DNA from: an uncultured Clostridia bacterium | GTDB lineage: Bacteria; Bacillota; Clostridia; Oscillospirales; Ruminococcaceae | Direction of reading: 5' to 3' | Assembly (NCBI GenBank): GCA_947629335.1 | Contig: CANRDI010000001.1 | Coordinates: 186,001-250,000 of the forward strand | Length of the DNA stretch: 64,000 bases | In this document: positions 1 to 64,000 of the stretch, one piece after another | How positions within the stretch are numbered: position 1 is the first letter of the stretch | Layout of the letters: each line of letters begins with the position of its first letter | Notes under the pieces: model-generated | What the model was told of the DNA's origin: nothing | Databases searched by the model: none | The model's input: only the letters and a program-made list of their open reading frames with translations | Translations under genes and position numbers: made by a program

Positions 1-26
1 AGAAATTAGGCGGATAACATTTTCTT

Positions 27-355
27 TTACAGCACGTTACATAAAAGTTTTGAAAAGGAGTTTGAGGGAAAACTTTTTCAAAAGTTTTCCCTCAATGGGG
101 GCGCGTGGGCGAAGCCCCCGCAAAGAAAAAAATCAGCAAATATGCTTTTCCGTTACAGCACATTACATAAAAGTTTTAAAAAGGAGTTTGAGGGAAAACT
201 TTTTCAAAAGTTTTCCCTCAATGGGGGCGTGGGGGCGAAGCCCCCGCAAAGAAAAAAATCAGCAAATATGCTTTTCCGTTACAGCATATTACATAAAAGT
301 TTTGAAAAGGGGGTTGGGGAAAACTTTTGAAAAAGTTTTCCCCAATAAAAAATCA
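27..355. repeat. Tandem hairpin-forming intergenic repeat, two full 126-bp units plus a partial third
   Basis: Units begin at 27, 153 and 279, an exact 126-bp period. Each full unit holds a near-perfect hairpin (16-bp arms TTGAGGGAAAACTTTT and its complement at 62-95, repeated at 188-221) and a second GC-rich hairpin of the form GGGGGC...GCCCCC. The third unit has diverged arms (GGGGAAAACTTTT). The short reading frames across it only reflect the repeat. A single inverted copy lies at 23505-23570, so this is an interspersed family. No transposase is present, so it looks like a MITE or REP-like element. Confidence 0.85.
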
Positions 356-465
356 AAAAACTTTCGTGCTGCGCGTTACAGTGCGGTCAAAAAGCGGAAA
401 CACTATTCAGCTTTAAATTTTTACCTTAAAAAAAGTAAAATAATTCGTTTTTTTTGAAAAAACTA

Positions 466-494
466 TTGCATTTTTATGAATTATGTGGTAAAAT
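466..494 (+). promoter_or_regulatory. Sigma-A type promoter of tyrA
   Basis: TTGCAT at 466-471 and TAAAAT at 489-494 are 17 bp apart. They lie about 30 bp upstream of the tyrA start, which has a GGGAG ribosome site. Confidence 0.6.
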
Positions 495-525
495 TAAAGT
501 ATGTTGTAAGTGGGAGTAATTTTGA

Positions 526-1380
526 ATGAATATTGCTGTTGTGGGCTTGGGTCTTATAGGCGGGTCTATTTGTAAAGCTCTTAAAGCCAACACGTTTCAC
601 CATATTATGGGCATTGATTCCGACAAGGAAACTGTAAGAAAAGCGCTTGAGGCAGGTGCAATCGACGAGGAAATAAGCGTTGAGAAGCTTGGCGAGGCTA
701 ACCTTACGGTGATTGCTCTCTATCCGTTTTCAATAGTAAAGTTCGTTAAGGAAAATGCGGACAAGTTTAAAAAAGGTTCTATTGTTATGGATATCTGCGG
801 CGTGAAGGGTTATATTGTAAATAACTGCACGCCTGTTCTTGAAGAAAAGGGAGTTGTCTTCATCGGAACTCACCCTATGGCGGGAACGGAACATTCGGGT
901 TTTGATTATTCAAGTGCTGATTTGTTCAGTAAAGCAAGTTTTATCATTACGCCTACCGAGAATACTCCGCAGATCGCAGTAGATCTGGTTTCGACGCTCG
1001 GAGCATGTATGAATTTCGGACAGGTGGTTATTGCCACTCCCGAACAGCATGACAGGAATATTGCATATACTTCACAGCTTGCGCACGTTGTTTCAAATGC
1101 TTATGTAAAAAGTCCTTCTCTGCTAAAAGCGGACGGTTTTTCAGCGGGCAGCTTTCTTGATTTGACAAGAGTAGCATACCTTAACGAGGAAATGTGGTCA
1201 GGGCTTTTTATGTGCAATAAAGAGGCGCTTTTGTTTGAGATGAATAATATTATTCGCTCTCTTACGGAATACCGTGACGCTATGGTAAATGATGATATTG
1301 ACACATTACGGGAGCTTCTCAAAGACGGAAGAATCCTGAAAGAAAAAAGTATGGATTTTTACGGACAGGGGCGCAAATAG
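526..1380 (+). CDS. tyrA: Prephenate dehydrogenase
   Basis: 284 residues, typical of a TyrA without an ACT or chorismate mutase domain. The N-terminus carries the dinucleotide-binding fingerprint GLGLIGG (residues 7-13), and GTHPMAGTEHSG in the middle matches the prephenate-binding region of the family. The enzyme oxidatively decarboxylates prephenate to 4-hydroxyphenylpyruvate for tyrosine synthesis in the cytoplasm. The ATG at 526 follows GGGAG at a good distance. It stands apart from the aroB-aroA-aroC cluster at 41.7-45.4 kb, which supplies its precursor chorismate. Arogenate as alternative substrate cannot be excluded from sequence. Confidence 0.92.
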   Translation: MNIAVVGLGLIGGSICKALKANTFHHIMGIDSDKETVRKALEAGAIDEEISVEKLGEANLTVIALYPFSIVKFVKENADKFKKGSIVMDICGVKGYIVNNCTPVLEEKGVVFIGTHPMAGTEHSGFDYSSADLFSKASFIITPTENTPQIAVDLVSTLGACMNFGQVVIATPEQHDRNIAYTSQLAHVVSNAYVKSPSLLKADGFSAGSFLDLTRVAYLNEEMWSGLFMCNKEALLFEMNNIIRSLTEYRDAMVNDDIDTLRELLKDGRILKEKSMDFYGQGRK

Positions 1381-1583
1381 TGTGCATTGTTGACAGAATG
1401 AGTGCGGTTAAATCAGAGGCGATAAGTAGCGTTGATTGCTAATGCGGATGCATATAGTTTGATAGCGCAGTTGAAGTGAATTTGTAAATGGAGTTATGCA
1501 GTTAGTGTGGATATAATATAGATGCGCAGTTGTTATGGGTGCGTATAATATTGGTGCGCAGATAATATGGAGGCACAGATAAT
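1381..1583. repeat. Spacer of degenerate short repeats
   Basis: Between tyrA and the next gene the sequence is built of loosely repeated 15-19 bp pieces such as GATGCGCAGTTGTTATGG, GTGCGTATAATATTG and GTGCGCAGATAATATGG. No terminator and no convincing gene are visible. The last piece supplies the GGAGG ribosome site (1569-1573) of the following gene. Confidence 0.35.
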
Positions 1584-2138
1584 ATGTCACAGAAGCCTCA
1601 AAGAATAGGCTATGTTGTAGCGCTTTGCGGAATAATGAGCGGGCTTGCGCTTGCGGTTATGTTTGTTTTAGGATTTGTGCCTACGTTTGAGTATGTAACT
1701 CCTGCTTTTGCAGGAGTTCTTGTGTATATAATCAGAGAAAATCTCGGTGTTAGATACGGACTTGTGTGTTATATATCGATAGGTCTTTTGTGCCTGCTTA
1801 TTACCTCAAACTATGAGGTGGCTTTGTTGTTTATATTTCTGCTCGGTTATTATCCGATACTTCGTGAATACCTTCAGAAAATAAAGTTTAAGATTTTAAG
1901 AGGATTTGTTAAATTAGTAGTTATGGCCGTTCCAATGACCGTATGTTATTGGATATTGATTTATGTTATGGGAATGACATATCTGCTTGATGAATCGGAC
2001 GATTTTGGGAAATACGGTATGCTTGTGATAGTCGTTCTTGCGCTGTTTGCATTTGTGGCTTACGACATTTTCCTTGGGTTTGCAAAACCGTTTTATGAAA
2101 AATTGATAAAGCAGAAGATCTTCAAGCGAATGCACTGA
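1584..2138 (+). CDS. Multi-pass membrane protein, possibly ECF S-component-like
   Basis: 184 residues with about five or six hydrophobic segments (roughly 10-30, 36-52, 58-75, 78-95, 110-130 and 142-165) and a basic C-terminal tail. The first segment, with its small-residue-rich start and an AxxxxxG pattern, recalls ECF transporter substrate-binding subunits, but no substrate motif is recognisable and no energising ATPase is adjacent. GGAGG lies 10 bp before the ATG. It sits 9 bp upstream of the fused oligoendopeptidase gene and is probably cotranscribed with it. Function is unknown; the S-component reading is only a resemblance. Confidence 0.75.
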   Translation: MSQKPQRIGYVVALCGIMSGLALAVMFVLGFVPTFEYVTPAFAGVLVYIIRENLGVRYGLVCYISIGLLCLLITSNYEVALLFIFLLGYYPILREYLQKIKFKILRGFVKLVVMAVPMTVCYWILIYVMGMTYLLDESDDFGKYGMLVIVVLALFAFVAYDIFLGFAKPFYEKLIKQKIFKRMH

Positions 2139-2147
2139 GGAGGCAGG

Positions 2148-4556
2148 ATGAAAGAATTGCTTATGAGAAGCGGGTGCAAAGTTCCGTTTCCCGAACGGCT
2201 TTTTGAGTGTTACGCTTTTGGCGATAACAGAATAATGGCGAATGTCGGGGCGGATAAGCTGCCCGCTATGATGACGCACTTCATAAGTATGCACGACGAA
2301 CCGCTGTTCTTTATTCTGGAGCTGCCCACAAACAAAAACGACGAGCCTGATATAGAAAATTCGGTTCATACGGACGTTTATTATATCGACGGATTGAATA
2401 AAGCTCAGGCTTCGGAGATTTTGAAGCGCGTTGGAGATATTCTGTACAGCGACGGAATTGCGGCGTTCGGTTTTGGGTGTCATAACAGCGGCGATGAGTT
2501 TTTTTCGATTGAATACAATTCTGTCGTTTTGTTTAGCAAAAATCCCGAAAAATATGAGCTGTTCTTTACTGAACACGACATTCCCAAGACGGATAATTAT
2601 GTCAGCGCGTGGGATATTGTAACTGATGAAAACCCCGCAGAAAGCTTTGCCGTAACTGTCGGCAAAAAGACAATTTACGATATTCCCGAAATGCTGAAAG
2701 ATATGGGAATTTACCTTGCTGAAAGGCGAGAGAGATACGAGAGAGATAAGGAGAATATTATGTCGGAAAAAATACCTGAGCGCGCAGAAATTCCCGAAAA
2801 AAGCCGTTGGTCAATTGAAGATATTTACGCAAACGACGAGCTTTGGGAAGAAGATTATAAAAAAGCAAAGGAATACGCGGATAAAACCCTTGGTTTTAAG
2901 GGAAAACTTTGTTCTTCCGCAGAAAAGATGCTTGAATATTGCAGAATGGACGACGAACTCACTGTCCTTCTTGACAAGCTGATGAACTATGCTCAGAGGA
3001 AAAGCGACGAGGATACGAGGATATCTAAGTATCAGGATATGTCAAACAGGCTCGGAATGTTGTTTGTTGCGCTGTCTGACGCTTCGTCATTCGCTGCTCC
3101 TGAGATAATTTCAATTTCTGATGAAACTCTCAAAAAGTTTTTTGAGGAAATGCCTGAACTAAAGCTCTATAAAAGAGCGTTAGAACGCATAAGAATTAGG
3201 CGCGAGCATATTCTTTCCGAAAACGAAGAGAGAATTATTGCGTTGGCGGGGGAGATGGCGGAAGCTCCCGACACTGTTTTCTCAATGTTCAATGACGCGG
3301 ATCTGGTTTTTCCTGACGCTGTTGACAGCAGTGGAAATCTTCATCAGGTCACACACGAAAGCTACGGCGCATATAGAAGAAGTCCCGACCGAACGCTCAG
3401 AAAAACGTCGTTTGAGTCAATTCACAAAACGTATGCAGGTTTTAAGAACACCTGCGCGGCGATGCTTTCTTCACAGGTGAAATCGCTTGTTTTCAATGCT
3501 AAGGCAAGGAGATATTCTTCTACTCTCGAAGCTGCGCTTTCAGCAAACGAGGTCGATACTGCTGTTTACCGCCAGCTTATAAAGTCTGTACGGGACAACT
3601 TAGAACCGCTCCACAGATATGTAAAGTTATGCAAGAAAGCCTTGGGAACGGAAGATTTTCACGCATATGATTTTTCCGCGCCATGCGTAGAGGGCGTTGA
3701 GATGAAGATACCGTTTGAACAGGCGGTCGAAGAGGTATATGAAGCGCTTGAGCCTATGGGCGAGGAATATCGCGCAATATTCAGAAAGGGTATTGACGAG
3801 CGCTGGGTCGATATATATGAGAATGTCGGAAAACGCAGCGGAGCATATTCCGCGGGAGCGAGAGTTCATCCGTTTGTGCTTTTAAATCATAAAGACACAC
3901 TTAATTGTGAGTTTACGCTTGCACACGAAATGGGTCATGCTATCCATTCTTACCTTTCAAACAAAAACCAGCCGGTAGTTTACTCAGACTATGTGATATT
4001 TGTCGCCGAGGTAGCTTCTACCTGCAACGAAAGTCTGCTGATACGTCATTTGCTGAAAAAATGCACGGATAAAAAGCTGAGAGTTTATCTTGTTAACTAT
4101 TTTTTAGAGCAGTTTAGGACAACTTTTTACCGTCAGGCTATGTTCGCAGAATTTGAACTTTCAATAAATGAGATAGTAGAAAACGGCGGAAGCCTTACTT
4201 CGGATAAACTCAATGAGTTGTACCATAAGCTTAATGTTGACTATTATGGCGAAGGACTTACGGTAGACGAAGAACTTGATGTTGAGTGGGCGAGAATACC
4301 GCATTTTTACTATAACTATTATGTTTATCAGTATGCGACCGGTTATCTCGCGGCAATAGCCCTCTCGGAAAGAATACTTACCGAGGGCGAAAGCGCAGTA
4401 AAGGATTATATCGGCTTTTTAAGCGGCGGTTCTTCAAAAGATCCTATATCGCTTTTAAGAGACGCGGGAGTTGATATGACATCCGAAAAGCCCGCGGAAA
4501 ATGCTATGATACTGTTTAACAGGCTGATCGACGAAATGGAGGCACTTATTGGATAA
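2148..4556 (+). CDS. pepF: Oligoendopeptidase F family (M3) with an extra N-terminal domain
   Basis: 802 residues, about 200 more than usual for PepF. Residues about 205-802 are a full M3B oligoendopeptidase with the zinc motif HEMGH at 593-597, preceded by TLA, and a typical C-terminal RxPHFYYNYYVYQYATG region. It would hydrolyse short peptides in the cytoplasm. Residues 1-200 are an unrelated domain (start KVPFPERLF, then AFGDNRIMANVGADK) that I cannot assign. An ATG at 2760 has its own AAGGAG (2748-2753), so a 598-residue PepF could also be made alone. This suggests a fusion of two formerly separate genes. The next gene overlaps the stop by 8 bp. Confidence 0.9.
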   Translation: MKELLMRSGCKVPFPERLFECYAFGDNRIMANVGADKLPAMMTHFISMHDEPLFFILELPTNKNDEPDIENSVHTDVYYIDGLNKAQASEILKRVGDILYSDGIAAFGFGCHNSGDEFFSIEYNSVVLFSKNPEKYELFFTEHDIPKTDNYVSAWDIVTDENPAESFAVTVGKKTIYDIPEMLKDMGIYLAERRERYERDKENIMSEKIPERAEIPEKSRWSIEDIYANDELWEEDYKKAKEYADKTLGFKGKLCSSAEKMLEYCRMDDELTVLLDKLMNYAQRKSDEDTRISKYQDMSNRLGMLFVALSDASSFAAPEIISISDETLKKFFEEMPELKLYKRALERIRIRREHILSENEERIIALAGEMAEAPDTVFSMFNDADLVFPDAVDSSGNLHQVTHESYGAYRRSPDRTLRKTSFESIHKTYAGFKNTCAAMLSSQVKSLVFNAKARRYSSTLEAALSANEVDTAVYRQLIKSVRDNLEPLHRYVKLCKKALGTEDFHAYDFSAPCVEGVEMKIPFEQAVEEVYEALEPMGEEYRAIFRKGIDERWVDIYENVGKRSGAYSAGARVHPFVLLNHKDTLNCEFTLAHEMGHAIHSYLSNKNQPVVYSDYVIFVAEVASTCNESLLIRHLLKKCTDKKLRVYLVNYFLEQFRTTFYRQAMFAEFELSINEIVENGGSLTSDKLNELYHKLNVDYYGEGLTVDEELDVEWARIPHFYYNYYVYQYATGYLAAIALSERILTEGESAVKDYIGFLSGGSSKDPISLLRDAGVDMTSEKPAENAMILFNRLIDEMEALIG
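2748..2762 (+). promoter_or_regulatory. Internal ribosome-binding site and start within the pepF fusion
   Basis: AAGGAG at 2748-2753 lies 6 bp before an in-frame ATG at 2760, exactly where the canonical PepF domain begins. It could direct a shorter second product or be a remnant of the pre-fusion gene start. Confidence 0.5.
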
Positions 4557-5676
4557 CAATATAGACAACAATTCGCCCGAACCGAAAATTCTTAAAAAAG
4601 TGATCGGTTTATGTGAATTGCTTGATTTTCCGACAGCGATCTTTAATGCTGATTTTGAATGTATTTATAGCCGCAATAATATAATCAAACTAAAATCAAA
4701 GGTCAATCTTTATACAACGTCCGACGATATTTATAAGGCAGAAGATTTTATTACCACAATTTTTATAGTCAGAGGCGTTCAATATTGCACAAAAATTCTA
4801 AAGACAGATAATATGTATATCTGCGGACTTTTTGATAATTTTAAAGTCGGAGAAATGGCAAGAAATACAGATTTTTTTGAAAGAATTGCTCCGTCTTTTC
4901 ATTTTATAAAATATAGTCTTTCACATCTTTGGGAGATAATGACAACGCTAAGATCTCTCGAACAGAACAAGATCGCTTCGGAAATGGAATCATATCTGTT
5001 AGATATAAATCAGAGATTTCAAAATGTTTTCAGTCTTCTTCAGGTCATCCTTTTTGAACCGAAACCTATGAGGGTAAACTGCTCGGAATTATTGAATAAT
5101 ATGATAAGACGCTGTAATGCTCTTTTGTGCAATTGCGGAAGATATATTGATTTTATGGGAGAGTACACTGAATGTTATGTCTGTGCTGACCGGCGTCATA
5201 TCATCTATGCTTTCATAAACGCTATTCAAAATTCGCTTTTATACTCTCCAAAGGACTGTTATCCGTTTATAACATTAAGCAACTGTGAAATTGAAGGGAA
5301 GAAGTATGTTGTTTTAAAGATAGTAAATGATAGCAGCTATTTTTTTAATAACCATGATAATATCTATGAAAATAATGTAAGTAAAAATCGTATAGGCTGC
5401 GGAATACCTTTGATAAAACTTTTTGCGGAAGAAACCGGAGGCGAATTCAGTTTGAATGAAAATAACGGCAGAGTGACAACAATTATTAAAATGCCCGCGC
5501 TCGAACCGCTGAAAAACGACGTAATGTTTTTTGAATGTACCGATTCGGTTAATTCCGTTGATGTTGAATTAGATGAGATGATAGATTTTATGACGCTTGA
5601 AGTTGTTCAGACGTTTAATTGTGAAAATGAATCATTGAAGAATTTCAAAAATTATTCGGAAACAATCTGGAGTTAG
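4549..5676 (+). CDS. Histidine-kinase-like ATPase protein without an obvious phosphoacceptor box
   Basis: 375 residues starting at a TTG placed 6 bp after GGAGG and overlapping the end of pepF, so it is translationally coupled. The N-terminal third could be a PAS-like sensor. The C-terminal half has kinase ATPase landmarks: an N-box (NAIQNSLLYSP) and a G-box (GCGIPLIKLFAEETGG). I see no SHELRTP-type H-box; instead residues about 130-165 form a helical stretch. It may be a degenerate kinase, an anti-sigma-like ATPase or a HisKA-variant sensor. A complete two-component pair follows downstream, but after a terminator, so partnership is only inferred. Confidence 0.7.
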   Translation: MDNNIDNNSPEPKILKKVIGLCELLDFPTAIFNADFECIYSRNNIIKLKSKVNLYTTSDDIYKAEDFITTIFIVRGVQYCTKILKTDNMYICGLFDNFKVGEMARNTDFFERIAPSFHFIKYSLSHLWEIMTTLRSLEQNKIASEMESYLLDINQRFQNVFSLLQVILFEPKPMRVNCSELLNNMIRRCNALLCNCGRYIDFMGEYTECYVCADRRHIIYAFINAIQNSLLYSPKDCYPFITLSNCEIEGKKYVVLKIVNDSSYFFNNHDNIYENNVSKNRIGCGIPLIKLFAEETGGEFSLNENNGRVTTIIKMPALEPLKNDVMFFECTDSVNSVDVELDEMIDFMTLEVVQTFNCENESLKNFKNYSETIWS

Positions 5677-5755
5677 TGCGGGTCTGTGACAGAATTGTAA
5701 GAACATTTTAATGTGAAAGCAATTCTTCGGAAAATTTCAATTTCTTTTCACTTTC

Positions 5756-5778
5756 TTCTCATAATAATGAGGTATAAT
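5756..5778 (+). promoter_or_regulatory. Putative promoter of the leader upstream of the two-component pair
   Basis: A consensus TATAAT is at 5773-5778, with only a weak -35 near 5751-5757. It precedes a small hairpin (TCGGGT at 5786-5791 with ACCCGA at 5801-5806) and a terminator at 5852. Confidence 0.4.
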
Positions 5779-5851
5779 TTATTTGTCGGGTGGATACATT
5801 ACCCGATAATATGCGGCAATGTTCATAATTTTCTCTTTATTATTTTTTTAG

Positions 5852-5886
5852 GGCGTTCTTTTAATATCGAAAGGACGCCTGTTTTT
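5852..5886 (+). terminator. Rho-independent terminator or attenuator before the response regulator
   Basis: The stem pairs GGCGTTCTTTT with AAAGGACGCC (5852-5879) and is followed by TGTTTTTG. It lies about 60 bp upstream of the response regulator start. No good promoter is visible between it and the gene, so read-through control is possible. Confidence 0.65.
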
Positions 5887-5943
5887 GCAAAAAAACTGTA
5901 TTAGGCTATGGCTGTCAGAACGTTAATGAAAAGAGGTAGTATA

Positions 5944-6621
5944 ATGTATAAAATTCTTGTTGTAGATGATGAAGAGCATATCCGCGAGGTGCTTAAAGAA
6001 TACGCCGAGTTTGAAGGTCACGAGGTCGATGAGGCTGTAGACGGTATGCAGGCTATAGAAATGGCAAAAGCAAAGGACTATGATATTATAATTATGGACG
6101 TGATGATGCCGAGACTTGACGGTTATTCTGCCTGCAAGGAGATAAGAAAGTATAAACAAACGCCGATGATGATGCTTTCGGCGCGCGGTGAAGAATATGA
6201 TAAACTGTTTGGATTTGAGATCGGTATAGACGATTATGTAGTAAAACCGTTTTCTCCAAAAGAAGTTATGGCGAGAATAAACGCGATAGTAAAGCGCAAT
6301 TCAACCGCCTCTGCACAAGTTTCCACATCCGACACGGAAAAGTTTGAGGGACTTGAAATAAACTTTGTTTCAAGAAACGTCTATATAGACGGTGAAAAGG
6401 CAAATCTGACGCCAAAGGAATATGACCTTTTGTTTTATCTGGTAAGAAATAAAAACATAGCGCTTACGAGAAACAAGCTTCTTGAAGAGGTTTGGGGATA
6501 TGACTTTTTCGGCGACGATAGAACTATCGACACACATATTAAAATGCTTAGAAATAATTTAGGTCCTTACAGAAAATTTATAGTGACTTTACGCGGTTTG
6601 GGTTATAAATTCGAGGTTTAA
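5944..6621 (+). CDS. OmpR/PhoB-family response regulator
   Basis: 225 residues from the ATG at 5944 (AAGAGGT upstream); an upstream in-frame ATG at 5908 lacks a ribosome site. The receiver domain (1-120) has the acidic pair DDEEH, the phosphoacceptor D52 in MDVMMPRLDG, and a conserved VKPF lysine. The C-terminal half is a winged-helix DNA-binding domain ending TLRGLGYKFEV, the usual OmpR-family close. The partner kinase begins 1 bp after its stop. No local target operon can be named. Confidence 0.93.
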   Translation: MYKILVVDDEEHIREVLKEYAEFEGHEVDEAVDGMQAIEMAKAKDYDIIIMDVMMPRLDGYSACKEIRKYKQTPMMMLSARGEEYDKLFGFEIGIDDYVVKPFSPKEVMARINAIVKRNSTASAQVSTSDTEKFEGLEINFVSRNVYIDGEKANLTPKEYDLLFYLVRNKNIALTRNKLLEEVWGYDFFGDDRTIDTHIKMLRNNLGPYRKFIVTLRGLGYKFEV

Positions 6622-6622
6622 G

Positions 6623-8116
6623 ATGAATTTTTTCCGTAGCATAAAAGTACGCGTCTGGGCAAGGTTTGAGATAATAGTACTTGCGATGCTTGTATTTACT
6701 TATATTTTTCTTATCGCTATGTTTCCTAAGTTTTATGAATGGATGAAAACATATGAAATAAGCGAAGCGTTTATTGAGATAAGTTCCAACTGGAGCAGTG
6801 ATGACGAAACATATATAAGTACCTCTATGCGGGATATTATTGTTAAACAGGCGTCCGACAAGAGAATGTTTATAGAGATAATTTATCCAAATGAGAGAAC
6901 TTATATCATAAACAGACTTGGCGGAAAGCTTTCGTACGAATTGCTTTCAAAAACCGATTTTATAAAAAGCGTTAAAAATTCAGAGTCGGGAATTATTTAT
7001 AAAACATTTCGTGATGAACAGGAAAATAATTTTGTCCTTATGATGGGAAGCTATATAGGTGGAGATAAAAACTCTCCTAACGCCTATATTTTTATATTCA
7101 ATTATCTCCAGCCGATAGGCACAACCGTTCAGATATTCACAAGCCAGTTTTTCATCGTCGGGCTTTTAATTATGATACTGACGATCTTTATATCGGCGTT
7201 TTTTTCAAACAAGATCTCAGGTCCTATTATCAGAATAAATAATTCAGCGAAAAGCTTATCGCAAGGAAAATTTGACGCAAAGATAGGAAAACGGGATTAT
7301 ATGGAGATAAAACAGCTCGCGGGAACATTGTCCGAGGCGTCAAAGGAAATTGCGAAATCCGACGATCTGCGGCGCGAGCTTATGTCGAATATTTCTCACG
7401 ACCTCAGAACTCCGCTCACTATGATAAAGGCTTATGCGGAGATGATAAGAGATATTTCCGGAGATAATCCCGAAAAAAGGGAAAAACATCTTAAAGTAAT
7501 CATAGACGAAACAGACCGACTTTCATCGCTCGTAACGGATATACTTGACCTTTCAAAACTTCAGGCGGGCGTTGCAAAGCTGAATATTGAGGAGTTCAAT
7601 TTATCCGAGAACGTTTCGGGCGTTGTTTCAAGGTTTGAAGTTATCAGATATAATGAGGGTATAACCGTTGATTTGCAGGCGGAGGAGAATATCTTCATAT
7701 CTGCCGATATATCAAAGATAGACCAGGTAGTTTATAATTTGATAAACAATGCCGTCACTTACGTCGGCGAGGATAAAACGGTTTTCGTAAGACTTTTCCG
7801 AAAGGAAAACGGAATTGTTCGCTTTGAAGTTGAAGACCACGGGGAGGGTATCTCTCCCGAAAACCTGCCGTATATCTGGGACAGATATTACAAAGTAAGC
7901 GAGCGCTCTGCTACTCATAAGCGCGCGAAAATGGGAAGCGGAATAGGTCTTTCGATAGTAAAGAGCGTACTTGAACAGCATGGGTTCAAATACGGAGCGG
8001 AGAGCAGTCTCGGAAAGGGAAGCAAGTTCTGGTTTGAAGCTCCGGAATACTCCGAAGATTTGCCCGAAGAACCAAAAAAGCACAAGCATGAGATGAAAAT
8101 TACAAAAAAGCAATAA
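6623..8116 (+). CDS. Membrane sensor histidine kinase
   Basis: 497 residues. One membrane helix near 15-36, an extracytoplasmic sensor of about 140 residues, and a second helix near 175-197 are followed by a HAMP linker. The dimerisation helix carries the phosphoacceptor H259 in SHDLRTPLTMIKAY, followed by an ATPase domain with N-box NLINNAVTYVG, a DHGEGI G1 box and GSGIGLSIVKSV. This is a classical HisKA kinase in the orthodox order and is certainly the partner of the preceding regulator. The signal is unknown. The lysine-rich tail and a downstream gap of 90 bp lead to the sigma-factor fragment. Confidence 0.93.
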   Translation: MNFFRSIKVRVWARFEIIVLAMLVFTYIFLIAMFPKFYEWMKTYEISEAFIEISSNWSSDDETYISTSMRDIIVKQASDKRMFIEIIYPNERTYIINRLGGKLSYELLSKTDFIKSVKNSESGIIYKTFRDEQENNFVLMMGSYIGGDKNSPNAYIFIFNYLQPIGTTVQIFTSQFFIVGLLIMILTIFISAFFSNKISGPIIRINNSAKSLSQGKFDAKIGKRDYMEIKQLAGTLSEASKEIAKSDDLRRELMSNISHDLRTPLTMIKAYAEMIRDISGDNPEKREKHLKVIIDETDRLSSLVTDILDLSKLQAGVAKLNIEEFNLSENVSGVVSRFEVIRYNEGITVDLQAEENIFISADISKIDQVVYNLINNAVTYVGEDKTVFVRLFRKENGIVRFEVEDHGEGISPENLPYIWDRYYKVSERSATHKRAKMGSGIGLSIVKSVLEQHGFKYGAESSLGKGSKFWFEAPEYSEDLPEEPKKHKHEMKITKKQ

Positions 8117-8205
8117 TGATAAAAACGGGCAGGACTTGCCCATTTTTGAATATTAAACAAGCGAAGAAGAATAGAATAGACCAAAAACGACGAAAGGAAC
8201 ACACT

Positions 8206-8571
8206 ATGATTTGGTTGATCTTAAAACTTGCGCTTGAAAATTTTTTGTTTTTCGGACTTCATTTCGACGGAAAAAACAACTTTCCAAAACAACTTTCTGC
8301 AAAGGAAGAACAACGATGTCTGGAAAAAATTTCAAACTTAGAATGTACTGAGCATGAAAGAAAAGAAGCCCGCGATAAGATAATTGTTCATAATTTAAGG
8401 CTCGTCGCATATATCGTAAACAAAAAATATCCCGATTTTGCCGACACCGACGATCTTGTTTCGATAGGAACGATAGGACTTATTCGCGCTGCGGAAACCT
8501 TTGACCCCGCTAAAAACAACAAATTCTCCACTTATGCTTCCAGATGTATTGATAATGCAATAGCACACTGA
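8206..8571 (+). CDS. sigK: N-terminal half of a sigma-K-type sporulation sigma factor (split or truncated)
   Basis: 121 residues from the ATG at 8206 (AAAGGA 9 bp upstream). A hydrophobic pro-sequence-like start is followed by FPKQLS, the HNLRLVAYIV region and DLVSIGTIGLIRAAETF. It then ends ASRCIDNAIAH and stop. This is region 1.2/2 of SigK (less likely SigE); regions 3 and 4 are missing. The break falls at the codons aligned with RCIENEI, where the Bacillus subtilis skin element interrupts sigK between spoIVCB and spoIIIC, as I recall it. A strong terminator follows 38 bp later. No C-terminal half is present anywhere in the window. It could be half of a sigK rebuilt by recombination, or a decayed gene. 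Confidence 0.8.
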   Translation: MIWLILKLALENFLFFGLHFDGKNNFPKQLSAKEEQRCLEKISNLECTEHERKEARDKIIVHNLRLVAYIVNKKYPDFADTDDLVSIGTIGLIRAAETFDPAKNNKFSTYASRCIDNAIAH

Positions 8572-8608
8572 CGGAAAAATATTATGAGACTGTTTATAAT
8601 GACATATG

Positions 8609-8650
8609 ATTGCGCCGACGACAGCGGATAATCGTCGGCGCAATTTTTTG
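8609..8650 (+). terminator. Strong terminator after the sigma-K fragment
   Basis: A perfect 13-bp stem (ATTGCGCCGACGA with its complement, 8609-8644) and a 10-base loop are followed by TTTTTT on the plus strand. The T-run orientation assigns it to the sigma-factor fragment, not to bioB on the other strand. Confidence 0.85.
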
Positions 8651-8689
8651 ACGCTTTATTCTTGACAGTCTGATTTTTATTTTGCTGTT

Positions 8690-9643
8690 TCACACTCTGT
8701 AGCCAAGCTCCGATATGATCTTCATATCATTTTCTATCGTAATGCCGCTTGTTGTAAGCATATCACCCGAAATAGCGGCGTTTGCTCCCGAAACGAAAAG
8801 CGATTTTCCCATATCGCTCATAAGTCCGCGTCCTCCTGCAAGCCTTATCTGCGCGTCGGGAATTATAAATCTGAATATTGCAACAATTCTTTTCATATCA
8901 TCTTCTGAAAGGACCTTGTTGTTTTGAAAAGGCGTGTTTAAAATCGGGTTTAACATATTTACGGGAACTGATTTAACGCCAAGCTCTCTCAAACTAAACG
9001 CCAAATCAATTCTGTCCTCCATTGTTTCGCCAAGTCCCATTATACCGCCGCTGCATACTTCAAGTCCCGCACTTTTTGCAGCGTTTACAGCTTTTATCTT
9101 GTCGTCATAAGTGTGAGTTGTACAGATTTTCGGGAAGAACCTGCGCGATGTTTCAAGATTGTTATGTATTCGTGCGACCCCTGCCTCTTTCAGTTTTCGG
9201 TAATTCTGCTCGTCAAGCAATCCTCCCGAAACGCATATCGAGATAGGACAGGCTTTTTTTATTTCGACAATGCTTTCACATAAATTTTCGACTTCAATAT
9301 CTGAAAGTTTTTTTCCCGAACAGACGATCGAATATCTATGCACACCGCGTTTATAATTATATAATGCTTGTTTAACAAGTTCTTCCTTTCCGAGCAGGGG
9401 ATATTCTTCGCATTTTCCGCCGAAATGAGCAGATTGCGCGCAGAATTTGCAGTTTTCAGAACAGCGCCCGCTCTTGCCGTTAATTATGGTGCAAATATCG
9501 AAAGCATTATTGCAGAATTTCCGCCTTATTTCGTCCGCCGCTTGGCACAGTTCTTCAAGAGGCGCTGTTATAAGCTCCATAGCGTCATTTTGCGTTATAG
9601 AGTAACCGTTTAATACTTTGTTTTTAAGTTCATTTATGTTCAA
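8690..9643 (-). CDS. bioB: Biotin synthase
   Basis: About 317 residues. It has the radical-SAM motif CSENCKFC near residue 61, and later regions (NNLETSRRFFP, VNMLNPILNTP, RLAGGRG) diagnostic of BioB. It inserts sulfur into dethiobiotin using a 4Fe-4S and a 2Fe-2S cluster. I favour the TTG at 9643, because the GTG at 9652 lies inside the AAGGTG ribosome site formed by the end of bioY. It is last in birA-bioY-bioB. No bioA, bioD or bioF is in the window, so dethiobiotin may be imported or made elsewhere. Confidence 0.95.
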   Translation of the reverse strand: MNINELKNKVLNGYSITQNDAMELITAPLEELCQAADEIRRKFCNNAFDICTIINGKSGRCSENCKFCAQSAHFGGKCEEYPLLGKEELVKQALYNYKRGVHRYSIVCSGKKLSDIEVENLCESIVEIKKACPISICVSGGLLDEQNYRKLKEAGVARIHNNLETSRRFFPKICTTHTYDDKIKAVNAAKSAGLEVCSGGIMGLGETMEDRIDLAFSLRELGVKSVPVNMLNPILNTPFQNNKVLSEDDMKRIVAIFRFIIPDAQIRLAGGRGLMSDMGKSLFVSGANAAISGDMLTTSGITIENDMKIISELGYRV

Positions 9644-9644
9644 T

Positions 9645-10205
9645 TTATTCACCTTGATATTTTCTCACAATAGGTATCAGTCGCTTTGAAATAAATACAG
9701 CGATAATGCTTAACGCCAGGTCTTTTGGAAAAAGAAGTATGAAACAGTAAAGCAGACAGTCCTTTACGCTTATCCCGCCTTCACCTACCCACAGGTTTGA
9801 CGCAGCATAAAAATACACAACTCCAATAGCGTAGATTATTAAAATGCCCACAATATCCGCCAAAAACAAACGCTTTAACGAGGAATTTGCATTCGCTATC
9901 TTTCCCATAACGTATGCGCCGATAATAAATCCTATCAGATAGCCGAAAGTAGGTTTCAGCACATAGAAAAATCCTCCGCCCTCAGTAAATATCGGTATGC
10001 CTATCAGTCCGAGCAGAACATAGACCCCGACGCTTGCCGCTGAGTATTTTCCTCCAAGAAGCATTGCCGCAAGCACAATGAAAAAAACTTGCAGCGTTAC
10101 ACTTATGTAGGGAATGGGAATTTTTATAAACGCGCCTGCCGCTATAAGCGCGGAAAATAATGCGCACATACATATCATAACTGTCCTATTTTTTGCTTTT
10201 GTCAT
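9645..10205 (-). CDS. bioY: BioY family biotin transporter S-component
   Basis: 186 residues with about six membrane helices. The KIPIPYISVTLQVFFIVLAA stretch near residues 28-47 is the BioY signature, and FKPTFGYLIGF-like residues follow near 85-95. It binds biotin (or dethiobiotin) at the membrane and may work alone or with a shared ECF module, none of which is encoded here. The start ATG has AAGGAG. It lies 5 bp after birA and its stop overlaps the ribosome site of bioB, so the three genes form one operon. Confidence 0.93.
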   Translation of the reverse strand: MTKAKNRTVMICMCALFSALIAAGAFIKIPIPYISVTLQVFFIVLAAMLLGGKYSAASVGVYVLLGLIGIPIFTEGGGFFYVLKPTFGYLIGFIIGAYVMGKIANANSSLKRLFLADIVGILIIYAIGVVYFYAASNLWVGEGGISVKDCLLYCFILLFPKDLALSIIAVFISKRLIPIVRKYQGE

Positions 10206-10210
10206 AATTT

Positions 10211-11185
10211 TTATCTCCTTATGCTGATCTCTCCTGAGTACACAATGCTCTCTTCTCCGTTTTCATAACGGACTTTAAGCGCACAGTTGTCGTCTGTTCC
10301 GATAAGAACAGCGGGCGTTTTGATTTTTCCGTCTGCTCCGCTGAGAATATAGATTTTTTCACCCTGCCACATGAGCCGCTTTCTGTATTCATTCATATAG
10401 TTACATTCAGGAAGTTTAAGGTACAGTTCCATAAAATTATCGTATAACTCAGCCGCCAGTTTGTTTCTTATATTTGCCGATCGTTTTTTCATAAGCGCTC
10501 CCGCAGTGTCTGCGATTTCCTTCGGAAAACCGTTCTGTGGTGTATAAACATTTATTCCTATGCCCGTCACGATATAATCGAGCATACTGTTTTCAAAATT
10601 AAGAGCCGCTTCGGTTGAAATTCCCGCGACCTTTTTACCGTTGTAATAAATATCATTTACCCATTTTATTTCGGCATAAGCGCCTAAAACCTTTTCGATA
10701 GCCGTACTTGCTGCCACGGCAACCGCCGCAGTTATAATGACGGCTTCTTTTGCGGTAAAATTCGGACGAAGCAGAATACTCATATAAAGCCCCGTATCGG
10801 CAGGCGAGAAAAAACTTCTTCCGCGTCTGCCATAGCCGTTTGTCTGCGCTGACGAAACGACAAGCGTTCCTTCTTTTGCTCCGTTTTGAGCCATTTCCCG
10901 CAGATATGTATTTGTAGAGCCTATTGTTTTAAGCACGACAATATTTTCACATCTTCCTCTAAGATTTCGTCTTATGCCCGCTTCGCTCAGAAAATCGCCT
11001 TTTTCTTCAAAACAATAGCCTTTGTTTGTAACTGCCGAGATTTGAAATCCTTCGTTTCTTAGAGCGTTTATTGCCTTCCATACCGCTCCGCGCGTACAGT
11101 ATATCTTTTTTGCTATATACTCTCCCGAAATATATTCTCCCGGATATTCTTCAAAAAGATTTTGGACTTGTTCTTTGATGGTCAA
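10211..11185 (-). CDS. birA: Bifunctional biotin operon repressor / biotin-protein ligase
   Basis: 324 residues from a TTG start with AAGAGGT upstream. Residues 1-65 form a winged helix (YCTRGAVWKAINALRNEGFQI), so this is the regulatory type. The ligase domain shows GSTNTYL, the biotinyl-AMP loop region GYGRRGRSFFSP, and KWVNDIYYNGKKVAGI. It attaches biotin to carboxylase carriers and, as biotinyl-AMP complex, represses. Its own operator and promoter lie directly upstream, so autoregulation of birA-bioY-bioB is expected. Confidence 0.95.
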   Translation of the reverse strand: MTIKEQVQNLFEEYPGEYISGEYIAKKIYCTRGAVWKAINALRNEGFQISAVTNKGYCFEEKGDFLSEAGIRRNLRGRCENIVVLKTIGSTNTYLREMAQNGAKEGTLVVSSAQTNGYGRRGRSFFSPADTGLYMSILLRPNFTAKEAVIITAAVAVAASTAIEKVLGAYAEIKWVNDIYYNGKKVAGISTEAALNFENSMLDYIVTGIGINVYTPQNGFPKEIADTAGALMKKRSANIRNKLAAELYDNFMELYLKLPECNYMNEYRKRLMWQGEKIYILSGADGKIKTPAVLIGTDDNCALKVRYENGEESIVYSGEISIRR

Positions 11186-11186
11186 A

Positions 11187-11247
11187 ATTGTATACCTCTT
11201 TTGCTTATTTCGTATACAATTATATCATTTCCATTCAATAATGTCAA
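11187..11247 (-). promoter_or_regulatory. BirA operator overlapping the birA-bioY-bioB promoter
   Basis: On the minus strand TTGACA (11242-11247) and TATAAT (11219-11224) are 17 bp apart. A perfect inverted repeat ATTGTATAC-N16-GTATACAAT (11187-11220) begins within the -10 box and runs to the ribosome site. This is the geometry of BirA boxes, although the half-site is GTATAC rather than GTTAAC. Binding would block RNA polymerase. Confidence 0.85.
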
Positions 11248-11285
11248 CCACCTTATCCAAAAGTGTAGACAATTATTACATAAAA

Positions 11286-12905
11286 CTAATTTTGGCTTTT
11301 GAGATAAATATGTATACATTCTCCGTTCCAAACTATTTTCTGAATAATCTTATTCATATAATCCCTTTTTTCAACTACGGAAAGCCTGTTCAATATTTTT
11401 TTGGCGTCAGTTAATTCGCTTATTATTTCATCTGACTTAAAACTTTTATGCCGATTTTCCTGATATTCTATCTTTGAAATTTCATTTTTAAGGCATATGA
11501 TCTCTCTGTCGATAGCCTCAATCTCATTTTTTGCATAATCGCACACAGCTTTGTTTTCGGAGACGGCAAATGTTTTCAAAAGTTTTGAGATGTTTTTTTC
11601 TTTTGACAATACCTGTTTTCTCAGCTCATTTATTTTTTCCGAGGGAGTTTCTGTTTCTTTGAGTAAAGCTGTCAGATATTTTCTGACGTCTGAATTTGGG
11701 GTCAAATGCTCTGAGATTTCATTGCAGACGGTTTCGTCGAGAACGTTTCCGTTTACATTACACATATTGCATTTTGATTTTCGAGAGCGTTCTTTATATT
11801 CGCACATATATGAAAATTTTCGTGTAACATTCTGATGACCGCTGTTATTGCTATATAATCGGGGACGCATATTATGTCCGCATTCTCCGCATTTTACAAG
11901 TCCCGTAAATATTGCGGTCTCGTTTCTTGATGGCTTATAAAATGTTTTTGAAGCATTTTTTCCGAGTAAGGTCTGAGTTTTTATCCATTTCTCCGAAGAA
12001 ATTATTCCCTTATGCTTTCCGAGAGCAATTATCCATTGTTCTGGCGGCGTGCGGCGCGGTTTATTTCCGCTCTGAGTTGTCCTGTAAAACGGCATTATCC
12101 CGTGTTTTTTGTCAGCTTCATCTTCCGTAAAGCATATCTCACATCCGAGTTCAAGAAAATATTTGAACGCATTTTTATCTGCTGTACAGTAAACGGGATT
12201 TTTCAAAATGTCTTTTACAGAGCGGGGTCTGAAATCATTTTCTTCGCGCGTTTTTATGCCGTGAGAAATAAGCCACGAAACTGTTTTGGTAAGTGAATGA
12301 AATTCAAGAAATTTTTCATAAATGACTTTAACTTTTGTTATTTCATTGGGAACAGGGGAGAGCTTAAATGCAAAACGTTTTTTGTTTTCCGCGTCCTTTA
12401 TTTCGGTTTTTTCTCCCTTGAACCCTAATGGAGCGACGCCTCCGAGCCATCTTCCTGTTTTAGCGAGAAAAATAATATTATCACGGATACGCTCGGCAAT
12501 TGTTTCTCGCTCAAGTTGTGCAAAGACTGCTGAAATATTCATCATTGCGCGACCCATGGGAGTTGACGTATCAAACTGTTCTTTAATACAAACAAATGCA
12601 GTTTTAAGTTCATTCAGTTTTTCGATAAGTTTTGCAAAATCGCCGACGTTTCTGCTTATCCTGTCCAGCTTATATACAATTATATAATCGAACGGCGATT
12701 GTTCTTCGGTTTTCATCATCTCTTTAAACATAGGTCTGTCAAGATTTTTTGCAGAAAAGCCCTCGTCCTCGTAGACTGTGATATCATTTTCTTCAGCGCC
12801 CGAAATGTGCAGTTTTATGTATTCACGGCATAATGCGATCTGGTTTTCGATACTTTCACCTTTTCCCGTAAACTTTGATTTACGGGAATAAACGGCTATT
12901 TTCAT
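11286..12905 (-). CDS. Large serine recombinase, possible sigK-element (SpoIVCA-like) recombinase
   Basis: 539 residues. The N-terminal resolvase domain has catalytic S7 in YSRKS, ESIENQ, YKLDRISRN and EQFDTSTPMGRAMM. The recombinase domain follows, then a zinc ribbon (CGECGHNMRP with later C..CNMC) and a coiled coil around 425-505. It would catalyse site-specific excision or integration between short att sites. AAAGGAG precedes the ATG. There are no phage genes nearby; the closest candidate target is the split sigma-K gene 2.7 kb away, in convergent orientation as spoIVCA is to spoIVCB. An orphan integrase is the alternative. Confidence 0.9.
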   Translation of the reverse strand: MKIAVYSRKSKFTGKGESIENQIALCREYIKLHISGAEENDITVYEDEGFSAKNLDRPMFKEMMKTEEQSPFDYIIVYKLDRISRNVGDFAKLIEKLNELKTAFVCIKEQFDTSTPMGRAMMNISAVFAQLERETIAERIRDNIIFLAKTGRWLGGVAPLGFKGEKTEIKDAENKKRFAFKLSPVPNEITKVKVIYEKFLEFHSLTKTVSWLISHGIKTREENDFRPRSVKDILKNPVYCTADKNAFKYFLELGCEICFTEDEADKKHGIMPFYRTTQSGNKPRRTPPEQWIIALGKHKGIISSEKWIKTQTLLGKNASKTFYKPSRNETAIFTGLVKCGECGHNMRPRLYSNNSGHQNVTRKFSYMCEYKERSRKSKCNMCNVNGNVLDETVCNEISEHLTPNSDVRKYLTALLKETETPSEKINELRKQVLSKEKNISKLLKTFAVSENKAVCDYAKNEIEAIDREIICLKNEISKIEYQENRHKSFKSDEIISELTDAKKILNRLSVVEKRDYMNKIIQKIVWNGECIHIYLKSQN

Positions 12906-12983
12906 ATAAATGCTCCTTTCGTTAATTTTTCGTAATTTTGTACAAGACAGCTTTCATAATATATTTTGAAAGGGGTTGACCGT

Positions 12984-13169
12984 ATGTCACGAAAGCACGA
13001 TAAAATTGATGTACTGATACATATTCCCGACAATTATTCCTGGCAGAGCTTAACGGAAGAAACAAATAAACTTTATGTTTATTCGGTAAAGAAATACTTG
13101 GATAATTCCGATTTAGGTCCTGATGAAAAAAAAGAGATTATAAAAACACTTATTTCAAAATTCGGATGA
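12984..13169 (+). CDS. Small hypothetical protein divergent from the recombinase
   Basis: 61 residues starting at the ATG 8 bp after AAAGGGG; an upstream in-frame ATG at 12966 lies before the ribosome site. The protein is charged, with DVLIHIPDNYSW near the N-terminus and a helical C-terminus (GPDEKKEIIKTL). I do not recognise it. Its position, divergently transcribed from a large serine recombinase, is where small recombination directionality factors or regulators can sit, but nothing in the sequence proves that. Confidence 0.6.
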   Translation: MSRKHDKIDVLIHIPDNYSWQSLTEETNKLYVYSVKKYLDNSDLGPDEKKEIIKTLISKFG

Positions 13170-13170
13170 A

Positions 13171-13197
13171 AAAGACCGAGATCAGAAGATCTCGGTC
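13171..13197 (-). terminator. Terminator of the chemoreceptor gene
   Basis: A perfect 10-bp stem GACCGAGATC / GATCTCGGTC (13174-13197) has a 4-base loop. The T-run (CTTTTTC) lies on the minus strand, so it ends the methyl-accepting protein transcript. It may also help end the small plus-strand gene. Confidence 0.8.
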
Positions 13198-13248
13198 AAA
13201 TACTGTTTCGTTGACTTCGCGCAACCGCCGTCAGAAATTTTAATTTTA

Positions 13249-15192
13249 TTATTCCGTTTTATACTTGTCTACTTCGTCTGCAAGCAGCGTTGCAAGAGAC
13301 GAAAGTTCTTCGCTTGAAGCAGCGCTTTCTTCGGCAGTAGCAGTTGTCGCTTGCATACCGGATTCTATCAGTGCCATTCCGCTTGTTATTTCCGCAACAG
13401 CCGACTGCTGTTCAACAGCGGCGGTAGTAATATCTTTCATATGCTCAAATATCTTGTTTATACCGACAACTATGCTGTCCATTGCCGTAGAAACTTCCGC
13501 AGCAAGTTCTGTTCCTTTATCTACCGCGACAAGCGAATCGTTTATAAGATTTGTTGTATTCTGTGCAGCCTGCGCACTCTTTGCCGCAAGATTTCCCACC
13601 TCGTCCGCAACGACCGCGAAGCCTTTTCCTGCTTCACCTGCTCTCGCAGCTTCGATAGAAGCGTTTAGCGCTAAAATATTTGTTTGGAATGCAATATCGT
13701 CTATAGTCTGGATTATATTCTTTATTGATGAAGATTTTTCCTTTATATTTTCGACTGCTTCAAGAAGTTCTTTCATAAGTGCGCCGCCGTCTTTGGCGTT
13801 TGTGTTTGCTTCTTGAGCAAGAGAAGCAACATTTTTTGAGATCGTCGCAGAGTTGTCCGCCTGTTGTTTTATTGAAACTATCGTGTTTGAGATCTTGTCG
13901 ACCGATTCTGCTTCACGAATTGCCGTTTCAGAAAGGCTTTGAGAGCCTTCTGCTACCTGACTTGCGCCGGAGCGGATATTGCTTACGCTGTTTTTAACGG
14001 CGGTCATTGCAGAGTTAAGCGACGCGGAAATTTTGTTGAGAGATTTTCCTATCGCTGCAAAATCGCCTTTGTATTCGAGCCGCGATGTTGCCGTAAGGTC
14101 TCCGTCTGCGAGTTTTTCGAGAACTTCGCTTATGTCGTTTATGTATGTGTGAAGCCTTTCTACTGTGTCGTAAAGCGACTGTTCGAGAACATAAGTTTCA
14201 TCGTTAAGCGCGTCTATGTTAAACGGAGTGGTTATATCTCCTTCTGAAAGGAGCTTTAAGCGCTCTGATGAACTAACTATGGGCTTTGAAATATAACGCG
14301 CAACCTTTATTGAAACAAACGTTCCAAAAGTCATTAAAAGCAGGCTCAAAATCACTCCTAAGCCAAGGTCGATAAGAACAGATGTTATAACATCATCAAA
14401 ATTCGCACTTACGGCTATTGTCCAACCGTCCGTACCCTCGATCGGCATATAATGCGCGAGCATATTGTTAGAGCCGTTATTATAGTAAAGCGAACCTTCT
14501 TCGCCTTTGAGCATTTCCTGCGCAAGTTTTTTGATCCCGCCATTCTCGCTTTCGAGAAAATTTGTCATATTATTAACACTGTCGCCGTCAGACGAAGCAA
14601 CGACCTGTCCGTATTTATCAAGAACAATTACGCTGCTGTTTTTGCCGAGGTCAATATTTTCAAGACCGCTTGAAAAAACCGTTGCGTCAAGTCCGCCGTA
14701 GACGACATACTGTTCGCCGTTAAATTCAGCGGGAGCAGCCATCATAGTCGTTACGCTGTTGTCAGTTTTTCTGATAACGGGCGAAGAGATAGAAATTTTG
14801 CCGTTTAAAGCATCCTGAAAATATTCGCGGTCGGAAATATCGGTGTCATTATAGGTCTTTCCGTCTTTATACGCGACCGCAAGATCTTTGAAAAGGGTAG
14901 GAGAAGCAAGCTCTTGAAGTCGATTTTTTCTAACATCTATAGGGATTGTTTGGTTAAATATCACCGCATCATTTGCGGCTGAATTTATTTCAAGCGTGAG
15001 AGAACTTATTGTGTTTATTATCGCGTTTTCATACGCTTTTGCAATAGCCGCTGTTTGATTTTTATAGCTATTGTTGTATGAAAGTATTGTAGTGATACTC
15101 ATTAAGATCATAAGCGCCACAACGCAGACCGCTACGCTTATAAGACCCAATCTCAAAATACGGTACTTGATTTTTGTTTCTCTTGCCGCCAT
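13249..15192 (-). CDS. Methyl-accepting chemotaxis protein with dCache-like sensor
   Basis: 647 residues. A membrane helix at about 12-35, an extracellular dCache-type sensor of roughly 240 residues ([16 protein letters not shown], then [12 protein letters not shown]), and a second helix near 278-300 are followed by HAMP regions. The cytoplasmic signalling hairpin has its tip near [20 protein letters not shown] and [15 protein letters not shown]. It would pass ligand signals to CheA/CheW; no other che genes are here. It has its own promoter and terminator, so it is monocistronic. GGGAGG precedes the ATG. Confidence 0.93.
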
Positions 15193-15253
15193 TTTACTTT
15201 ACCTCCCAATATTTTATTTTTTTCGGCGATCCCAAATAAACTTTGACAACTTT

Positions 15254-15282
15254 ATTATACAGCAAACGCCTCCAAATGTCAA
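15254..15282 (-). promoter_or_regulatory. Promoter of the chemoreceptor gene
   Basis: The minus strand carries TTGACA (15277-15282) and TATAAT (15254-15259) separated by 17 bp, about 60 bp upstream of the start. Confidence 0.75.
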
Positions 15283-15357
15283 TACTTAACTAATTCTTTC
15301 CCTTGTAATTGAAAACTTTTGTGCAATACCAATAAATTCTTGCTGAAAGTTTCAAAC

Positions 15358-15393
15358 AAAAAACCGACGCCAAAGCAATTCTTCAGCGTCGGT
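15358..15393 (-). terminator. Terminator at the end of the arginine cluster
   Basis: ACCGACGC (15363-15370) pairs with GCGTCGGT (15386-15393), with extra pairing inside. A run of six T follows on the minus strand, downstream of argF. Confidence 0.8.
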
Positions 15394-15407
15394 CATTTGT
15401 CTTAAAT

Positions 15408-16319
15408 TCAGCCCTCGTTTGCCATAAGCCTTACCATAACTGCCTTCTGTGCATGCAGGCGGTTCTCAGCCTCGTCGAATATCTCCTTTGCGTGCTGCTC
15501 AAACACCTTTGAGGTGATCTCTTCCTCGCGGTGTGCGGGAAGACAGTGCATAACTATCGCGTCGGGCTTTGCCGAAGCCATAACGCTGTCGTTTATCTGA
15601 TAGCCCTTAAATGCGATCTTCCGCTTTTCAACTTCATCTTCCATTCCCATAGAAGCCCAGACGTCGGTATAAAGAACGTCCGCGTCAGCCGCCGCCTCAA
15701 CGGGACTGTTTACTATCTTGAAATTGTCATAATCACTTGTAAAATCAAGCACCTTTTTGTCGGGATAATATCCTTCGGGACATGCAAGAGTAACATTCAT
15801 TCCTACTTTCAGACAGCCTACGGTAAGCGAGTTTGCCATATTGTTTCCGTCGCCGATATAGCAGAAGTTCAGACCGTCGAGCTTGTTTTTATACTCGCGT
15901 ATCGTCTGAAGGTCTGCAAGCACCTGACATGGGTGGCAGAAATCAGTAAGACCGTTTATTATTGGGATAGAACCGTACTCCGCGAGATTTTCTACCTCCG
16001 ACTGTTCATACGTTCTTATCATAATACCGTTCAGATAACGCGACAAAACGCGAGCCGTGTCCTGTACAGGCTCTCCGCGTCCTATCTGGAGTTCTTTTGA
16101 CGACAAAAACAGCGCGTTTCCGCCGAGCTGGTACATTCCTGTTTCAAAAGAAACGCGGGTTCTTGTTGAGGCTTTCTGAAATATCATTCCGAGGGTCATT
16201 CCCTTGAGGATATTGTGCGGAATACCGTGTTTCTGCTCATATTTAAGCTGATCCGCAAGGTTCAGAATATCAATAATTTCCTCAGTGCTTAAATCGAGAA
16301 GTTTCAGTAAATGCTTCAT
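15408..16319 (-). CDS. argF: Ornithine carbamoyltransferase
   Basis: 303 residues. The carbamoyl phosphate motif STRTR is in FQKASTRTRVSFE, and the ornithine-side motif HCLPAHREEE is near the C-terminus. Both are diagnostic of ornithine (not aspartate) carbamoyltransferase. It makes citrulline from ornithine and carbamoyl phosphate. It is the last gene of the arg cluster, 27 bp after a small membrane protein and followed by a terminator. A catabolic ArcB role is less likely because it sits with biosynthetic genes. Confidence 0.95.
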   Translation of the reverse strand: MKHLLKLLDLSTEEIIDILNLADQLKYEQKHGIPHNILKGMTLGMIFQKASTRTRVSFETGMYQLGGNALFLSSKELQIGRGEPVQDTARVLSRYLNGIMIRTYEQSEVENLAEYGSIPIINGLTDFCHPCQVLADLQTIREYKNKLDGLNFCYIGDGNNMANSLTVGCLKVGMNVTLACPEGYYPDKKVLDFTSDYDNFKIVNSPVEAAADADVLYTDVWASMGMEDEVEKRKIAFKGYQINDSVMASAKPDAIVMHCLPAHREEEITSKVFEQHAKEIFDEAENRLHAQKAVMVRLMANEG

Positions 16320-16346
16320 TGTAAATTTTCCTTTCAGATTATCATA

Positions 16347-16745
16347 TTATTCTGTTGTCTGTATAACGCAGAATGTAAATGCGGCAGGGAAGAGAACTAT
16401 AAGTATATCGCCTATGTTAAAGCCTTTGTTAAAGCTGAAAAACAGCGAAACTAACGCAATTAGCGTTACTATTGCTCCGGAGATAAGAGCGGGTTTGCGG
16501 GCTTTTTCCTTTTTGAATATCGACAGCATTGCTCCGTAAAATCCCATTGCCGCAAAAGCAAGAGAGGTCATCAAAAGTCCAAGGAGATTTCCTATAAATC
16601 CCAGAAAATCGCCCCTAAGAATAGTTGAAAAAATCGCAAATCTTATAAAATAGCTTTTTCCGGAAAGCACCTGGAAATTTAAGATCAGAGCGACAATTGC
16701 TATTAAAAGGCTGATGACCGAAATGACCTGTGTTATTCTTTTCAT
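16347..16745 (-). CDS. Small four-helix membrane protein in the arg cluster
   Basis: 132 residues with four hydrophobic stretches (about 7-25, 50-78, 88-105 and 110-128) separated by short basic loops (KKEKARKP). I do not recognise the family. It sits 13 bp after argD and 27 bp before argF, in the same operon. An amino-acid-related role would be a guess. Confidence 0.7.
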   Translation of the reverse strand: MKRITQVISVISLLIAIVALILNFQVLSGKSYFIRFAIFSTILRGDFLGFIGNLLGLLMTSLAFAAMGFYGAMLSIFKKEKARKPALISGAIVTLIALVSLFFSFNKGFNIGDILIVLFPAAFTFCVIQTTE

Positions 16746-16758
16746 TTTTGTTCCTTTC

Positions 16759-17922
16759 CTATTTTAAGATACTTGCAAGTATTTTCATTCCCTCGTCAAT
16801 TTCCTCATAGGATATTGTAAGTGGAGGCAGAAGCCTTAATTTTTCTTTAGCGGTAAGTACCAAAAGCCCGTTTTCAAGAGCCGCTTTTGCAGCGTCATGA
16901 GCATCTTTTGATTTCAGCTCTATCCCTATCATAAGCCCTATTCCCGAAAGAGATACGACTTCGGGAATATTTTTCAGCTTATTGCAGAAATATTCACCCT
17001 TTTTCGTAACTTCATCAAGAAAACCGTTTTGATTTATTGTATCAAGAACCGCCAGTCCGCCCGCGCAGACTATGGGATTTCCGCCGAATGTAGATGCGTG
17101 AGTTCCTGGAGTAAGCACTTTTGAACATTTATCGCCCGAAAGACATACTCCTATCGGAACTCCCCCCGCAAGCCCTTTCGCAAGCGTTGTAAGGTCTGCC
17201 TTATGTCCGAAATGCTCTCCGCAGAGGAATTTTCCCGTTCTTCCGACGCCCGTCTGAACCTCGTCCGCAATCGTCAGCACGTCCTTTTCCGCACAGAGCT
17301 TAAAAATCTCATCAACAAATTCCTGTTCAAGTTTTATAACTCCGCCTTCGCCTTGAACATACTCGAACATGACCGCGCAAACCGTGTCGTCAAGTTTTTC
17401 ACGCAGATCGTTTATGTTGTTCGCTTCAACATTTACAAATCCCTCTACAAAAGGGAAGAAATAGTTGTGGAAAACGTCCTGACCCGTCGCGGAAATAGTC
17501 GCAAGAGTTCTTCCGTGAAATGAGTTTTTTAGGGTTATGATGTTGTGGCGACCTTTTCCGTACTTGTCAAAGCTGTATTTGCGGGCAATTTTTATCGCAC
17601 ATTCGTTTGCTTCCGCTCCCGAATTTCCGAAAAACATATTTGTATATCCCGCCGTTTCGCATAGAGCTTTCGCAAAATCAGCCTGAACCTTCGTGTAATA
17701 ATAGTTTGACGTGTGCTGTAACTTTTTCGCCTGCGAGCAAACGGCTTCTACCCATTTTTCATTGCAGTATCCCAGAGAATTTACTCCTATCCCTGAGCCG
17801 AAGTCGATATACTTTTTCCCGTCCTCAGCGACAGAAGTTACTTCTTCGCCTTTGTCCAGAACAAGGTCGTATCTGCCGTAAGAGCCCATAACATATTTGT
17901 TGAATTGTTCGATAGTTTCCAT
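16759..17922 (-). CDS. argD: Acetylornithine aminotransferase
   Basis: About 387 residues of a class III PLP aminotransferase. Landmarks are FGNSGAEANECAIKIARKYS, the aspartate in IADEVQTGVGRTGK and the PLP lysine in TTLAKGLAGGVPIG. It converts N-acetylglutamate semialdehyde to N-acetylornithine. I use the ATG at 17922, because the GTG at 17931 lies in the AGGTGA ribosome site. Sixteen bases separate it from argB, in the same operon. Confidence 0.94.
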   Translation of the reverse strand: METIEQFNKYVMGSYGRYDLVLDKGEEVTSVAEDGKKYIDFGSGIGVNSLGYCNEKWVEAVCSQAKKLQHTSNYYYTKVQADFAKALCETAGYTNMFFGNSGAEANECAIKIARKYSFDKYGKGRHNIITLKNSFHGRTLATISATGQDVFHNYFFPFVEGFVNVEANNINDLREKLDDTVCAVMFEYVQGEGGVIKLEQEFVDEIFKLCAEKDVLTIADEVQTGVGRTGKFLCGEHFGHKADLTTLAKGLAGGVPIGVCLSGDKCSKVLTPGTHASTFGGNPIVCAGGLAVLDTINQNGFLDEVTKKGEYFCNKLKNIPEVVSLSGIGLMIGIELKSKDAHDAAKAALENGLLVLTAKEKLRLLPPLTISYEEIDEGMKILASILK

Positions 17923-17937
17923 TTTTCTCACCTGTCC

Positions 17938-18792
17938 TTACGCAACTATCATTGTTCCAGCGCCAATATCCGTCAGAAGCTCTATGAGGATAGAGTGCGG
18001 TATTCTTCCGTCGATTATGTTCGCCTGTTTAACGCCTCTGCGGACTGCCTCGACGCAGCATTCTATCTTCGGTATCATTCCGCCCGAAATTATGCCCTGC
18101 TTTTTAAGATACGGAACTTCGCTTACGCCAACGGTTCTGATTATTGTATTTTCATCATCCTTGTCCTCTAAAAGACCCTTTATGTCTGTAAGCAGGATAA
18201 GGCTCGGAGCTTTCATTTCCGCGGCAATTCTCGCTGCGGCAGTATCGGCGTTTATGTTGTAGACAGTTCCGTCCTTTCCGCGTCCAATTGTTGAAATAAC
18301 GGGAATATAGCCGTTGTCGAGAGCGTTCTGGATAATTTCGGGGTGAACCTCGGTTATTTCTCCGACATATCCCAGATTTTCATCAAGCGTTTTCGCTTCT
18401 ATCATATTTCCGTCAAGTCCGCAAAGCCCTATTGCTTTTCCCTCGTGGCTTTCAAGCATTGAAACAAGGTCTTTGTTTACTTTTCCCGCGAGAACCATCT
18501 GCACAATGTCAATGGTTTCCTCGTCGGTATAACGCAGACCGTTTACAAATCTGCTTTCCTTGCCGATTTTTTTCAGCATATCGTTTATTTCCGGACCGCC
18601 GCCGTGAACGAGAACCACTTTTATCCCTACCAGCGATAAAAGCACGATATCCTGCATAACAGCCTGTTTAAGTCTGTCGTTTGTCATGGCGTTTCCGCCG
18701 TATTTTACTACAACAACTTTGTTGTTATATTTTTGCAGGTAGGGAAGCGCTTCTACCATTACATTTGCCCGAATTTCATAATCAATTTCCAT
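17938..18792 (-). CDS. argB: Acetylglutamate kinase
   Basis: 284 residues of amino-acid-kinase fold. VVKYGGNAM near 28, VLVHGGGPEINDML near 60, and GGMIPKIECC toward the end match ArgB. It phosphorylates N-acetylglutamate, usually the arginine-feedback step in the cyclic pathway. The N-terminal helix typical of arginine-sensitive hexameric enzymes seems present (MVEALPYLQKYN), which hints at but does not prove feedback control. It lies between a zinc-ribbon-like protein and argD. Confidence 0.95.
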   Translation of the reverse strand: MEIDYEIRANVMVEALPYLQKYNNKVVVVKYGGNAMTNDRLKQAVMQDIVLLSLVGIKVVLVHGGGPEINDMLKKIGKESRFVNGLRYTDEETIDIVQMVLAGKVNKDLVSMLESHEGKAIGLCGLDGNMIEAKTLDENLGYVGEITEVHPEIIQNALDNGYIPVISTIGRGKDGTVYNINADTAAARIAAEMKAPSLILLTDIKGLLEDKDDENTIIRTVGVSEVPYLKKQGIISGGMIPKIECCVEAVRRGVKQANIIDGRIPHSILIELLTDIGAGTMIVA

Positions 18793-18815
18793 TTTAATTC
18801 CTCTTTATCAGCAAG

Positions 18816-19325
18816 CTATGAAAGCTCGATATTTACAAAATCCCGAAAAGTCTTTTTGCAGTTTGGACATTCAAGGTTTATCACAAGCCAATTGAAAGCG
18901 TCAACATAATCTTCCGCAGAAAATTTTTCAGCGCCAGTAAAATCCTCTGCAAAATTCTCTTTGTCACAGGTTTCGATTTGCATTTCAATATTAAATCCGC
19001 TTTTACAGCAGTTAAACTCTTTCAGTTCATTATCAGGAATTTTAATGCCATTGCTGTTTATAAACCCGTCAAAACCGTGTTCTGCCAAATCAAACAGCAG
19101 ATGTTCTTTCCCGCAGGAAACGCAGACAGCCGTGACGTTCATAGCAAAACCGTCTTTGTATTTCAAACAGTCAATATGCCCGTTTTTATATTCATTGCCG
19201 AAATAAAGCACCTTGAAGTTTTCGCACCCGCATTCGCAGACGATTTTCCCGTCAAGCGAATTTCTTTCGAAGTCTTTAACCGTGAAAATGCCTTTTAGAT
19301 GACGCGGTATCGGATATTCAATCAT
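18816..19325 (-). CDS. Cysteine-rich hypothetical protein, probable zinc ribbon
   Basis: 169 residues with three Cys pairs or groups: CECGCE near 29, CVSCGKEH near 73 and CPNCKKTF near the C-terminus. The spacing suggests one or two zinc ribbons. The start ATG overlaps the argJ stop (ATGA) and argB follows 23 bp later, so it is cotranslated with arginine enzymes. I do not recognise the family and can offer no function. Confidence 0.7.
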   Translation of the reverse strand: MIEYPIPRHLKGIFTVKDFERNSLDGKIVCECGCENFKVLYFGNEYKNGHIDCLKYKDGFAMNVTAVCVSCGKEHLLFDLAEHGFDGFINSNGIKIPDNELKEFNCCKSGFNIEMQIETCDKENFAEDFTGAEKFSAEDYVDAFNWLVINLECPNCKKTFRDFVNIELS

Positions 19326-20557
19326 GTCCTGTACTCAGCGTTTATCTTGACATAATCAAACGTAAGGTCGCAGCCCCACGCTATTGCCATACCATCTCCG
19401 CTGTCAAGGTCAACGAGTATCTTTATTTCTTCTTCGGAAAGAATTTCTTTTGCTTTTTCTTCCGAAAACTCAACGCCCGCTCCGTTTTGGCATACGGCAA
19501 TTTTTCCTTTATTGCTTGAAAGCACGACTGCCGTTTTGTTTATGTCAAATTCCGCGTCAGCATATCCTATCGCGCAGAGAATACGCCCCCAGTTCGCGTC
19601 CGCCGCAAACAGCGCCGCTTTTACAAGGCTTGATGAAATGACCGACTTTGCGACGATCTTTGCGGTCTTTTCGTCCGGAGCGCCGTTTACAACGCATTCT
19701 ATCAGCTTTGTCGCGCCCTCGCCGTCACGCGCCGTTTCGCGCGCGAGGTTCATCATGACTGCGTAAAGCGCGTTTACAAACTTCTCGTAGTTTTCGTCCT
19801 CGCAGATTATTTCCTTGTTTCCCGCAAGTCCCGATGACATAAGTATTAGAGTATCATTTGTAGAAGTGTCGCCGTCTACGCTTACCATATTATATGTCAC
19901 GCCGCACACTTTTCTGAGAGCTTTTTCAAGCAGCACGCCGTTAATTTCCGCGTCTGTCGTAATAAACGCGAGCATTGTCGCCATATTCGGATTTATCATT
20001 CCGCTGCCTTTGGAAATTCCGCCTACACGGCATTTCTTTCCGTCAAGCTCAAATTCTACCGCAAATTCTTTTTTGCGCGTATCTGTCGTCATTATCGCTT
20101 CACACGCGAGAGAACTTCCGTTTTCGCTTAGCGTACCGCAAAGTTCGGAGATCTTCGCTTTTATAGGGTCGATTGAAAGTTTCTGTCCGATAACTCCCGT
20201 TGAGCCGACAAGAATATCATTTTTATAAAGTCCGAGCGCTTCTGCCGCCAGATCGCACATTTCCTCGGCTATTTCAATTCCGTTGTCGTTGCAGGTGTTG
20301 GCGTTTCCGCTGTTTACAATTACTGCCTGCGAATAACCGTCTTTTAAATGTTCTTTGCATACGAGAATAGGCGCGCCTTTTACTTTATTTTTCGTAAACA
20401 TAGCCGCCGTCTTGCACCTGACCGAACATTTTATAAGAGCAAGGTCGCGCTTTGTCGTGTTTCCCGCCTTTATTCCTGCAATAACTCCCGAAGCGGTAAA
20501 TCCCTTTGCGGCACACACGCCGCCGTCTACAAAATCAAATCCGTTAATTTTTACCAT
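19322..20557 (-). CDS. argJ: Bifunctional ornithine acetyltransferase / N-acetylglutamate synthase
   Basis: 411 residues from the ATG at 20557, preceded by AAGAGGT. The self-cleavage and nucleophile site ATML is present (T194 in NMATMLAFITTDAEI), so the precursor should split into alpha and beta chains. It recycles the acetyl group from acetylornithine to glutamate, which explains why no argA or argE is seen. The start lies 2 bp after the stop of the preceding small gene. The stop overlaps the next start. Confidence 0.95.
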   Translation of the reverse strand: MVKINGFDFVDGGVCAAKGFTASGVIAGIKAGNTTKRDLALIKCSVRCKTAAMFTKNKVKGAPILVCKEHLKDGYSQAVIVNSGNANTCNDNGIEIAEEMCDLAAEALGLYKNDILVGSTGVIGQKLSIDPIKAKISELCGTLSENGSSLACEAIMTTDTRKKEFAVEFELDGKKCRVGGISKGSGMINPNMATMLAFITTDAEINGVLLEKALRKVCGVTYNMVSVDGDTSTNDTLILMSSGLAGNKEIICEDENYEKFVNALYAVMMNLARETARDGEGATKLIECVVNGAPDEKTAKIVAKSVISSSLVKAALFAADANWGRILCAIGYADAEFDINKTAVVLSSNKGKIAVCQNGAGVEFSEEKAKEILSEEEIKILVDLDSGDGMAIAWGCDLTFDYVKINAEYRT

Positions 20558-20559
20558 TT

Positions 20560-20991
20560 TTATACCTCTTTTGAAATTTCCGTCAGACAATATGCTTCTT
20601 GTTTTAAAATGACCGACCAGAAATTATTTTCGTCCGAAAATGCTTTTTTATCAAGTTTTTCAATTTTCTTTGCAAGCACACTATTATCCTGTTCAATATT
20701 ATGTTCGTCAATTGTTTCAGGTTGTGCAATATGATCGCGGTATAATTTGAGCTGTCTTCCGAAAACCGCGAGCGCGCTCGAAACATAAACAACGCGATTG
20801 CTGCTTCTTTCAAGATAATAGATATTTCCGTCAGCTCCAAAGCCGAAAAAATTTTCTGTATTGTTTCTGACCGCAAAAATAATATACGGCTTATTGATAT
20901 AGTTCAGTAAAAAGAACTTTTCGTGCGGATAAAACAATATATCAAGAATTTCCTCGTCAGGTATCCAGACTCTCAATTCCTTGTAGTACAT
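20560..20991 (-). CDS. Hypothetical protein, weak resemblance to SUKH/SMI1-type folds
   Basis: 143 residues with GAGGT before the ATG. The central part, FGFGADGNIYYLE...VVYVSSALAVFGRQLKLYR, recalls SUKH-family proteins (a beta sheet followed by a phrase like SSL..F...L), which are often immunity proteins. No toxin gene is adjacent. It ends 2 bp before argJ and appears translationally coupled to it. Function is unknown and the SUKH idea is tentative. Confidence 0.65.
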   Translation of the reverse strand: MYYKELRVWIPDEEILDILFYPHEKFFLLNYINKPYIIFAVRNNTENFFGFGADGNIYYLERSSNRVVYVSSALAVFGRQLKLYRDHIAQPETIDEHNIEQDNSVLAKKIEKLDKKAFSDENNFWSVILKQEAYCLTEISKEV

Positions 20992-21115
20992 AAATTTACC
21001 TCAACGTGTTTTAGATCACACTGTAACTCATTTTCTCTACTGCCTAAGCCCACTGAATATTTTAGCCGAAAGCTTTTGCTTATTGATATGATTGAAGCTG
21101 TTTAGTTGATAGCAA

Positions 21116-22054
21116 TTAAACAAGTCCCGTTTTCTCATCAATTCCCATCATAATGTTCAGGCACTGAACTGCCGCTCCCGAAGCGCCTTTTCCTAAATTG
21201 TCAAGCCGAGAGCAGAGAACAAGCCGTTCGTCGTTTCCGTTTACGAAAATCTGCATACTATTCGTGCCGCTTATGTTGTTCGCACCTATAAATCCGTCCT
21301 CAGGCTCGCCTGCGGGCATTACCTTTACGAAATAAGAGCCGTTTTTGTCATAAAATTCCATAAGTGCGTTTCTGATGTCGTCCGCCGAATATTTTTTGGT
21401 CAGCAGCCTTGTGAATATCGGAACAGTTACGACCATTCCCGAAAAATAATCGCACACCAGCGGATTAAAGATAGGCACATATGAAAGCCCGCATATCTTC
21501 TGCATTTCGGGGAGGTGCTTGTGCTGCTGAGAAAGCGCGTACTGGCGCGGACTGTCATATTCCGCGGGGCGATTTTCGCCCTCGTAAACGGCAATTGCTT
21601 TCTTTCCTGCGCCGCTGTATCCCGAAACCGCGTGGCACACAACGGGATAATCTTCGGGCATGATACCGAGCTTTACAAGCGGATAGACCATTGAAATAAA
21701 ACCGCTTGCATAACAGCCCGGTACAGCCGTCCTTTTGCTGTTTTTTATCTTCTCCCTGAAATCCGCGCCAAGCTCGGGAAATCCATACGCCCAGTCGGGA
21801 TTTGTCCTGTGAGCGGTTGACGCGTCTATTATCCGCACTTTATCTCCCGCCATTGCGACCGCTTCTTTCGCGGCAGCGTCGGGCAGGCACAAAAACGTAA
21901 AGTCTGCGGAGTTTATCATCTTTTTGCGCTCGTCGTTGTCCTTGCGCTTGTCCTCGTCGATTTTAAGCAGCTCTATGTCGTTTCTGCCTTCAAATCTTTC
22001 GAGAATTTTAAGCCCCGTTGTTCCTTCCTGCCCGTCTATATATACCTTAACCAT
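21116..22054 (-). CDS. argC: N-acetyl-gamma-glutamyl-phosphate reductase, short (type 2) form
   Basis: 312 residues. The N-terminal motif DGQEGTTGLKI replaces the usual GxxG(Y/A)xG of long ArgC, which is typical of type 2 enzymes. The catalytic cysteine is in RTAVPGCYASGFISM and a histidine is in CHAVSGYSGAGKKA. It reduces N-acetylglutamyl phosphate to the semialdehyde. The ATG at 22054 overlaps the end of argH by 8 bp. Confidence 0.93.
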   Translation of the reverse strand: MVKVYIDGQEGTTGLKILERFEGRNDIELLKIDEDKRKDNDERKKMINSADFTFLCLPDAAAKEAVAMAGDKVRIIDASTAHRTNPDWAYGFPELGADFREKIKNSKRTAVPGCYASGFISMVYPLVKLGIMPEDYPVVCHAVSGYSGAGKKAIAVYEGENRPAEYDSPRQYALSQQHKHLPEMQKICGLSYVPIFNPLVCDYFSGMVVTVPIFTRLLTKKYSADDIRNALMEFYDKNGSYFVKVMPAGEPEDGFIGANNISGTNSMQIFVNGNDERLVLCSRLDNLGKGASGAAVQCLNIMMGIDEKTGLV

Positions 22055-23432
22055 TGTTTAACTCTCCAAGCTTATTTTTTACCGATTTTATCTGCGCCAA
22101 CACGCTTTCGGGCGACGGACCGCCGAAAGACTTTCGCTCTTTAACGCAGGTTTCTAAATTTATCGCGCCGTAAACGTCTTTATCGAAAAGCTCGCTCGCT
22201 TTCTTGTATTCGTCGAGCGGGAGCTCTTCAAGCGTTGTATTCTTGCTGATACAAAGCGCGACAAGCCCGCCCGTAATTTTATAGGCGGTTCTGAACGGCA
22301 TACCTTTTTTCACCAGATAATCAGCGCAGTCCGTGGCATTTATAAAGCCCTTTGCAGCGGCATTTCGCATATTGCCGCGGAGAACGGTCATTGTCGCAAG
22401 CATAGGCGTAAATGTTGAAATGCAGAGTTTTATGTTGTCCACAGCGTCAAAAATTGCTTCTTTGTCCTCCTGCATATCCTTATTATACGCAAGCGGAAGC
22501 CCCTTCATCATAGTAAGCAGCGTCATATTGTCACCTATGACCCTCGCTGTCTTGCCTCTGATAAGCTCTGTAACATCGGGATTTTTCTTTTGCGGCATTA
22601 TGCTTGAACCCGTTGAAAATGCGTCGTCAAGCTCGATAAACTTAAATTCCCAGCTGCACCAGAGAATGATTTCCTCGGAAAATCTCGACAAATGCACCAT
22701 ACAAATTGAAAGCGCATTTGCAAGCTCCATACAAAAATCCCTGTCCGACACTCCGTCAAGCGAATTTTCCATAGGCTCTTTCATATCAAGCAGGGAAGAA
22801 GTGCGAAAACGGTCGATGTTGTAGGTAGTTCCCGCGAGGGCGCAGCTCCCAAGTGGATTTACATTCATTCGCTTTTCCGTGTCGCAAAGCCTGTCGATAT
22901 CTCTCAGCAGCATCTGCGCATACGCCATAAGATGGTGTCCGAAAGTGATAGGCTGGGCGCGCTGAAGATGAGTATAGCCGGGCATTATCGTGTCGGCGTT
23001 TTCTTCAGCCAATTTGCACAGCGTTTCAATAAGTTTTGTGAGAAGCTGTTTAATTTCCTTTATTTCATCGCGCAGATAAAGCCGAATATCAAGCGCCACC
23101 TGGTCGTTTCTCGAACGCGATGTATGAAGCCTTTTTCCCACGTCGCCAAGGCGCTTTGTAAGCTCCGCCTCGATAAACATATGAATATCTTCCGCGTTTG
23201 GGTCGAACACAAGCGCTCCGCTGTCGATATCCGCGAGAATTTCCTTTAAGCCGCCGATTATCTCAAGGCTGTCGCTCATACTTATAATGCCCTGTTCTCC
23301 GAGCATTGTCGCGTGAGCAATGCTGCCCGCAATATCCTGCTTATACATTCTCGCGTCAAAAGAGATAGACGAATTAAACGCGTTTACGCCCTCGTCAACT
23401 TCTTTTGAAAATCTTCCTGCCCACATTGCCAT
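22047..23432 (-). CDS. argH: Argininosuccinate lyase
   Basis: 461 residues from the ATG at 23432, which follows AGGAGT. Features are MWAGRFSKEVDE at the start, HTSRSRNDQVALD, HLQRAQPITFGHH and the lyase-superfamily signature GSSIMPQKKNPD near 275-285. It cleaves argininosuccinate to arginine and fumarate. Upstream is an inverted copy of the intergenic hairpin repeat, so its promoter could be separate from that of argG. Confidence 0.95.
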   Translation of the reverse strand: MAMWAGRFSKEVDEGVNAFNSSISFDARMYKQDIAGSIAHATMLGEQGIISMSDSLEIIGGLKEILADIDSGALVFDPNAEDIHMFIEAELTKRLGDVGKRLHTSRSRNDQVALDIRLYLRDEIKEIKQLLTKLIETLCKLAEENADTIMPGYTHLQRAQPITFGHHLMAYAQMLLRDIDRLCDTEKRMNVNPLGSCALAGTTYNIDRFRTSSLLDMKEPMENSLDGVSDRDFCMELANALSICMVHLSRFSEEIILWCSWEFKFIELDDAFSTGSSIMPQKKNPDVTELIRGKTARVIGDNMTLLTMMKGLPLAYNKDMQEDKEAIFDAVDNIKLCISTFTPMLATMTVLRGNMRNAAAKGFINATDCADYLVKKGMPFRTAYKITGGLVALCISKNTTLEELPLDEYKKASELFDKDVYGAINLETCVKERKSFGGPSPESVLAQIKSVKNKLGELNNG

Positions 23433-23462
23433 AATAAAAGTTACTCCTGTTATTATTATCAA

Positions 23463-23575
23463 ATTTTTTAAAAGTTTTTCTCTTATTGGCGGTTTGTATA
23501 ATAGTTGAGGGAAAAACTTTTTTGAAAAAAAGTTTTTCCCTCAAACTCCTTTTTCAAAAAACTTTATATAACAAA
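23463..23575. repeat. Inverted single copy of the intergenic hairpin repeat
   Basis: A hairpin (TTGAGGGAAAAACTTTTTT and complement, 23505-23543) is followed by AAACTCCTTTTTCAAAAAAC and a TTATATAAC end. Read on the minus strand this matches the repeat units at 27-330, lacking the GC-rich second hairpin. It sits between argH and the 233-residue gene. Confidence 0.75.
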
Positions 23576-23607
23576 CGTGTTCTTTACTGAACGTTGTTCT
23601 TCGCTAA

Positions 23608-24309
23608 TTAAAACAGCTTTTCAAAAACCTCAAACGTTTCATCGCTCATTTTGCGTACAGATCCCGAAAGCGACATGGTTAAGAAACGACCGTTTTTGTC
23701 AAGCTTTAACGGTTTCAAGGACGATTTCGTGTTGCCGAAAAGCAAGGTTTTCGCCGTTTCAAGCGGTATCTCGCGCGGATATATCTCCGAACCGTGTTCG
23801 CCGATTGCCGCTTGTTCCGCACAACAAGTCTTTGGTTCTTGTGTAAACAGATGCGGAGGTTCGAGAATTTCCCATTCGCGGTATTCGCGGGTTATATCAT
23901 CGGGAATACGGTCTTCTTTCGGGTCAGCCATTCCGCTGTAGCGAAAACTTATGTATGTGTTTTTCCCCGTAACAAACCCGCCGCCACGGTACACTGCGAC
24001 AAATTCGCCGCGCGGCTCTCTCCAGTAATACGCCGTGCCCTTTGGAATAAGAGCGCTGTATGCTCTGCCAAGCTCGCGTATGGTGTATTCAAACGCACAC
24101 TCTATCTTCTCAACGGGAAGCCTTGCCATAACCGCCAAAGTACCGTCTATAAGCGTCACGGGGTAAATAATGTCGCCGACTTTGACCGATTTTATGTGCG
24201 GCATAATCGTGTGGTGGCTGCCGTACACTACCTTCAAAGGACCTGTGTCGCCGGCTTTTTTGACCTTTGACACATACTCCTTTGACCAGTAAACCATAAA
24301 TCCGCTCAT
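23608..24309 (-). CDS. Hypothetical protein translationally coupled to argG
   Basis: 233 residues with no membrane segment or signal peptide. The N-terminus has SKEYVSKVKKAGDTG and VYGSHHTIMPHIKSVKVGD, then a beta-rich middle; EPKTCCAEQAAIGEH lies near 180. I do not recognise it. Its ATG shares a base with the argG stop (TAATG), implying coupled expression, and the repeat element follows its stop. Confidence 0.7.
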   Translation of the reverse strand: MSGFMVYWSKEYVSKVKKAGDTGPLKVVYGSHHTIMPHIKSVKVGDIIYPVTLIDGTLAVMARLPVEKIECAFEYTIRELGRAYSALIPKGTAYYWREPRGEFVAVYRGGGFVTGKNTYISFRYSGMADPKEDRIPDDITREYREWEILEPPHLFTQEPKTCCAEQAAIGEHGSEIYPREIPLETAKTLLFGNTKSSLKPLKLDKNGRFLTMSLSGSVRKMSDETFEVFEKLF

Positions 24310-25535
24310 TATTTCTTGTTTCTCTCGGCGTCAAGCAATGCCTTGACCTTGATAGGCAGACCGAACAAGTTTATAAATCCCGCGCTGTCCTTCTGGTTGT
24401 AAACATCGTCCTCGCCGAATGAAGCGAAATCCTCGCTGTAGAGAGTATACGGCGAAGTAACGCCTGCATTTATGATGTTGCCCTTGTAGAGCTTCAGTTT
24501 TACATCGCCCGTAACGGTTTCCTGGGTTTTGTCAACAAAAGCGTCCATAGCTTCGCGCAAGGGAGTATACCACTGACCGTTGTAAACGATTTCCGCATAC
24601 TTCTGTGCAAGACCGTATTTATAGTGCTGTGTTTCTTTGTCAAGACAGATAGTTTCCAGCACTTCGTGAGCGTGGTAAAGAATTGTGCCGCCGGGAGTTT
24701 CGTAAACGCCTCTTGACTTCATTCCGACAAGCCTGTTTTCAACAACATCAAAAAGACCAATGCCGTTTTCTCCGCCTATCTTGTTTAGTGTCTTTATAAG
24801 CTTTACGCCGTCCATATTCTCGCCGTTAAGCGCAGTAGGAACGCCCTTTTCAAAGTGAATGGTTATATAAGTCGGCTTGTCGGGAGCTTGTTCGGGAGAA
24901 ACTCCGAGTTCAAGAAATCCCTTTTTGTTATACTGCGGTTCATTTGCAGGGTCTTCGAGGTCAAGTCCCTCGTGAGAAAGATGCCACAGGTTCATATCCT
25001 TTGAGTAGTTAGTTTCACGCGTGATCTTTATGGGAACATTATGCGCCTCGGCATAGTCAATTTCTTGGTCGCGCGATTTAATGTCCCAAATTCTCCAAGG
25101 CGCGATTATCTTCATTTCGGGAGCAAGCGCCTTTATCGTAAGCTCAAAACGAACTTGGTCGTTGCCTTTTCCCGTACAGCCGTGGCAGATAGCGTCAGCG
25201 CCCTCTTTTTTCGCAATTTCAACAATTCTTTTCGCAATAGGAGGACGTGCGAAAGATGTTCCGAGAAGATAGCCCTCGTATTTAGCGCCGGCTTTAAGGG
25301 TGGGGAAAACAAAATCGTTTACAAATTCTTCCTGAATATCCTCGATATAGAGCTTTGAAGCGCCCGTTTTCTTCGCGCGCTCTTCAAGCCCCGCAAGCTC
25401 CGCGTCCTGCCCGACATTTCCCGCAACGCAGATTACTTCGCAGCCGGGATAAGTTTCTTTCAGCCACGGTATAATTATCGAAGTGTCAAGACCGCCCGAA
25501 TATGCCAGTACTACTTTTTTGATTTGATCAGCCAT
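24309..25535 (-). CDS. argG: Argininosuccinate synthase
   Basis: 408 residues from the ATG at 25535 with AAGGAG upstream; longer in-frame starts lack a ribosome site. The ATP pyrophosphatase loop AYSGGLDTS is at 11-19, and [15 protein letters not shown] and [13 protein letters not shown] are also diagnostic. It joins citrulline and aspartate. It is first in the leftward arg cluster and has its own TTGACA promoter beside candidate arginine boxes. Confidence 0.96.
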
Positions 25536-25575
25536 AATAAAAACTCCTTTTTTCAGAAAAATATTTACAAATATC

Positions 25576-25625
25576 ATTTTACTATCATCCATTTTGTTTG
25601 TCAAGTATAAATATTCATTTATGTG
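25576..25625 (-). promoter_or_regulatory. argG promoter with adjacent candidate ARG box
   Basis: On the minus strand TTGACA (25599-25604) and TAAAAT (25576-25581) are 17 bp apart. Just upstream, about 25605-25622, lies ATAAATGAATATTTATAC, a match to the loose AhrC/ArgR half-site pattern. No argR gene is in the window. Confidence 0.6.
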
Positions 25626-25684
25626 CATATTATCCACAAAATAAAAATATTTTTCATTTATAAATCCATTGATTTGGATATATC

Positions 25685-25747
25685 TGAATTTTATTCATTG
25701 CTTCAATAAAAATTAAACTTGACAAAACCGATTTGCGCTGTTATAAT
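25685..25747 (+). promoter_or_regulatory. Promoter of the XRE-ImmA-M42 operon with a palindromic box upstream
   Basis: TTGACA (25719-25724) and TATAAT (25742-25747) are 17 bp apart. Upstream, TGAATTTTATTCA (25685-25697) is a near-perfect palindrome resembling an ARG box and could act on either divergent promoter. Confidence 0.65.
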
Positions 25748-25780
25748 TAATAATGAATTATTTTACAGGAGGGATATTGC

Positions 25781-26176
25781 ATGAAATTAAGCGAAAAATT
25801 GGAATATCTTCTGACAAGAAAACGTATGAGCAAGACAGAATTTGCCCAATCTGTCGGCATTACTTATCGTGCATTCAACTATTATTCTACAGGCAGACGC
25901 AGACCGAGAAAGGATATTCTCGCAAGAATGGCGGATAAACTCGGAGTTACGGCGGAATTCCTTTCGGATGACAGCGCAGAACTGGAGCTGTCTGCCGAGG
26001 AAAGATTTATAAAAACGCTCCACGACAGCGGCAAGAGCAGTTCGGGCGCGATCAGATTTCTTGAGGAAACAAAAGGACTTTTTGCGGGAAATTCCATATC
26101 CGACGAGGATAAAGAATTTCTCATACAATGCCTGAATGAAATATATCTTGACAGCCGCGGGAATAAAACGAAATAA
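25781..26176 (+). CDS. XRE-family transcriptional regulator
   Basis: 131 residues with a strong GGAGGG ribosome site. Residues 1-65 are a Cro/cI helix-turn-helix (KTEFAQSVGITYRAFNYYSTGRR). The remainder is helical. It is followed 52 bp later by an ImmA/IrrE-like peptidase, the pairing seen in ImmR-ImmA controlled elements and stress regulators, in which the protease cleaves the repressor. No mobile element is attached here. It probably represses its own promoter. Confidence 0.88.
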   Translation: MKLSEKLEYLLTRKRMSKTEFAQSVGITYRAFNYYSTGRRRPRKDILARMADKLGVTAEFLSDDSAELELSAEERFIKTLHDSGKSSSGAIRFLEETKGLFAGNSISDEDKEFLIQCLNEIYLDSRGNKTK

Positions 26177-26228
26177 CGCTTGATTATATATCGGCAGACC
26201 TCATAAACGCTAAAAGCGGAGGATAAAA

Positions 26229-26726
26229 ATGCAGCGGATCATTGAACTTGCAGAAAAAATTAAAAAGGAATACGGCGGAGCGGATATTATAGAAACAGCC
26301 GAAAACGCGGGAGCAAAGGTTTGGTTCAGAAAACTCGGCTCTCTGAAGGGATTTTACCTGTATGAAAACGGCATAAGGTACATTGTCATAAACGAAGAGT
26401 TAGACGAAAAGATGAAAGAAGTTGTATGCGCTCACGAGCTTGGTCACGACCAGCTTCACCGCGAGCTTTCAAAAGGTAGGATAAGTGAAACAACGTTGTT
26501 TCTTGAAAACAATAAGACCGAACGCGAGGCAAATTTGTTTGCGGCAAGCCTGCTTATTTCCGACGGTGAGATATTATCGGAGCTTGAAAGCGACAACTCT
26601 TCCGATTTAATTTCCGCAAGGCTCGGTTATCCCCGTGAGATAGTTTTGTACAAGCTCGAAATAATGAACAGTACGGGCGGCGGATTTAACATTTCGGAAA
26701 TAAAGAACGATTTTTTAAAGGAATGA
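26229..26726 (+). CDS. ImmA/IrrE family metallopeptidase
   Basis: 165 residues of a gluzincin-like fold with the zinc motif HELGH (69-73) in VVCAHELGHDQLH, and the downstream EREANLFAASLLI helix that supplies the third ligand. Relatives cleave an XRE repressor on DNA damage or other stress; the preceding gene is the evident candidate substrate. The next gene starts 8 bp downstream. GGAGG precedes the ATG. Confidence 0.9.
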   Translation: MQRIIELAEKIKKEYGGADIIETAENAGAKVWFRKLGSLKGFYLYENGIRYIVINEELDEKMKEVVCAHELGHDQLHRELSKGRISETTLFLENNKTEREANLFAASLLISDGEILSELESDNSSDLISARLGYPREIVLYKLEIMNSTGGGFNISEIKNDFLKE

Positions 26727-26733
26727 TTTGCAT

Positions 26734-27750
26734 ATGGAAATAAAATCGGTATTAAAAGATCTTACAAATTGTGCGGGAGTTTCGGGCGACGAATTTCCTG
26801 CGTCTGAAAAAGCTGCGGAATATCTCCGTAAATATGCGGATAATGTAAGCGTAGACGCTTTCGGAAGCGTCACGGGTCTTGTCGGTACAAATGACCCTAA
26901 TGCGAAAACACTTCTTCTTGACGCGCACATTGACCGCGTAGGACTTATAGTTACGTTTATTGACGAAAGAGGATTTGTGGGGGTAGGCGCTTGCGGGGCA
27001 TTTGATCTGAGAACGCTTTTGGCTCAGTCTGTAACTATTCATGGTAAAAAGAAAATTTTCGGAGTTGTTTCAACTTTGCCTCCCCATGTTTCAAAAGAAA
27101 AGTCTGCTCCGGAGGTCGGCGATATTTTCATTGACATCGGTCTGTCAAAGGAAAAAGCGGAAGAGGTCATTTCCCTCGGCGACAGAATTACCGTAAATTC
27201 GGAGTTCCGCGAGCTGTTCGGAAATATTGTTTCCGTTCCCGCTGTTGACGACAGAGGCGGCGTTTGCGCGATACTGCTCGCGCTTGAAATGCTTAAAGGC
27301 AGAAATATTTCGTATAATATTGCCGTTTGTTTTTCCTGCCGCGAAGAAACAGGCGAAAGCGGCGCGAAAATGAACGGATTTAAGATACGCCCGAACGAAG
27401 CGCTTGTTATTGATGTTTCATTCGGCAAAACTCCCGACAGCTCACCAAAGGATACCGCAAAACTCGGAAGCGGCGTTATGATCGGCTTTTCCGCAAGTCT
27501 TGACAAGGATATGTCAAACAAACTGTGCTGTATTGCGAAAAGCGCGGACATTTCGTATACGCGCGAGGTTATGCCGTCTTCAACGGGAACAAACGCCGAC
27601 GCTTTGGGAACAAGCTCAAACGGCGTAAAATGCTGTACTTTGTCGATACCCATAAGATATATGCATACCGCCGTAGAGACAGTTGGTATACGGGATATTG
27701 AAGCGACAGCCGCGCTTATTTGCAGATATGCGGAGGGAAACGTAAAATGA
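26734..27750 (+). CDS. M42 family aminopeptidase (first of a tandem pair)
   Basis: 338 residues. Metal-binding landmarks include LLDAHIDRVGLIV, PAVDDRGGVCA, SCREETGESGAK and the C-terminal RYMHTAVE, as in M42 tetrahedral aminopeptidases or glutamyl aminopeptidases. I prefer the ATG at 26734; a TTG at 26728 is in frame. It would trim peptides in the cytoplasm. Its stop overlaps the start of the second M42 gene, so the two may form mixed oligomers. Confidence 0.9.
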   Translation: MEIKSVLKDLTNCAGVSGDEFPASEKAAEYLRKYADNVSVDAFGSVTGLVGTNDPNAKTLLLDAHIDRVGLIVTFIDERGFVGVGACGAFDLRTLLAQSVTIHGKKKIFGVVSTLPPHVSKEKSAPEVGDIFIDIGLSKEKAEEVISLGDRITVNSEFRELFGNIVSVPAVDDRGGVCAILLALEMLKGRNISYNIAVCFSCREETGESGAKMNGFKIRPNEALVIDVSFGKTPDSSPKDTAKLGSGVMIGFSASLDKDMSNKLCCIAKSADISYTREVMPSSTGTNADALGTSSNGVKCCTLSIPIRYMHTAVETVGIRDIEATAALICRYAEGNVK

Positions 27751-28760
27751 ACGAAATGTTAAAACAGCTTTGTGAAATAAACGGCGCTTCGGGCGACGAA
27801 CGCAGAGTTCGTGAATTTATACTGAATAACATCAATGCTGACTACGTTTTTACTGACAATCTCGGAAATCTGACAGTTTTTAAAAAAGGCAAAAAAGTTC
27901 CGAAAAATAAAATTATGTATGCCGCGCATATGGACGAGGTCGGACTTATGATAACATATGCCGACGAAGAGGGCTTTTTGCGGTTTGGAGCGGTAGGCGG
28001 AATAGACCCCGCGGTGCTGCTTGGCAGAGGATTTAAGCTCGAAAACGGGGCTTACGCCGTATGCTCTACAAAAGCCATTCATCAACAGTCAAAAGAAGAA
28101 CGCGCAAAAATTCCCGAAATAAGTGAGCTTTATCTTGACGTCGGAGCAAACGATCGGGAAGAAGCCGAGAAAATTGCTCCACTCGGAAGCTATGCGTATT
28201 TTGACGCGGATCAATTTGAGTTTGGCGACGGATTTTTAAAGGGAAAGGCGATAGACGACCGCGCAGGATGCAGCATAATGATGAATATGATAAACGGCAA
28301 ACCAGAATATGACGCCTGGTATGTTTTTACCGTTCAGGAGGAGATAGGAACGCGCGGAGCGGCTGCGGCGGCGTTTGCTGTTGCTCCGGACATTGCGTTT
28401 GTTCTTGAGGCGACGACTGCCTGTGATATATCTGGAGTTTCCGGTGCGAAAAAGGTCTGTGAGCTTGGAAAAGGCGCAGTAGTTTCATACATGGACAACG
28501 GTACTCTCTACGACCGAGAATTGTATTCACTTGCTATGAAAACTGCTTCTGAAAACAACATACCCGTTCAGACAAAAACGCTTATTGCCGGCGGAAACGA
28601 CAGCCGCGCTATACACCAAAGCCGTTCGGGGGTAAGAACATGTTCAATCTCCGTTCCGTGCAGATATCTTCATTCGCCGTCATGTGTTATAAAAACGAGC
28701 GATCTGGACGCAGCGGGCGCTCTTGCGGAAAAAATGCTGTCCGAGGCTGCGAATATATGA
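27747..28760 (+). CDS. M42 family aminopeptidase (second of a tandem pair)
   Basis: 337 residues, start ATG overlapping the previous stop (ATGA). It has AAHMDEVGLMI, KAIDDRAGCSI, VQEEIGTRGAA and RYLHSPSCV, a complete set of M42 metal and catalytic residues. It is clearly a diverged paralogue of the upstream gene. The downstream acetyltransferase again overlaps by ATGA. Confidence 0.92.
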   Translation: MNEMLKQLCEINGASGDERRVREFILNNINADYVFTDNLGNLTVFKKGKKVPKNKIMYAAHMDEVGLMITYADEEGFLRFGAVGGIDPAVLLGRGFKLENGAYAVCSTKAIHQQSKEERAKIPEISELYLDVGANDREEAEKIAPLGSYAYFDADQFEFGDGFLKGKAIDDRAGCSIMMNMINGKPEYDAWYVFTVQEEIGTRGAAAAAFAVAPDIAFVLEATTACDISGVSGAKKVCELGKGAVVSYMDNGTLYDRELYSLAMKTASENNIPVQTKTLIAGGNDSRAIHQSRSGVRTCSISVPCRYLHSPSCVIKTSDLDAAGALAEKMLSEAANI

Positions 28761-29458
28761 TAAAGCGCATTAATTCCGAAAATGAGCTTGATTTGCCTGA
28801 AAGCGGCGTTGAAGCTCAGAAAATAAGAGCGCTTCTCAAATGTTACAATACAGATCATGATTTTTGCAGGTTTTTTAGATCGGAAAGTCTGATAATAACG
28901 TTATTTTATAATGACGCCGTAATTTGCGAAACTAACAAGAACGGTATTGATATTGAAGAATTATGTGAATTTGTAAATTTCTGCGGAGCTTCGAGGATTT
29001 TCTGCTCTGAAGAACTTGGGAAAATACTTTGTGAAAAATTGTCGTTTAACTGCAAAATACTGAATTTAATGAAATTTTCGGGAGCTTTAAAAGAAAATTG
29101 CAACGAGATCAAAGAACTTTCGCTTTCTGAAGCCTATGAGATACTGAAAACGGCTTTTAATATTGAATACGAGTCTTGGTATCTTGAAATGTCACACAGA
29201 ACGAGACACGGCATTTCTCGGTTTTACGGCAATGAAAGCTCTGTCCTTTGCGTACAGCATGACCTTTGCGGAGAGGCTCTTTTATCTCAGATAGCGACAT
29301 TGCCCGATAAACGAAGACAAGGAAGCGCTTCGGGACTTATAATGTCAGTTTGCAATAGACTGAATGATGTTTTCCTGCTTTGTGAAAATGAGTTGCTTGG
29401 TTTTTACGAAAGTATAGGATTTGAGCGCTGCGGGAAAAAATATGAACTTTATAAATAG
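28757..29458 (+). CDS. GNAT-family acetyltransferase-like protein
   Basis: 233 residues starting at the ATG that overlaps the M42 stop. The C-terminal part has an acetyl-CoA binding pattern (LPDKRRQGSASGLIMSVCNRL) and ends with LGFYESIGFERCGKKYELYK, typical of GNAT domains. The N-terminal 120 residues look like a degenerate second GNAT half. Substrate unknown. It is the last gene of the XRE-M42 operon. Confidence 0.8.
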   Translation: MIKRINSENELDLPESGVEAQKIRALLKCYNTDHDFCRFFRSESLIITLFYNDAVICETNKNGIDIEELCEFVNFCGASRIFCSEELGKILCEKLSFNCKILNLMKFSGALKENCNEIKELSLSEAYEILKTAFNIEYESWYLEMSHRTRHGISRFYGNESSVLCVQHDLCGEALLSQIATLPDKRRQGSASGLIMSVCNRLNDVFLLCENELLGFYESIGFERCGKKYELYK

Positions 29459-29615
29459 GACATTCGGAAGATTTTCGGGTGAAATAAAACCTCCGTCGGA
29501 GCTTGTCCGACAGCGGACGCTCAGGCGCGGGATTTTTCGACAGCCTGATTTTTCGGCAGTTTTATGTAAAAAATAATTCATATATATTGACTAAATTGTA
29601 AATATGTGGTACAAT
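29459..29615 (+). promoter_or_regulatory. Intergenic region with small hairpin and the tmk promoter
   Basis: A 6-bp hairpin GTCGGA-GCTTG-TCCGAC occurs near 29494-29510. The phrase TTTTTCGACAGCCTGATTTTT near 29535 has a relative near 8660. The tmk promoter is TTGACT (29587-29592), 17 bp, TACAAT (29610-29615). Confidence 0.55.
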
Positions 29616-29647
29616 ATATTATATAATGATTTTCGGAAGTGTTTATA

Positions 29648-30313
29648 ATGACAAAAGGAAAACTTATTGTACTCGACGGTTTGGACGGAAGCGGAAAATC
29701 GACCCAGCTTGAGCTTGCGGCAGACTATCTTCGGAAAAAAGGCGTTAAATTCCGTTCGGTGAGCTTTCCGAACTATAATACAGCGAGCGGACAGCTCGTA
29801 AGCGAATACCTTAGCGGGAAAATAAAATGCGAGGGAATAAACGGCGCTTATTCTGCTTCAGCTATATATGCAGTTGACAGATATGCAAGCTATGCAACCG
29901 ACTGGAAGGAATTTTATCAAAGCGGTGGTCTTGTCATAACAGGGCGCTATACGACTTCAAATGCGATCTACCAGCTCGCTAAAATGCCGAATGAAATGTA
30001 TAAGGATTTTCTCGGATGGCTTTTTGATTTTGAATACAATAAGCTCGGACTTCCCGAACCGAATAAGGTTATCTTTCTCGATATGCCGATAGAGATATCT
30101 CAGGAGCTTCTGAAAAAGCGTTATGACGGTGACGACAGCAAGAAAGATATTCACGAAAGAAACATTGAATTTCTTGAAGAATGCCGCAAGTGCGCGCTGT
30201 TTTCCGCCGAAAACTGCGGTTGGAGCGTTGTTGAATGTGCAAAGGATAATGTTCCGCTTGCAATTGAAGAAATTCACAAAATGATCTGTGAACAGCTTGA
30301 TGAAATGATTTAG
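29648..30313 (+). CDS. tmk: Thymidylate kinase
   Basis: 221 residues from the ATG at 29648 (GGAAGTG upstream). The P-loop GLDGSGKST spans 11-19, with a DR-type motif in AVDRYAS and a LID-like KKRYDGDDSKKDIHE. It phosphorylates dTMP. It is slightly longer than common Tmk and resembles the thymidylate-kinase-like branch seen in Clostridia. First gene of a long plus-strand run. Confidence 0.88.
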   Translation: MTKGKLIVLDGLDGSGKSTQLELAADYLRKKGVKFRSVSFPNYNTASGQLVSEYLSGKIKCEGINGAYSASAIYAVDRYASYATDWKEFYQSGGLVITGRYTTSNAIYQLAKMPNEMYKDFLGWLFDFEYNKLGLPEPNKVIFLDMPIEISQELLKKRYDGDDSKKDIHERNIEFLEECRKCALFSAENCGWSVVECAKDNVPLAIEEIHKMICEQLDEMI

Positions 30314-30330
30314 TTTTAAGGAGCAAAAAA

Positions 30331-30870
30331 ATGGTTTATGTATTTTTGGCAAACGGATTTGAAGAAACAGAAGCGATTGCGCCAATTGATATGCTGCGCC
30401 GCGCGAGGCTTGATGTAAAGACTGTCGGAATTGGCGGAAAAGATGTTGAAAGTTCTCACGGGATACCTATGAAAACCGATATTTCCGATAAAGAGGCAGA
30501 GCTTTCTGATAGGCTCGAAATGATTGTTCTTCCCGGAGGTACTCTCGGAACGGAAAATCTCGACAAATCGCCTGTGGTTCAGTCGGCAATTGACTTCTGC
30601 GTGAAGAATAAGATACCGATGGGCGCTATATGCGCCGCTCCGTCAATATTCGGAAAAAGAGGACTTTTAAAAGGAGCTGTGGCTACGGCTTTCCCCGACT
30701 ACAGAAAATATCTCGAAGGCGCAAAAATTGCCGAGAGTAATGTAATAACAGACGGTCTGTTTACGACCGCCGCGGGCGCGGGAGTTTCCGTTGAGTTCGG
30801 TCTGGAACTTGTAAGCGTGCTTAAAGGAAAAGAACTCAGCAACTCAATTAGAAAGCAGATACAATGCTAA
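30331..30870 (+). CDS. DJ-1/PfpI family protein
   Basis: 179 residues with the nucleophile elbow cysteine C101 in GAICAAPSIFG and the acidic partner in ANGFEETEAIAP, both standard for the DJ-1/YajL/ThiJ group. Family members have been described as protein or nucleotide deglycases or redox-stress chaperones; which applies here is not visible. AAGGAG precedes the ATG. Its last codons overlap the next gene by 7 bp. Confidence 0.9.
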   Translation: MVYVFLANGFEETEAIAPIDMLRRARLDVKTVGIGGKDVESSHGIPMKTDISDKEAELSDRLEMIVLPGGTLGTENLDKSPVVQSAIDFCVKNKIPMGAICAAPSIFGKRGLLKGAVATAFPDYRKYLEGAKIAESNVITDGLFTTAAGAGVSVEFGLELVSVLKGKELSNSIRKQIQC

Positions 30871-31394
30871 AAGTAAAATCCGCGCTCAGACGCGAGCTTA
30901 TTGCAAAAAGAAAAGCAATGAGCCAAAATGAAAGAACTTTCGCCGATGAAAGTATTTTCAGACAGCTTTTGCCTTTTGTAGAAAAAGCGAGTTCGGTTTT
31001 CTGCTATGCTTCTACGGAAATTGAGGTCGATACAAGACGGCTTATCGACTATTGTCTTGCAGAAAAAATACCCGTGGCGCTTCCCGTGAGCGGCGACAGC
31101 GAGCTTTCGTTCTTTTATATCGACAGTACCGAACAGCTTAAAAAAGGGCGCTATAATATTGACGAGCCGCCGCAGTCAAGACCCGCTTTTGCTGACGGGA
31201 AAACGCTTTTGGTAGTTCCTGCGTTGTGCGCTGACGGAAAAGGTTTTCGGCTCGGCTACGGCAAAGGATATTACGACAGATTTCTTGAAAACTTCAAAGG
31301 AATCAGCGTTATTATATGTTACAGAAGTTTTAAATGTGAGGTTCCGACAGAACCGCACGATATGCGGACGTTATTCACGATTTTCGATGAATGA
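30864..31394 (+). CDS. 5-formyltetrahydrofolate cyclo-ligase
   Basis: 176 residues. The basic N-terminus (LRRELIAKRKAMS) and the C-terminal glycine-rich motif RLGYGKGYYDRFL are diagnostic of 5-FCL (YgfA/MTHFS). It converts 5-formyl-THF to 5,10-methenyl-THF with ATP. It is coupled to the DJ-1 gene by overlap and followed 21 bp later by mltG. Confidence 0.93.
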   Translation: MLKVKSALRRELIAKRKAMSQNERTFADESIFRQLLPFVEKASSVFCYASTEIEVDTRRLIDYCLAEKIPVALPVSGDSELSFFYIDSTEQLKKGRYNIDEPPQSRPAFADGKTLLVVPALCADGKGFRLGYGKGYYDRFLENFKGISVIICYRSFKCEVPTEPHDMRTLFTIFDE

Positions 31395-31415
31395 GCCGCT
31401 CGACGGAGGTCATCT

Positions 31416-32837
31416 ATGGACGAACATGAATTAAGATTTGACGAGGACTCGGACGATCAGGAAAATGAATATACGGAAGAACAGGACAATGGATTTTCGG
31501 AAAATTTTGAAGAAACACAAGAAATTTCCGGAATTTCTGATTATTCCGATGAAGAACGGAAAATTCGTCCGAGAGAAGAATTTACAGAACTGAATTCTGC
31601 CGACGATCTGCAAAAAACGCGGCTCATGAATTCTGTCACCGATAATACTTCTTATCATTCTGCGTCTGAAAACACGGTAAAGCGCCGTAAAAAGCATAAA
31701 AAGAAAAAGCAGATAAATCACACAAGAACTATGGGACAAGTCTTTCTCGGAGTTCTTATTGCCGTTACGTCGTTGGCGGTAGGGGTGGTCCTTTCGGTAT
31801 TCATCATAAACGGAATGCGTGATTTTACCGGAATGGCAAAAACCGTGCGCGAAGCCGAAGTAATGATTGACAGCAGTATGCCTTCGGACAAGATAGTAGA
31901 CGAGCTTTATAAAAGCGGGATAATAGATATGCCGTATCTGATGAAAACCTATATCAATCTCACGGACGACGGCACAAAGCCTTTCCTCACAGGAAGCTAT
32001 AAGCTCTATTCCAATATGTCCTATGTAAATATAATAAACGTTCTGAAATCTCCCAAAACATATACCGAAACTATCTCCGTAACGATACCGGAGGGCTTTA
32101 CCGCGAAGGAGATCGGAGAGCTTCTCGAAAAGAATTATGTATGCCGAGCGGTGGATTTTGAAAAGTATTATAAGAGCAAGCTGAATAAATACGATTTTGA
32201 AGAAGGCATTAATGACGACAAAAACCGCTTTAATATGCTTGAAGGTTATCTTTTCCCAGACACCTATGAGTTTTACGTCATTGACGATCTGAAGAAAAAC
32301 CCGAATTTCGACACCTCGTATTATGCGGGTCTTGCTGCTGAAAAAATGTACGACAACTTTGAGGACAAGATAACAAAGAAGATGAAACAGCGTATGGAAG
32401 AACTCGGAATGACGCTTGACGAGGTGATACGGCTCGCTTCACTTATTTGCTGGGAAGGAACAAACGAGAAAAACATGGCGGGAATTTCTTCGGTATTCCA
32501 CAATCGTCTTAATAACTCCGATAAATTTCCTTTGCTACAGTCCGATACGACCGACACTTATATTGAAGAGGTAATCGCTCCGACTGAAACATCGACAAAT
32601 AAGGATAAGATCGCGGAGATTGAGGACGCATATGACACATACAAGTGCGAGGGTTTGCCTGCGGGAGCGATTTGCAATCCCGGACTTGACGCAATAAACG
32701 CTGCGCTTTATCCTTCTGACACTGACTATTATTTCTTTCTTGCGGCAAAGGATGGCACTTTCTATTGGGCAAAAACTCATGAAGAACACGAGCAGAATAT
32801 AAAAGACGCCGCGCTGAGAGAGGACAGCGAGAGCTGA
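31416..32837 (+). CDS. mltG: Endolytic transglycosylase MltG
   Basis: 473 residues. A long acidic cytoplasmic tail (1-90) and a basic stretch (KRRKKHKKKK) lead to a membrane helix at about 108-132, then a LysM-like and YceG domain outside. The catalytic glutamate is retained in LASLICWEGTNEKN, and SSVFHNRLNN...PLLQSDTT matches the family. It would cut nascent glycan strands to end their elongation. The long N-terminal tail resembles that of streptococcal MltG and may be a regulatory site. Confidence 0.92.
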   Translation: MDEHELRFDEDSDDQENEYTEEQDNGFSENFEETQEISGISDYSDEERKIRPREEFTELNSADDLQKTRLMNSVTDNTSYHSASENTVKRRKKHKKKKQINHTRTMGQVFLGVLIAVTSLAVGVVLSVFIINGMRDFTGMAKTVREAEVMIDSSMPSDKIVDELYKSGIIDMPYLMKTYINLTDDGTKPFLTGSYKLYSNMSYVNIINVLKSPKTYTETISVTIPEGFTAKEIGELLEKNYVCRAVDFEKYYKSKLNKYDFEEGINDDKNRFNMLEGYLFPDTYEFYVIDDLKKNPNFDTSYYAGLAAEKMYDNFEDKITKKMKQRMEELGMTLDEVIRLASLICWEGTNEKNMAGISSVFHNRLNNSDKFPLLQSDTTDTYIEEVIAPTETSTNKDKIAEIEDAYDTYKCEGLPAGAICNPGLDAINAALYPSDTDYYFFLAAKDGTFYWAKTHEEHEQNIKDAALREDSES

Positions 32838-32847
32838 GGTGCAAATT

Positions 32848-34101
32848 TTGGACAGGAAAACAGAACTTCTTTCACCCGCAGGTGATTTCGAGAGCCTTTT
32901 GTACGCTCTTGATTACGGAGCAGACGCGGTATATCTCGGCGGAAAGATATTCGGAATGAGAGCGGGAGCTAAAAATTTCACCGAAGAAGAACTTTGTACA
33001 GCCGTGCAGACAGCGCATAAAAAAGGCGCTAAAGTCTACATTACCTGTAACATAGTTCCGAACAACGATGAGATCGAGCTTTTTCCCGAATTTATCTCGG
33101 CTGTTGCAAACGCGGGAGCAGACGCGGTTATCGCCGCAGATATAGGCATAATTTCTCTTATTCGGGAACTTATGCCTGAGCTGGAGATACACGCGTCAAC
33201 TCAAACGGGGATAGTAAATTACAGAACAGCCGCCGAACTTTATAAAATGAGAGTTAAACGCGCTGTATTGGCGCGCGAACTAAGTCTTAAAGAGATAAAG
33301 AAAATAAGACAAAATATTCCCGATGATATGGAATTAGAAACTTTTGTACATGGAGCGATGTGCGTGTCGTTTTCAGGCAGATGTCTTATTTCCGAATATC
33401 TCACGGGAAGAAACGCAAACCGCGGCGAATGTGCCCAGCCCTGCCGTTGGGAGTATTATCTTATGGAACAAAAACGTCCCGGCGAGTTTTATCAGGTCTT
33501 TGAGGACGAACGGGGAAGTTATATCCTGAACGCAAGAGATATGTGTATGATAGGGCATATAGATGACCTGATCGAAGCGGGGATAGACAGCCTGAAAATT
33601 GAGGGCAGAGCAAAGTCTGCATATTATACTGCGCTTACGACAAATGCCTACAGAGCAGCGCTTAATTGCGCATTGAAGGGAGAAGAAGTTCCGAACTGGG
33701 TTTTTGACGAAATGAATAAGATCAGCCACCGCCCTTACTGTACAGGATTTTTCTACGGAGATCCTAAAAACGGAAGCGGCTCGCAGGCTCCTTCGGAGAT
33801 AACAAACGGCGGTCAGTATTTTTCTGACAGCAGCTATATCCGCAATTATGATTTTGTAGGCGCTGTCGAAGAATGTGAAAACGGGATTATGAAACTTCTT
33901 GTGCGGAATTATTTTGAGATGACAGATGAACTTGAACTTGTAATTCCGAAAAAAGAGCCGATTAAATTTGTACCGAAAAAGATGATAGATAAAGACGGCG
34001 AAGAAATTTCTGCTGCAAACCACCCGATGGAGTATATAACTGTTGCCGCAGACATAAATGCTCCGCCGAGGTCGCTTTTAAGGAGAAAGTTAAAGAGGTA
34101 A
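32848..34101 (+). CDS. U32 family peptidase-like tRNA hydroxylation protein
   Basis: 417 residues from a TTG at 32848, 6 bp after GAGGTG; the GTG at 32839 lies within that ribosome site. The N-terminal barrel has ELLSPAGDFESL and HASTQTGIVN, then the U32 signature ETFVHGAMCVSFSGRCLIS followed by RGECAQPCRW with clustered cysteines. Close relatives (YrrO/TrhP, YegQ) act in prephenate-dependent 5-hydroxyuridine formation in tRNA, so a proteolytic role is unlikely. Only one member is seen here. Confidence 0.9.
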   Translation: MDRKTELLSPAGDFESLLYALDYGADAVYLGGKIFGMRAGAKNFTEEELCTAVQTAHKKGAKVYITCNIVPNNDEIELFPEFISAVANAGADAVIAADIGIISLIRELMPELEIHASTQTGIVNYRTAAELYKMRVKRAVLARELSLKEIKKIRQNIPDDMELETFVHGAMCVSFSGRCLISEYLTGRNANRGECAQPCRWEYYLMEQKRPGEFYQVFEDERGSYILNARDMCMIGHIDDLIEAGIDSLKIEGRAKSAYYTALTTNAYRAALNCALKGEEVPNWVFDEMNKISHRPYCTGFFYGDPKNGSGSQAPSEITNGGQYFSDSSYIRNYDFVGAVEECENGIMKLLVRNYFEMTDELELVIPKKEPIKFVPKKMIDKDGEEISAANHPMEYITVAADINAPPRSLLRRKLKR

Positions 34102-34103
34102 AA

Positions 34104-34754
34104 ATGGAAAATTCCGAGATATTTCCGCATATTGACCATACATTGTTAAATCCTGTTGCAACTTCAAAACAGATCGCCGCTCTTTGCCGCGAGGCTCTGA
34201 ATTATAATACTGCGTCGGTATGTATACCGCCCTGCTTTGTAAAAAGAGTATGGGAAAAATTTCCGGAGCTTAATATCTGCACGGTCATAGGTTTTCCGCT
34301 CGGCTATTCTACCGCTCAGACAAAGTGGTTTGAAACAAAGGACGCAATTGTATGCGGAGCGGACGAAATTGATATGGTAATAAATCAGACCGAAGTGAAA
34401 AACGGCAGGTTTTCGGTTGTTGAAAAAGAAATAGCGCTTATTAAAGACGCCTGTAAAAACAGGATACTTAAAGTTATTGTTGAAACCTGTAATCTTACAC
34501 GGCAGGAAAAGATCGAGCTTTGCAGAGTTGTTACAAGCGCCGGAGCGGATTATATCAAGACATCGACGGGTTTCGGTTCGTCGGGCGCGGCAATCGAGGA
34601 CGTTTATCTTTTCAGAAAATATATCGGAGATAACGTCAAAATAAAAGCTGCGGGAGGAATTAAATCAAAAGAACAGCTCGAAATGTTTTTGAACGCGGGC
34701 TGTGATAGAATAGGAACAAGCTCGGCGGTAAAAATGCTGATTGAGGGTGATTGA
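34104..34754 (+). CDS. deoC: Deoxyribose-phosphate aldolase
   Basis: 216 residues of TIM-barrel aldolase. HIDHTLLNP at the start, DEIDMVINQ, and the Schiff-base lysine in YIKTSTGFG are diagnostic. It splits deoxyribose 5-phosphate into glyceraldehyde 3-phosphate and acetaldehyde. The start lies 2 bp after the U32 gene and the stop abuts deoB, making a nucleoside-salvage pair. Confidence 0.95.
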   Translation: MENSEIFPHIDHTLLNPVATSKQIAALCREALNYNTASVCIPPCFVKRVWEKFPELNICTVIGFPLGYSTAQTKWFETKDAIVCGADEIDMVINQTEVKNGRFSVVEKEIALIKDACKNRILKVIVETCNLTRQEKIELCRVVTSAGADYIKTSTGFGSSGAAIEDVYLFRKYIGDNVKIKAAGGIKSKEQLEMFLNAGCDRIGTSSAVKMLIEGD

Positions 34755-35924
34755 ATGATTAAACGTGTTTTTCTCATAGTACTTGACAGCTTCGGTATCG
34801 GAGAAATGCCCGATGCAGCCGAATTTGGCGATAAAGGCGCAAATACGCTTCGTTCCTGCTTTAACACGGGAAAACTGAATGTGCCGAATATGGCAAAGCT
34901 CGGACTGTTTAATATTGAAGGTGTTGATTTCGGCGCAAAAGAACCCTCTCCAAGCGGAGCTTTCGCGCGTCTTTCCGAGCTTTCCAAGGGCAAGGACACA
35001 ACCACGGGTCATTGGGAAATTGCAGGAATAATAAGTGAAAATCCGTTTCCTACATTCCCCGACGGATTTCCAAAAGAAGTAATTGACGAATTTGAGCGCA
35101 GAACAGGCAGAAAAACGCTCTGCAACAAGCCGTATTCGGGAACAAAGGTCATAGCCGACTACGGCGAAGAACATATGAAGTCGGGCGCGCTTATTGTCTA
35201 TACATCTGCGGACAGCGTTTTCCAGATAGCCGCTCACGAAAATATCGTTCCTGTTGAAAAACTTTACGAATACTGTCGGACAGCACGGGAGATACTTACG
35301 GGAGAATATGCCGTAGGGAGAGTTATTGCGCGCCCGTTTGAGGGGGAATATCCGTTTGTCAGGACGCCGCGCAGACATGATTTCTCGCTTGTTCCGCCGA
35401 AAAAAACGATGCTTGATGTCCTTTCGGAAAACGGTTTTGAAACGATCGGAGTCGGAAAGATATACGATATTTTCGCAGGAAAAGGTATAACCGACAGCAA
35501 CAGAAATATCGGAAACGCCGAGGATATGAGGATAACTTCCCAATATCAAAAGCGAGATTTTTCGGGACTGTGTTTTGTAAATCTTGTGGATTTTGATATG
35601 CAGTTTGGTCATAGACGAGATCCTGAGGGCTATACAAACGCGCTGAACGAATTTGATATTTGGCTGGGAGAATTTATCGGAAAAATGCAAAGCGAAGATG
35701 TGCTTATACTGACCGCCGACCATGGCTGCGACCCTTGTCACAGCGGAACGGATCATACACGCGAATATATACCCGTTCTGATTTGCGGGGAAAAGATAAA
35801 GCACGTTAATCTCGGAACAAGAGCGGGATTTTGCGAGATAGCGGCGACTGTGCTTCGGCTTTTCGGCATTGAAAGCGGTACAGACGGATTTGCGGAAGGA
35901 ATAGTCAAAAAAGGCAATGTTTAA
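34755..35924 (+). CDS. deoB: Phosphopentomutase
   Basis: 389 residues of alkaline-phosphatase fold. VLDSFGIGEMPDA at the N-terminus gives a metal ligand, KDTTTGHWEIAG carries the phosphorylated threonine, and TADHGCDP and GTDHTREYIP complete the site. It interconverts (deoxy)ribose 1- and 5-phosphates and feeds DeoC. The start directly follows the deoC stop. The next gene overlaps by 8 bp. Confidence 0.95.
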   Translation: MIKRVFLIVLDSFGIGEMPDAAEFGDKGANTLRSCFNTGKLNVPNMAKLGLFNIEGVDFGAKEPSPSGAFARLSELSKGKDTTTGHWEIAGIISENPFPTFPDGFPKEVIDEFERRTGRKTLCNKPYSGTKVIADYGEEHMKSGALIVYTSADSVFQIAAHENIVPVEKLYEYCRTAREILTGEYAVGRVIARPFEGEYPFVRTPRRHDFSLVPPKKTMLDVLSENGFETIGVGKIYDIFAGKGITDSNRNIGNAEDMRITSQYQKRDFSGLCFVNLVDFDMQFGHRRDPEGYTNALNEFDIWLGEFIGKMQSEDVLILTADHGCDPCHSGTDHTREYIPVLICGEKIKHVNLGTRAGFCEIAATVLRLFGIESGTDGFAEGIVKKGNV

Positions 35925-36387
35925 TTATCAAATTAAAAAACCCGGATATGACGACCTTAGATTTATTCTTTCGATAAACAAACGTATGTTTAAAGATAAA
36001 TGCATGTCGGAATATCAGAGCAAACTGATTTTCAAAGAGATAATAACAAACAGCAAGGGCATTTTTCTTACCATAATTCACGGAAACAGAATGGCGGGAT
36101 ACGCCTATGCCACAGAGGGCTTTTCTCTTGGTTTCGGGCATTATTCACAGGTCGTGGATTTCATTGTTCTGGATTATTATATGAAACACAATGCGGACGA
36201 AATATTGCTAAAAGCGCTTGAAAACTGGGCTTACAGCATATTTTGCAGCGAAATGCGTTTTGTGTCTGACGGCAGATATGAAGATATGCTTAAAAGAATG
36301 AACTATGTAAAAGATGAAAACTCGCAAATTTATAAAAAGCAGTTGTTTTCTTTTGAATTTAAGAAAGGCAGGAGTATATTAAAATGA
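35917..36387 (+). CDS. GNAT-like N-acetyltransferase
   Basis: 156 residues. ISVDFIVLDYYMKHNADEILLKALENWA-like architecture, with a central strand and helix (VVDFIVLDYY, then ALENWAYS), recalls GNAT folds, but the acetyl-CoA loop (R/Q-x-x-G-x-G/A) is not clear. The start overlaps deoB, and Mrp overlaps its end by 4 bp. Substrate unknown. Confidence 0.7.
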   Translation: MFNYQIKKPGYDDLRFILSINKRMFKDKCMSEYQSKLIFKEIITNSKGIFLTIIHGNRMAGYAYATEGFSLGFGHYSQVVDFIVLDYYMKHNADEILLKALENWAYSIFCSEMRFVSDGRYEDMLKRMNYVKDENSQIYKKQLFSFEFKKGRSILK

Positions 36388-37211
36388 GTGAATGTAACCA
36401 CAATTGTTCGGGGTGTTCGGAAAATTGTTCTGAGCGCGACCCGAAAAGCTTTCTTGAGAAACCGCACGAGCTTTCTCATATAAAGAAAGTTATCGGTATA
36501 GTAAGCGGAAAGGGCGGAGTAGGAAAATCTCTCGTTACTTGTATGAGCGCTGTCCTTATGAACCGCAGAGGTTTCAGCACAGCCATACTTGACGCGGACA
36601 TAACCGGACCTTCTGTTCCGAAGGCATTCGGCATAAAAGAAAAGGCTCAGGGAAACGAGAATGCGATATTTCCCGTTAAAACAAAAAAGGGAATACGCAT
36701 TATGAGCGTAAACCTTCTTCTTCCGGACGATACAGACCCTGTTGTCTGGAGAGGACCTATCATAGCGGGAACGGCTAAACAGTTCTGGACGGATGTTGTA
36801 TGGGATGACGTTGACTATATGTTTGTGGATATGCCTCCGGGAACGGGAGATGTGCCTCTTACCGTATTCCAGTCAATTCCGCTCGACGGTATTATAGTTG
36901 TAACATCACCTCAGGAGCTTGTTTCAATGATCGTAGGAAAAGCGGTCAAAATGGCGGAGATGATGAATATTCCGATAATAGGTCTTGTCGAGAATATGAG
37001 CTATGTCGAGTGTCCCGATTGTAAAAAGCATATAAATGTTTTTGGCGACAGTCATATAGATGAGACTGCAAATAAGTTTGGTCTGAAAGTTATAGCAAAA
37101 CTTCCGATCGACGCTCAGCTTTCAAAGCTTGTTGACAGCGGTATGCTCGAACTTATGGAAACGACAGCCGCCGACCCGATCGCCGATGCAGTAGAGGAAT
37201 TTTGCAAATGA
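36384..37211 (+). CDS. Mrp/NBP35 family Fe-S carrier ATPase
   Basis: 275 residues. An N-terminal cysteine cluster (CNHNCSGCSENC, residues 4-15) precedes a deviant Walker A SGKGGVGKS at 41-49. DMPPGTGDVPLT and a later CPDCKKH motif follow, the last near the expected dimer-bridging Fe-S site. It would assemble or carry 4Fe-4S clusters. This fits the many Fe-S proteins in the window (BioB, YgiQ, hydrogenase-like protein). The next gene overlaps by ATGA. Confidence 0.93.
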   Translation: MSECNHNCSGCSENCSERDPKSFLEKPHELSHIKKVIGIVSGKGGVGKSLVTCMSAVLMNRRGFSTAILDADITGPSVPKAFGIKEKAQGNENAIFPVKTKKGIRIMSVNLLLPDDTDPVVWRGPIIAGTAKQFWTDVVWDDVDYMFVDMPPGTGDVPLTVFQSIPLDGIIVVTSPQELVSMIVGKAVKMAEMMNIPIIGLVENMSYVECPDCKKHINVFGDSHIDETANKFGLKVIAKLPIDAQLSKLVDSGMLELMETTAADPIADAVEEFCK

Positions 37212-37663
37212 GCAGGGGAGAACTTGCCTATGAAAACTTTCTGAAAGGATATAATTGCACACAGGCGGTCACTCTCGCATTTTCAGATATATTAGGGCTT
37301 CCCGAAGAAAAACTTATGAGGATTTCGGGCGGGTTCGGCGGCGGAATAGGCAGAATGAGGGAAGTCTGCGGAACATTTTCGGGTATCGTTATGATATTGA
37401 GCGAGGTATACGGATATTCCGAGCCGAAGAATATTGAAGCAAAAAAGGCTCTTTATGAAAAGATACGCGCCGCTGCCGAAGAGTTTCGCAAAGCAAACGG
37501 AAGTATTATCTGCCGAGAGCTTTTAGGGCTTGAAAAAGCGGAAAGTTCAGCCGAGCCTGAAGCGCGTACGGCAGAGTATTATAAAAAACGTCCTTGTCCT
37601 ATGCTTTGTAAATACGCTGCGGAGCTTGCGGAAATGATGATCTCGGAAAAACAGGAAACGTGA
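37208..37663 (+). CDS. C_GCAxxG_C_C family protein
   Basis: 151 residues. The family pattern appears as NCTQAV, then GGFGGGIGRMREVCGTFSG, later SIICRELLGL and a C-terminal CPMLCKYAAEL. The conserved cysteines suggest a redox or metal role, but members lack an established function. The start overlaps the Mrp stop, so coupled expression with an Fe-S carrier is likely. Last gene of this run. Confidence 0.88.
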   Translation: MSRGELAYENFLKGYNCTQAVTLAFSDILGLPEEKLMRISGGFGGGIGRMREVCGTFSGIVMILSEVYGYSEPKNIEAKKALYEKIRAAAEEFRKANGSIICRELLGLEKAESSAEPEARTAEYYKKRPCPMLCKYAAELAEMMISEKQET

Positions 37664-37803
37664 CTTGTTTTGCGTTACAGTAAAATTCAACTTTATATAT
37701 GTTAAGAAAGCGGTATTTGGAAAAATATCGCTTTAATTTATAAATAGATCCCATAATAATATGCAAATCAGCAAAAATTATGCAATACTGAAAATATTCG
37801 TCA

Positions 37804-37832
37804 TTGACAAGCGTCTAAAAATCTGTTATAAT
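37804..37832 (+). promoter_or_regulatory. Promoter of the membrane protein / LOTUS-DUF3825 pair
   Basis: A consensus promoter: TTGACA (37804-37809), 17 bp, TATAAT (37827-37832), about 47 bp before the start. Confidence 0.8.
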
Positions 37833-37879
37833 AAAAACGTAATAATTAGTTCGTAATTTTTCGGAAAGGAGGAAAAATA

Positions 37880-38839
37880 ATGGCTGACGATCAGAAGGAA
37901 AAATCAAATAACGGCGGTGTAATAACCGAAAATTCGCCCGAAACCGCGATATCCTCAGAAGAAAACGCATCTGAGCTTCCTGTTATAGATAAACAGCTTC
38001 TTGACGCGCTCGACGAAATTCTTGAAAAAAGGTCGAGAGATTTTTATAATTCAGGAAATTTAAAGCGTCCGCTTACTGTTTCAGAGCGTTTTGCCAAAGG
38101 AATTGTAAAAAAAGGCGTCGGAATTATTTCTCTTTCGCTTATACTTATATTGTTTGGAGTTATAATGATATGCTGCCTGTTTTCCGAGGCTCCGGATTAT
38201 CTGCTTCCTTTAAAGCTGTCGCCTGTTGCGGCGATCTTATTAGGAATTGAGATACTGGTTACATTGCTTATAACTCACGGAAGACTAAAATTTAATATTA
38301 TAAGCGTTATAATATCGGCTTTGCTCGTTGCGGGATGCTGTACAATGGGCGTATTGCTGAACCACTCATATAATCAGGATAAAATCGAGTATAACAACCG
38401 CTCGATTGCCGCCGAAATATATGACAGAAGCTATAAAGAGCTTCGATATGTTGCCGATATTGAAGCAATGAACATAAAGGTCGATTTAAATCCCGACGGA
38501 ACGGGTGTTACAAAGGGAATTGAAGCTCTCTCTGCCGGAGACAATATCACGGTAGACGTTGAATTTGGAGGAGTTTATTCTACGCCAAGGGCTTTTGCCG
38601 AAGACTGTAAAAAGATAATGGACGGTTTCAGAATAATGGGTATTGATATTTCCGATTTCCATTTTGTAAATCAAAGCGCTTTTCATAGTTATAAGCTCAA
38701 TGTAGAGGGAAAATTTTTACAGGATTATTCGGAAAGCCGTCTTGCTGAACAGGTCGATCATATTTATATAGAAGATACGGGTTATCTTGAGGATCTTGAA
38801 GATCTCGAAAATTCAGAAGATACAGAAAATTCAGATTAA
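37880..38839 (+). CDS. Membrane protein with three helices, unknown function
   Basis: 319 residues with a strong GGAGG site. A hydrophilic N-terminus (1-80) is followed by three hydrophobic segments (about 82-108, 118-137 and 143-163) and a soluble C-terminal domain of about 150 residues ending in an acidic tail (EDLEDLENSEDTENSD). I do not recognise the family. It is 20 bp upstream of a LOTUS/DUF3825 protein, under a shared promoter, suggesting the two work together. Confidence 0.75.
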   Translation: MADDQKEKSNNGGVITENSPETAISSEENASELPVIDKQLLDALDEILEKRSRDFYNSGNLKRPLTVSERFAKGIVKKGVGIISLSLILILFGVIMICCLFSEAPDYLLPLKLSPVAAILLGIEILVTLLITHGRLKFNIISVIISALLVAGCCTMGVLLNHSYNQDKIEYNNRSIAAEIYDRSYKELRYVADIEAMNIKVDLNPDGTGVTKGIEALSAGDNITVDVEFGGVYSTPRAFAEDCKKIMDGFRIMGIDISDFHFVNQSAFHSYKLNVEGKFLQDYSESRLAEQVDHIYIEDTGYLEDLEDLENSEDTENSD

Positions 38840-38859
38840 AAAATTGTGGGAGAATTATT

Positions 38860-41088
38860 TTGGATAATGAAGAAAAAATACAGCTTTATGGCTGTATAAA
38901 AAGACAGTTTGCCGATCCGGGACTTTATAAGTCGTCAAGAGTGTACGATTGGTTATTTACAAACGGATTTTCACTTGAAAAATTAGGATATGATACATTT
39001 GAAGAGCTTTGCGGCGACTTTACCGAGGTGTTTGAATTTCAAAACGATAAAAACAGCGGATTTATACTTATAAACGATTGGCAGGACGGAAACAGAAATC
39101 TTTCGGAAGAATATCTTCACCCCGCGGATAATTTTTTTGGGACGAAGAATATTATCCTGAACGACGATATAATTGAAATGACGCAGCAGTCTCTCTATGC
39201 GCTTACAAAAATACTTGGAAATAATTATACCGTTCAGCAGATGAAACAAGAAATATTCAGAAAATTTGAAGAAGCAAAACAGCTTAACAGCCTCGATTTT
39301 TCGGGAGAAAAGTATTGCTTTCACATTGGGGTATGTCCCGACGGACAGTCTGTAAACGGGTTGATAACAAAAAATATGAACGCATACGGGAAAAGCCTGT
39401 ATTTTTCATTTGAAAAGACCCGTGTACCGCGTTCAGTCGGCTTAAATGATAAAAGACCTAATGTTTTGGAGATACCTGAAGAAGAAAAGAAACATATATA
39501 TTCGCTTTTGACGGCAAATTTTCCGCTGAACCAGCCCCTGCATATGGCGACAATAAGCAAATTCCTTACTGAAAGGGGAATTAACAGGGCAAAATACGGC
39601 TACAACAAAATGAAAGATTTTCTTTCAAATCTGAATTATCTTGAAATGAAGGAGATAATTCTCGGAGGAGTTCCGCAAATTCTTGTTACAATAAAAGAAC
39701 TCTATCCCGAAAAGATTTTTTCTCATTCCGCCGTCAGATATTCGCCGTATCCCGCATACAGCCGAAATATATCGGATCATAGCGTCGTAGATCCGTCGGA
39801 AAAATATTCGGAAACAGATCTTTTCAAGGAAAATATCCCATACGGAAAATACCCCGTATCAAATTTTCCTCAGGGTATACTTACCGATTTTTGTAATCTT
39901 CCTGTTAAGCCGATGTCAATACTTGAAAAATTTATAGAGAGCAGGGGAGAGAAACTCGGATTTTATGAGCTGGCAGACCGGATCACAGCGGATTTTGAAA
40001 ATGCGCGCAAAAACGGAACTATACGGTTTTACGGCGGAAAGATGATATTTCCTTGCAGATATAAGAAAAATGACGGTACTTATATTGAGCTTACTCTTAA
40101 ACCGAGTACCTACGAGGGAAAAGAATGGTTCTTGTACTATGTTGACACGGCTGTCCATGAAAATAAAAATTCTGCGGCTTTTTCTATAAGACAGCAGGAA
40201 AGTTTTTCTTTTACAGGCGATTGGGATAATATTTCTGACGAGCTTAAAGCTATCGCGGTCGAGGAAGAATGGAGCATAGGGAAGAACAAGAATTTTGTTT
40301 TAAACAATTATCTGAAATTTACTTTTGAAAGAATTATGCGCGAAAAAAAGCTCTATATTTCTGAGGATAGGGATATAGCGGCTTTTAACACGGGGCTTGC
40401 AGATAAACATTACGACGATATTTTCGCTTGTTTTGTCCCATGTAAAAACAGCGCGAACGAATGGGAGGCTGTCGGTTTCTGCACAGCATTTTCAAGCATT
40501 GCGGGGAAAAATCTGTCCGAAATATTTAATCCTTTGCCGCGCCGTGCTGTTTACTTCACAAAGAAAGATGAAATGTTCTTTGATTTCAGCAGGTATCTTC
40601 ATATAGATCACGAGCGCTTGCTGTTGGACAATATCAGAAGTATTCCGCTTGATTTCCTTTATGAACAATTTTTCGACAACACCGAGGGCAGAGATATCAT
40701 AGAAAAGCTCCGCTCAGAAAACTCCGAACCTCTTTATGATATGATAAAGAAAATAATTATTTCAAACAGCAGGCTTTCTTCAAGACTTCAGAATTGCCTT
40801 AAAAATTCGGTTGAGTTGGCGAAAAAGCGAATTAAATGGAATTATAAGACCGCGATACCCGCTTATTATCCCGAACATGATGCTTTATCGCTGCTGCTGC
40901 CGCTGGCGCTGTCAGATGAAACAACTCCCGACGCGGCGGTCTTACTTGAGATAACACGTCTTGGAAGCTATCAGGCTCAGGCTATACTAAATCTTAATGA
41001 TGCATATGTTTATGCAAGAACTATCGGGAGATTATCGGAGGATTGGTTATCGTCGGAGCAAGTAAACGAGGACGGTATCCGCGAATAA
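38860..41088 (+). CDS. Large protein with LOTUS/OST-HTH-like domains and a DUF3825-like region
   Basis: 742 residues from a TTG. Residues about 15-75 (LYKSSRVYDWLFTNGFSL...LGYDTFEELC) and 215-290 (LLTANFPLNQPLHMATISKF...KYGYNKMKDFLSNL) look like LOTUS/OST-HTH RNA-binding modules. Around 470-600, YLKFTFERIMREKKLYI, AAFNTGLADKHYDDIFACF and later RAVYF match the DUF3825 pattern as I know it. Proteins with these domains are suspected RNA-processing or defence factors. No nuclease active site is obvious. It is followed by a bidirectional terminator. Confidence 0.75.
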   Translation: MDNEEKIQLYGCIKRQFADPGLYKSSRVYDWLFTNGFSLEKLGYDTFEELCGDFTEVFEFQNDKNSGFILINDWQDGNRNLSEEYLHPADNFFGTKNIILNDDIIEMTQQSLYALTKILGNNYTVQQMKQEIFRKFEEAKQLNSLDFSGEKYCFHIGVCPDGQSVNGLITKNMNAYGKSLYFSFEKTRVPRSVGLNDKRPNVLEIPEEEKKHIYSLLTANFPLNQPLHMATISKFLTERGINRAKYGYNKMKDFLSNLNYLEMKEIILGGVPQILVTIKELYPEKIFSHSAVRYSPYPAYSRNISDHSVVDPSEKYSETDLFKENIPYGKYPVSNFPQGILTDFCNLPVKPMSILEKFIESRGEKLGFYELADRITADFENARKNGTIRFYGGKMIFPCRYKKNDGTYIELTLKPSTYEGKEWFLYYVDTAVHENKNSAAFSIRQQESFSFTGDWDNISDELKAIAVEEEWSIGKNKNFVLNNYLKFTFERIMREKKLYISEDRDIAAFNTGLADKHYDDIFACFVPCKNSANEWEAVGFCTAFSSIAGKNLSEIFNPLPRRAVYFTKKDEMFFDFSRYLHIDHERLLLDNIRSIPLDFLYEQFFDNTEGRDIIEKLRSENSEPLYDMIKKIIISNSRLSSRLQNCLKNSVELAKKRIKWNYKTAIPAYYPEHDALSLLLPLALSDETTPDAAVLLEITRLGSYQAQAILNLNDAYVYARTIGRLSEDWLSSEQVNEDGIRE

Positions 41089-41101
41089 AATAATAACGAA
41101 A

Positions 41102-41137
41102 AACGGCTTGAATATCACATCAAGCCGTTAATTTATA
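41102..41137. terminator. Bidirectional terminator
   Basis: A perfect 10-bp stem AACGGCTTGA / TCAAGCCGTT (41102-41129) sits between two convergent genes, with an A-rich left flank (T-run on minus) and AATTTATAT on the right. Confidence 0.75.
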
Positions 41138-41678
41138 TGTTAAAATAATTTTCAAGATAGTCCGTAAAAGCCTTTGGGTCGCCTTTTATCTTGTTTTTTA
41201 TAAAATCAGCTTTTTCGGGATTTTCCGCTGTCATTTCAAGAAAATATTTCTGCTTTGTCGTTTCCTCGTCCATAATTCTTATGCCTATAGTGCAGGTGTT
41301 GTCAAGGTTCTGTATATAGCGAATGGCTATCTGCGAACCTTTTTTCTTCATTGCGTCGCGCGTATATACTCTTACAGCCTCTTGAAACGTCTTATCGCGT
41401 ATCGACAGAGGAACGGACGAGCCTAATTCGCGCGCAGCTTTTACGCCGAATTCGGTATTTGAATAGTAGATCTCATCATCTGTTTCAACTGCTTTCAGCA
41501 AATGCCCGTCGGCTTTTTCAATGGCTTTCATAAGCCCGAAATAGTTTACTGCGTCTTCAAACGAGGTTATTTCGATAAGCTGATTTTTCGACAGCGGACA
41601 GCCGAGCGAATATATCAAATGGCATATAAGCACGCAAATATCGTCCGTGTTTTCGACCCGTATTCTTGGAATTTCCAA
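41133..41678 (-). CDS. DUF4364 family protein
   Basis: About 181 residues from the TTG at 41678, which follows GAGGGGG; an ATG at 41705 is in frame but has no ribosome site. The sequence (DDICVLICHLIYSLGCPLSKNQLIEI, then a winged-helix-like layout and a beta-rich C-terminus) fits DUF4364, a common Clostridia family with a winged-helix look. It overlaps the aroC stop region. Role unknown, probably a regulator. Confidence 0.8.
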   Translation of the reverse strand: MEIPRIRVENTDDICVLICHLIYSLGCPLSKNQLIEITSFEDAVNYFGLMKAIEKADGHLLKAVETDDEIYYSNTEFGVKAARELGSSVPLSIRDKTFQEAVRVYTRDAMKKKGSQIAIRYIQNLDNTCTIGIRIMDEETTKQKYFLEMTAENPEKADFIKNKIKGDPKAFTDYLENYFNI

Positions 41679-41691
41679 ATCTGTTTCCCCC

Positions 41692-42777
41692 TCAGATCTT
41701 AGCATTATCAACAAGCGCCGATAAAAGAGCAATGTTCATTGCCGCTTCAACGCACGGAACTGCCCTTATAACGACGCATGGGTCGTGCCTGCCCTTTATT
41801 ACAAGCTCGGTTTCGGTTATTGCCTTAAAGTCAACGCTCTTCTGCGGACGGGAAATAGACGGCGTAGGTTTGAATGCTGTACGGAAAATTATCGGCATTC
41901 CTGAGCTTATTCCTCCTAAAATTCCTCCGTGATTGTTGGTTTTGGTGACAATTTTCCCGTTGGCGATACAAAACTCGTCATTGTTCTCGCTTCCGAAAAT
42001 ATCTGCGCAAGAAAAGCCGTTCCCAAATTCGATGCCTTTCACGGCGGGAATTGAGAAAACAAGCTGAGAGATGATATTTTCAAGCCCGTCCATCATAGGC
42101 GAACCTATTCCCGCAGGAAATCCAACCGCCGCACATTCTACGATACCGCCTACGCTGTCGAGAGAATTTCTTGCAGAATTTATGACTTCTCGCATTTTTT
42201 CCTCGACCACGCACGAAATAACAGGAAAACCTTTTTTTACTTTATTTAACTGTTCGGCAGTAACATTTACATCATCAAATCTTTCATCACAAATGTTTTT
42301 TATACGTTCAATATGCGCTCCTGTAGTGATCCCTCTATGTTCGAGTATCTGTCCGCAGACAGCTCCCGCAAAGCAAAGCGGAGCGGTGAGCCTTCCCGAA
42401 AAATGTCCGCCGCCTCCGGGGTCGTTTGCGCCGTTATAGCGCAGATATCCCGTAAAATCAGCGTGAGCAGGGCGCGCGATATGCGAGATATTTCCGTAAT
42501 CAGACGAATGTTGGTCAAAATTGAATATCATAGCGCAAAGCGGAGTTCCCGTGGTTTTTCCGTTGTAGATGCCTGACATAATTTCGGGAATATCTTTTTC
42601 ATTGCGTGTTGTGGAAGTTCCGTCCTTTTTCGGAGCTCTGCGCTGCATAAAATCAATTATCTTATCCGTATCGATTTCCTCGCCCGCGGGGAGATTTCCT
42701 ATAACAACACCTATCGCTTTGCCGTGGCTTTCGCCGAATACAGAAACGTCAATTCCGCCTTTAAAACAAGATGACAT
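41692..42777 (-). CDS. aroC: Chorismate synthase
   Basis: 361 residues. GESHGKAIGVVIGNLPAG at the N-terminus, HADFTGYLRY and later GGISSGMPI and KGRHDPCVV are diagnostic. It converts EPSP to chorismate with reduced FMN; no fused flavin reductase is present. It follows a YjbR-like gene in the aroB-aroA-yjbR-aroC order, and GGAGG precedes the ATG. Confidence 0.96.
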   Translation of the reverse strand: MSSCFKGGIDVSVFGESHGKAIGVVIGNLPAGEEIDTDKIIDFMQRRAPKKDGTSTTRNEKDIPEIMSGIYNGKTTGTPLCAMIFNFDQHSSDYGNISHIARPAHADFTGYLRYNGANDPGGGGHFSGRLTAPLCFAGAVCGQILEHRGITTGAHIERIKNICDERFDDVNVTAEQLNKVKKGFPVISCVVEEKMREVINSARNSLDSVGGIVECAAVGFPAGIGSPMMDGLENIISQLVFSIPAVKGIEFGNGFSCADIFGSENNDEFCIANGKIVTKTNNHGGILGGISSGMPIIFRTAFKPTPSISRPQKSVDFKAITETELVIKGRHDPCVVIRAVPCVEAAMNIALLSALVDNAKI

Positions 42778-42791
42778 ATATTTCCTCCGAA

Positions 42792-43163
42792 TTATTTTGC
42801 TTTTACTTTCTTTTTTGTCATATCAAAGCTCATATCCAATATCCATTTTATCTTTTCATCATCAGCTGAGCCGTCCAGCGCAGCGGTTATCCAACTGCTT
42901 TTGCTCATATGATAAGCAGGGAAGAACCCGCTTTCCTTTATCAGCGAGCCTATCAGGATATTGTCGCATTTTACGTTCAATATATCTATATTCTTATCAT
43001 TTTTTAACCCAAGTTTAGCCGCGGGAATATTCATAATGAGCGCAAACCACTTTTTGTTTTCGGGATGACGGAAAACAGCGTCTACCGTGTCGTTTTCCCA
43101 CGGATAATCTTCGCATACTCCATAGGTTTCAAAAATATGCGCTTTAAGCTCTTCTCTCGTCAT
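42792..43163 (-). CDS. MmcQ/YjbR family DNA-binding-like protein
   Basis: 123 residues with the family pattern: an early PWENDTVDAVFRHPENKKWFALIM stretch, then LNVKCD and PAYHMSKSSWITAALDG. YjbR-like proteins have a double-wing fold and no firm function. It lies between aroA (1 bp gap) and aroC, clearly cotranscribed with shikimate genes, though it need not act in that pathway. Confidence 0.9.
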   Translation of the reverse strand: MTREELKAHIFETYGVCEDYPWENDTVDAVFRHPENKKWFALIMNIPAAKLGLKNDKNIDILNVKCDNILIGSLIKESGFFPAYHMSKSSWITAALDGSADDEKIKWILDMSFDMTKKKVKAK

Positions 43164-43164
43164 T

Positions 43165-44382
43165 TTATACCTCTGTTATATTCCCGCCGAGCTTCTTATA
43201 AACGTCAAAGAAGTTCGGATAAGATTTTGCGACGCATTCTGCGCCTTTTATTGTAAGCGTATTTTCACAGATAGTCGCGGCAACCGCCATTGACATAGCT
43301 ATCCTGTGGTCGTTAAAACATTCGACTTCTCCGCCTTTAAGCGTACCAACTCCCTCGATTTCAAGACTGTCGGCAGTTGACCTTACTTTTCCGCCAATTT
43401 TGTTAAGACAGCTTTCCATTGCCGCAAGCCTGTCGCATTCCTTTATTCTGAGCCTGCCTGCGTTCGTTATGCTGCTCTTTCCGTCGCAGAAACAAGCAAG
43501 CACCGACATTACGGGAACAAGGTCGGGAATATCAGAGCAGTCAATTTCAAACGGCTTTCTGTCAGCAGCGTTCTTGCAAATATCGACGATAGCCTTATCG
43601 CCCTGCAAAGATCTTTCATTAAGACCGTTTATTTTTATATCAGAACCAAGTGTGTTTGCAACATAAAAGAACGCCGCCTGAGAATAATCTCCCTCGACCG
43701 CTCCCGAAAACAGCTTGAATTTCTGCGAGCCTTTTACTGAATAACCGCTGTCGTTTTCGGATATCTCACAGCCGAAATCATGCAGAACTCCTGTTGTAAT
43801 ATCTACATACGGTTTTGATTGAAGGGGAGAGGTGAGCAGGATCTTGCTGTCCTCAGACAAAATCGGAAGCGCAAGCAAAAGCCCCGTGATGAATTGAGAT
43901 GAAATCCCGCCGTCAATTTCAAACGTTCCGCCGCTTAATTTACCGCTGATTTTACAAGGAAGATTTGAACTTCCCAAAAAATCAAACAAAACATTATGTT
44001 TCGGAAATTCGTTTACAAACGGAGTTATCGGTCTTTCGGGGAGCTTTCCTTTGCCTTGAAACTCGGCGTTTACACCGAGCGCCGCAGCAACAGGAATTAA
44101 AAACCGAAGTGTTGAACCCGATTCAAAGCAGTCAAGAACAGCTTTTTCGGGAATTTTTGTTATTCCTTCAATTACCGCATTTTCGCCGTTGTATTCAATT
44201 TTTGCTCCGAGAGCTTTCATACAGCCTATTGTTGCTTTAATATCAACAGAAGGGGAGAGGTTTGATATTTCCGATTTTCCCTCCGAAAGAGCCGCCGCAA
44301 TTATCATTCTGTGAGCAATGCTCTTTGAAGGCGGCACTGTTACGCAGCCGCTCAGAGTTTTTGGTTTGATTTTAATATCCAT
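43165..44382 (-). CDS. aroA: 3-phosphoshikimate 1-carboxyvinyltransferase (EPSP synthase)
   Basis: 405 residues, slightly shorter than average. The PEP-binding region PPSKSIAHR near 17-25, SGSTLRFL near 87, and RLRIKECDRLAAM toward the C-terminus define EPSP synthase. It joins shikimate 3-phosphate and PEP. Its start overlaps the end of aroB by 11 bp. The alanine in SKSIAHR (where GNAGT-type residues distinguish class I and II enzymes elsewhere) does not itself predict inhibitor response. Confidence 0.95.
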   Translation of the reverse strand: MDIKIKPKTLSGCVTVPPSKSIAHRMIIAAALSEGKSEISNLSPSVDIKATIGCMKALGAKIEYNGENAVIEGITKIPEKAVLDCFESGSTLRFLIPVAAALGVNAEFQGKGKLPERPITPFVNEFPKHNVLFDFLGSSNLPCKISGKLSGGTFEIDGGISSQFITGLLLALPILSEDSKILLTSPLQSKPYVDITTGVLHDFGCEISENDSGYSVKGSQKFKLFSGAVEGDYSQAAFFYVANTLGSDIKINGLNERSLQGDKAIVDICKNAADRKPFEIDCSDIPDLVPVMSVLACFCDGKSSITNAGRLRIKECDRLAAMESCLNKIGGKVRSTADSLEIEGVGTLKGGEVECFNDHRIAMSMAVAATICENTLTIKGAECVAKSYPNFFDVYKKLGGNITEV

Positions 44383-45439
44383 AACTTTCTAAAAATTCCT
44401 TATACTCTTCGACAGACATCTTAACGACTTTACTTTCGCCGATTTTCGGGCAAATGATGATATTCATTCCGCTTGAAAGGTGCTTTTTGTCACGCAGAGA
44501 AAATTCATATAGTTTGTCAAGATCTTTGGTTACAGCCGCGTCTGTAACGGGCAGTCCGCATTTTATCAGCAATGCGTCGAGCTTTTCAGCAGTCCCTTTC
44601 TCGGTCATACCTTTTTTTTCGGCAATATGTGTAAACACGCTCATTCCGACAGCAACCGCGCACCCGTGTGTCAGTCCCGTAAAGTTATAATATTTTTCGA
44701 TTGCATGAGCAAGCGTATGACCGAAATTAAGCAGCATTCTTTCGCCTTTTTCGCGCTCGTCATTTTCAACGACCTGTCCTTTGATAGAAACATTCCGTTT
44801 CATAATATCAACAAGATTTTCTTTTATGTCGCGCTCGGAAAGAATATCGAAAAGCTCTCGTGATTTTATCATTCCGTGTTTAACGACTTCAGCCATTCCG
44901 TCAGAAAAGAACTCAGGCGTAAGCGTATTAAGCGTTTCGGTATCGCAGATAACAAGAGACGGCTGATGAAAAGCTCCGACAAGATTTTTTCCGCCTGCAA
45001 TATCTACAGCGGTTTTCCCGCCGACAGAGCTGTCAGCCTGTGAAACGACAGTAGTCGGTATCTGAACGAAATCAATGCCGCGCATAAATGTCGCTGCGGC
45101 AAATCCTGCCGTATCTCCGACAACTCCGCCGCCTAAAGCAACTATAATATCCGAGCGCGTAAAACCGTTTTCCACAAGAAAATCATAAATTTCAAGCAGT
45201 GTAGAGTGGCATTTTGACGCCTCGCCATGCTTAAAAACAAATTTTTTCGGAGCAAATTCCGATTTTTCAAGCGATTTCATAACACGCTCTCCATAATAGC
45301 GGTCAACGTTGTCGTCAGTTATAACGGCAGCTTTACACGATTTTTTTATTTCGGAAACAAGCTCGCCTGTCCTGTCGATAATACCGTTATCAATAAGGAT
45401 CTCATAGGTCCTGCTTGCTTTAATTGTAACTTTTTCCAT
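44372..45439 (-). CDS. aroB: 3-dehydroquinate synthase
   Basis: 355 residues. GGGVVGDTAGFAAATFMRGI and later the zinc ligands in EVVKHGMI and LNFGHTLAHAIE, with LTHGCAVAVGM, are diagnostic. It cyclises DAHP. It is first in aroB-aroA-yjbR-aroC-DUF4364. aroD, aroE, aroK and a DAHP synthase are not in the window. Confidence 0.96.
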   Translation of the reverse strand: MEKVTIKASRTYEILIDNGIIDRTGELVSEIKKSCKAAVITDDNVDRYYGERVMKSLEKSEFAPKKFVFKHGEASKCHSTLLEIYDFLVENGFTRSDIIVALGGGVVGDTAGFAAATFMRGIDFVQIPTTVVSQADSSVGGKTAVDIAGGKNLVGAFHQPSLVICDTETLNTLTPEFFSDGMAEVVKHGMIKSRELFDILSERDIKENLVDIMKRNVSIKGQVVENDEREKGERMLLNFGHTLAHAIEKYYNFTGLTHGCAVAVGMSVFTHIAEKKGMTEKGTAEKLDALLIKCGLPVTDAAVTKDLDKLYEFSLRDKKHLSSGMNIIICPKIGESKVVKMSVEEYKEFLESYGY

Positions 45440-45484
45440 AAGTATAACTCCTAATTATAAAAAACTAAAATTGCACACATAAAT

Positions 45485-45513
45485 ATTTTAACATATTATT
45501 TCAAAAATTTCAA
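45485..45513 (-). promoter_or_regulatory. Promoter of the aro operon
   Basis: On the minus strand TTGAAA (45508-45513) and TAAAAT (45485-45490) are spaced 17 bp, about 45 bp before aroB. Confidence 0.6.
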
Positions 45514-45521
45514 TAGCCTTT

Positions 45522-45560
45522 TAACAAAATTTGCCGCGCAGAATGATCTGCACGGCAAAT
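45522..45560 (-). terminator. Terminator of the Xer-type recombinase gene
   Basis: ATTTGCCG (45529-45536) pairs with CGGCAAAT (45553-45560), with inner pairing GCAGA/TCTGC and a TTTTGTT tail on the minus strand. Confidence 0.7.
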
Positions 45561-45575
45561 CCTATTATAATTCGA

Positions 45576-46619
45576 TTATTTTTTGTTGTCATTCTTAGGC
45601 TTGATTTTTGAAAGAGGATTTTGCTTCATGGCGTTTTCCATTTGCATATCCGAGACATGAGTATATATCTGAGTTGTATTAAGGTTTTCATGTCCGAGAA
45701 CATCTTTCAGAACCCGCACATCAACGCCGTTTTGATACATAAGCGTCGCGGCAGTATGCCGCAGTTTATGTACCGAAAGCCCTAAATTATCAAGCCCGCA
45801 TTTCTTTAAACAATCCTCGACAATCTGCTGGACGCGGCGATTTGATATTCGTGTACGCCGTCTGCTCAAAAACAGAGCGTCTGTTGTCGCGGACATATCG
45901 CGCATACCTTTTTCACGTCGTGTTTCGCTGTCGGTGATATTCGGCGAGATATAATCCTTATAAGCGCTTACGCAGGCTTCGTTTAGATAAATTATACGCT
46001 CTTTGCTGCCTTTGCCGAGGACTTTCAGAGTATAGATCTCGTTTCCGCCGCTGTCATGGGTCATACGAATATCGTCTAAATTGATCCCGACAAGTTCCGA
46101 CAATCTCATTCCGCAGTTGAGAAAAAAAACAATTATACAATAATCCCGCTTTTGATCGGGCGTGTCTACGTTTACAAGAAGTTCAAGAGACTGTTCAAGC
46201 GTCAGATATTTAGGAAGCGCAGGTTTTGGACTCGGAAGTTCAAGTTTTATCATAGGACTTACTTCAAACATATTTTTGTTATTTGTAAGAAATTTGTAAA
46301 ATTGCCTTAAAGTAACGGCTTTTCGATATCTGGCTTTTTGATTGTTGTTTTTCTTTGTCTGCATAAATATCAGAAACTCTTGAGCAATCCGAAGATCAAC
46401 TGATTTAATATCGTCGTCGGTTATGTCGGAAATATCTATTTCAGAAAATTCATTTTCTTTTGCGCGGTTTTTACTTATTTTATAAAATCTGAAAAATGAT
46501 TTTAAATCGTTATAATAATTTTTTACCGTAAGTTCCGAGCGACCTTTGACGATTTGCTCGTAATAAATGAAATCTTTGATAGACTGCGGCGCTGAGTTGT
46601 AAAAGTTATTTCTTGACAT
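45576..46619 (-). CDS. Xer-like tyrosine recombinase
   Basis: 347 residues, longer than XerC or XerD (about 300) and closer in size to single-acting XerS/XerH types. The SAM-like N-terminal core-binding domain is followed by the catalytic set: R in CGMRLSELVG, K in KGSKERIIYL, HKLRHTAA, and H and Y in LGHENLNTTQIYTH. It would resolve chromosome dimers or act on mobile DNA. GAGGAGGG precedes the ATG. A 28-bp dif-like palindrome lies 23 bp upstream, and the gene is monocistronic with its own terminator. Confidence 0.9.
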   Translation of the reverse strand: MSRNNFYNSAPQSIKDFIYYEQIVKGRSELTVKNYYNDLKSFFRFYKISKNRAKENEFSEIDISDITDDDIKSVDLRIAQEFLIFMQTKKNNNQKARYRKAVTLRQFYKFLTNNKNMFEVSPMIKLELPSPKPALPKYLTLEQSLELLVNVDTPDQKRDYCIIVFFLNCGMRLSELVGINLDDIRMTHDSGGNEIYTLKVLGKGSKERIIYLNEACVSAYKDYISPNITDSETRREKGMRDMSATTDALFLSRRRTRISNRRVQQIVEDCLKKCGLDNLGLSVHKLRHTAATLMYQNGVDVRVLKDVLGHENLNTTQIYTHVSDMQMENAMKQNPLSKIKPKNDNKK

Positions 46620-46641
46620 TTCTTTGATTACCCTCCTCTTG

Positions 46642-46669
46642 ATTGCGTAAAATTTCTATTTTACGCAAT
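46642..46669. other. 28-bp dif-like palindrome upstream of the recombinase gene
   Basis: Two perfect 12-bp arms (ATTGCGTAAAAT and ATTTTACGCAAT) flank TTCT. Read as 11-bp arms plus a 6-bp centre it has the dimensions of a Xer dif site. A further half-site ATTATACGCAAT (11 of 12 identical to the right arm) lies exactly 100 bp away at 46758-46769. An operator or mRNA hairpin is the alternative. Confidence 0.55.
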
Positions 46670-46826
46670 AAGCTATATTTCCCCCAAAGTAAAAATTAAA
46701 TAAAAATTATTAACAGATATAGAAATTATAAACAAAAATAACTATCATAATACAAGAATTATACGCAATTGCATATATTTTCCCCTGCTGAGGTTATTAT
46801 AGCATTTTGCGGGAAATTAGTCAATA

Positions 46827-47021
46827 TCAAAATAAAAAACGGATTACATCATAGTTTTCACCAAGTTCGTAAATGTTGCATAAAAATCGAGAACCACTCT
46901 CGTAATCAAGGATTTTTCTGAAAGTCTCATAATCATCATATGCCTCAAAAACATACATTTCAAGGTCATTTTTTGGATTATTATAAAAATCATCTACTTC
47001 ATAAAAAGCTCTGTAAATCAT
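46827..47021 (-). CDS. Small hypothetical protein
   Basis: 64 residues, aromatic and acidic (YEVDDFYNN, VFEAYDDYETF), resembling a genuine small protein rather than noise, but the ribosome site is weak (AAGAGA) and no family is recognised. It is divergent from the structured leader at 47034. Confidence 0.4.
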   Translation of the reverse strand: MIYRAFYEVDDFYNNPKNDLEMYVFEAYDDYETFRKILDYESGSRFLCNIYELGENYDVIRFLF

Positions 47022-47033
47022 TTTAAATATCTC

Positions 47034-47062
47034 TTGACTTTATTTAAATTTTATGATATAAT
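47034..47062 (+). promoter_or_regulatory. Promoter of the structured leader RNA
   Basis: TTGACT (47034-47039) and TATAAT (47057-47062) are 17 bp apart, immediately before the hairpin region. Confidence 0.75.
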
Positions 47063-47150
47063 TCAAAGCATTAGGCAGTGAGAGTTACCTCACGCTTTGA
47101 ATTGTTTTGTGCATATAGCCGTTCGATTGGTGCTCGGAGCGGCTATTTTT
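47060..47150 (+). ncRNA. Candidate structured leader RNA ending in a terminator
   Basis: AATTCAAAGC (47060-47069) pairs perfectly with GCTTTGAATT (47094-47103). Inside, GTGAG (47078-47082) pairs with CTCAC (47089-47093), leaving an 8-base 5' bulge ATTAGGCA. A terminator follows: ATAGCCG (47115-47121) with CGGCTAT (47140-47146) and a T-run. It matches no riboswitch that I can name. It precedes a methyltransferase pseudogene and may have controlled it, or be an independent small RNA. Confidence 0.55.
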
Positions 47151-47195
47151 CTAAACTCAGACTTTTTGTCTGATTTTCTTTAAGGAGTAGTTATT

Positions 47196-47589
47196 TTGAA
47201 TATCAAAGAATTGAGAAAATATTGGGAAACTGAAGAAAACAATGCTAAAATTAAAGGCTGGAATTTTGAGCGAAGATAATGACTTTGAACTCGTCAAAAG
47301 TCTGCTTCCAAATGCGAATAAAAGGTTCATCGGACATAATCTTGAAAAACAGTATGAACTATTCCGTAAAGTTGGTTTTGAAATTTTAGAACAAAATGAA
47401 GCCTATCGTCCTATAAATTTCTATGATACCGGCGCGCTTGTTTGGTTTGCTAAAGTTATAGAATGAGAATTTGTGGATTTCAGTGTCGAAAAATGCTTTG
47501 ATAACTTACTTTCTGCTGAACGAGAGATAATGCGAAATGGAGCAATAAGCGGCAGAATTCATCGGTTTTATTTCGTGGCAAAAAAATAA
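47196..47589 (+). pseudogene. Decayed class I SAM-dependent methyltransferase
   Basis: A TTG with AAGGAG begins MNIKELRKYWETEENNAKIK, a typical start of this methyltransferase family, but stops after 27 codons. The C-terminal part continues in another frame from about 47260 (LVKSLLPN, NLEKQYELFRKVGFEIL, YRPINFYDTGALVWFAKVIE). There a TGA (47464) stands where the family has Trp, and the frame reads on EFVDFSVEKCFDNLL to HRFYFVAKK and stop at 47589. The central SAM-binding half is deleted. So: deletion, frame change and nonsense mutation. Confidence 0.8.
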
Positions 47590-47862
47590 ATTCCAATTTA
47601 TAATATCCGTTGTGCTGATTTTTTTCAGCTCTTCTTCCCTTTCAAATGTAATTGATATTTCAGTTTGAAATTATTTGATGAATTATTTCACAAAAAATGC
47701 ATAATTATATAAAATCAACAAATATTTTTAAAAAATAAGACGTAATTGTCATATTTGTGTAAAAAAACAGTTGAAATTTTTAGACAAATATGTTAATATA
47801 TATGTGTAAGGGTAAATTATTCTCGCATTTGCGGAATTATTTTTTTGAAAGGATTGTTTTTT
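47590..47862 (+). promoter_or_regulatory. AT-rich spacer with the promoter of the SCP2-like gene
   Basis: No gene is visible. The likely promoter is TTGAAA (47771-47776), 17 bp, TAATAT (47794-47799); GAAAGGA precedes the start at 47863. Confidence 0.5.
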
Positions 47863-48357
47863 ATGGTCAAAAATGTTAAGAAAACTGATGAGAAAAAAAT
47901 CGCTGCGGAAGTAAAATCTACGGCAGCTGCAAAAAAGGCTGCCGCTAAAAAGCCTGCTGCAAAAACTGCTGCAAAGACCGCTTCTTCGGCAAAAAAGACC
48001 CCTGCGAAAAAAGCTCCCGCTAAAAAAGCCGTTACTGTTGAAACTGTCTGCAAAAAACTTGAAAAGAAAATTTCCTCGCAAAAGGCTGCCGCAATTAAAG
48101 GCAAGATTGCCGCTGATATTGAGGTATGGGGTTTTGAGGACGGCTCAAACGGAAAAATGTATATCGAAGTAAACAACGGCGCTGTTACTGTTATGCCCTA
48201 CACCTATGATGAAAAAGATTTCAGAGTTTCTTTAAGCTATGCGCTCGCTTCTGCTTTTGTTGAGGGTAAGCTCTCCCTTGGCGACCTGATTAACGAAAAG
48301 GATTTTTATGCAGAAGGCAATATTGCTGCCGCTGTAAAACTTGCGGCTATTTTCTGA
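47863..48357 (+). CDS. Lysine/alanine-rich tail fused to an SCP2-like domain
   Basis: 164 residues from the ATG at 47863. Residues about 1-60 are a histone H1-like repeat of AKKAAAKKPAAK type, strongly basic and likely to bind nucleic acid. Residues about 65-164 look like an SCP2 sterol-carrier fold (IKGKIAADIEVWGFEDG, GKMYIEVNNGAVTVMP, then FVEGKLSLGDLI and YAEGN). SCP2 domains bind lipids or act as small-molecule binders. The next gene begins 28 bp later and is probably cotranscribed. The combination is unfamiliar to me. Confidence 0.78.
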   Translation: MVKNVKKTDEKKIAAEVKSTAAAKKAAAKKPAAKTAAKTASSAKKTPAKKAPAKKAVTVETVCKKLEKKISSQKAAAIKGKIAADIEVWGFEDGSNGKMYIEVNNGAVTVMPYTYDEKDFRVSLSYALASAFVEGKLSLGDLINEKDFYAEGNIAAAVKLAAIF

Positions 48358-48385
48358 TAATTTCTGATTTTTGGAGGAATTACCA

Positions 48386-50257
48386 ATGGTTCATGTAAGA
48401 GAAGATAAGTGCATCGGCTGCAACGCCTGTATCAGATGCTGCCCTATCCCTAACGCAAACACTTATGACGGACAAGTTGTCAAGATAAACAACGACGAAT
48501 GTATTCGCTGCGGAGAATGCGTAAAGCATTGTCCGCACGGTGCGCGCTATTATGATGACGACATTGATAAGGTAATGGAACTTATTCATGCTCATCAGAA
48601 AGTGTCGTTTGTTGTTGCTCCTGCGATAAAGGCTTCTATGGACGGCACTTGGCGTCATGTTTTACAGTGGTTTAAGGACCAAGGCGTTCACGAAATCTAT
48701 GACGGAGCTTTCGGTGCGGATATTTGTACATATATGCACATCAAATATTTAAATCAGCACAAAGGTGAAAAAATTATTTCACAGCCTTGTGCGGCAATCG
48801 TAAATTATGCCGAGCTTCACAAGCCCGAACTTATTTCGCGCCTCTCCCCTGTTCAGTCGCCTCTTATGTGCGCGGCAATTTACGCTAAAAAATACCTTAA
48901 CAACAACGATATACTTGTGGGAATTACGCCGTGTATTGCTAAGACTGTCGAGTTTCAGAATACGGGAGTGGTTTCGTATAACGTTACGTTTAAAAGCATT
49001 ATCCGCTATCTAAAAGACCACAGCATTTCCCTTCCCAACGGTCACAGCCCGTTTGAGTTTTCTGCCGCACGCGGTTTTGATGGCGCATTTTATCCCATTC
49101 CGGGCGGTCTTAAAGATTGTCTGCACGCATACGACCCCGACCTTTTGGTTTCAACATCAGAAGGCGTGCAAAAAGTGTATGACGACCTTGATAACTACAT
49201 AGAGACCGACAAGAATTATCTTCCCACGGTATATGACGTTCTGAGCTGCGAGTTTGGCTGCAACACGGGCGTTGGCGCGAGAGATTCCATAAACAACTTT
49301 AACGCGTATGATATTATGTCGAACGCGAGAACGTGGAGCAAGAAGAAAAATGTTTCAGAGCGTTTCCACAGAAAGATTTTTAAACAGTTAAGGCTTGAGG
49401 ATTTTATCAGAACATATAAAAACAGGTGCGTTTCCCAAAGACCAACGGACGAGCAGCTTGACGAGATTTACAAATCTATGGGCAAGTTTACCGAAGCAGA
49501 CAGGAATATCAACTGTCATGCTTGCGGATTTAAATCCTGCCATGATATGGCTACAACAATTTACTATGGAAACAACCGTCCGAACAACTGTATGGTTTAT
49601 GAAAAGAACCAGATGAGGCTTCTTGCAAGTAAGATTGAAAAGCAGAACGAAGATCTCGGAAAAGCCGTACTTGAGATACATAACGCAATGGACGCGCTCA
49701 ATAAGAAAATCGCGCCTATCTCCGAACAGGCGGCTGATAACTCTGTAAAGAATGCGGGTATTAAGAACGATATGAGTACTCTCGGTAATGATATTACGGG
49801 TATTCAAAATCGAGCGAATGACATTGCCGAGTTTGTTTCAAAAATCAGCGTCAGCATAGGCGAGTATGAGAGGATTTTGTCAAAAATCAAGAGCATTTCC
49901 GAGCAGACAAACATTCTTGCGATAAACGCTTCAATCGAGGCTGCGAGAGCGGGACAGTTCGGAAAGGGATTTGCGGTCGTTGCGGGAGAGATAAGAACAC
50001 TTTCGGTTCGTTCCGCCGACACGCTTAATGCAGCGAAGCAGCATACAAGCGAAATTCTCAGCAATATTGACGGAATTAAGGACGCAACGTCATTTATCGT
50101 AAGCGATGTTGATAAAACAAAGCAGAACGTTGACAATACGGATACTGCCGTTGACGATCTCAACAACAGTCTGAGTTTTATCAGCAACAGCGTTTCTGAG
50201 ATCACCGAGATAATAAAGGCTGTAACACAGCTTGCTTCGGGACTTCAGATGCAATAA
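48386..50257 (+). CDS. [FeFe]-hydrogenase-like sensor fused to a methyl-accepting signalling domain
   Basis: 623 residues from the ATG at 48386 (GGAGG). In order: two 4Fe-4S ferredoxin motifs ([24 protein letters not shown]); a hydrogenase large-subunit domain keeping four putative H-cluster cysteines, C135, C183, C288 and C292 (SQPC, TPCIAK, SCEFGC); and a further Fe-S motif from C377 (CHACGFKSC). It ends in a chemoreceptor signalling hairpin with [20 protein letters not shown] near 504. No membrane helix is present, so it is cytoplasmic. It probably senses H2 or redox state and signals to Che proteins; catalysis is uncertain. Confidence 0.88.
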
Positions 50258-50310
50258 TTAAACGCCGCGGCTTTCTTGAAAAAGAAAGCCGATAGGTTTT
50301 GGAGAGAAAT

Positions 50311-50982
50311 ATGAAAAAATCGGTTTTTTTAGCAGTCATCGCGGTGGCATTATTGGCGGGGTGTGCGCCGAGGGAGAACGACGGTTCTTCAAGCTCGGCT
50401 GAAAGTTCGCAAAGCAGCACGGCGGTTTCGAGCAGCACGCAAAGTGTTTCAGGCAGCTCAATCGCTTCGCAAAGCTCGTCTAGTTCTCAAAGCAGTTTGA
50501 GCAGCTCCAAAGCTTCGGAAAGTTCAAGCGCTGTTCAGAGCTCTGAAAGTACGCAGAGTTCATCAACTCAGTCATCAACTCCGTCTAGCAGTTCAACTCA
50601 ATCATCTTCGCAGTCAACTCCCGTACAATCTTCATCTTCAACCCCAACTCAGTCAAGCAGTCAAAAGCCCGTTCAGAGTTCGTCGAGCAAACCAGCGGAA
50701 AGCAAGCCTGCTCAATCGTCTAGCAAGCCTGCTCAGAGTTCGTCAACGCCCACGCAGAGCAAACTAACACCTACTGATACAACAGGCATGGAACTTGATG
50801 AAAATGGTTTCCCCACAAATCCTCAAAGGAATGATAGATTTGTAGATAAAAACGGTCAGGAATGGGAGTGGAATGCGCGAGGATATTGGGATAAAACCAG
50901 CGGTCCTGGCAGTCAACTCCCCGGCCCTACAGCAGATCCTAATGATCCCACATATTGGGGACAATCGCCTAATGCACACTAA
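50311..50982 (+). CDS. Serine-rich lipoprotein (paralogue A)
   Basis: 223 residues from the ATG at 50311 (GGAGAG upstream). A lipobox (ALLAGC) ends a short signal peptide. Residues 30-160 are a low-complexity Ser/Gln/Thr/Pro stretch with repeated QSSS units, then a conserved C-terminal module (LTPTDTTGM, DENGFPTN, LPGPT, DPNDP, YWGQSPNAH). The stretch resembles a wall-spanning spacer presenting the C-terminal module outside. A paralogue lies inverted at 56183. Function unknown. Confidence 0.88.
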   Translation: MKKSVFLAVIAVALLAGCAPRENDGSSSSAESSQSSTAVSSSTQSVSGSSIASQSSSSSQSSLSSSKASESSSAVQSSESTQSSSTQSSTPSSSSTQSSSQSTPVQSSSSTPTQSSSQKPVQSSSSKPAESKPAQSSSKPAQSSSTPTQSKLTPTDTTGMELDENGFPTNPQRNDRFVDKNGQEWEWNARGYWDKTSGPGSQLPGPTADPNDPTYWGQSPNAH

Positions 50983-51001
50983 TTCATAATAGTTATATTT
51001 T

Positions 51002-51036
51002 ACCCTCGGCTTTTGTGCCGAGGGTTATCTGTTTTA
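51002..51036 (+). terminator. Terminator after lipoprotein A
   Basis: ACCCTCGGC-TTTTGT-GCCGAGGGT (51002-51025) is followed by a T-rich tail. Nearly the same hairpin ends pduL and lipoprotein B. Confidence 0.8.
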
Positions 51037-51074
51037 TGAAAGGAGATTTTCATTATGCAAATAAAAAATTTCAT

Positions 51075-51899
51075 TTACGCTCTCTTTCTTGAAACAAGTC
51101 CAACTGCGAAAAATCCCGCGAACATTGCTATATTAACGCACACGATTGACGCGCCGCAGGGCGTGTCGAGAGCGTAAGAAATAATCATTCCTATGATAAA
51201 CGAAACGACTGAGACGACAGCCGAGCTTATTGTTACCGAAAGGAAACTTTTAAAAACTCTCATTGAGCTGAGCGCAGGGAAAATAATAAGACTCGAAATA
51301 AGCATACTTCCCATAAGCCTCATTCCTATAACTATAGTTATCGCCGTAAGAAGCGCTATCATCATATTGTAGACATTTACCGCGCCGCCTGTCGCTTTTG
51401 CAAAACTTTCATCAAAGGTTATCGCAAATATTTTTGTGTAGAAAAATACAAACATAAATAATACAATAAGCGCAAGTATTACGCTTATCACAACATCGCT
51501 TTTGCTGACGGAAATTATACTGCCGAAAAGATAGCTGTTGATGTCTACATTTACGCCGCTTGAAAGCGAGACCGCCATAACGCCTATTCCGAGAGCGCCC
51601 GTTGAAATAAGAGCAATGGCCGCGTCGCCCTTGATTTTTCCGTTTGACGTCAATCTCAGCAGTAAAAACGCCGCCGCGATGACAACGGGAATTGCAACAG
51701 CCATTGGCGCTAAATTCATAACAGTTGCAATAGCCAGCGCTCCGAAACCAACATGCGAAAGCCCGTCGCCGATCATTGAAAACCGCTTCAGAACAAGGCT
51801 TACTCCGAGCAATGCCGCGCAGAGCGAAACCAATATCCCTACAATAAGCGCTCTCACAAGAACAGGTACGCTGAATATCTCCGCAAATATTTCAAACAT
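51075..51899 (-). CDS. znuB: Metal ABC transporter permease (ZnuB type)
   Basis: 274 residues with about eight helices, ABC-3 family. SMIGDGLSHVGFGALA near 45 and LMGSMLISSLIIFPAL are typical. I use the ATG at 51899; a GTG at 51908 is also possible. It overlaps znuC by 8 bp. It forms the membrane channel for zinc or manganese with ZnuC and ZnuA. Confidence 0.92.
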   Translation of the reverse strand: MFEIFAEIFSVPVLVRALIVGILVSLCAALLGVSLVLKRFSMIGDGLSHVGFGALAIATVMNLAPMAVAIPVVIAAAFLLLRLTSNGKIKGDAAIALISTGALGIGVMAVSLSSGVNVDINSYLFGSIISVSKSDVVISVILALIVLFMFVFFYTKIFAITFDESFAKATGGAVNVYNMMIALLTAITIVIGMRLMGSMLISSLIIFPALSSMRVFKSFLSVTISSAVVSVVSFIIGMIISYALDTPCGASIVCVNIAMFAGFFAVGLVSRKRA

Positions 51900-52599
51900 C
51901 TTTACCACCGCCTTTTGCGAGATTTGCGAAATCGCTTTTCTTAAACTCGTCTATTCCCCCGAAAAACCAACCTTCTTCACGCATACAAAGCACACGGTTT
52001 GCATATTTGAGCGCGGCGGAAATATCGTGAGTTACCATGATAACGGTAATTCCTTCTTTGTTTATTTTGGAAATAAGCTCGTAAAACTCGGCAGTTATAA
52101 TCGGGTCAAGTCCCGTAACAGGCTCGTCAAGAAGCAAAAGTTTTTTTGTCGCACAAAGCGCCCTTGCAAGCAGTACGCGCTGTTGCTGACCGCCCGAAAG
52201 ATCGCGGTAACTGCGGTTTTTCAGGTCTGTAATTCCGAGACGCTCAATGTTGTCCAAGGCAATTTTTTTCTCTCTTGAAGAATAGAACGGACGAATCCCC
52301 CTTGAATTAAGACAGCCCGATATTACGACCTCGTAAACGCTCGCGGGAAAACTTTTCTGTGCGCTTGTCTGCTGAGGAAGATAGCCTATTTCGTTTTTTC
52401 TAAGTCCCTCGCCGAATTCTATCGTGCCGCTTTCGGGTTTTTTAAGCGACAAAAGTCCCTTTACGAGCGTGCTTTTTCCCGAACCGTTTTCTCCGACAAT
52501 ACACAAATAATCTCCGCTTTCAACTTTGAAACTGAGATCTTTTATTACCATAATATTTTCATATGATAAAGTAAGGTCATCTACTTTAATTAGTGCCAT
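51892..52599 (-). CDS. znuC: Metal ABC transporter ATPase (ZnuC type)
   Basis: 235 residues. Walker A GENGSGKST near 38, signature LSGGQQQRVLLARAL, Walker B LLLLDEPVTGLD and the switch histidine in VTHDIS are all present. It powers uptake with ZnuB and ZnuA. The start follows znuA by 25 bp. Confidence 0.95.
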   Translation of the reverse strand: MALIKVDDLTLSYENIMVIKDLSFKVESGDYLCIVGENGSGKSTLVKGLLSLKKPESGTIEFGEGLRKNEIGYLPQQTSAQKSFPASVYEVVISGCLNSRGIRPFYSSREKKIALDNIERLGITDLKNRSYRDLSGGQQQRVLLARALCATKKLLLLDEPVTGLDPIITAEFYELISKINKEGITVIMVTHDISAALKYANRVLCMREEGWFFGGIDEFKKSDFANLAKGGGKDV

Positions 52600-52624
52600 A
52601 AAAACTCGTCTTTCTTTAAATGAT

Positions 52625-53554
52625 TTAATTTTCCAAAATCCTTTTCAGCATATCATAATTTCGCTCCATAAGCGTCAGATAGCTCTCGCCTGCCGAAAAG
52701 TCGTCTGCGGAAATGTTGTGGCAGCTATGAAATTCTTCAACGGGAAGTTTGTGTTCATTTGCAAGCGTTTCAGCAAGTTTGTGATTTGAAAGTTCAATGC
52801 AGAAAACAGCTTTTACTGTATCGTTTTCGGTTAATTTTTCATTAAGAAACGCTATAGTCTGCGCGGAAGGCTCAGTTTCCGAGTTGCACCCCGGAAATGC
52901 CGCATAATATTTCAAACCGTATTCTTTAAAGAAATATAACAGCGGAAATCTGTCGCCGAATACAAAATATCTGTCCTCTTCGGAAAAAAGTTCTTCAAAT
53001 CTGCTGTCGAGCGAATTAATTTGTGCAATATAATTTTCGGCGTTTTCTTCAAATACTTCCTTTTTTTCAGGAAACAGCATTATTGCTTTTTTCATAATGC
53101 CTGAAACAATTTTTACTGCATTTTTCGGAGACGTCCAGATATGCTCGTCATATTCATCTGTTTCATCAGTGTGAGAATTTTCCTCGCCGTTTATTATCTC
53201 TTCTTCTTTGATCGCTTCAACTTCGTCTATCATTTTCAGCGTATTAGTTTCGTCAGTTCCGCTCAGAATATTTTCTACCCATTCGTCCGATTCACCGCCA
53301 TTATATATAAACAAATCACAATTGTTTATCTTTACAATATCCTTTGCCGAGGGATCGTAGCTGTGGCTTTCTGTTCCGGGCTTCAGAAGCAGAGTAACCT
53401 CTGCGGTATCGCCAAAAATCTGACGCGCGAAATCGTATGCGGGAAAAATCGTTGTGACTATCTGCAATTTACCGCTGTCGCTGTCCTTACAGCCGCAAAA
53501 AGAACCCGAAATTAAAACGACGGATAAAATTGCAGAAAAAAATCTTTTAAACAT
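52625..53554 (-). CDS. znuA: Metal-binding lipoprotein (ZnuA type)
   Basis: 309 residues from the ATG at 53554 (GGGAG upstream). A signal peptide ends at SFCGC, a slightly unusual lipobox. The solute-binding domain keeps the metal histidines in ESHSYDPSAKD, an acidic/His loop (SHTDETDEYDEHIWTSP) typical of zinc binders, and FGDRFPLLYFF. It captures zinc (possibly manganese) for ZnuBC. The Fur-family gene overlaps its start. Confidence 0.92.
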   Translation of the reverse strand: MFKRFFSAILSVVLISGSFCGCKDSDSGKLQIVTTIFPAYDFARQIFGDTAEVTLLLKPGTESHSYDPSAKDIVKINNCDLFIYNGGESDEWVENILSGTDETNTLKMIDEVEAIKEEEIINGEENSHTDETDEYDEHIWTSPKNAVKIVSGIMKKAIMLFPEKKEVFEENAENYIAQINSLDSRFEELFSEEDRYFVFGDRFPLLYFFKEYGLKYYAAFPGCNSETEPSAQTIAFLNEKLTENDTVKAVFCIELSNHKLAETLANEHKLPVEEFHSCHNISADDFSAGESYLTLMERNYDMLKRILEN

Positions 53555-53951
53555 TTTCTTCTCCCTTCGCACATACGCTGCACAATCCGTAAAACACGGT
53601 TTTACCTATATCAACATAAAAATTATGTTTTGCTTTGATATGCTCTTGAATTTCAGAAATAAAATCACAATCAAGATGAATCAGCTTTCCGCATTTTTCG
53701 CACCTTAAATGAAAATGCGACGCGCATTCTTCCGAGTCCGAAAGCTGATAGCACGAGGAATTTCCGTCAGTAAAACGCTTTAAAACGCCGCTTTCCGTAA
53801 GTTTTGAGAGCGTTCTGTAAACGGTCGCTTCGCCGGAGGTGATTTCTCCGCTTTTAATAATATCCTTTGCAGAAAAGCATTTTCCACGGCGTTTTGAAAA
53901 AAATTCAACGATTTCATCACGTTGTTTTGTGTTGTAATTATTTCTGTCCAT
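53547..53951 (-). CDS. Fur-family repressor, probably Zur
   Basis: 134 residues from the ATG at 53951; the GTG at 53963 lies in the AGGTGA ribosome site. A winged helix (GEATVYRTLSKLTESGVL) is followed by HFHLRCEKCGKLIHLDC and a C-terminal CSVCAK, the structural zinc cysteines. It heads the zur-znuA-znuC-znuB operon and overlaps znuA by 8 bp. Its genetic context makes Zur the best reading; Fur or PerR cannot be excluded. Confidence 0.9.
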   Translation of the reverse strand: MDRNNYNTKQRDEIVEFFSKRRGKCFSAKDIIKSGEITSGEATVYRTLSKLTESGVLKRFTDGNSSCYQLSDSEECASHFHLRCEKCGKLIHLDCDFISEIQEHIKAKHNFYVDIGKTVFYGLCSVCAKGEENV

Positions 53952-53979
53952 TTTGAGGTTCACCTGCTTTAAATGAAAT

Positions 53980-54036
53980 TGAAAATGATTTTCACTATCA
54001 ATTTCAAATTATAACATATTTTTTTATAAATTTCAA
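53980..54036 (-). promoter_or_regulatory. Promoter and Fur-family box of the metal uptake operon
   Basis: On the minus strand TTGAAA (54031-54036), 17 bp, TATAAT (54008-54013). Just downstream, at the expected transcription start, is the perfect 7-1-7 palindrome TGAAAATGATTTTCA (53980-53994, plus strand), the layout of Fur/Zur boxes. Confidence 0.8.
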
Positions 54037-54126
54037 TAGTTTTACTTGATTTTTTTAAAAAAAAGTAGTATAATTAAATAGTAAATTTTGGGCGAATTGC
54101 CCTGTAAAAAATTGGAGGAATTTATT

Positions 54127-54705
54127 ATGGCAGAAATACTCGTTGAAACATCGGCAAGACACGTTCACGTTACAAAGGAAACGCTTGAGATCCTTTTCGG
54201 CAAGGGCGCTGAGCTTACAAAGAAAAAGGATCTGTCACAGCCCGGACAGTTTGCAAGCGAGCAGAGAGTTACGGTCGTAGGTCCTAAAAAGGAGCTTGCA
54301 AACGTTTCTATTCTCGGTCCGTGCCGTTCTGCAGACCAGGTTGAGCTTTCGGCAACTGACGCGCGTTCTATCGGCGTAGATATTGCTATCCGTGAGAGCG
54401 GCGATATTGCAGGAACGCCCGGCTGCACGCTTAAAGGTCCTGCGGGCGAAGTTACTATAAAAGAGGGCGTTATTGTTGCGAAGCGCCATATCCACCTTAC
54501 TCCCGAAACAGCTGAAAAGTTAGGCGTTCAGAACAAGGACATTGTATGGGTTAAGTGTAAAACAAACGGCAGAGAAGCAATTCTCGGCGATGTTGTCGTA
54601 AGAGTAAGCGACAAGTTTGCTGACGCTATGCACATTGACACAGACGAAAGCAACGCTATTTCCGCAACTCCAAATCTTATGGGAGAAATAATCAAGAGCC
54701 TTTGA
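54127..54705 (+). CDS. pduL: Phosphate propanoyltransferase (PduL-type phosphotransacylase)
   Basis: 192 residues from the ATG at 54127 (GGAGG). Two copies of the zinc-binding motif appear as ARHVHVT near 9 and KRHIHLTPE near 120, typical of PduL. There is no encapsulation peptide extension and no microcompartment gene nearby, so it probably serves as the cell's acetyl- or propionyl-CoA phosphotransacylase. Its promoter is TTGATT (54046-54051), 17 bp, TATAAT (54069-54074). Confidence 0.92.
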   Translation: MAEILVETSARHVHVTKETLEILFGKGAELTKKKDLSQPGQFASEQRVTVVGPKKELANVSILGPCRSADQVELSATDARSIGVDIAIRESGDIAGTPGCTLKGPAGEVTIKEGVIVAKRHIHLTPETAEKLGVQNKDIVWVKCKTNGREAILGDVVVRVSDKFADAMHIDTDESNAISATPNLMGEIIKSL

Positions 54706-54743
54706 TTTAATGCATAAAAGGCTTGTTAGGTTTATAATGTATT

Positions 54744-54772
54744 AACCCTCGGTGAAAAGCCGAGGGTTTTAT
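54744..54772 (+). terminator. Terminator after pduL
   Basis: AACCCTCGG (54744-54752) pairs with CCGAGGGTT (54760-54768), then TTTATTTAT. Confidence 0.8.
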
Positions 54773-54822
54773 TTATCACAATTGCTGACGCACAAGATAT
54801 TAAACAGATTGCCGAAAAACTG

Positions 54823-54858
54823 TTGCAAAAAAACGGCTTGGAAAATCCAAGCCGTTTT
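54823..54858 (-). terminator. Terminator of gapA
   Basis: A perfect 13-bp stem AAAACGGCTTGGA / TCCAAGCCGTTTT (54830-54858) with a 3-base loop and a T-run on the minus strand. Confidence 0.85.
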
Positions 54859-54875
54859 CGGTATCAAGCGTTAAA

Positions 54876-55910
54876 TTAAAGCTCAGCGAAGTACTTGATA
54901 GTTCTTACCATCTGAGATGTGTACGAGTTTTCGTTGTCATACCAAGAAACTACCTGTACCTGATAAAGATCGTCGCCAACCTTTGAAACCATTGTCTGTG
55001 TAGCGTCAAACAGAGAGCCAAACTTCATTCCGATAACGTCAGAAGAAACGATCTGATCCTCGTTATAGCCGAAAGACTCGGAAGCAGCAGCCTTCATAGC
55101 AGCATTGATAGCTTCCTTAGTAACGTCAGCCTTCTTAACAACAGCCGTAAGGATAGTTGTAGAACCTGTGGGAACAGGAACACGCTGTGCAGAACCGATA
55201 AGTTTTCCGTTAAGCTCAGGGATAACAAGACCGATTGCCTTTGCAGCGCCCGTAGAGTTCGGAACGATATTTGCTGCGCCCGCTCTTGCTCTTCTGAGGT
55301 CGCCCTTTCTGTGAGGACCGTCAAGTATCATCTGGTCGCCCGTATAAGCGTGGATAGTGCTCATAATGCCGCTCTGGATAGGAGCATAATCGTTAAGAGC
55401 CTTTGCCATGGGAGCAAGACAGTTTGTCGTACAAGAAGCAGCAGAAATTATCTGATCGTCCTTTGAAAGCGTCTTTTCGTTTACGGAATAAACGATAGTT
55501 TTAAGGTCATTGCCCGCAGGAGCGGAAATAACAACTTTCTTTGCACCTGCATTGATATGAGCCATAGACTTGTCCTTAGAGCAGTAGAAACCTGTACATT
55601 CGAGAACAACGTCAACGCCTATCTCACCCCAAGGAAGATCTTTAGCGTCTTTTTCAGCGTAGATCTTGAGTGTCTTTCCGTCAACTGTGATTGTGTTAGC
55701 CTCATCATCAGCGGAAACTGTGTGGAGGTTCTCGCCGATAACGCCGCAATAACCCTTCTGCGCGGTATCATACTTTAAAAGATTTGCGAGCATTGAAGGC
55801 TTTGTGAGGTCGTTTATAGCGACAACATCATAGCCCTCTGCGCCGAACATCTGTCTGAAAGCAAGACGTCCGATACGACCGAAACCATTGATTGCAACTT
55901 TAACTGCCAT
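54876..55910 (-). CDS. gapA: Glyceraldehyde-3-phosphate dehydrogenase
   Basis: 344 residues from the ATG at 55910 (AGGAGG). NAD-binding [14 protein letters not shown] at the N-terminus, the catalytic C160 in [13 protein letters not shown] and [15 protein letters not shown] at the end are diagnostic. It acts in glycolysis. The gene is monocistronic with its own promoter and terminator; other glycolytic genes are not adjacent. Confidence 0.97.
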
Positions 55911-55959
55911 TGGAATAATCCTCCTGAAAAATAAAATTTGATATTTACTATCAACTAAT

Positions 55960-55988
55960 ATTATACTAAATTTCCAAAAAATTATCAA
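55960..55988 (-). promoter_or_regulatory. gapA promoter
   Basis: On the minus strand TTGATA (55983-55988), 17 bp, TATAAT (55960-55965). Confidence 0.75.
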
Positions 55989-56135
55989 GTAAATTCGGAA
56001 AATTTATCTAACGATAAAAGTAAACATTTTCCACGCACTTTTGTATATTTTGCACAAACGGCGCTTTCAAACGGGTTTTGTTTTGTTATAGCGTTAATGA
56101 TAAAATTTTTTTTCAGCTTTACAGCGCCTTTTATA

Positions 56136-56164
56136 ACAAAACCCTCGGCACAAAAGCCGAGGGC
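56136..56164 (-). terminator. Terminator of lipoprotein B
   Basis: CCCTCGGC (56142-56149) pairs with GCCGAGGG (56156-56163) with a T-run (TTTTGTT) on the minus strand. It shares its stem with the terminator at 51002. Confidence 0.8.
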
Positions 56165-56182
56165 TTAACATAACTATTAAAT

Positions 56183-56917
56183 TTAGTGAGCATTAGGTGA
56201 TTGTCCCCAAAGTGAAGGATCATTAGGATCCCCTGTAGGACCGGGGAGTTGGCCGCCGGAGCCGGGAGTTACTTCCTCCCAACCTACTCTCGGATTATAT
56301 GCCCACTGTCTGTGATCCTTGTCTACAAAAAGTGTGCCTCTCTTCAAGTTTTCTGTCGGGAAACCATTCTCATCTAAAATCATACCTGTTGTATCTGTGG
56401 GTGTTAAATTAGATGTGTTACCTGCCTGTTCTCCGCCCGGAGCAGGATTTACACCCGGTATATTTGCATTTCCACCGTTAGACGATTGAGCAGGCTTGCT
56501 TTCCGTCTGTTTGCTCGACGAACTTGCGGGCTTTTGACTGCTTGACTGGGTTGGGGTTGAAGATGAAGATTGTACGGGAGTTGACTGTAAAGATGATTGT
56601 ACGGGGGTTGACTGTTCGGGCTTATTTGACGAATTTTCAATACTTGAACTGCTTAATTCGCCGGAAGATGCAGAATCCGGCTTAAAATTATTATTATCAC
56701 TACTAATATAACTACTATTATTATAAGAGGAACTTGAACTAAAATCATTGGTTAAATTTGAGTTTGAATTTTCACTGTTTTTTGATGTAAAAGTGCTGTT
56801 TTCAACCGAATTTTGAGTTTGCGAACTGCTACTTGAAAAATTCGCCTCATTTTCCCTCGGCGCACACCCCGCCAAAATTATCACCGCTATGACTGCTGAA
56901 AAAATTGATTTTTTCAT
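56183..56917 (-). CDS. Serine-rich lipoprotein (paralogue B)
   Basis: 244 residues. The lipobox (ILAGC) is followed by PREN, as in paralogue A. The Ser/Asn/Gln-rich spacer differs in repeats, and an insert (NIPGVNPAPGGEQAGN) precedes the shared module LTPTDTTGM...DENGFPT...LPGPTGDPNDP...WGQSPNAH. The signal-peptide coding DNA is very like that of paralogue A, so a fairly recent duplication is likely. Its start overlaps the rluD-type stop by ATGA. Function unknown. Confidence 0.88.
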   Translation of the reverse strand: MKKSIFSAVIAVIILAGCAPRENEANFSSSSSQTQNSVENSTFTSKNSENSNSNLTNDFSSSSSYNNSSYISSDNNNFKPDSASSGELSSSSIENSSNKPEQSTPVQSSLQSTPVQSSSSTPTQSSSQKPASSSSKQTESKPAQSSNGGNANIPGVNPAPGGEQAGNTSNLTPTDTTGMILDENGFPTENLKRGTLFVDKDHRQWAYNPRVGWEEVTPGSGGQLPGPTGDPNDPSLWGQSPNAH

Positions 56918-57885
56918 AGTTCCTCCTTATTGTTGTCAAAAAATTTCATAAACCACAAATCTTGAATATTATTCACTTTAAATTCTTTCCCGTTCAAATA
57001 TTCAAGAATACCCGCGCTTGTCGTAAACTTAAATGTCAGTTTATATGAACACAGCGCCTGTGTTTTTGCCTTAAACATTTTATTTCGCGCGTTGTCGCCG
57101 TATTTCCCGTCTCCAAGCAGAGGACAGCCGATATGCGCAAAATGCGCGCGTATCTGGTGCGTTCTGCCCGTAAGCAAATCGACCTCAACGAGCGAAAGCT
57201 CTCCCCTACTCTTTAATACGCGGTATTTTGTCTTTATCGTGAGAAAATCCTGCTTTGGGCTGTCGGAAATAACAACGCGGTTTTCCTCGGAAAGTTTTTT
57301 CAGATAAGCCGTAAGCTCCGCTTCGCTCGGCTCGGGCTTTCCGAAAACCGCGCATAAATAAAGCTTTTCCACTTCCCTGTCGCGGAGCTTTTGATTTAAT
57401 ACGCGCAAAGCCTCGGCATTTTTTGCCGCAATGACTATTCCGCTTGTGTTTCTGTCAATTCGGTTTACAAGCGCAGGAACAAAGCTCTGTTCGCTTTCAG
57501 GATCATACTCGCCTTTTTCTTCAAGATAACAGAGTATGCGGTCAATAAGCGTGTCCTGCGAATTTTCATTGTCCTCGTGAACGACCAACCCGCACGGCTT
57601 GTTGCAAAGCAGGATATTCTCATCCTCGTAAATCACGTTTATTTCGGAGGAAGCGCTTTTTTCGGTATGCTGTTTTTTTGACAACAACTCTTCGCTCAGA
57701 TAAAATCTGAACACATCGCCCTCTTTAAGTATCGTATTAGGCTCGGCTTTCGCGCCGTTCAGTTTTATCCGCTTTTTTCTCATCAGTTTGCAGACAAGCG
57801 CGGATTTCAAATTCGGGTAGGCTTTCGACAAAAACCTGTCAGCGCGCTGTCCTGCGTCATTTTTTTGAACAGTTATCTCAGTCAT
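56914..57885 (-). CDS. RluD-family pseudouridine synthase
   Basis: 323 residues. An S4 RNA-binding domain (about 1-75) is followed by the RluA/RluD catalytic domain: the catalytic aspartate lies in NRIDRNTSGIVI and a later GRTHQIRAHFAHIGCPLLGD is typical. It isomerises specific uridines in rRNA or tRNA; the exact target cannot be told. AGGAG precedes the ATG. The lipoprotein B gene overlaps its stop. Confidence 0.93.
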   Translation of the reverse strand: MTEITVQKNDAGQRADRFLSKAYPNLKSALVCKLMRKKRIKLNGAKAEPNTILKEGDVFRFYLSEELLSKKQHTEKSASSEINVIYEDENILLCNKPCGLVVHEDNENSQDTLIDRILCYLEEKGEYDPESEQSFVPALVNRIDRNTSGIVIAAKNAEALRVLNQKLRDREVEKLYLCAVFGKPEPSEAELTAYLKKLSEENRVVISDSPKQDFLTIKTKYRVLKSRGELSLVEVDLLTGRTHQIRAHFAHIGCPLLGDGKYGDNARNKMFKAKTQALCSYKLTFKFTTSAGILEYLNGKEFKVNNIQDLWFMKFFDNNKEEL

Positions 57886-57903
57886 AATAGCTCCTGTTCA
57901 GCG

Positions 57904-59286
57904 TTACTGCTTGATCTCGTTTTCGGGGTCGCTCTTTTCTTTCGCTTTCTTTTTCGGGCAGATCTTCCTTATGTAGACAGCGTACAGCGAAAGTGATATT
58001 ATTCCCGCTGTTGTCCAACCAACAGGCCACGAGAGCCATATTCCCGTTGCTCCGAAATGCGGTTTCAATATAAACGCGAACGCCACTCTTAAAATCAGAT
58101 CGCTGAATGTTGTCACCATAAATGCAACAACTCTCCTGCCGCCGCGCAATATAGCGTCCGCTGCAAGTTTCAGCCCGACCGCCGCATAAAACGGTGAAAC
58201 CACAGTAAGGAAATGAACTCCCGCCTCCGCCGCCGCAGCGGTATTTGCATTTGTTTTATCCATAAACAAATAGATCAGATTTTCCGCGAAAATATGGTAG
58301 AGTATTGAAAAAGCTGCTGATATGACCAACGTTATCAGACTTCCAACGTAAAATCCCTTTTTTACACGGGGATATTCTTTAGCGCCGATGTTCTGCGCTG
58401 AAAAACTTGAAATCGAGTTCCCGACTGTAGAACAGCAGGTCACAGCAAATGTATTCAGCTTTATCGCCGAAGCATATCCTGCAACAACGTCCGTTCCGCA
58501 GCTGTTGACAAGACTTTGAATAAACAGCTGTCCAACCGATACAAAGCTCTGCTGGAAAATACTGGGGATAGAAAGCGACGCAATTTTACCAAGGGTTTTC
58601 CATTCAAACAGCTTGTATTTTTCGCTCTTGATTTCGCCTACTCTATGGAGCAGAACGATAAACGCAAGTACCGAGCAGATACCTTGACATATAAAAGTTG
58701 CCCATGCCGCGCCCGCAACTCCCATTCTGAAAACTGCGACAAACAGCAGATCCATAGCGATATTTCCGAGCGACGAACCGATAAGAAAATACAGCGGTGT
58801 TTTGCTGTCGCCGAGAGCCGTAAAAATTCCCGTACAGATATTGTACACGAACAGAAAAACCAGTCCGAGAACGTAAATATTAAGATAAGTTTTGGAGTCG
58901 GAGAAGATCAGATTATCCGTTCCAAGTAAATTTAAAAACAGTCCGCTTGTGAAAATACCGACAACAGTAAGCATCAAAGCAAGGGAAAATGTAGAAATTA
59001 TCGACGTATAAACCGCCGTTTTCATTCCCTTGTAATCCTTTGCGCCAAAAAGCGTCGAGATGACTACCGAACAGCCTATGTTCATTCCCGTGCCAATTGA
59101 CAAGAAAATCATCGTGATAGGATAAGATGCACCTATCGCGGCAAGAGCGTCGTTGTTTATAAATCTTCCCGCGATTATGCTGTCGGAGATGTTGTACATC
59201 TGCTGGAAAACAACGCTTATCAGCAGAGGTATCGAAAATTGTATCAATATGGGCGTAACCGCGCCGCGGGTCATATCCTTAACCAT
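57904..59286 (-). CDS. MATE family efflux transporter
   Basis: 460 residues with about 12 helices in two halves. Typical pieces are FSIPLLISVVFQQMYNISDSII and GRFINNDALAAIGASYP at the N-terminus. The halves repeat this pattern near 240-275. It would export cationic drugs or metabolites using an ion gradient. The C-terminus is charged (KKKAKEKSDPENE). It lies 18 bp downstream of typA and may be cotranscribed. Confidence 0.93.
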   Translation of the reverse strand: MVKDMTRGAVTPILIQFSIPLLISVVFQQMYNISDSIIAGRFINNDALAAIGASYPITMIFLSIGTGMNIGCSVVISTLFGAKDYKGMKTAVYTSIISTFSLALMLTVVGIFTSGLFLNLLGTDNLIFSDSKTYLNIYVLGLVFLFVYNICTGIFTALGDSKTPLYFLIGSSLGNIAMDLLFVAVFRMGVAGAAWATFICQGICSVLAFIVLLHRVGEIKSEKYKLFEWKTLGKIASLSIPSIFQQSFVSVGQLFIQSLVNSCGTDVVAGYASAIKLNTFAVTCCSTVGNSISSFSAQNIGAKEYPRVKKGFYVGSLITLVISAAFSILYHIFAENLIYLFMDKTNANTAAAAEAGVHFLTVVSPFYAAVGLKLAADAILRGGRRVVAFMVTTFSDLILRVAFAFILKPHFGATGIWLSWPVGWTTAGIISLSLYAVYIRKICPKKKAKEKSDPENEIKQ

Positions 59287-59304
59287 TGTTCTTAACTTTC
59301 ATTG

Positions 59305-61128
59305 TTATTTCTTTAATTTTGCTTCTGCTTTCAAGCGAAGATCGCGTTCAAGAATTGTCTTTCTAAGTCTTATGTTCTTGGGCGTTACTTCTACAAGCTC
59401 GTCGTCCTGAATAAATTCAAGGCTTTCTTCAAGGCTCATCTGCTTGCACGGGATAAGGTGGAGCGCGTCGTCAGAACCCGAAGCGCGCGTATTTGTAAGG
59501 TGCTTTTTCTTGCAGACGTTTACTACGATATCCCCTGCCTTCGGTGAAACGCCGACTATCATTCCCTCGTAGACCTCAACACCCGCATCAATGAACAATG
59601 TTCCGCGTTCCTGAGCGTTGAAAAGCCCGTAAGTGACTGCCGTTCCTGTTTCCCAAGCGACAAGAGAACCTACCGTTCTTCTTGCTATATCGCCATAATA
59701 AGGCTTATAGCTGTCAAAGATCGTGTTCATTACTCCCTCGCCTTTTGTATCGGTAAGAAATTCGCTTCTGTATCCGAAAAGTCCTCTTGACGGCACAAGA
59801 TATTCGAGCCTTGTGCGGTTTCCGACGGGGTGCATTTCGACCATTTCGCCCTTTCGCTGTCCCATTTTCTCCATTACAGAGCCTACAGCCGTTTCGGGAA
59901 CATCAATTATTACCCGCTCTACCGGCTCGCACTTTACTCCGTCAATTTCCTTGTACAAAACGCGCGGAGTGCTTACGGAAAGCTCATAGCCTTCCCTGCG
60001 CATGGTTTCAATAAGTATCGAAAGGTGCATTTCGCCGCGCCCCGCAACGTTCATAGCGTCCGCTGTGTCACTGTCCGAAACCCGCAATGAAACATCTTTA
60101 AGGGTTTCGCGCATAAGTCTTTCTCTTATCTGGCGCGAAGTGACAAATTTTCCTTCTCTTCCCGCAAACGGAGAGGTATTGACAGAAAATGTCATTTCAA
60201 CTGTAGGCTCGCTGATTTTAACAAACGGAAGCGGTTCAGGATTGTTGACAGAGCATATCGTCTGCCCTATCGTAACTCCCTCAATTCCCGAAAATGCAAT
60301 TATATCACCTACTGAGGCACTCTCCACAGGCACTTTGTTTAATCCCTCAAACTGATTGAGCGAAACAATTTTTGCCTTAAAGGGAGCTGTTCTGTTGTGA
60401 TAATCACAAACAGTGACCTCCTGATTTTGCTTTATAACGCCGCGCTCTACCCTGCCTATAGCAATTCTTCCCACATAATCATTGTAGTCAATCGACGAAA
60501 CAAGAACCTGAAGATCGCCGTTTTCGTCGCCCTCAGGTGCGGGAATATGCTCGATTATTTTTTCAAAAAGCGGCTTGAAATCCGTTCCCATTTCATCGGG
60601 ATTATATGACGAACAGCCGAGCCTTCCCGAACAGAAAACTACAGGACTGTCGAGTTGTTCTTCCGTAGCGTCAAGGTCGAGCAAAAGCTCTAAAACCTCG
60701 TCTACTACCTCGTGGTTTCTTGCATCGGGACGGTCGGTCTTGTTTACGACTACAATTATCTTGTGTCCGAGTTCAAGCGCCTTTTGCAAAACAAAACGCG
60801 TCTGGGGCATAGTTCCCTCGAAGCTGTCCACAAGTAGCAGAACGCCGTTTACCATTTTCAGGATACGCTCGACCTCTCCCGAAAAATCCGCGTGTCCGGG
60901 AGTATCTACAATATTGATCTTTACGCCGTTATACATACAGGATGTATTTTTCGCAAGGATTGTAATTCCGCGCTCGCGCTCGATATCGTTGTTGTCCATA
61001 ACGCGGTCTTGGACAGCCTGATTTTCACGGAACGCCCCGCCCTGCTTTAACATTTCGTCAACGAGCGTCGTCTTTCCATGGTCAACGTGCGCTATTATAG
61101 CAATGTTTCTTAGATCTTCTCTTACCAA
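59305..61128 (-). CDS. typA: GTPase TypA/BipA
   Basis: 607 residues from a TTG start (AAAGGA upstream). The GTPase box AHVDHGKTTLVDEML is near 13, DTPGHADFSGEVERI follows and NKTDRPDAR gives G4. EF-G-like domains follow, with VNVCKKKHLTNTRASG in the C-terminal region specific to TypA. It binds the ribosome and aids 50S assembly and stress growth. It has its own promoter. Confidence 0.96.
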   Translation of the reverse strand: MVREDLRNIAIIAHVDHGKTTLVDEMLKQGGAFRENQAVQDRVMDNNDIERERGITILAKNTSCMYNGVKINIVDTPGHADFSGEVERILKMVNGVLLLVDSFEGTMPQTRFVLQKALELGHKIIVVVNKTDRPDARNHEVVDEVLELLLDLDATEEQLDSPVVFCSGRLGCSSYNPDEMGTDFKPLFEKIIEHIPAPEGDENGDLQVLVSSIDYNDYVGRIAIGRVERGVIKQNQEVTVCDYHNRTAPFKAKIVSLNQFEGLNKVPVESASVGDIIAFSGIEGVTIGQTICSVNNPEPLPFVKISEPTVEMTFSVNTSPFAGREGKFVTSRQIRERLMRETLKDVSLRVSDSDTADAMNVAGRGEMHLSILIETMRREGYELSVSTPRVLYKEIDGVKCEPVERVIIDVPETAVGSVMEKMGQRKGEMVEMHPVGNRTRLEYLVPSRGLFGYRSEFLTDTKGEGVMNTIFDSYKPYYGDIARRTVGSLVAWETGTAVTYGLFNAQERGTLFIDAGVEVYEGMIVGVSPKAGDIVVNVCKKKHLTNTRASGSDDALHLIPCKQMSLEESLEFIQDDELVEVTPKNIRLRKTILERDLRLKAEAKLKK

Positions 61129-61167
61129 AATTTTTCACTTTCCTTTATGAATATTTTAACAAAAAAT

Positions 61168-61196
61168 ATTATACAACAAAATATTTAATTCTACAA
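61168..61196 (-). promoter_or_regulatory. typA promoter
   Basis: On the minus strand TTGTAG (61191-61196), 17 bp, TATAAT (61168-61173). Confidence 0.65.
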
Positions 61197-61272
61197 GATA
61201 AAAAAACAAAAACCGTGTTTTTACTTATTTTAATCAAACAACGGCTTTGATTTTTATGCAATTTGACAACAA

Positions 61273-62250
61273 CTATGCCGCGCCTTTTTCCGTTTCGATC
61301 CTTAATTCCGTACCATTGCTTACTATGACAATATTACCGTCACGCGAGGTCGTATAAAACTCATCGCAGCCGACTTCTTCAAGACGGTCGAAAACTTCGC
61401 TTCGCGGATGTCCGTAATAATTTATCTCCGCAACTTCAAAAACGGCAATATCGGGCGTTACTGCCTCCAAAAATTCGACAGAACTCGATCCTGCGCTTCC
61501 GTGGTGTCCTACTTTAAGCACGTCAACGTCAATATCCGCTCCGCTTTCAATAAGATCCTTTTCGCTTATGTTTGTCAAATCTCCCGTGAATAAAAACGAG
61601 TTTTCACCGTCGACAAATTTAGCCGCTATTGAAAAATCATTAAGGTCGTCATAATAATCTTCAAGCGGCGAAAGTATTTCTATATATGTATCTTCGTCGA
61701 TTAAATACCTTTCACCGACAACTGCATATTGAACGTCAATATTTTTCATATCTATCTCAGCCATCATTTTCAGATAGCTGACCGTTTCCGGTACCATATC
61801 TTCGGGAATTTTCGGCATAATTATCTTTTTAACGTTATAATCCATAATTATTTTATACATTCCGCCGATATGGTCGCCGTGCGGGTGTGAACAGATAACA
61901 AGGTCTATTTTATCAATATCTTGAAAATTAAGATAACCTAAAATATTTCCTATGTCGTCGCCTGTGCCGCTGTCGATAAGTACCGTGTAATTTTTTGTTA
62001 CGATAAGCTCACAGTCCGCCTGTCCGACATCTATAAAATGCACGACCGCTTCATTGCCTTTCGGTTTTACAAGCGGCTTTACCCCTCCGCCGAAAAAAAT
62101 TATAACGTTATTTGACGAAGGTATCCAGTCGATTTTTAAAAACTTGTCGTTTACAAAGAAAAACAGTGCCGCTACTGTAATAATTAGCAGCACCGCCGAA
62201 ACGATCTTTTTATATATTTGCCTGACGCTTGGCTTTCGTTTTTTTCTCAT
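61273..62250 (-). CDS. MBL-fold hydrolase of the ComEC/Rec2 C-terminal type
   Basis: 325 residues. One N-terminal membrane anchor (about 18-38) leads to an extracytoplasmic beta-lactamase-like domain: FIDVGQADCELI, the metal motif SHPHGDHIGG, FTGDLT and KVGHHGSAGSSS. It resembles the nuclease-like domain of ComEC, but the channel domain is missing, as in many free-standing Clostridia proteins. It overlaps the end of the YgiQ gene by 41 bp; AAAGGA precedes the ATG. Confidence 0.9.
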   Translation of the reverse strand: MRKKRKPSVRQIYKKIVSAVLLIITVAALFFFVNDKFLKIDWIPSSNNVIIFFGGGVKPLVKPKGNEAVVHFIDVGQADCELIVTKNYTVLIDSGTGDDIGNILGYLNFQDIDKIDLVICSHPHGDHIGGMYKIIMDYNVKKIIMPKIPEDMVPETVSYLKMMAEIDMKNIDVQYAVVGERYLIDEDTYIEILSPLEDYYDDLNDFSIAAKFVDGENSFLFTGDLTNISEKDLIESGADIDVDVLKVGHHGSAGSSSVEFLEAVTPDIAVFEVAEINYYGHPRSEVFDRLEEVGCDEFYTTSRDGNIVIVSNGTELRIETEKGAA

Positions 62251-64000
62251 TGTTTTTCCTTTCGGAAGTTTTTCTATCGGGCGCTATCAGACATTCGCTG
62301 CCTGTGCCAATCAAATCGCGGCGCTTTGCGATTGTAAGCGCTTTTTCCACAAGCGCGCGGTTTTTCGGCATAAAATATTGCAGCAAAGCGCGCTGCATTG
62401 CTTTTTCTTCGGCAGTTCTCGGAACAAATACGGGTTCCATTGTATATGGGTTCAAGCCTGTATAAAACATTGCCGTGGAAATAGTGCCCGGAGTGGGATA
62501 AAAATCCTGTACCTGTTCGGGACGTATATTATGCTTTTTCTCAAACAGCGCAAGTTCTATCGCGTCATTAAGCGTACAGCCGGGGTGCGACGACATAAGA
62601 TAAGGCACAAGATATTGTTCTTTTCCGCATTTTTTAGTTGACTTATAAAACTTCTTTTCAAACTCTTCGTATACCTCGATATGCGGCTTTCCCATCAGAT
62701 CGAGAACTTTGTTCGAGGCGTGTTCGGGCGCGACTTTAAGCTGACCGCTGACGTGATATTCGACAAGCTCGTCGAGAAAATTTGTATTTTTGTCCAAAAG
62801 CAGATAATCAAACCGAATTCCCGAACGGATAAAAACTTTCTTTACTTTTTTGATTGAGCGAAGTTTTCGCAAAAGCGCAATATAGTCGCTGTGGTCGGCT
62901 CTTATGTTTTTGCACGGCGTCGGAGCTAAACACTTTCTGCCTTTGCAAAGCCCGTTTTCTGTCTGATTTTCACAGGACGGATGGCGGAAATTTGCGGTTG
63001 GTCCGCCGACGTCGTGAATATACCCCTTAAAATTCGGTTTTTCAGTCAGCATAACCGCTTCGTTTATAACCGACTCTTCGCTTCTTGTCTGAACTCTTCT
63101 TCCTTGATGAAGCGCGATAGAACAGAAATTGCAAAAGCCGAAACAGCCGCGGTTATGAGTTATCGAAAACTCTACTTCTTGTATAGCGGGAACTCCGCCG
63201 TCTTTTTCGTACATAGGGTGGTAAGTACGCATATACGGCAGTTCGTATGCATAATCAAATTCTTTTTGCGTTACAGAGCGCTGCGGCGGGTTCTGCACAA
63301 GCATCATATTGCCGTGGCGCTGGATAATTGTTCTTCCGTAAACCTCGTCCTGCTCGTCATACTGCTTTCTGCAAGCCTTTGCATAGGCTTTTTTGTTTGT
63401 GCTTACTATCTCAAAGCTGTCGCACTGAACAGCGCCAAGCGGCGTGTTTTCAGGTTTTGTGAGATAACAAATCCCTCTCAGGTCGTGCATATCCGAGAGC
63501 TTTTGTCCCTGCTTAAAGCGGTTGAGCATTTCCGAAAGCGTGACTTCTCCCATTCCGTACATAAGAAGCTCCGCGCCGCTGTCAACCAAAATCGACGGCA
63601 TTACGCTGTCGCTCCAGTAGTCATAGTGTGCAAACCTCCTGAGCGACGCTTCAAGACCGCCTATTTCTATTTCCGTATCGGGAAACAGCCGCTTTAACGC
63701 CTTGCAGTATGTTATCACTGCCCTGTCGGGGCGCTTTCCGCCCTTTCCTCCGGGAGAATAAGCGTCGTCGTTTCGCTTTTTCAGCGCAACAGTGTAATTC
63801 GACACCATACTGTCAATGTTCCCGCCCGTCACCATAAAGCAGTATTTCGGCTTTCCGAGCTTTCTGAAATCATTGTCGCTTATGGGCTGGGCGATAATTC
63901 CAACCGTAAATCCCGCCGCTTCTATAATACGCGAGATTATTGCAATACCAAACGTCGGGTGGTCTATATAAGCGTCGCCCGTCACGCAGATAAAGTCAAG
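62210..64000 (-). CDS. YgiQ family radical SAM protein (5' end beyond the window)
   Basis: At least 596 residues; the reading frame is open to base 64000 (residues LDFICVTGDAY), so the true start lies outside. UPF0313/YgiQ features include the N-terminal VTGDAYIDHPTFG and the cluster motif CFGFCNFC in THNRGCFGFCNFCS. SPGGKGGKRPDRA and HPGCTLNDAIEL follow, and the tail is lysine-rich. It binds a 4Fe-4S cluster and SAM; the reaction is unknown. The lysine tail overlaps the start of the MBL gene. Confidence 0.95.
   Translation of the reverse strand, partial: LDFICVTGDAYIDHPTFGIAIISRIIEAAGFTVGIIAQPISDNDFRKLGKPKYCFMVTGGNIDSMVSNYTVALKKRNDDAYSPGGKGGKRPDRAVITYCKALKRLFPDTEIEIGGLEASLRRFAHYDYWSDSVMPSILVDSGAELLMYGMGEVTLSEMLNRFKQGQKLSDMHDLRGICYLTKPENTPLGAVQCDSFEIVSTNKKAYAKACRKQYDEQDEVYGRTIIQRHGNMMLVQNPPQRSVTQKEFDYAYELPYMRTYHPMYEKDGGVPAIQEVEFSITHNRGCFGFCNFCSIALHQGRRVQTRSEESVINEAVMLTEKPNFKGYIHDVGGPTANFRHPSCENQTENGLCKGRKCLAPTPCKNIRADHSDYIALLRKLRSIKKVKKVFIRSGIRFDYLLLDKNTNFLDELVEYHVSGQLKVAPEHASNKVLDLMGKPHIEVYEEFEKKFYKSTKKCGKEQYLVPYLMSSHPGCTLNDAIELALFEKKHNIRPEQVQDFYPTPGTISTAMFYTGLNPYTMEPVFVPRTAEEKAMQRALLQYFMPKNRALVEKALTIAKRRDLIGTGSECLIAPDRKTSERKNNEKKTKAKRQANI

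Follow-up and report, generated by a model that had tools for sequence, protein, structure and literature searches.

Introduction

In the skin elements of B. subtilis (SpoIVCA) and C. difficile (CD1231 with CD1234), a split sigK gene is combined with a large serine recombinase and with inverted-repeat arms, and the reading frame is restored at the joint. The element separates the 5′ from the 3′ half and leaves as a circle, and sigK stays on the chromosome. The skins of the two species sit at different sites; that of C. difficile is excised as a circular molecule, and its small protein CD1234 is the recombination directionality factor (PMC5025042). Other developmental genes are likewise rebuilt by excision, many of them with serine recombinases, as described in the accessible parts of reports on the SP-beta/spsM, gin/gerE and yin/yabG elements and on the heterocyst interruption elements (PMC4191935, PMC4874684, PMC5595907, PMC10747680). 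These gene-intervening and heterocyst elements remove an inserted element, and none of the cases described in those parts excises a gene together with core chromosome.

Here we analyse a stretch of 64,000 nucleotides, the window, which is C1:186001–250000 of a 2.48-Mb genome in 50 contigs (G000). An earlier note, made from the letters of this stretch, had proposed that sigK is split at an attL-like junction within it. The site, the recombinase and the joint are indeed of the skin kind, but the element does not lie between the halves, so that the locus is a variant, most likely a skin-type split turned inside out (an “inside-out skin”). Compared with the known skins its halves are reversed, and the circle would carry sigK and core genes.

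Results

The 5′ half of sigK ends within the window

The sigK frame of the window starts at the ATG that follows GAAAGGA (8206), the mechanical ORF start being 8116, and it terminates with ...CTTCCAGATGTATTGATAATGCAATAGCACACTGA, that is RCIDNAIAH*, where the last native codon before the joint is GAT (8551–8553). Its product matches the SigK models TIGR02846 (positions 2–113 of 227, E 4.2e-28) and NF004471 (positions 5–115 of 235, E 1.2e-29) over only the first half of their length and, as expected for half a protein, scores below the whole-protein cut-offs of both; sigma region 2 is present and region 4 is absent. These matches bear out the earlier description of the gene as the pro-sequence and region 1-2 of a SigK-like factor, and the sequence does end two residues after RCIDNAI, as described. 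In B. subtilis, skin interrupts sigK at the corresponding codon.

The sigma-E-like promoter before the 5′ half agrees with the consensus at 13 of 15 letters, a score attained by 0.5% of 2324 background stretches; the corresponding promoter has 12–13 of 15 letters in seven of the eight species compared and 10 in G003. Behind the 5′ half, a hairpin followed by T6 was read by eye; with its loop of 10 it was not listed by the terminator scan, whose loop limit was 8. The stop codon and this immediate terminator had been regarded as marks of the junction. The hairpin is present, but none was seen by eye directly after the junction in the other seven species for which the junction was printed, and it is therefore not part of the junction.

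Table 1. Features of the sigK locus (window coordinates unless preceded by C1)
Feature	Position	Strand	Remarks
3′ half of sigK with attR-like site	C1:135461–135857	+	about 50 kb before the window start
Right end of the 59,071-bp segment	1–8553	+	in the window; the left end is the 3′ half with attR-like site
Prephenate dehydrogenase	526–1380	+	right end of segment
Response regulator	5908–6621	+	right end of segment
Sensor kinase	6623–8116	+	right end of segment
Sigma-E-like promoter before 5′ half	8148–8177	+	GAATATT-15-AATAGAAT; 13/15 consensus letters
5′ half of sigK (pro-sequence, regions 1-2)	8206–8571	+	121 codons and stop
attL-like junction	8539–8577	+	sigK side TCCAGATGTATTGAT, crossover AA (8554–8555), attP-type arm TGCAATAGCACACTGACGGAAA (8556–8577)
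Hairpin and T6 after 5′ half	8610–8649	+	TTGCGCCGACGA/TCGTCGGCGCAA; read by eye; loop 10
bioB-, bioY- and birA-like genes	8690–11185	-	between junction and recombinase
Large serine recombinase, 539 aa	11286–12905	-	convergent to 5′ half; Resolvase, Recombinase and zinc ribbon
61-aa ORF	12984–13169	+	divergent from recombinase; candidate recombination directionality factor, from place and size

The 3′ half lies upstream on the same strand

When the whole genome was searched, sigma region 4 matched at ten places, only one of which, C1:135672–135839, on the same strand, has no accompanying region 2. The matches on C1 (at 135672, 321324 and 322211) are all outside C1:186001–250000; the window thus holds no C-terminal half, as had been stated, and the check proposed at the time, a search of the genome for a short ORF with a C-terminal sigma half that joins in frame, leads to C1:135672–135839. 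This ORF begins ...GTGTAATTGCTAACCAGATAAAAATG..., translated NQIKMHFRK..., exactly where the 5′ half stops. The two halves join in frame at AA, which upholds the split sigK with its attL-like junction, and the RCID/NQIKM joint is in frame in all seven species in which both junctions were read. When the genome of the window was queried with the joined protein, three matches were obtained: both halves, and a paralogue at 41%. A further 3′ half close to the recombinase, of which this query gave no sign, is rejected.

Inspection of the stretch ahead of the first ATG in the 3′ half showed no Shine-Dalgarno sequence. Three of the 13 genomes with a detached 5′ half (G002, G003 and G053) yielded no 3′ half, and in G002 its surrounding genes were not found either; two scans of viral contigs for a joined sigK gave no joined copy. 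Both halves are under strong purifying selection, with pairwise dN/dS of 0.02–0.11 wherever computable (nine species for the 5′ half and seven for the 3′ half), saturated pairs (4 of 36 and 2 of 21, respectively) yielding no value.

In the genome of the window, the 3′ half sits 59,071 bp upstream of the 5′ half, measured from AA to AA, and both are on the + strand. The reversed order also occurs on single contigs in G005 (49,312 bp), G010 (48,232 bp) and G007 (47,273 bp). The 3′ half is thus upstream and on the same strand in all four genomes of the split clade that have both halves on one contig; as G005, G010 and G007 are close relatives, these four amount to roughly two independent cases. 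Separate contigs carry the two halves in G006, G013 and G056 (same coordinates as G031), and there the halves have the same neighbours as in the single-contig genomes, namely a sensor kinase before the 5′ half and a MATE gene after the 3′ half. An element between the 5′ and the 3′ half, whose excision would leave sigK on the chromosome, was not found, the order being reversed over 47–59 kb. Three possibilities had been left by the note: a very large element, a rearrangement or a dead gene. The rearrangement is what the 3′ half 59 kb upstream amounts to; a normal large skin element between the halves is rejected, because the 3′ half is upstream and not downstream of the 5′ half, and a dead gene is at odds with the dN/dS values.

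Junction sites

In each of the nine species read, the 5′ half leads into TGTATTGATAAT and from there into an arm, and in seven of seven species an arm ending in GTGTAATTGCTAA precedes the 3′ half. The two arms of the deduced attP are symmetric about AA at 14–20 of 22 positions in all seven species (shuffle means 5.7–6.4). This symmetry best places the crossover at AA (8554–8555), and the core at AATGC that had been proposed is accordingly given up. Since AA is not self-complementary, the sites are directional. attL and attR, with their inverted-repeat arms, are in direct orientation, as in a skin-type element, and from the established mechanism of serine integrases two sites with the same direction are expected to give excision and not inversion. 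DNA folding of the junctions gave no signal (z about 0), and a pattern scan for junction sites, with its strict spacing, missed several known junctions.

The attP-type arm also stands before a second recurring sequence (...AATTGTCGAAATATACAAAAATATGAAC... and alike), at L089 -9421, L091 -8674, L092 -4202, L098 -14553 and L102 +2837 (positions counted along the strand named), which suggests another target of the same system.

Recombinase and neighbouring genes

The three domains of the recombinase all score above cut-off, and its S7, presumably the nucleophile serine, is invariant in eight of eight species. Of the 43 genus genomes surveyed, 13 carry the recombinase (E<1e-150), and these same 13, and no others, have a detached 5′ half; the species of this survey are related and the counts are not independent trials. 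The two features share a contig in 12 of the 13 genomes, the exception being G056, where they are on different contigs and other genes follow the 5′ half. Among the other 30 genomes, sigK is unbroken across the joint in 24, none of which has the recombinase, and no 5′ half was found in six (G004, G008, G043, G047, G050 and G051). The unbroken genes are near full length in 22 cases, including that of G018, cut at residue 217, and are cut earlier by contig ends in G040 and G042. Further MAGs also carry the recombinase beside 5′ halves. Before the recombinase, no sigma-E-like promoter rises above background (11–12 of 15 letters, reached by 20% and 3.5% of background stretches). Of the bioB-, bioY- and birA-like genes that separate recombinase and junction, G006 and G013 have birA alone there and G003 has none of the three.

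A similar divergent ORF of 59–67 aa (likeness judged by eye) lies beside the recombinase in eight of eight species. A family search (PHROGs, Pfam) with the small ORF of the window gave no convincing match. A small directionality factor is known in the C. difficile skin; that the 61-aa ORF is its counterpart here is our guess, made from place and size. The divergent promoter region that separates the recombinase from the small ORF contains TTGTACAA (12938–12945), which is kept in seven of eight species and is possibly an operator. Elsewhere in the genome of the window, contig C2 holds two tandem sigma-70 factors (C2:6033–7895 and 9973–10320), whose open reading frames are of 411 and 401 aa; a serine recombinase follows some 2 kb beyond them.

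The segment between the halves

By family search, the segment also encodes alanine racemase, dihydroxy-acid dehydratase, UMP kinase, ribosome recycling factor, Dxr, an RseP-like protease and PolC; a SpoVT-like gene scores below the cut-off of its model, and inspection adds ispG, his genes and an aldolase ahead of the two-component pair. No tRNA was found in the segment. For polC (queried with a fragment), pyrH, frr and dxr, a single copy each was found in the genome, all within the segment, and the only further match to the four queries is a distant polymerase (32%). These four genes are essential in bacteria in general.

In two genomes with sigK elsewhere, G018 and G034, the SpoVT-like gene, ispG and the kinase are collinear on one contig, and the SpoVT-like gene directly precedes the next segment gene in four of five outgroups (G018, G034, G014 and G001, not G033). 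As the order of this backbone is kept in the outgroups, the segment looks native, with the sigK halves at its two ends.

Canonical, fused and detached copies in relatives

The canonical arrangement is present within the genus. In G033 (L116), the 5′ half, the recombinase, a 1332-aa gene and the 3′ half follow one another within 6.7 kb, and core and arms are of the kind found in the window; in G034 (L117), the 3′ half lies 39 kb downstream of the 5′ half, and the locus is canonical by order only. The canonical-skin recombinase belongs to the same family (60% identity), whereas its position between the halves and the leading 5′ half set both loci apart from that of the window.

In G045 sigK is intact, and its product is 88% identical to the joined protein. 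Its immediate neighbours are the kinase that stands before the 5′ half in other genomes and the MATE gene that stands after the 3′ half there. G045 yielded no recombinase, not even in the 240 bp that separate birA from argF (the latter cut by a contig end), which in G006 and G013 lie on either side of it. In a phylogeny built from 13 concatenated proteins (13 genomes, 5009 columns, missing genes gapped, root chosen at G001, G009, G018 and G034), G045 is sister to G006 and G013 with a support of 100, and these three group with G000 and G031, excluding the G005 group, with a support of 99; G045 is thus nested within the split clade. Most simply read, the split is ancestral and G045 is a fixed product of the expected reaction. 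The genes behind the SpoVT-like gene of G045 differ from those in the split genomes, which would fit a reopening of the circle at that point. This MAG is 89% complete and has further rearrangements at the same spots, so that its sigK fusion could have arisen by another route.

The reversed order is most simply taken as derived. It is doubtful that a circle bearing sigK inserted into an attP between def and argF, because kinase and argF are adjacent in G018, G001 and G009; they are apart in G015, G016, G033 and G034, which makes the objection a weak one. The intact sigK of G001, G014 and G016 is elsewhere, near an nrdD-like gene (by inspection).

Extra detached 3′ halves occur without a detached 5′ half, seven in G016, four in G043, two in G015 and one each in G012, G004 and G018; those of G016 include five in a row on one contig, 8–33 kb apart. 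The loci are L089–L092 (G016 contig C13), L093, L094, L101–L105 and L168–L169. Of the 12 that were read, 11 are preceded by some version of the same attP-type arm and one by a degenerate arm. They look like traces of integrative elements that entered sigK at this site and brought a replacement 3′ half. Between two detached 3′ halves of G016, inspection points to a Wadjet-type defence operon (L089:10615–17127), and such arrays are possibly cargo islands. Several of the detached 3′ halves are faced head-on, by inspection, by a small helix-turn-helix-like gene or what is left of one (L103:6291–6623, with similar ORFs in L091, L092, L098 and L102).

Discussion

We consider it quite probable that sigK is stored inside-out at this locus and rebuilt in the mother cell by attL x attR recombination, with excision of a core circle of 47–59 kb. 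The stored form would be the succession of 3′ half, 59 kb of core chromosome, 5′ half and recombinase. In the mother cell, the serine recombinase would join the attL-like site of the 5′ half with the attR-like site of the 3′ half, perhaps with the small divergent ORF as directionality factor, and two sites of the same direction would split the chromosome into two circles. Because the 3′ half is upstream on the same strand, the small circle would be the segment from the 3′ to the 5′ half, carrying the rebuilt sigK behind its own promoter together with polC, pyrH, frr, dxr and his genes. The large circle, the remaining chromosome, would keep the recombinase and gain a near-palindromic attP. Such a reaction would be lethal in a growing cell and harmless in the mother cell, which dies anyway; its occurrence and its confinement to the mother cell are what we infer from the locus.

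Other readings account for less of the evidence. The split-carrying relatives are uncultured MAGs, and their sigK might be a dead gene, decaying since a past rearrangement, in a lineage for which sigma-K is no longer necessary; given the dN/dS of 0.02–0.11 in both halves and the conservation of promoter, sites and recombinase, this deserves hardly any credence. It is scarcely credible, too, that the assembly is wrong and the true order that of a canonical skin. The contigs are those of MAGs and the canonical order does exist in G033 and, by order only, in G034, but four genomes agree in the reversed order and in the neighbours, and the outgroups G018 and G034 share the backbone that runs from the SpoVT-like gene through ispG to the kinase. 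A two-protein sigma factor, whose halves are made separately and assemble like the SigO and RsoA pair of B. subtilis, would agree with both halves being open and selected. We hold it to be very unlikely in view of the exact codon complementarity at the joint and the lack of a visible ribosome-binding site at the 3′ half, to which are added arms conserved outside the joined frame, the co-occurring recombinase and the differing tails of the 5′ halves.

The same sites and enzyme would also permit a reaction between sister chromosomes, in which attL of one copy recombines with attR of the other to give one chromosome with the 59-kb segment in tandem and an intact sigK in its middle, and another with a deletion. 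A cell about to sporulate has two chromosomes, and the useful product would lose no essential genes. This route is nevertheless unlikely, as the timing in the mother cell, with its one chromosome, favours an intramolecular reaction, and the C. difficile skin leaves as a circular molecule (PMC5025042).

Excision of the core circle, the reading that we prefer, goes further than the restoration of one gene. We lean towards regarding it as a programmed terminal splitting of the chromosome into two circles, after which sigma-K, the master regulator of the final stage of sporulation, would be active only from the small one. Skins are commonly seen as tamed prophages that sit in sigK; at this locus nothing inserted remains between the halves, and the permuted gene order would itself be the switch, at the cost of replication and translation genes lost from the chromosome. 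A search of an accessible set of papers for an inside-out sigK or for an excised circle with essential genes found none, which does not prove absence from print. The scrambled genes of ciliates likewise consist of pieces that are kept in a permuted order until development reassembles them; the likeness is an analogy only, with another mechanism and in another domain of life.

If the proposed reaction takes place, a cell that recombined too early would lose the only copies found of polC, pyrH, frr and dxr and would found no lineage, so that the arrangement would safeguard itself, and G045 would be a lineage in which the product has become fixed. The strong prediction is a circle of 47–59 kb in sporulating cells. 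With a canonical skin, an intact sigK and a re-fused copy, a single genus offers the comparison, and the locus would be a clear case of a bacterial developmental DNA rearrangement that involves the core chromosome rather than a parasite.
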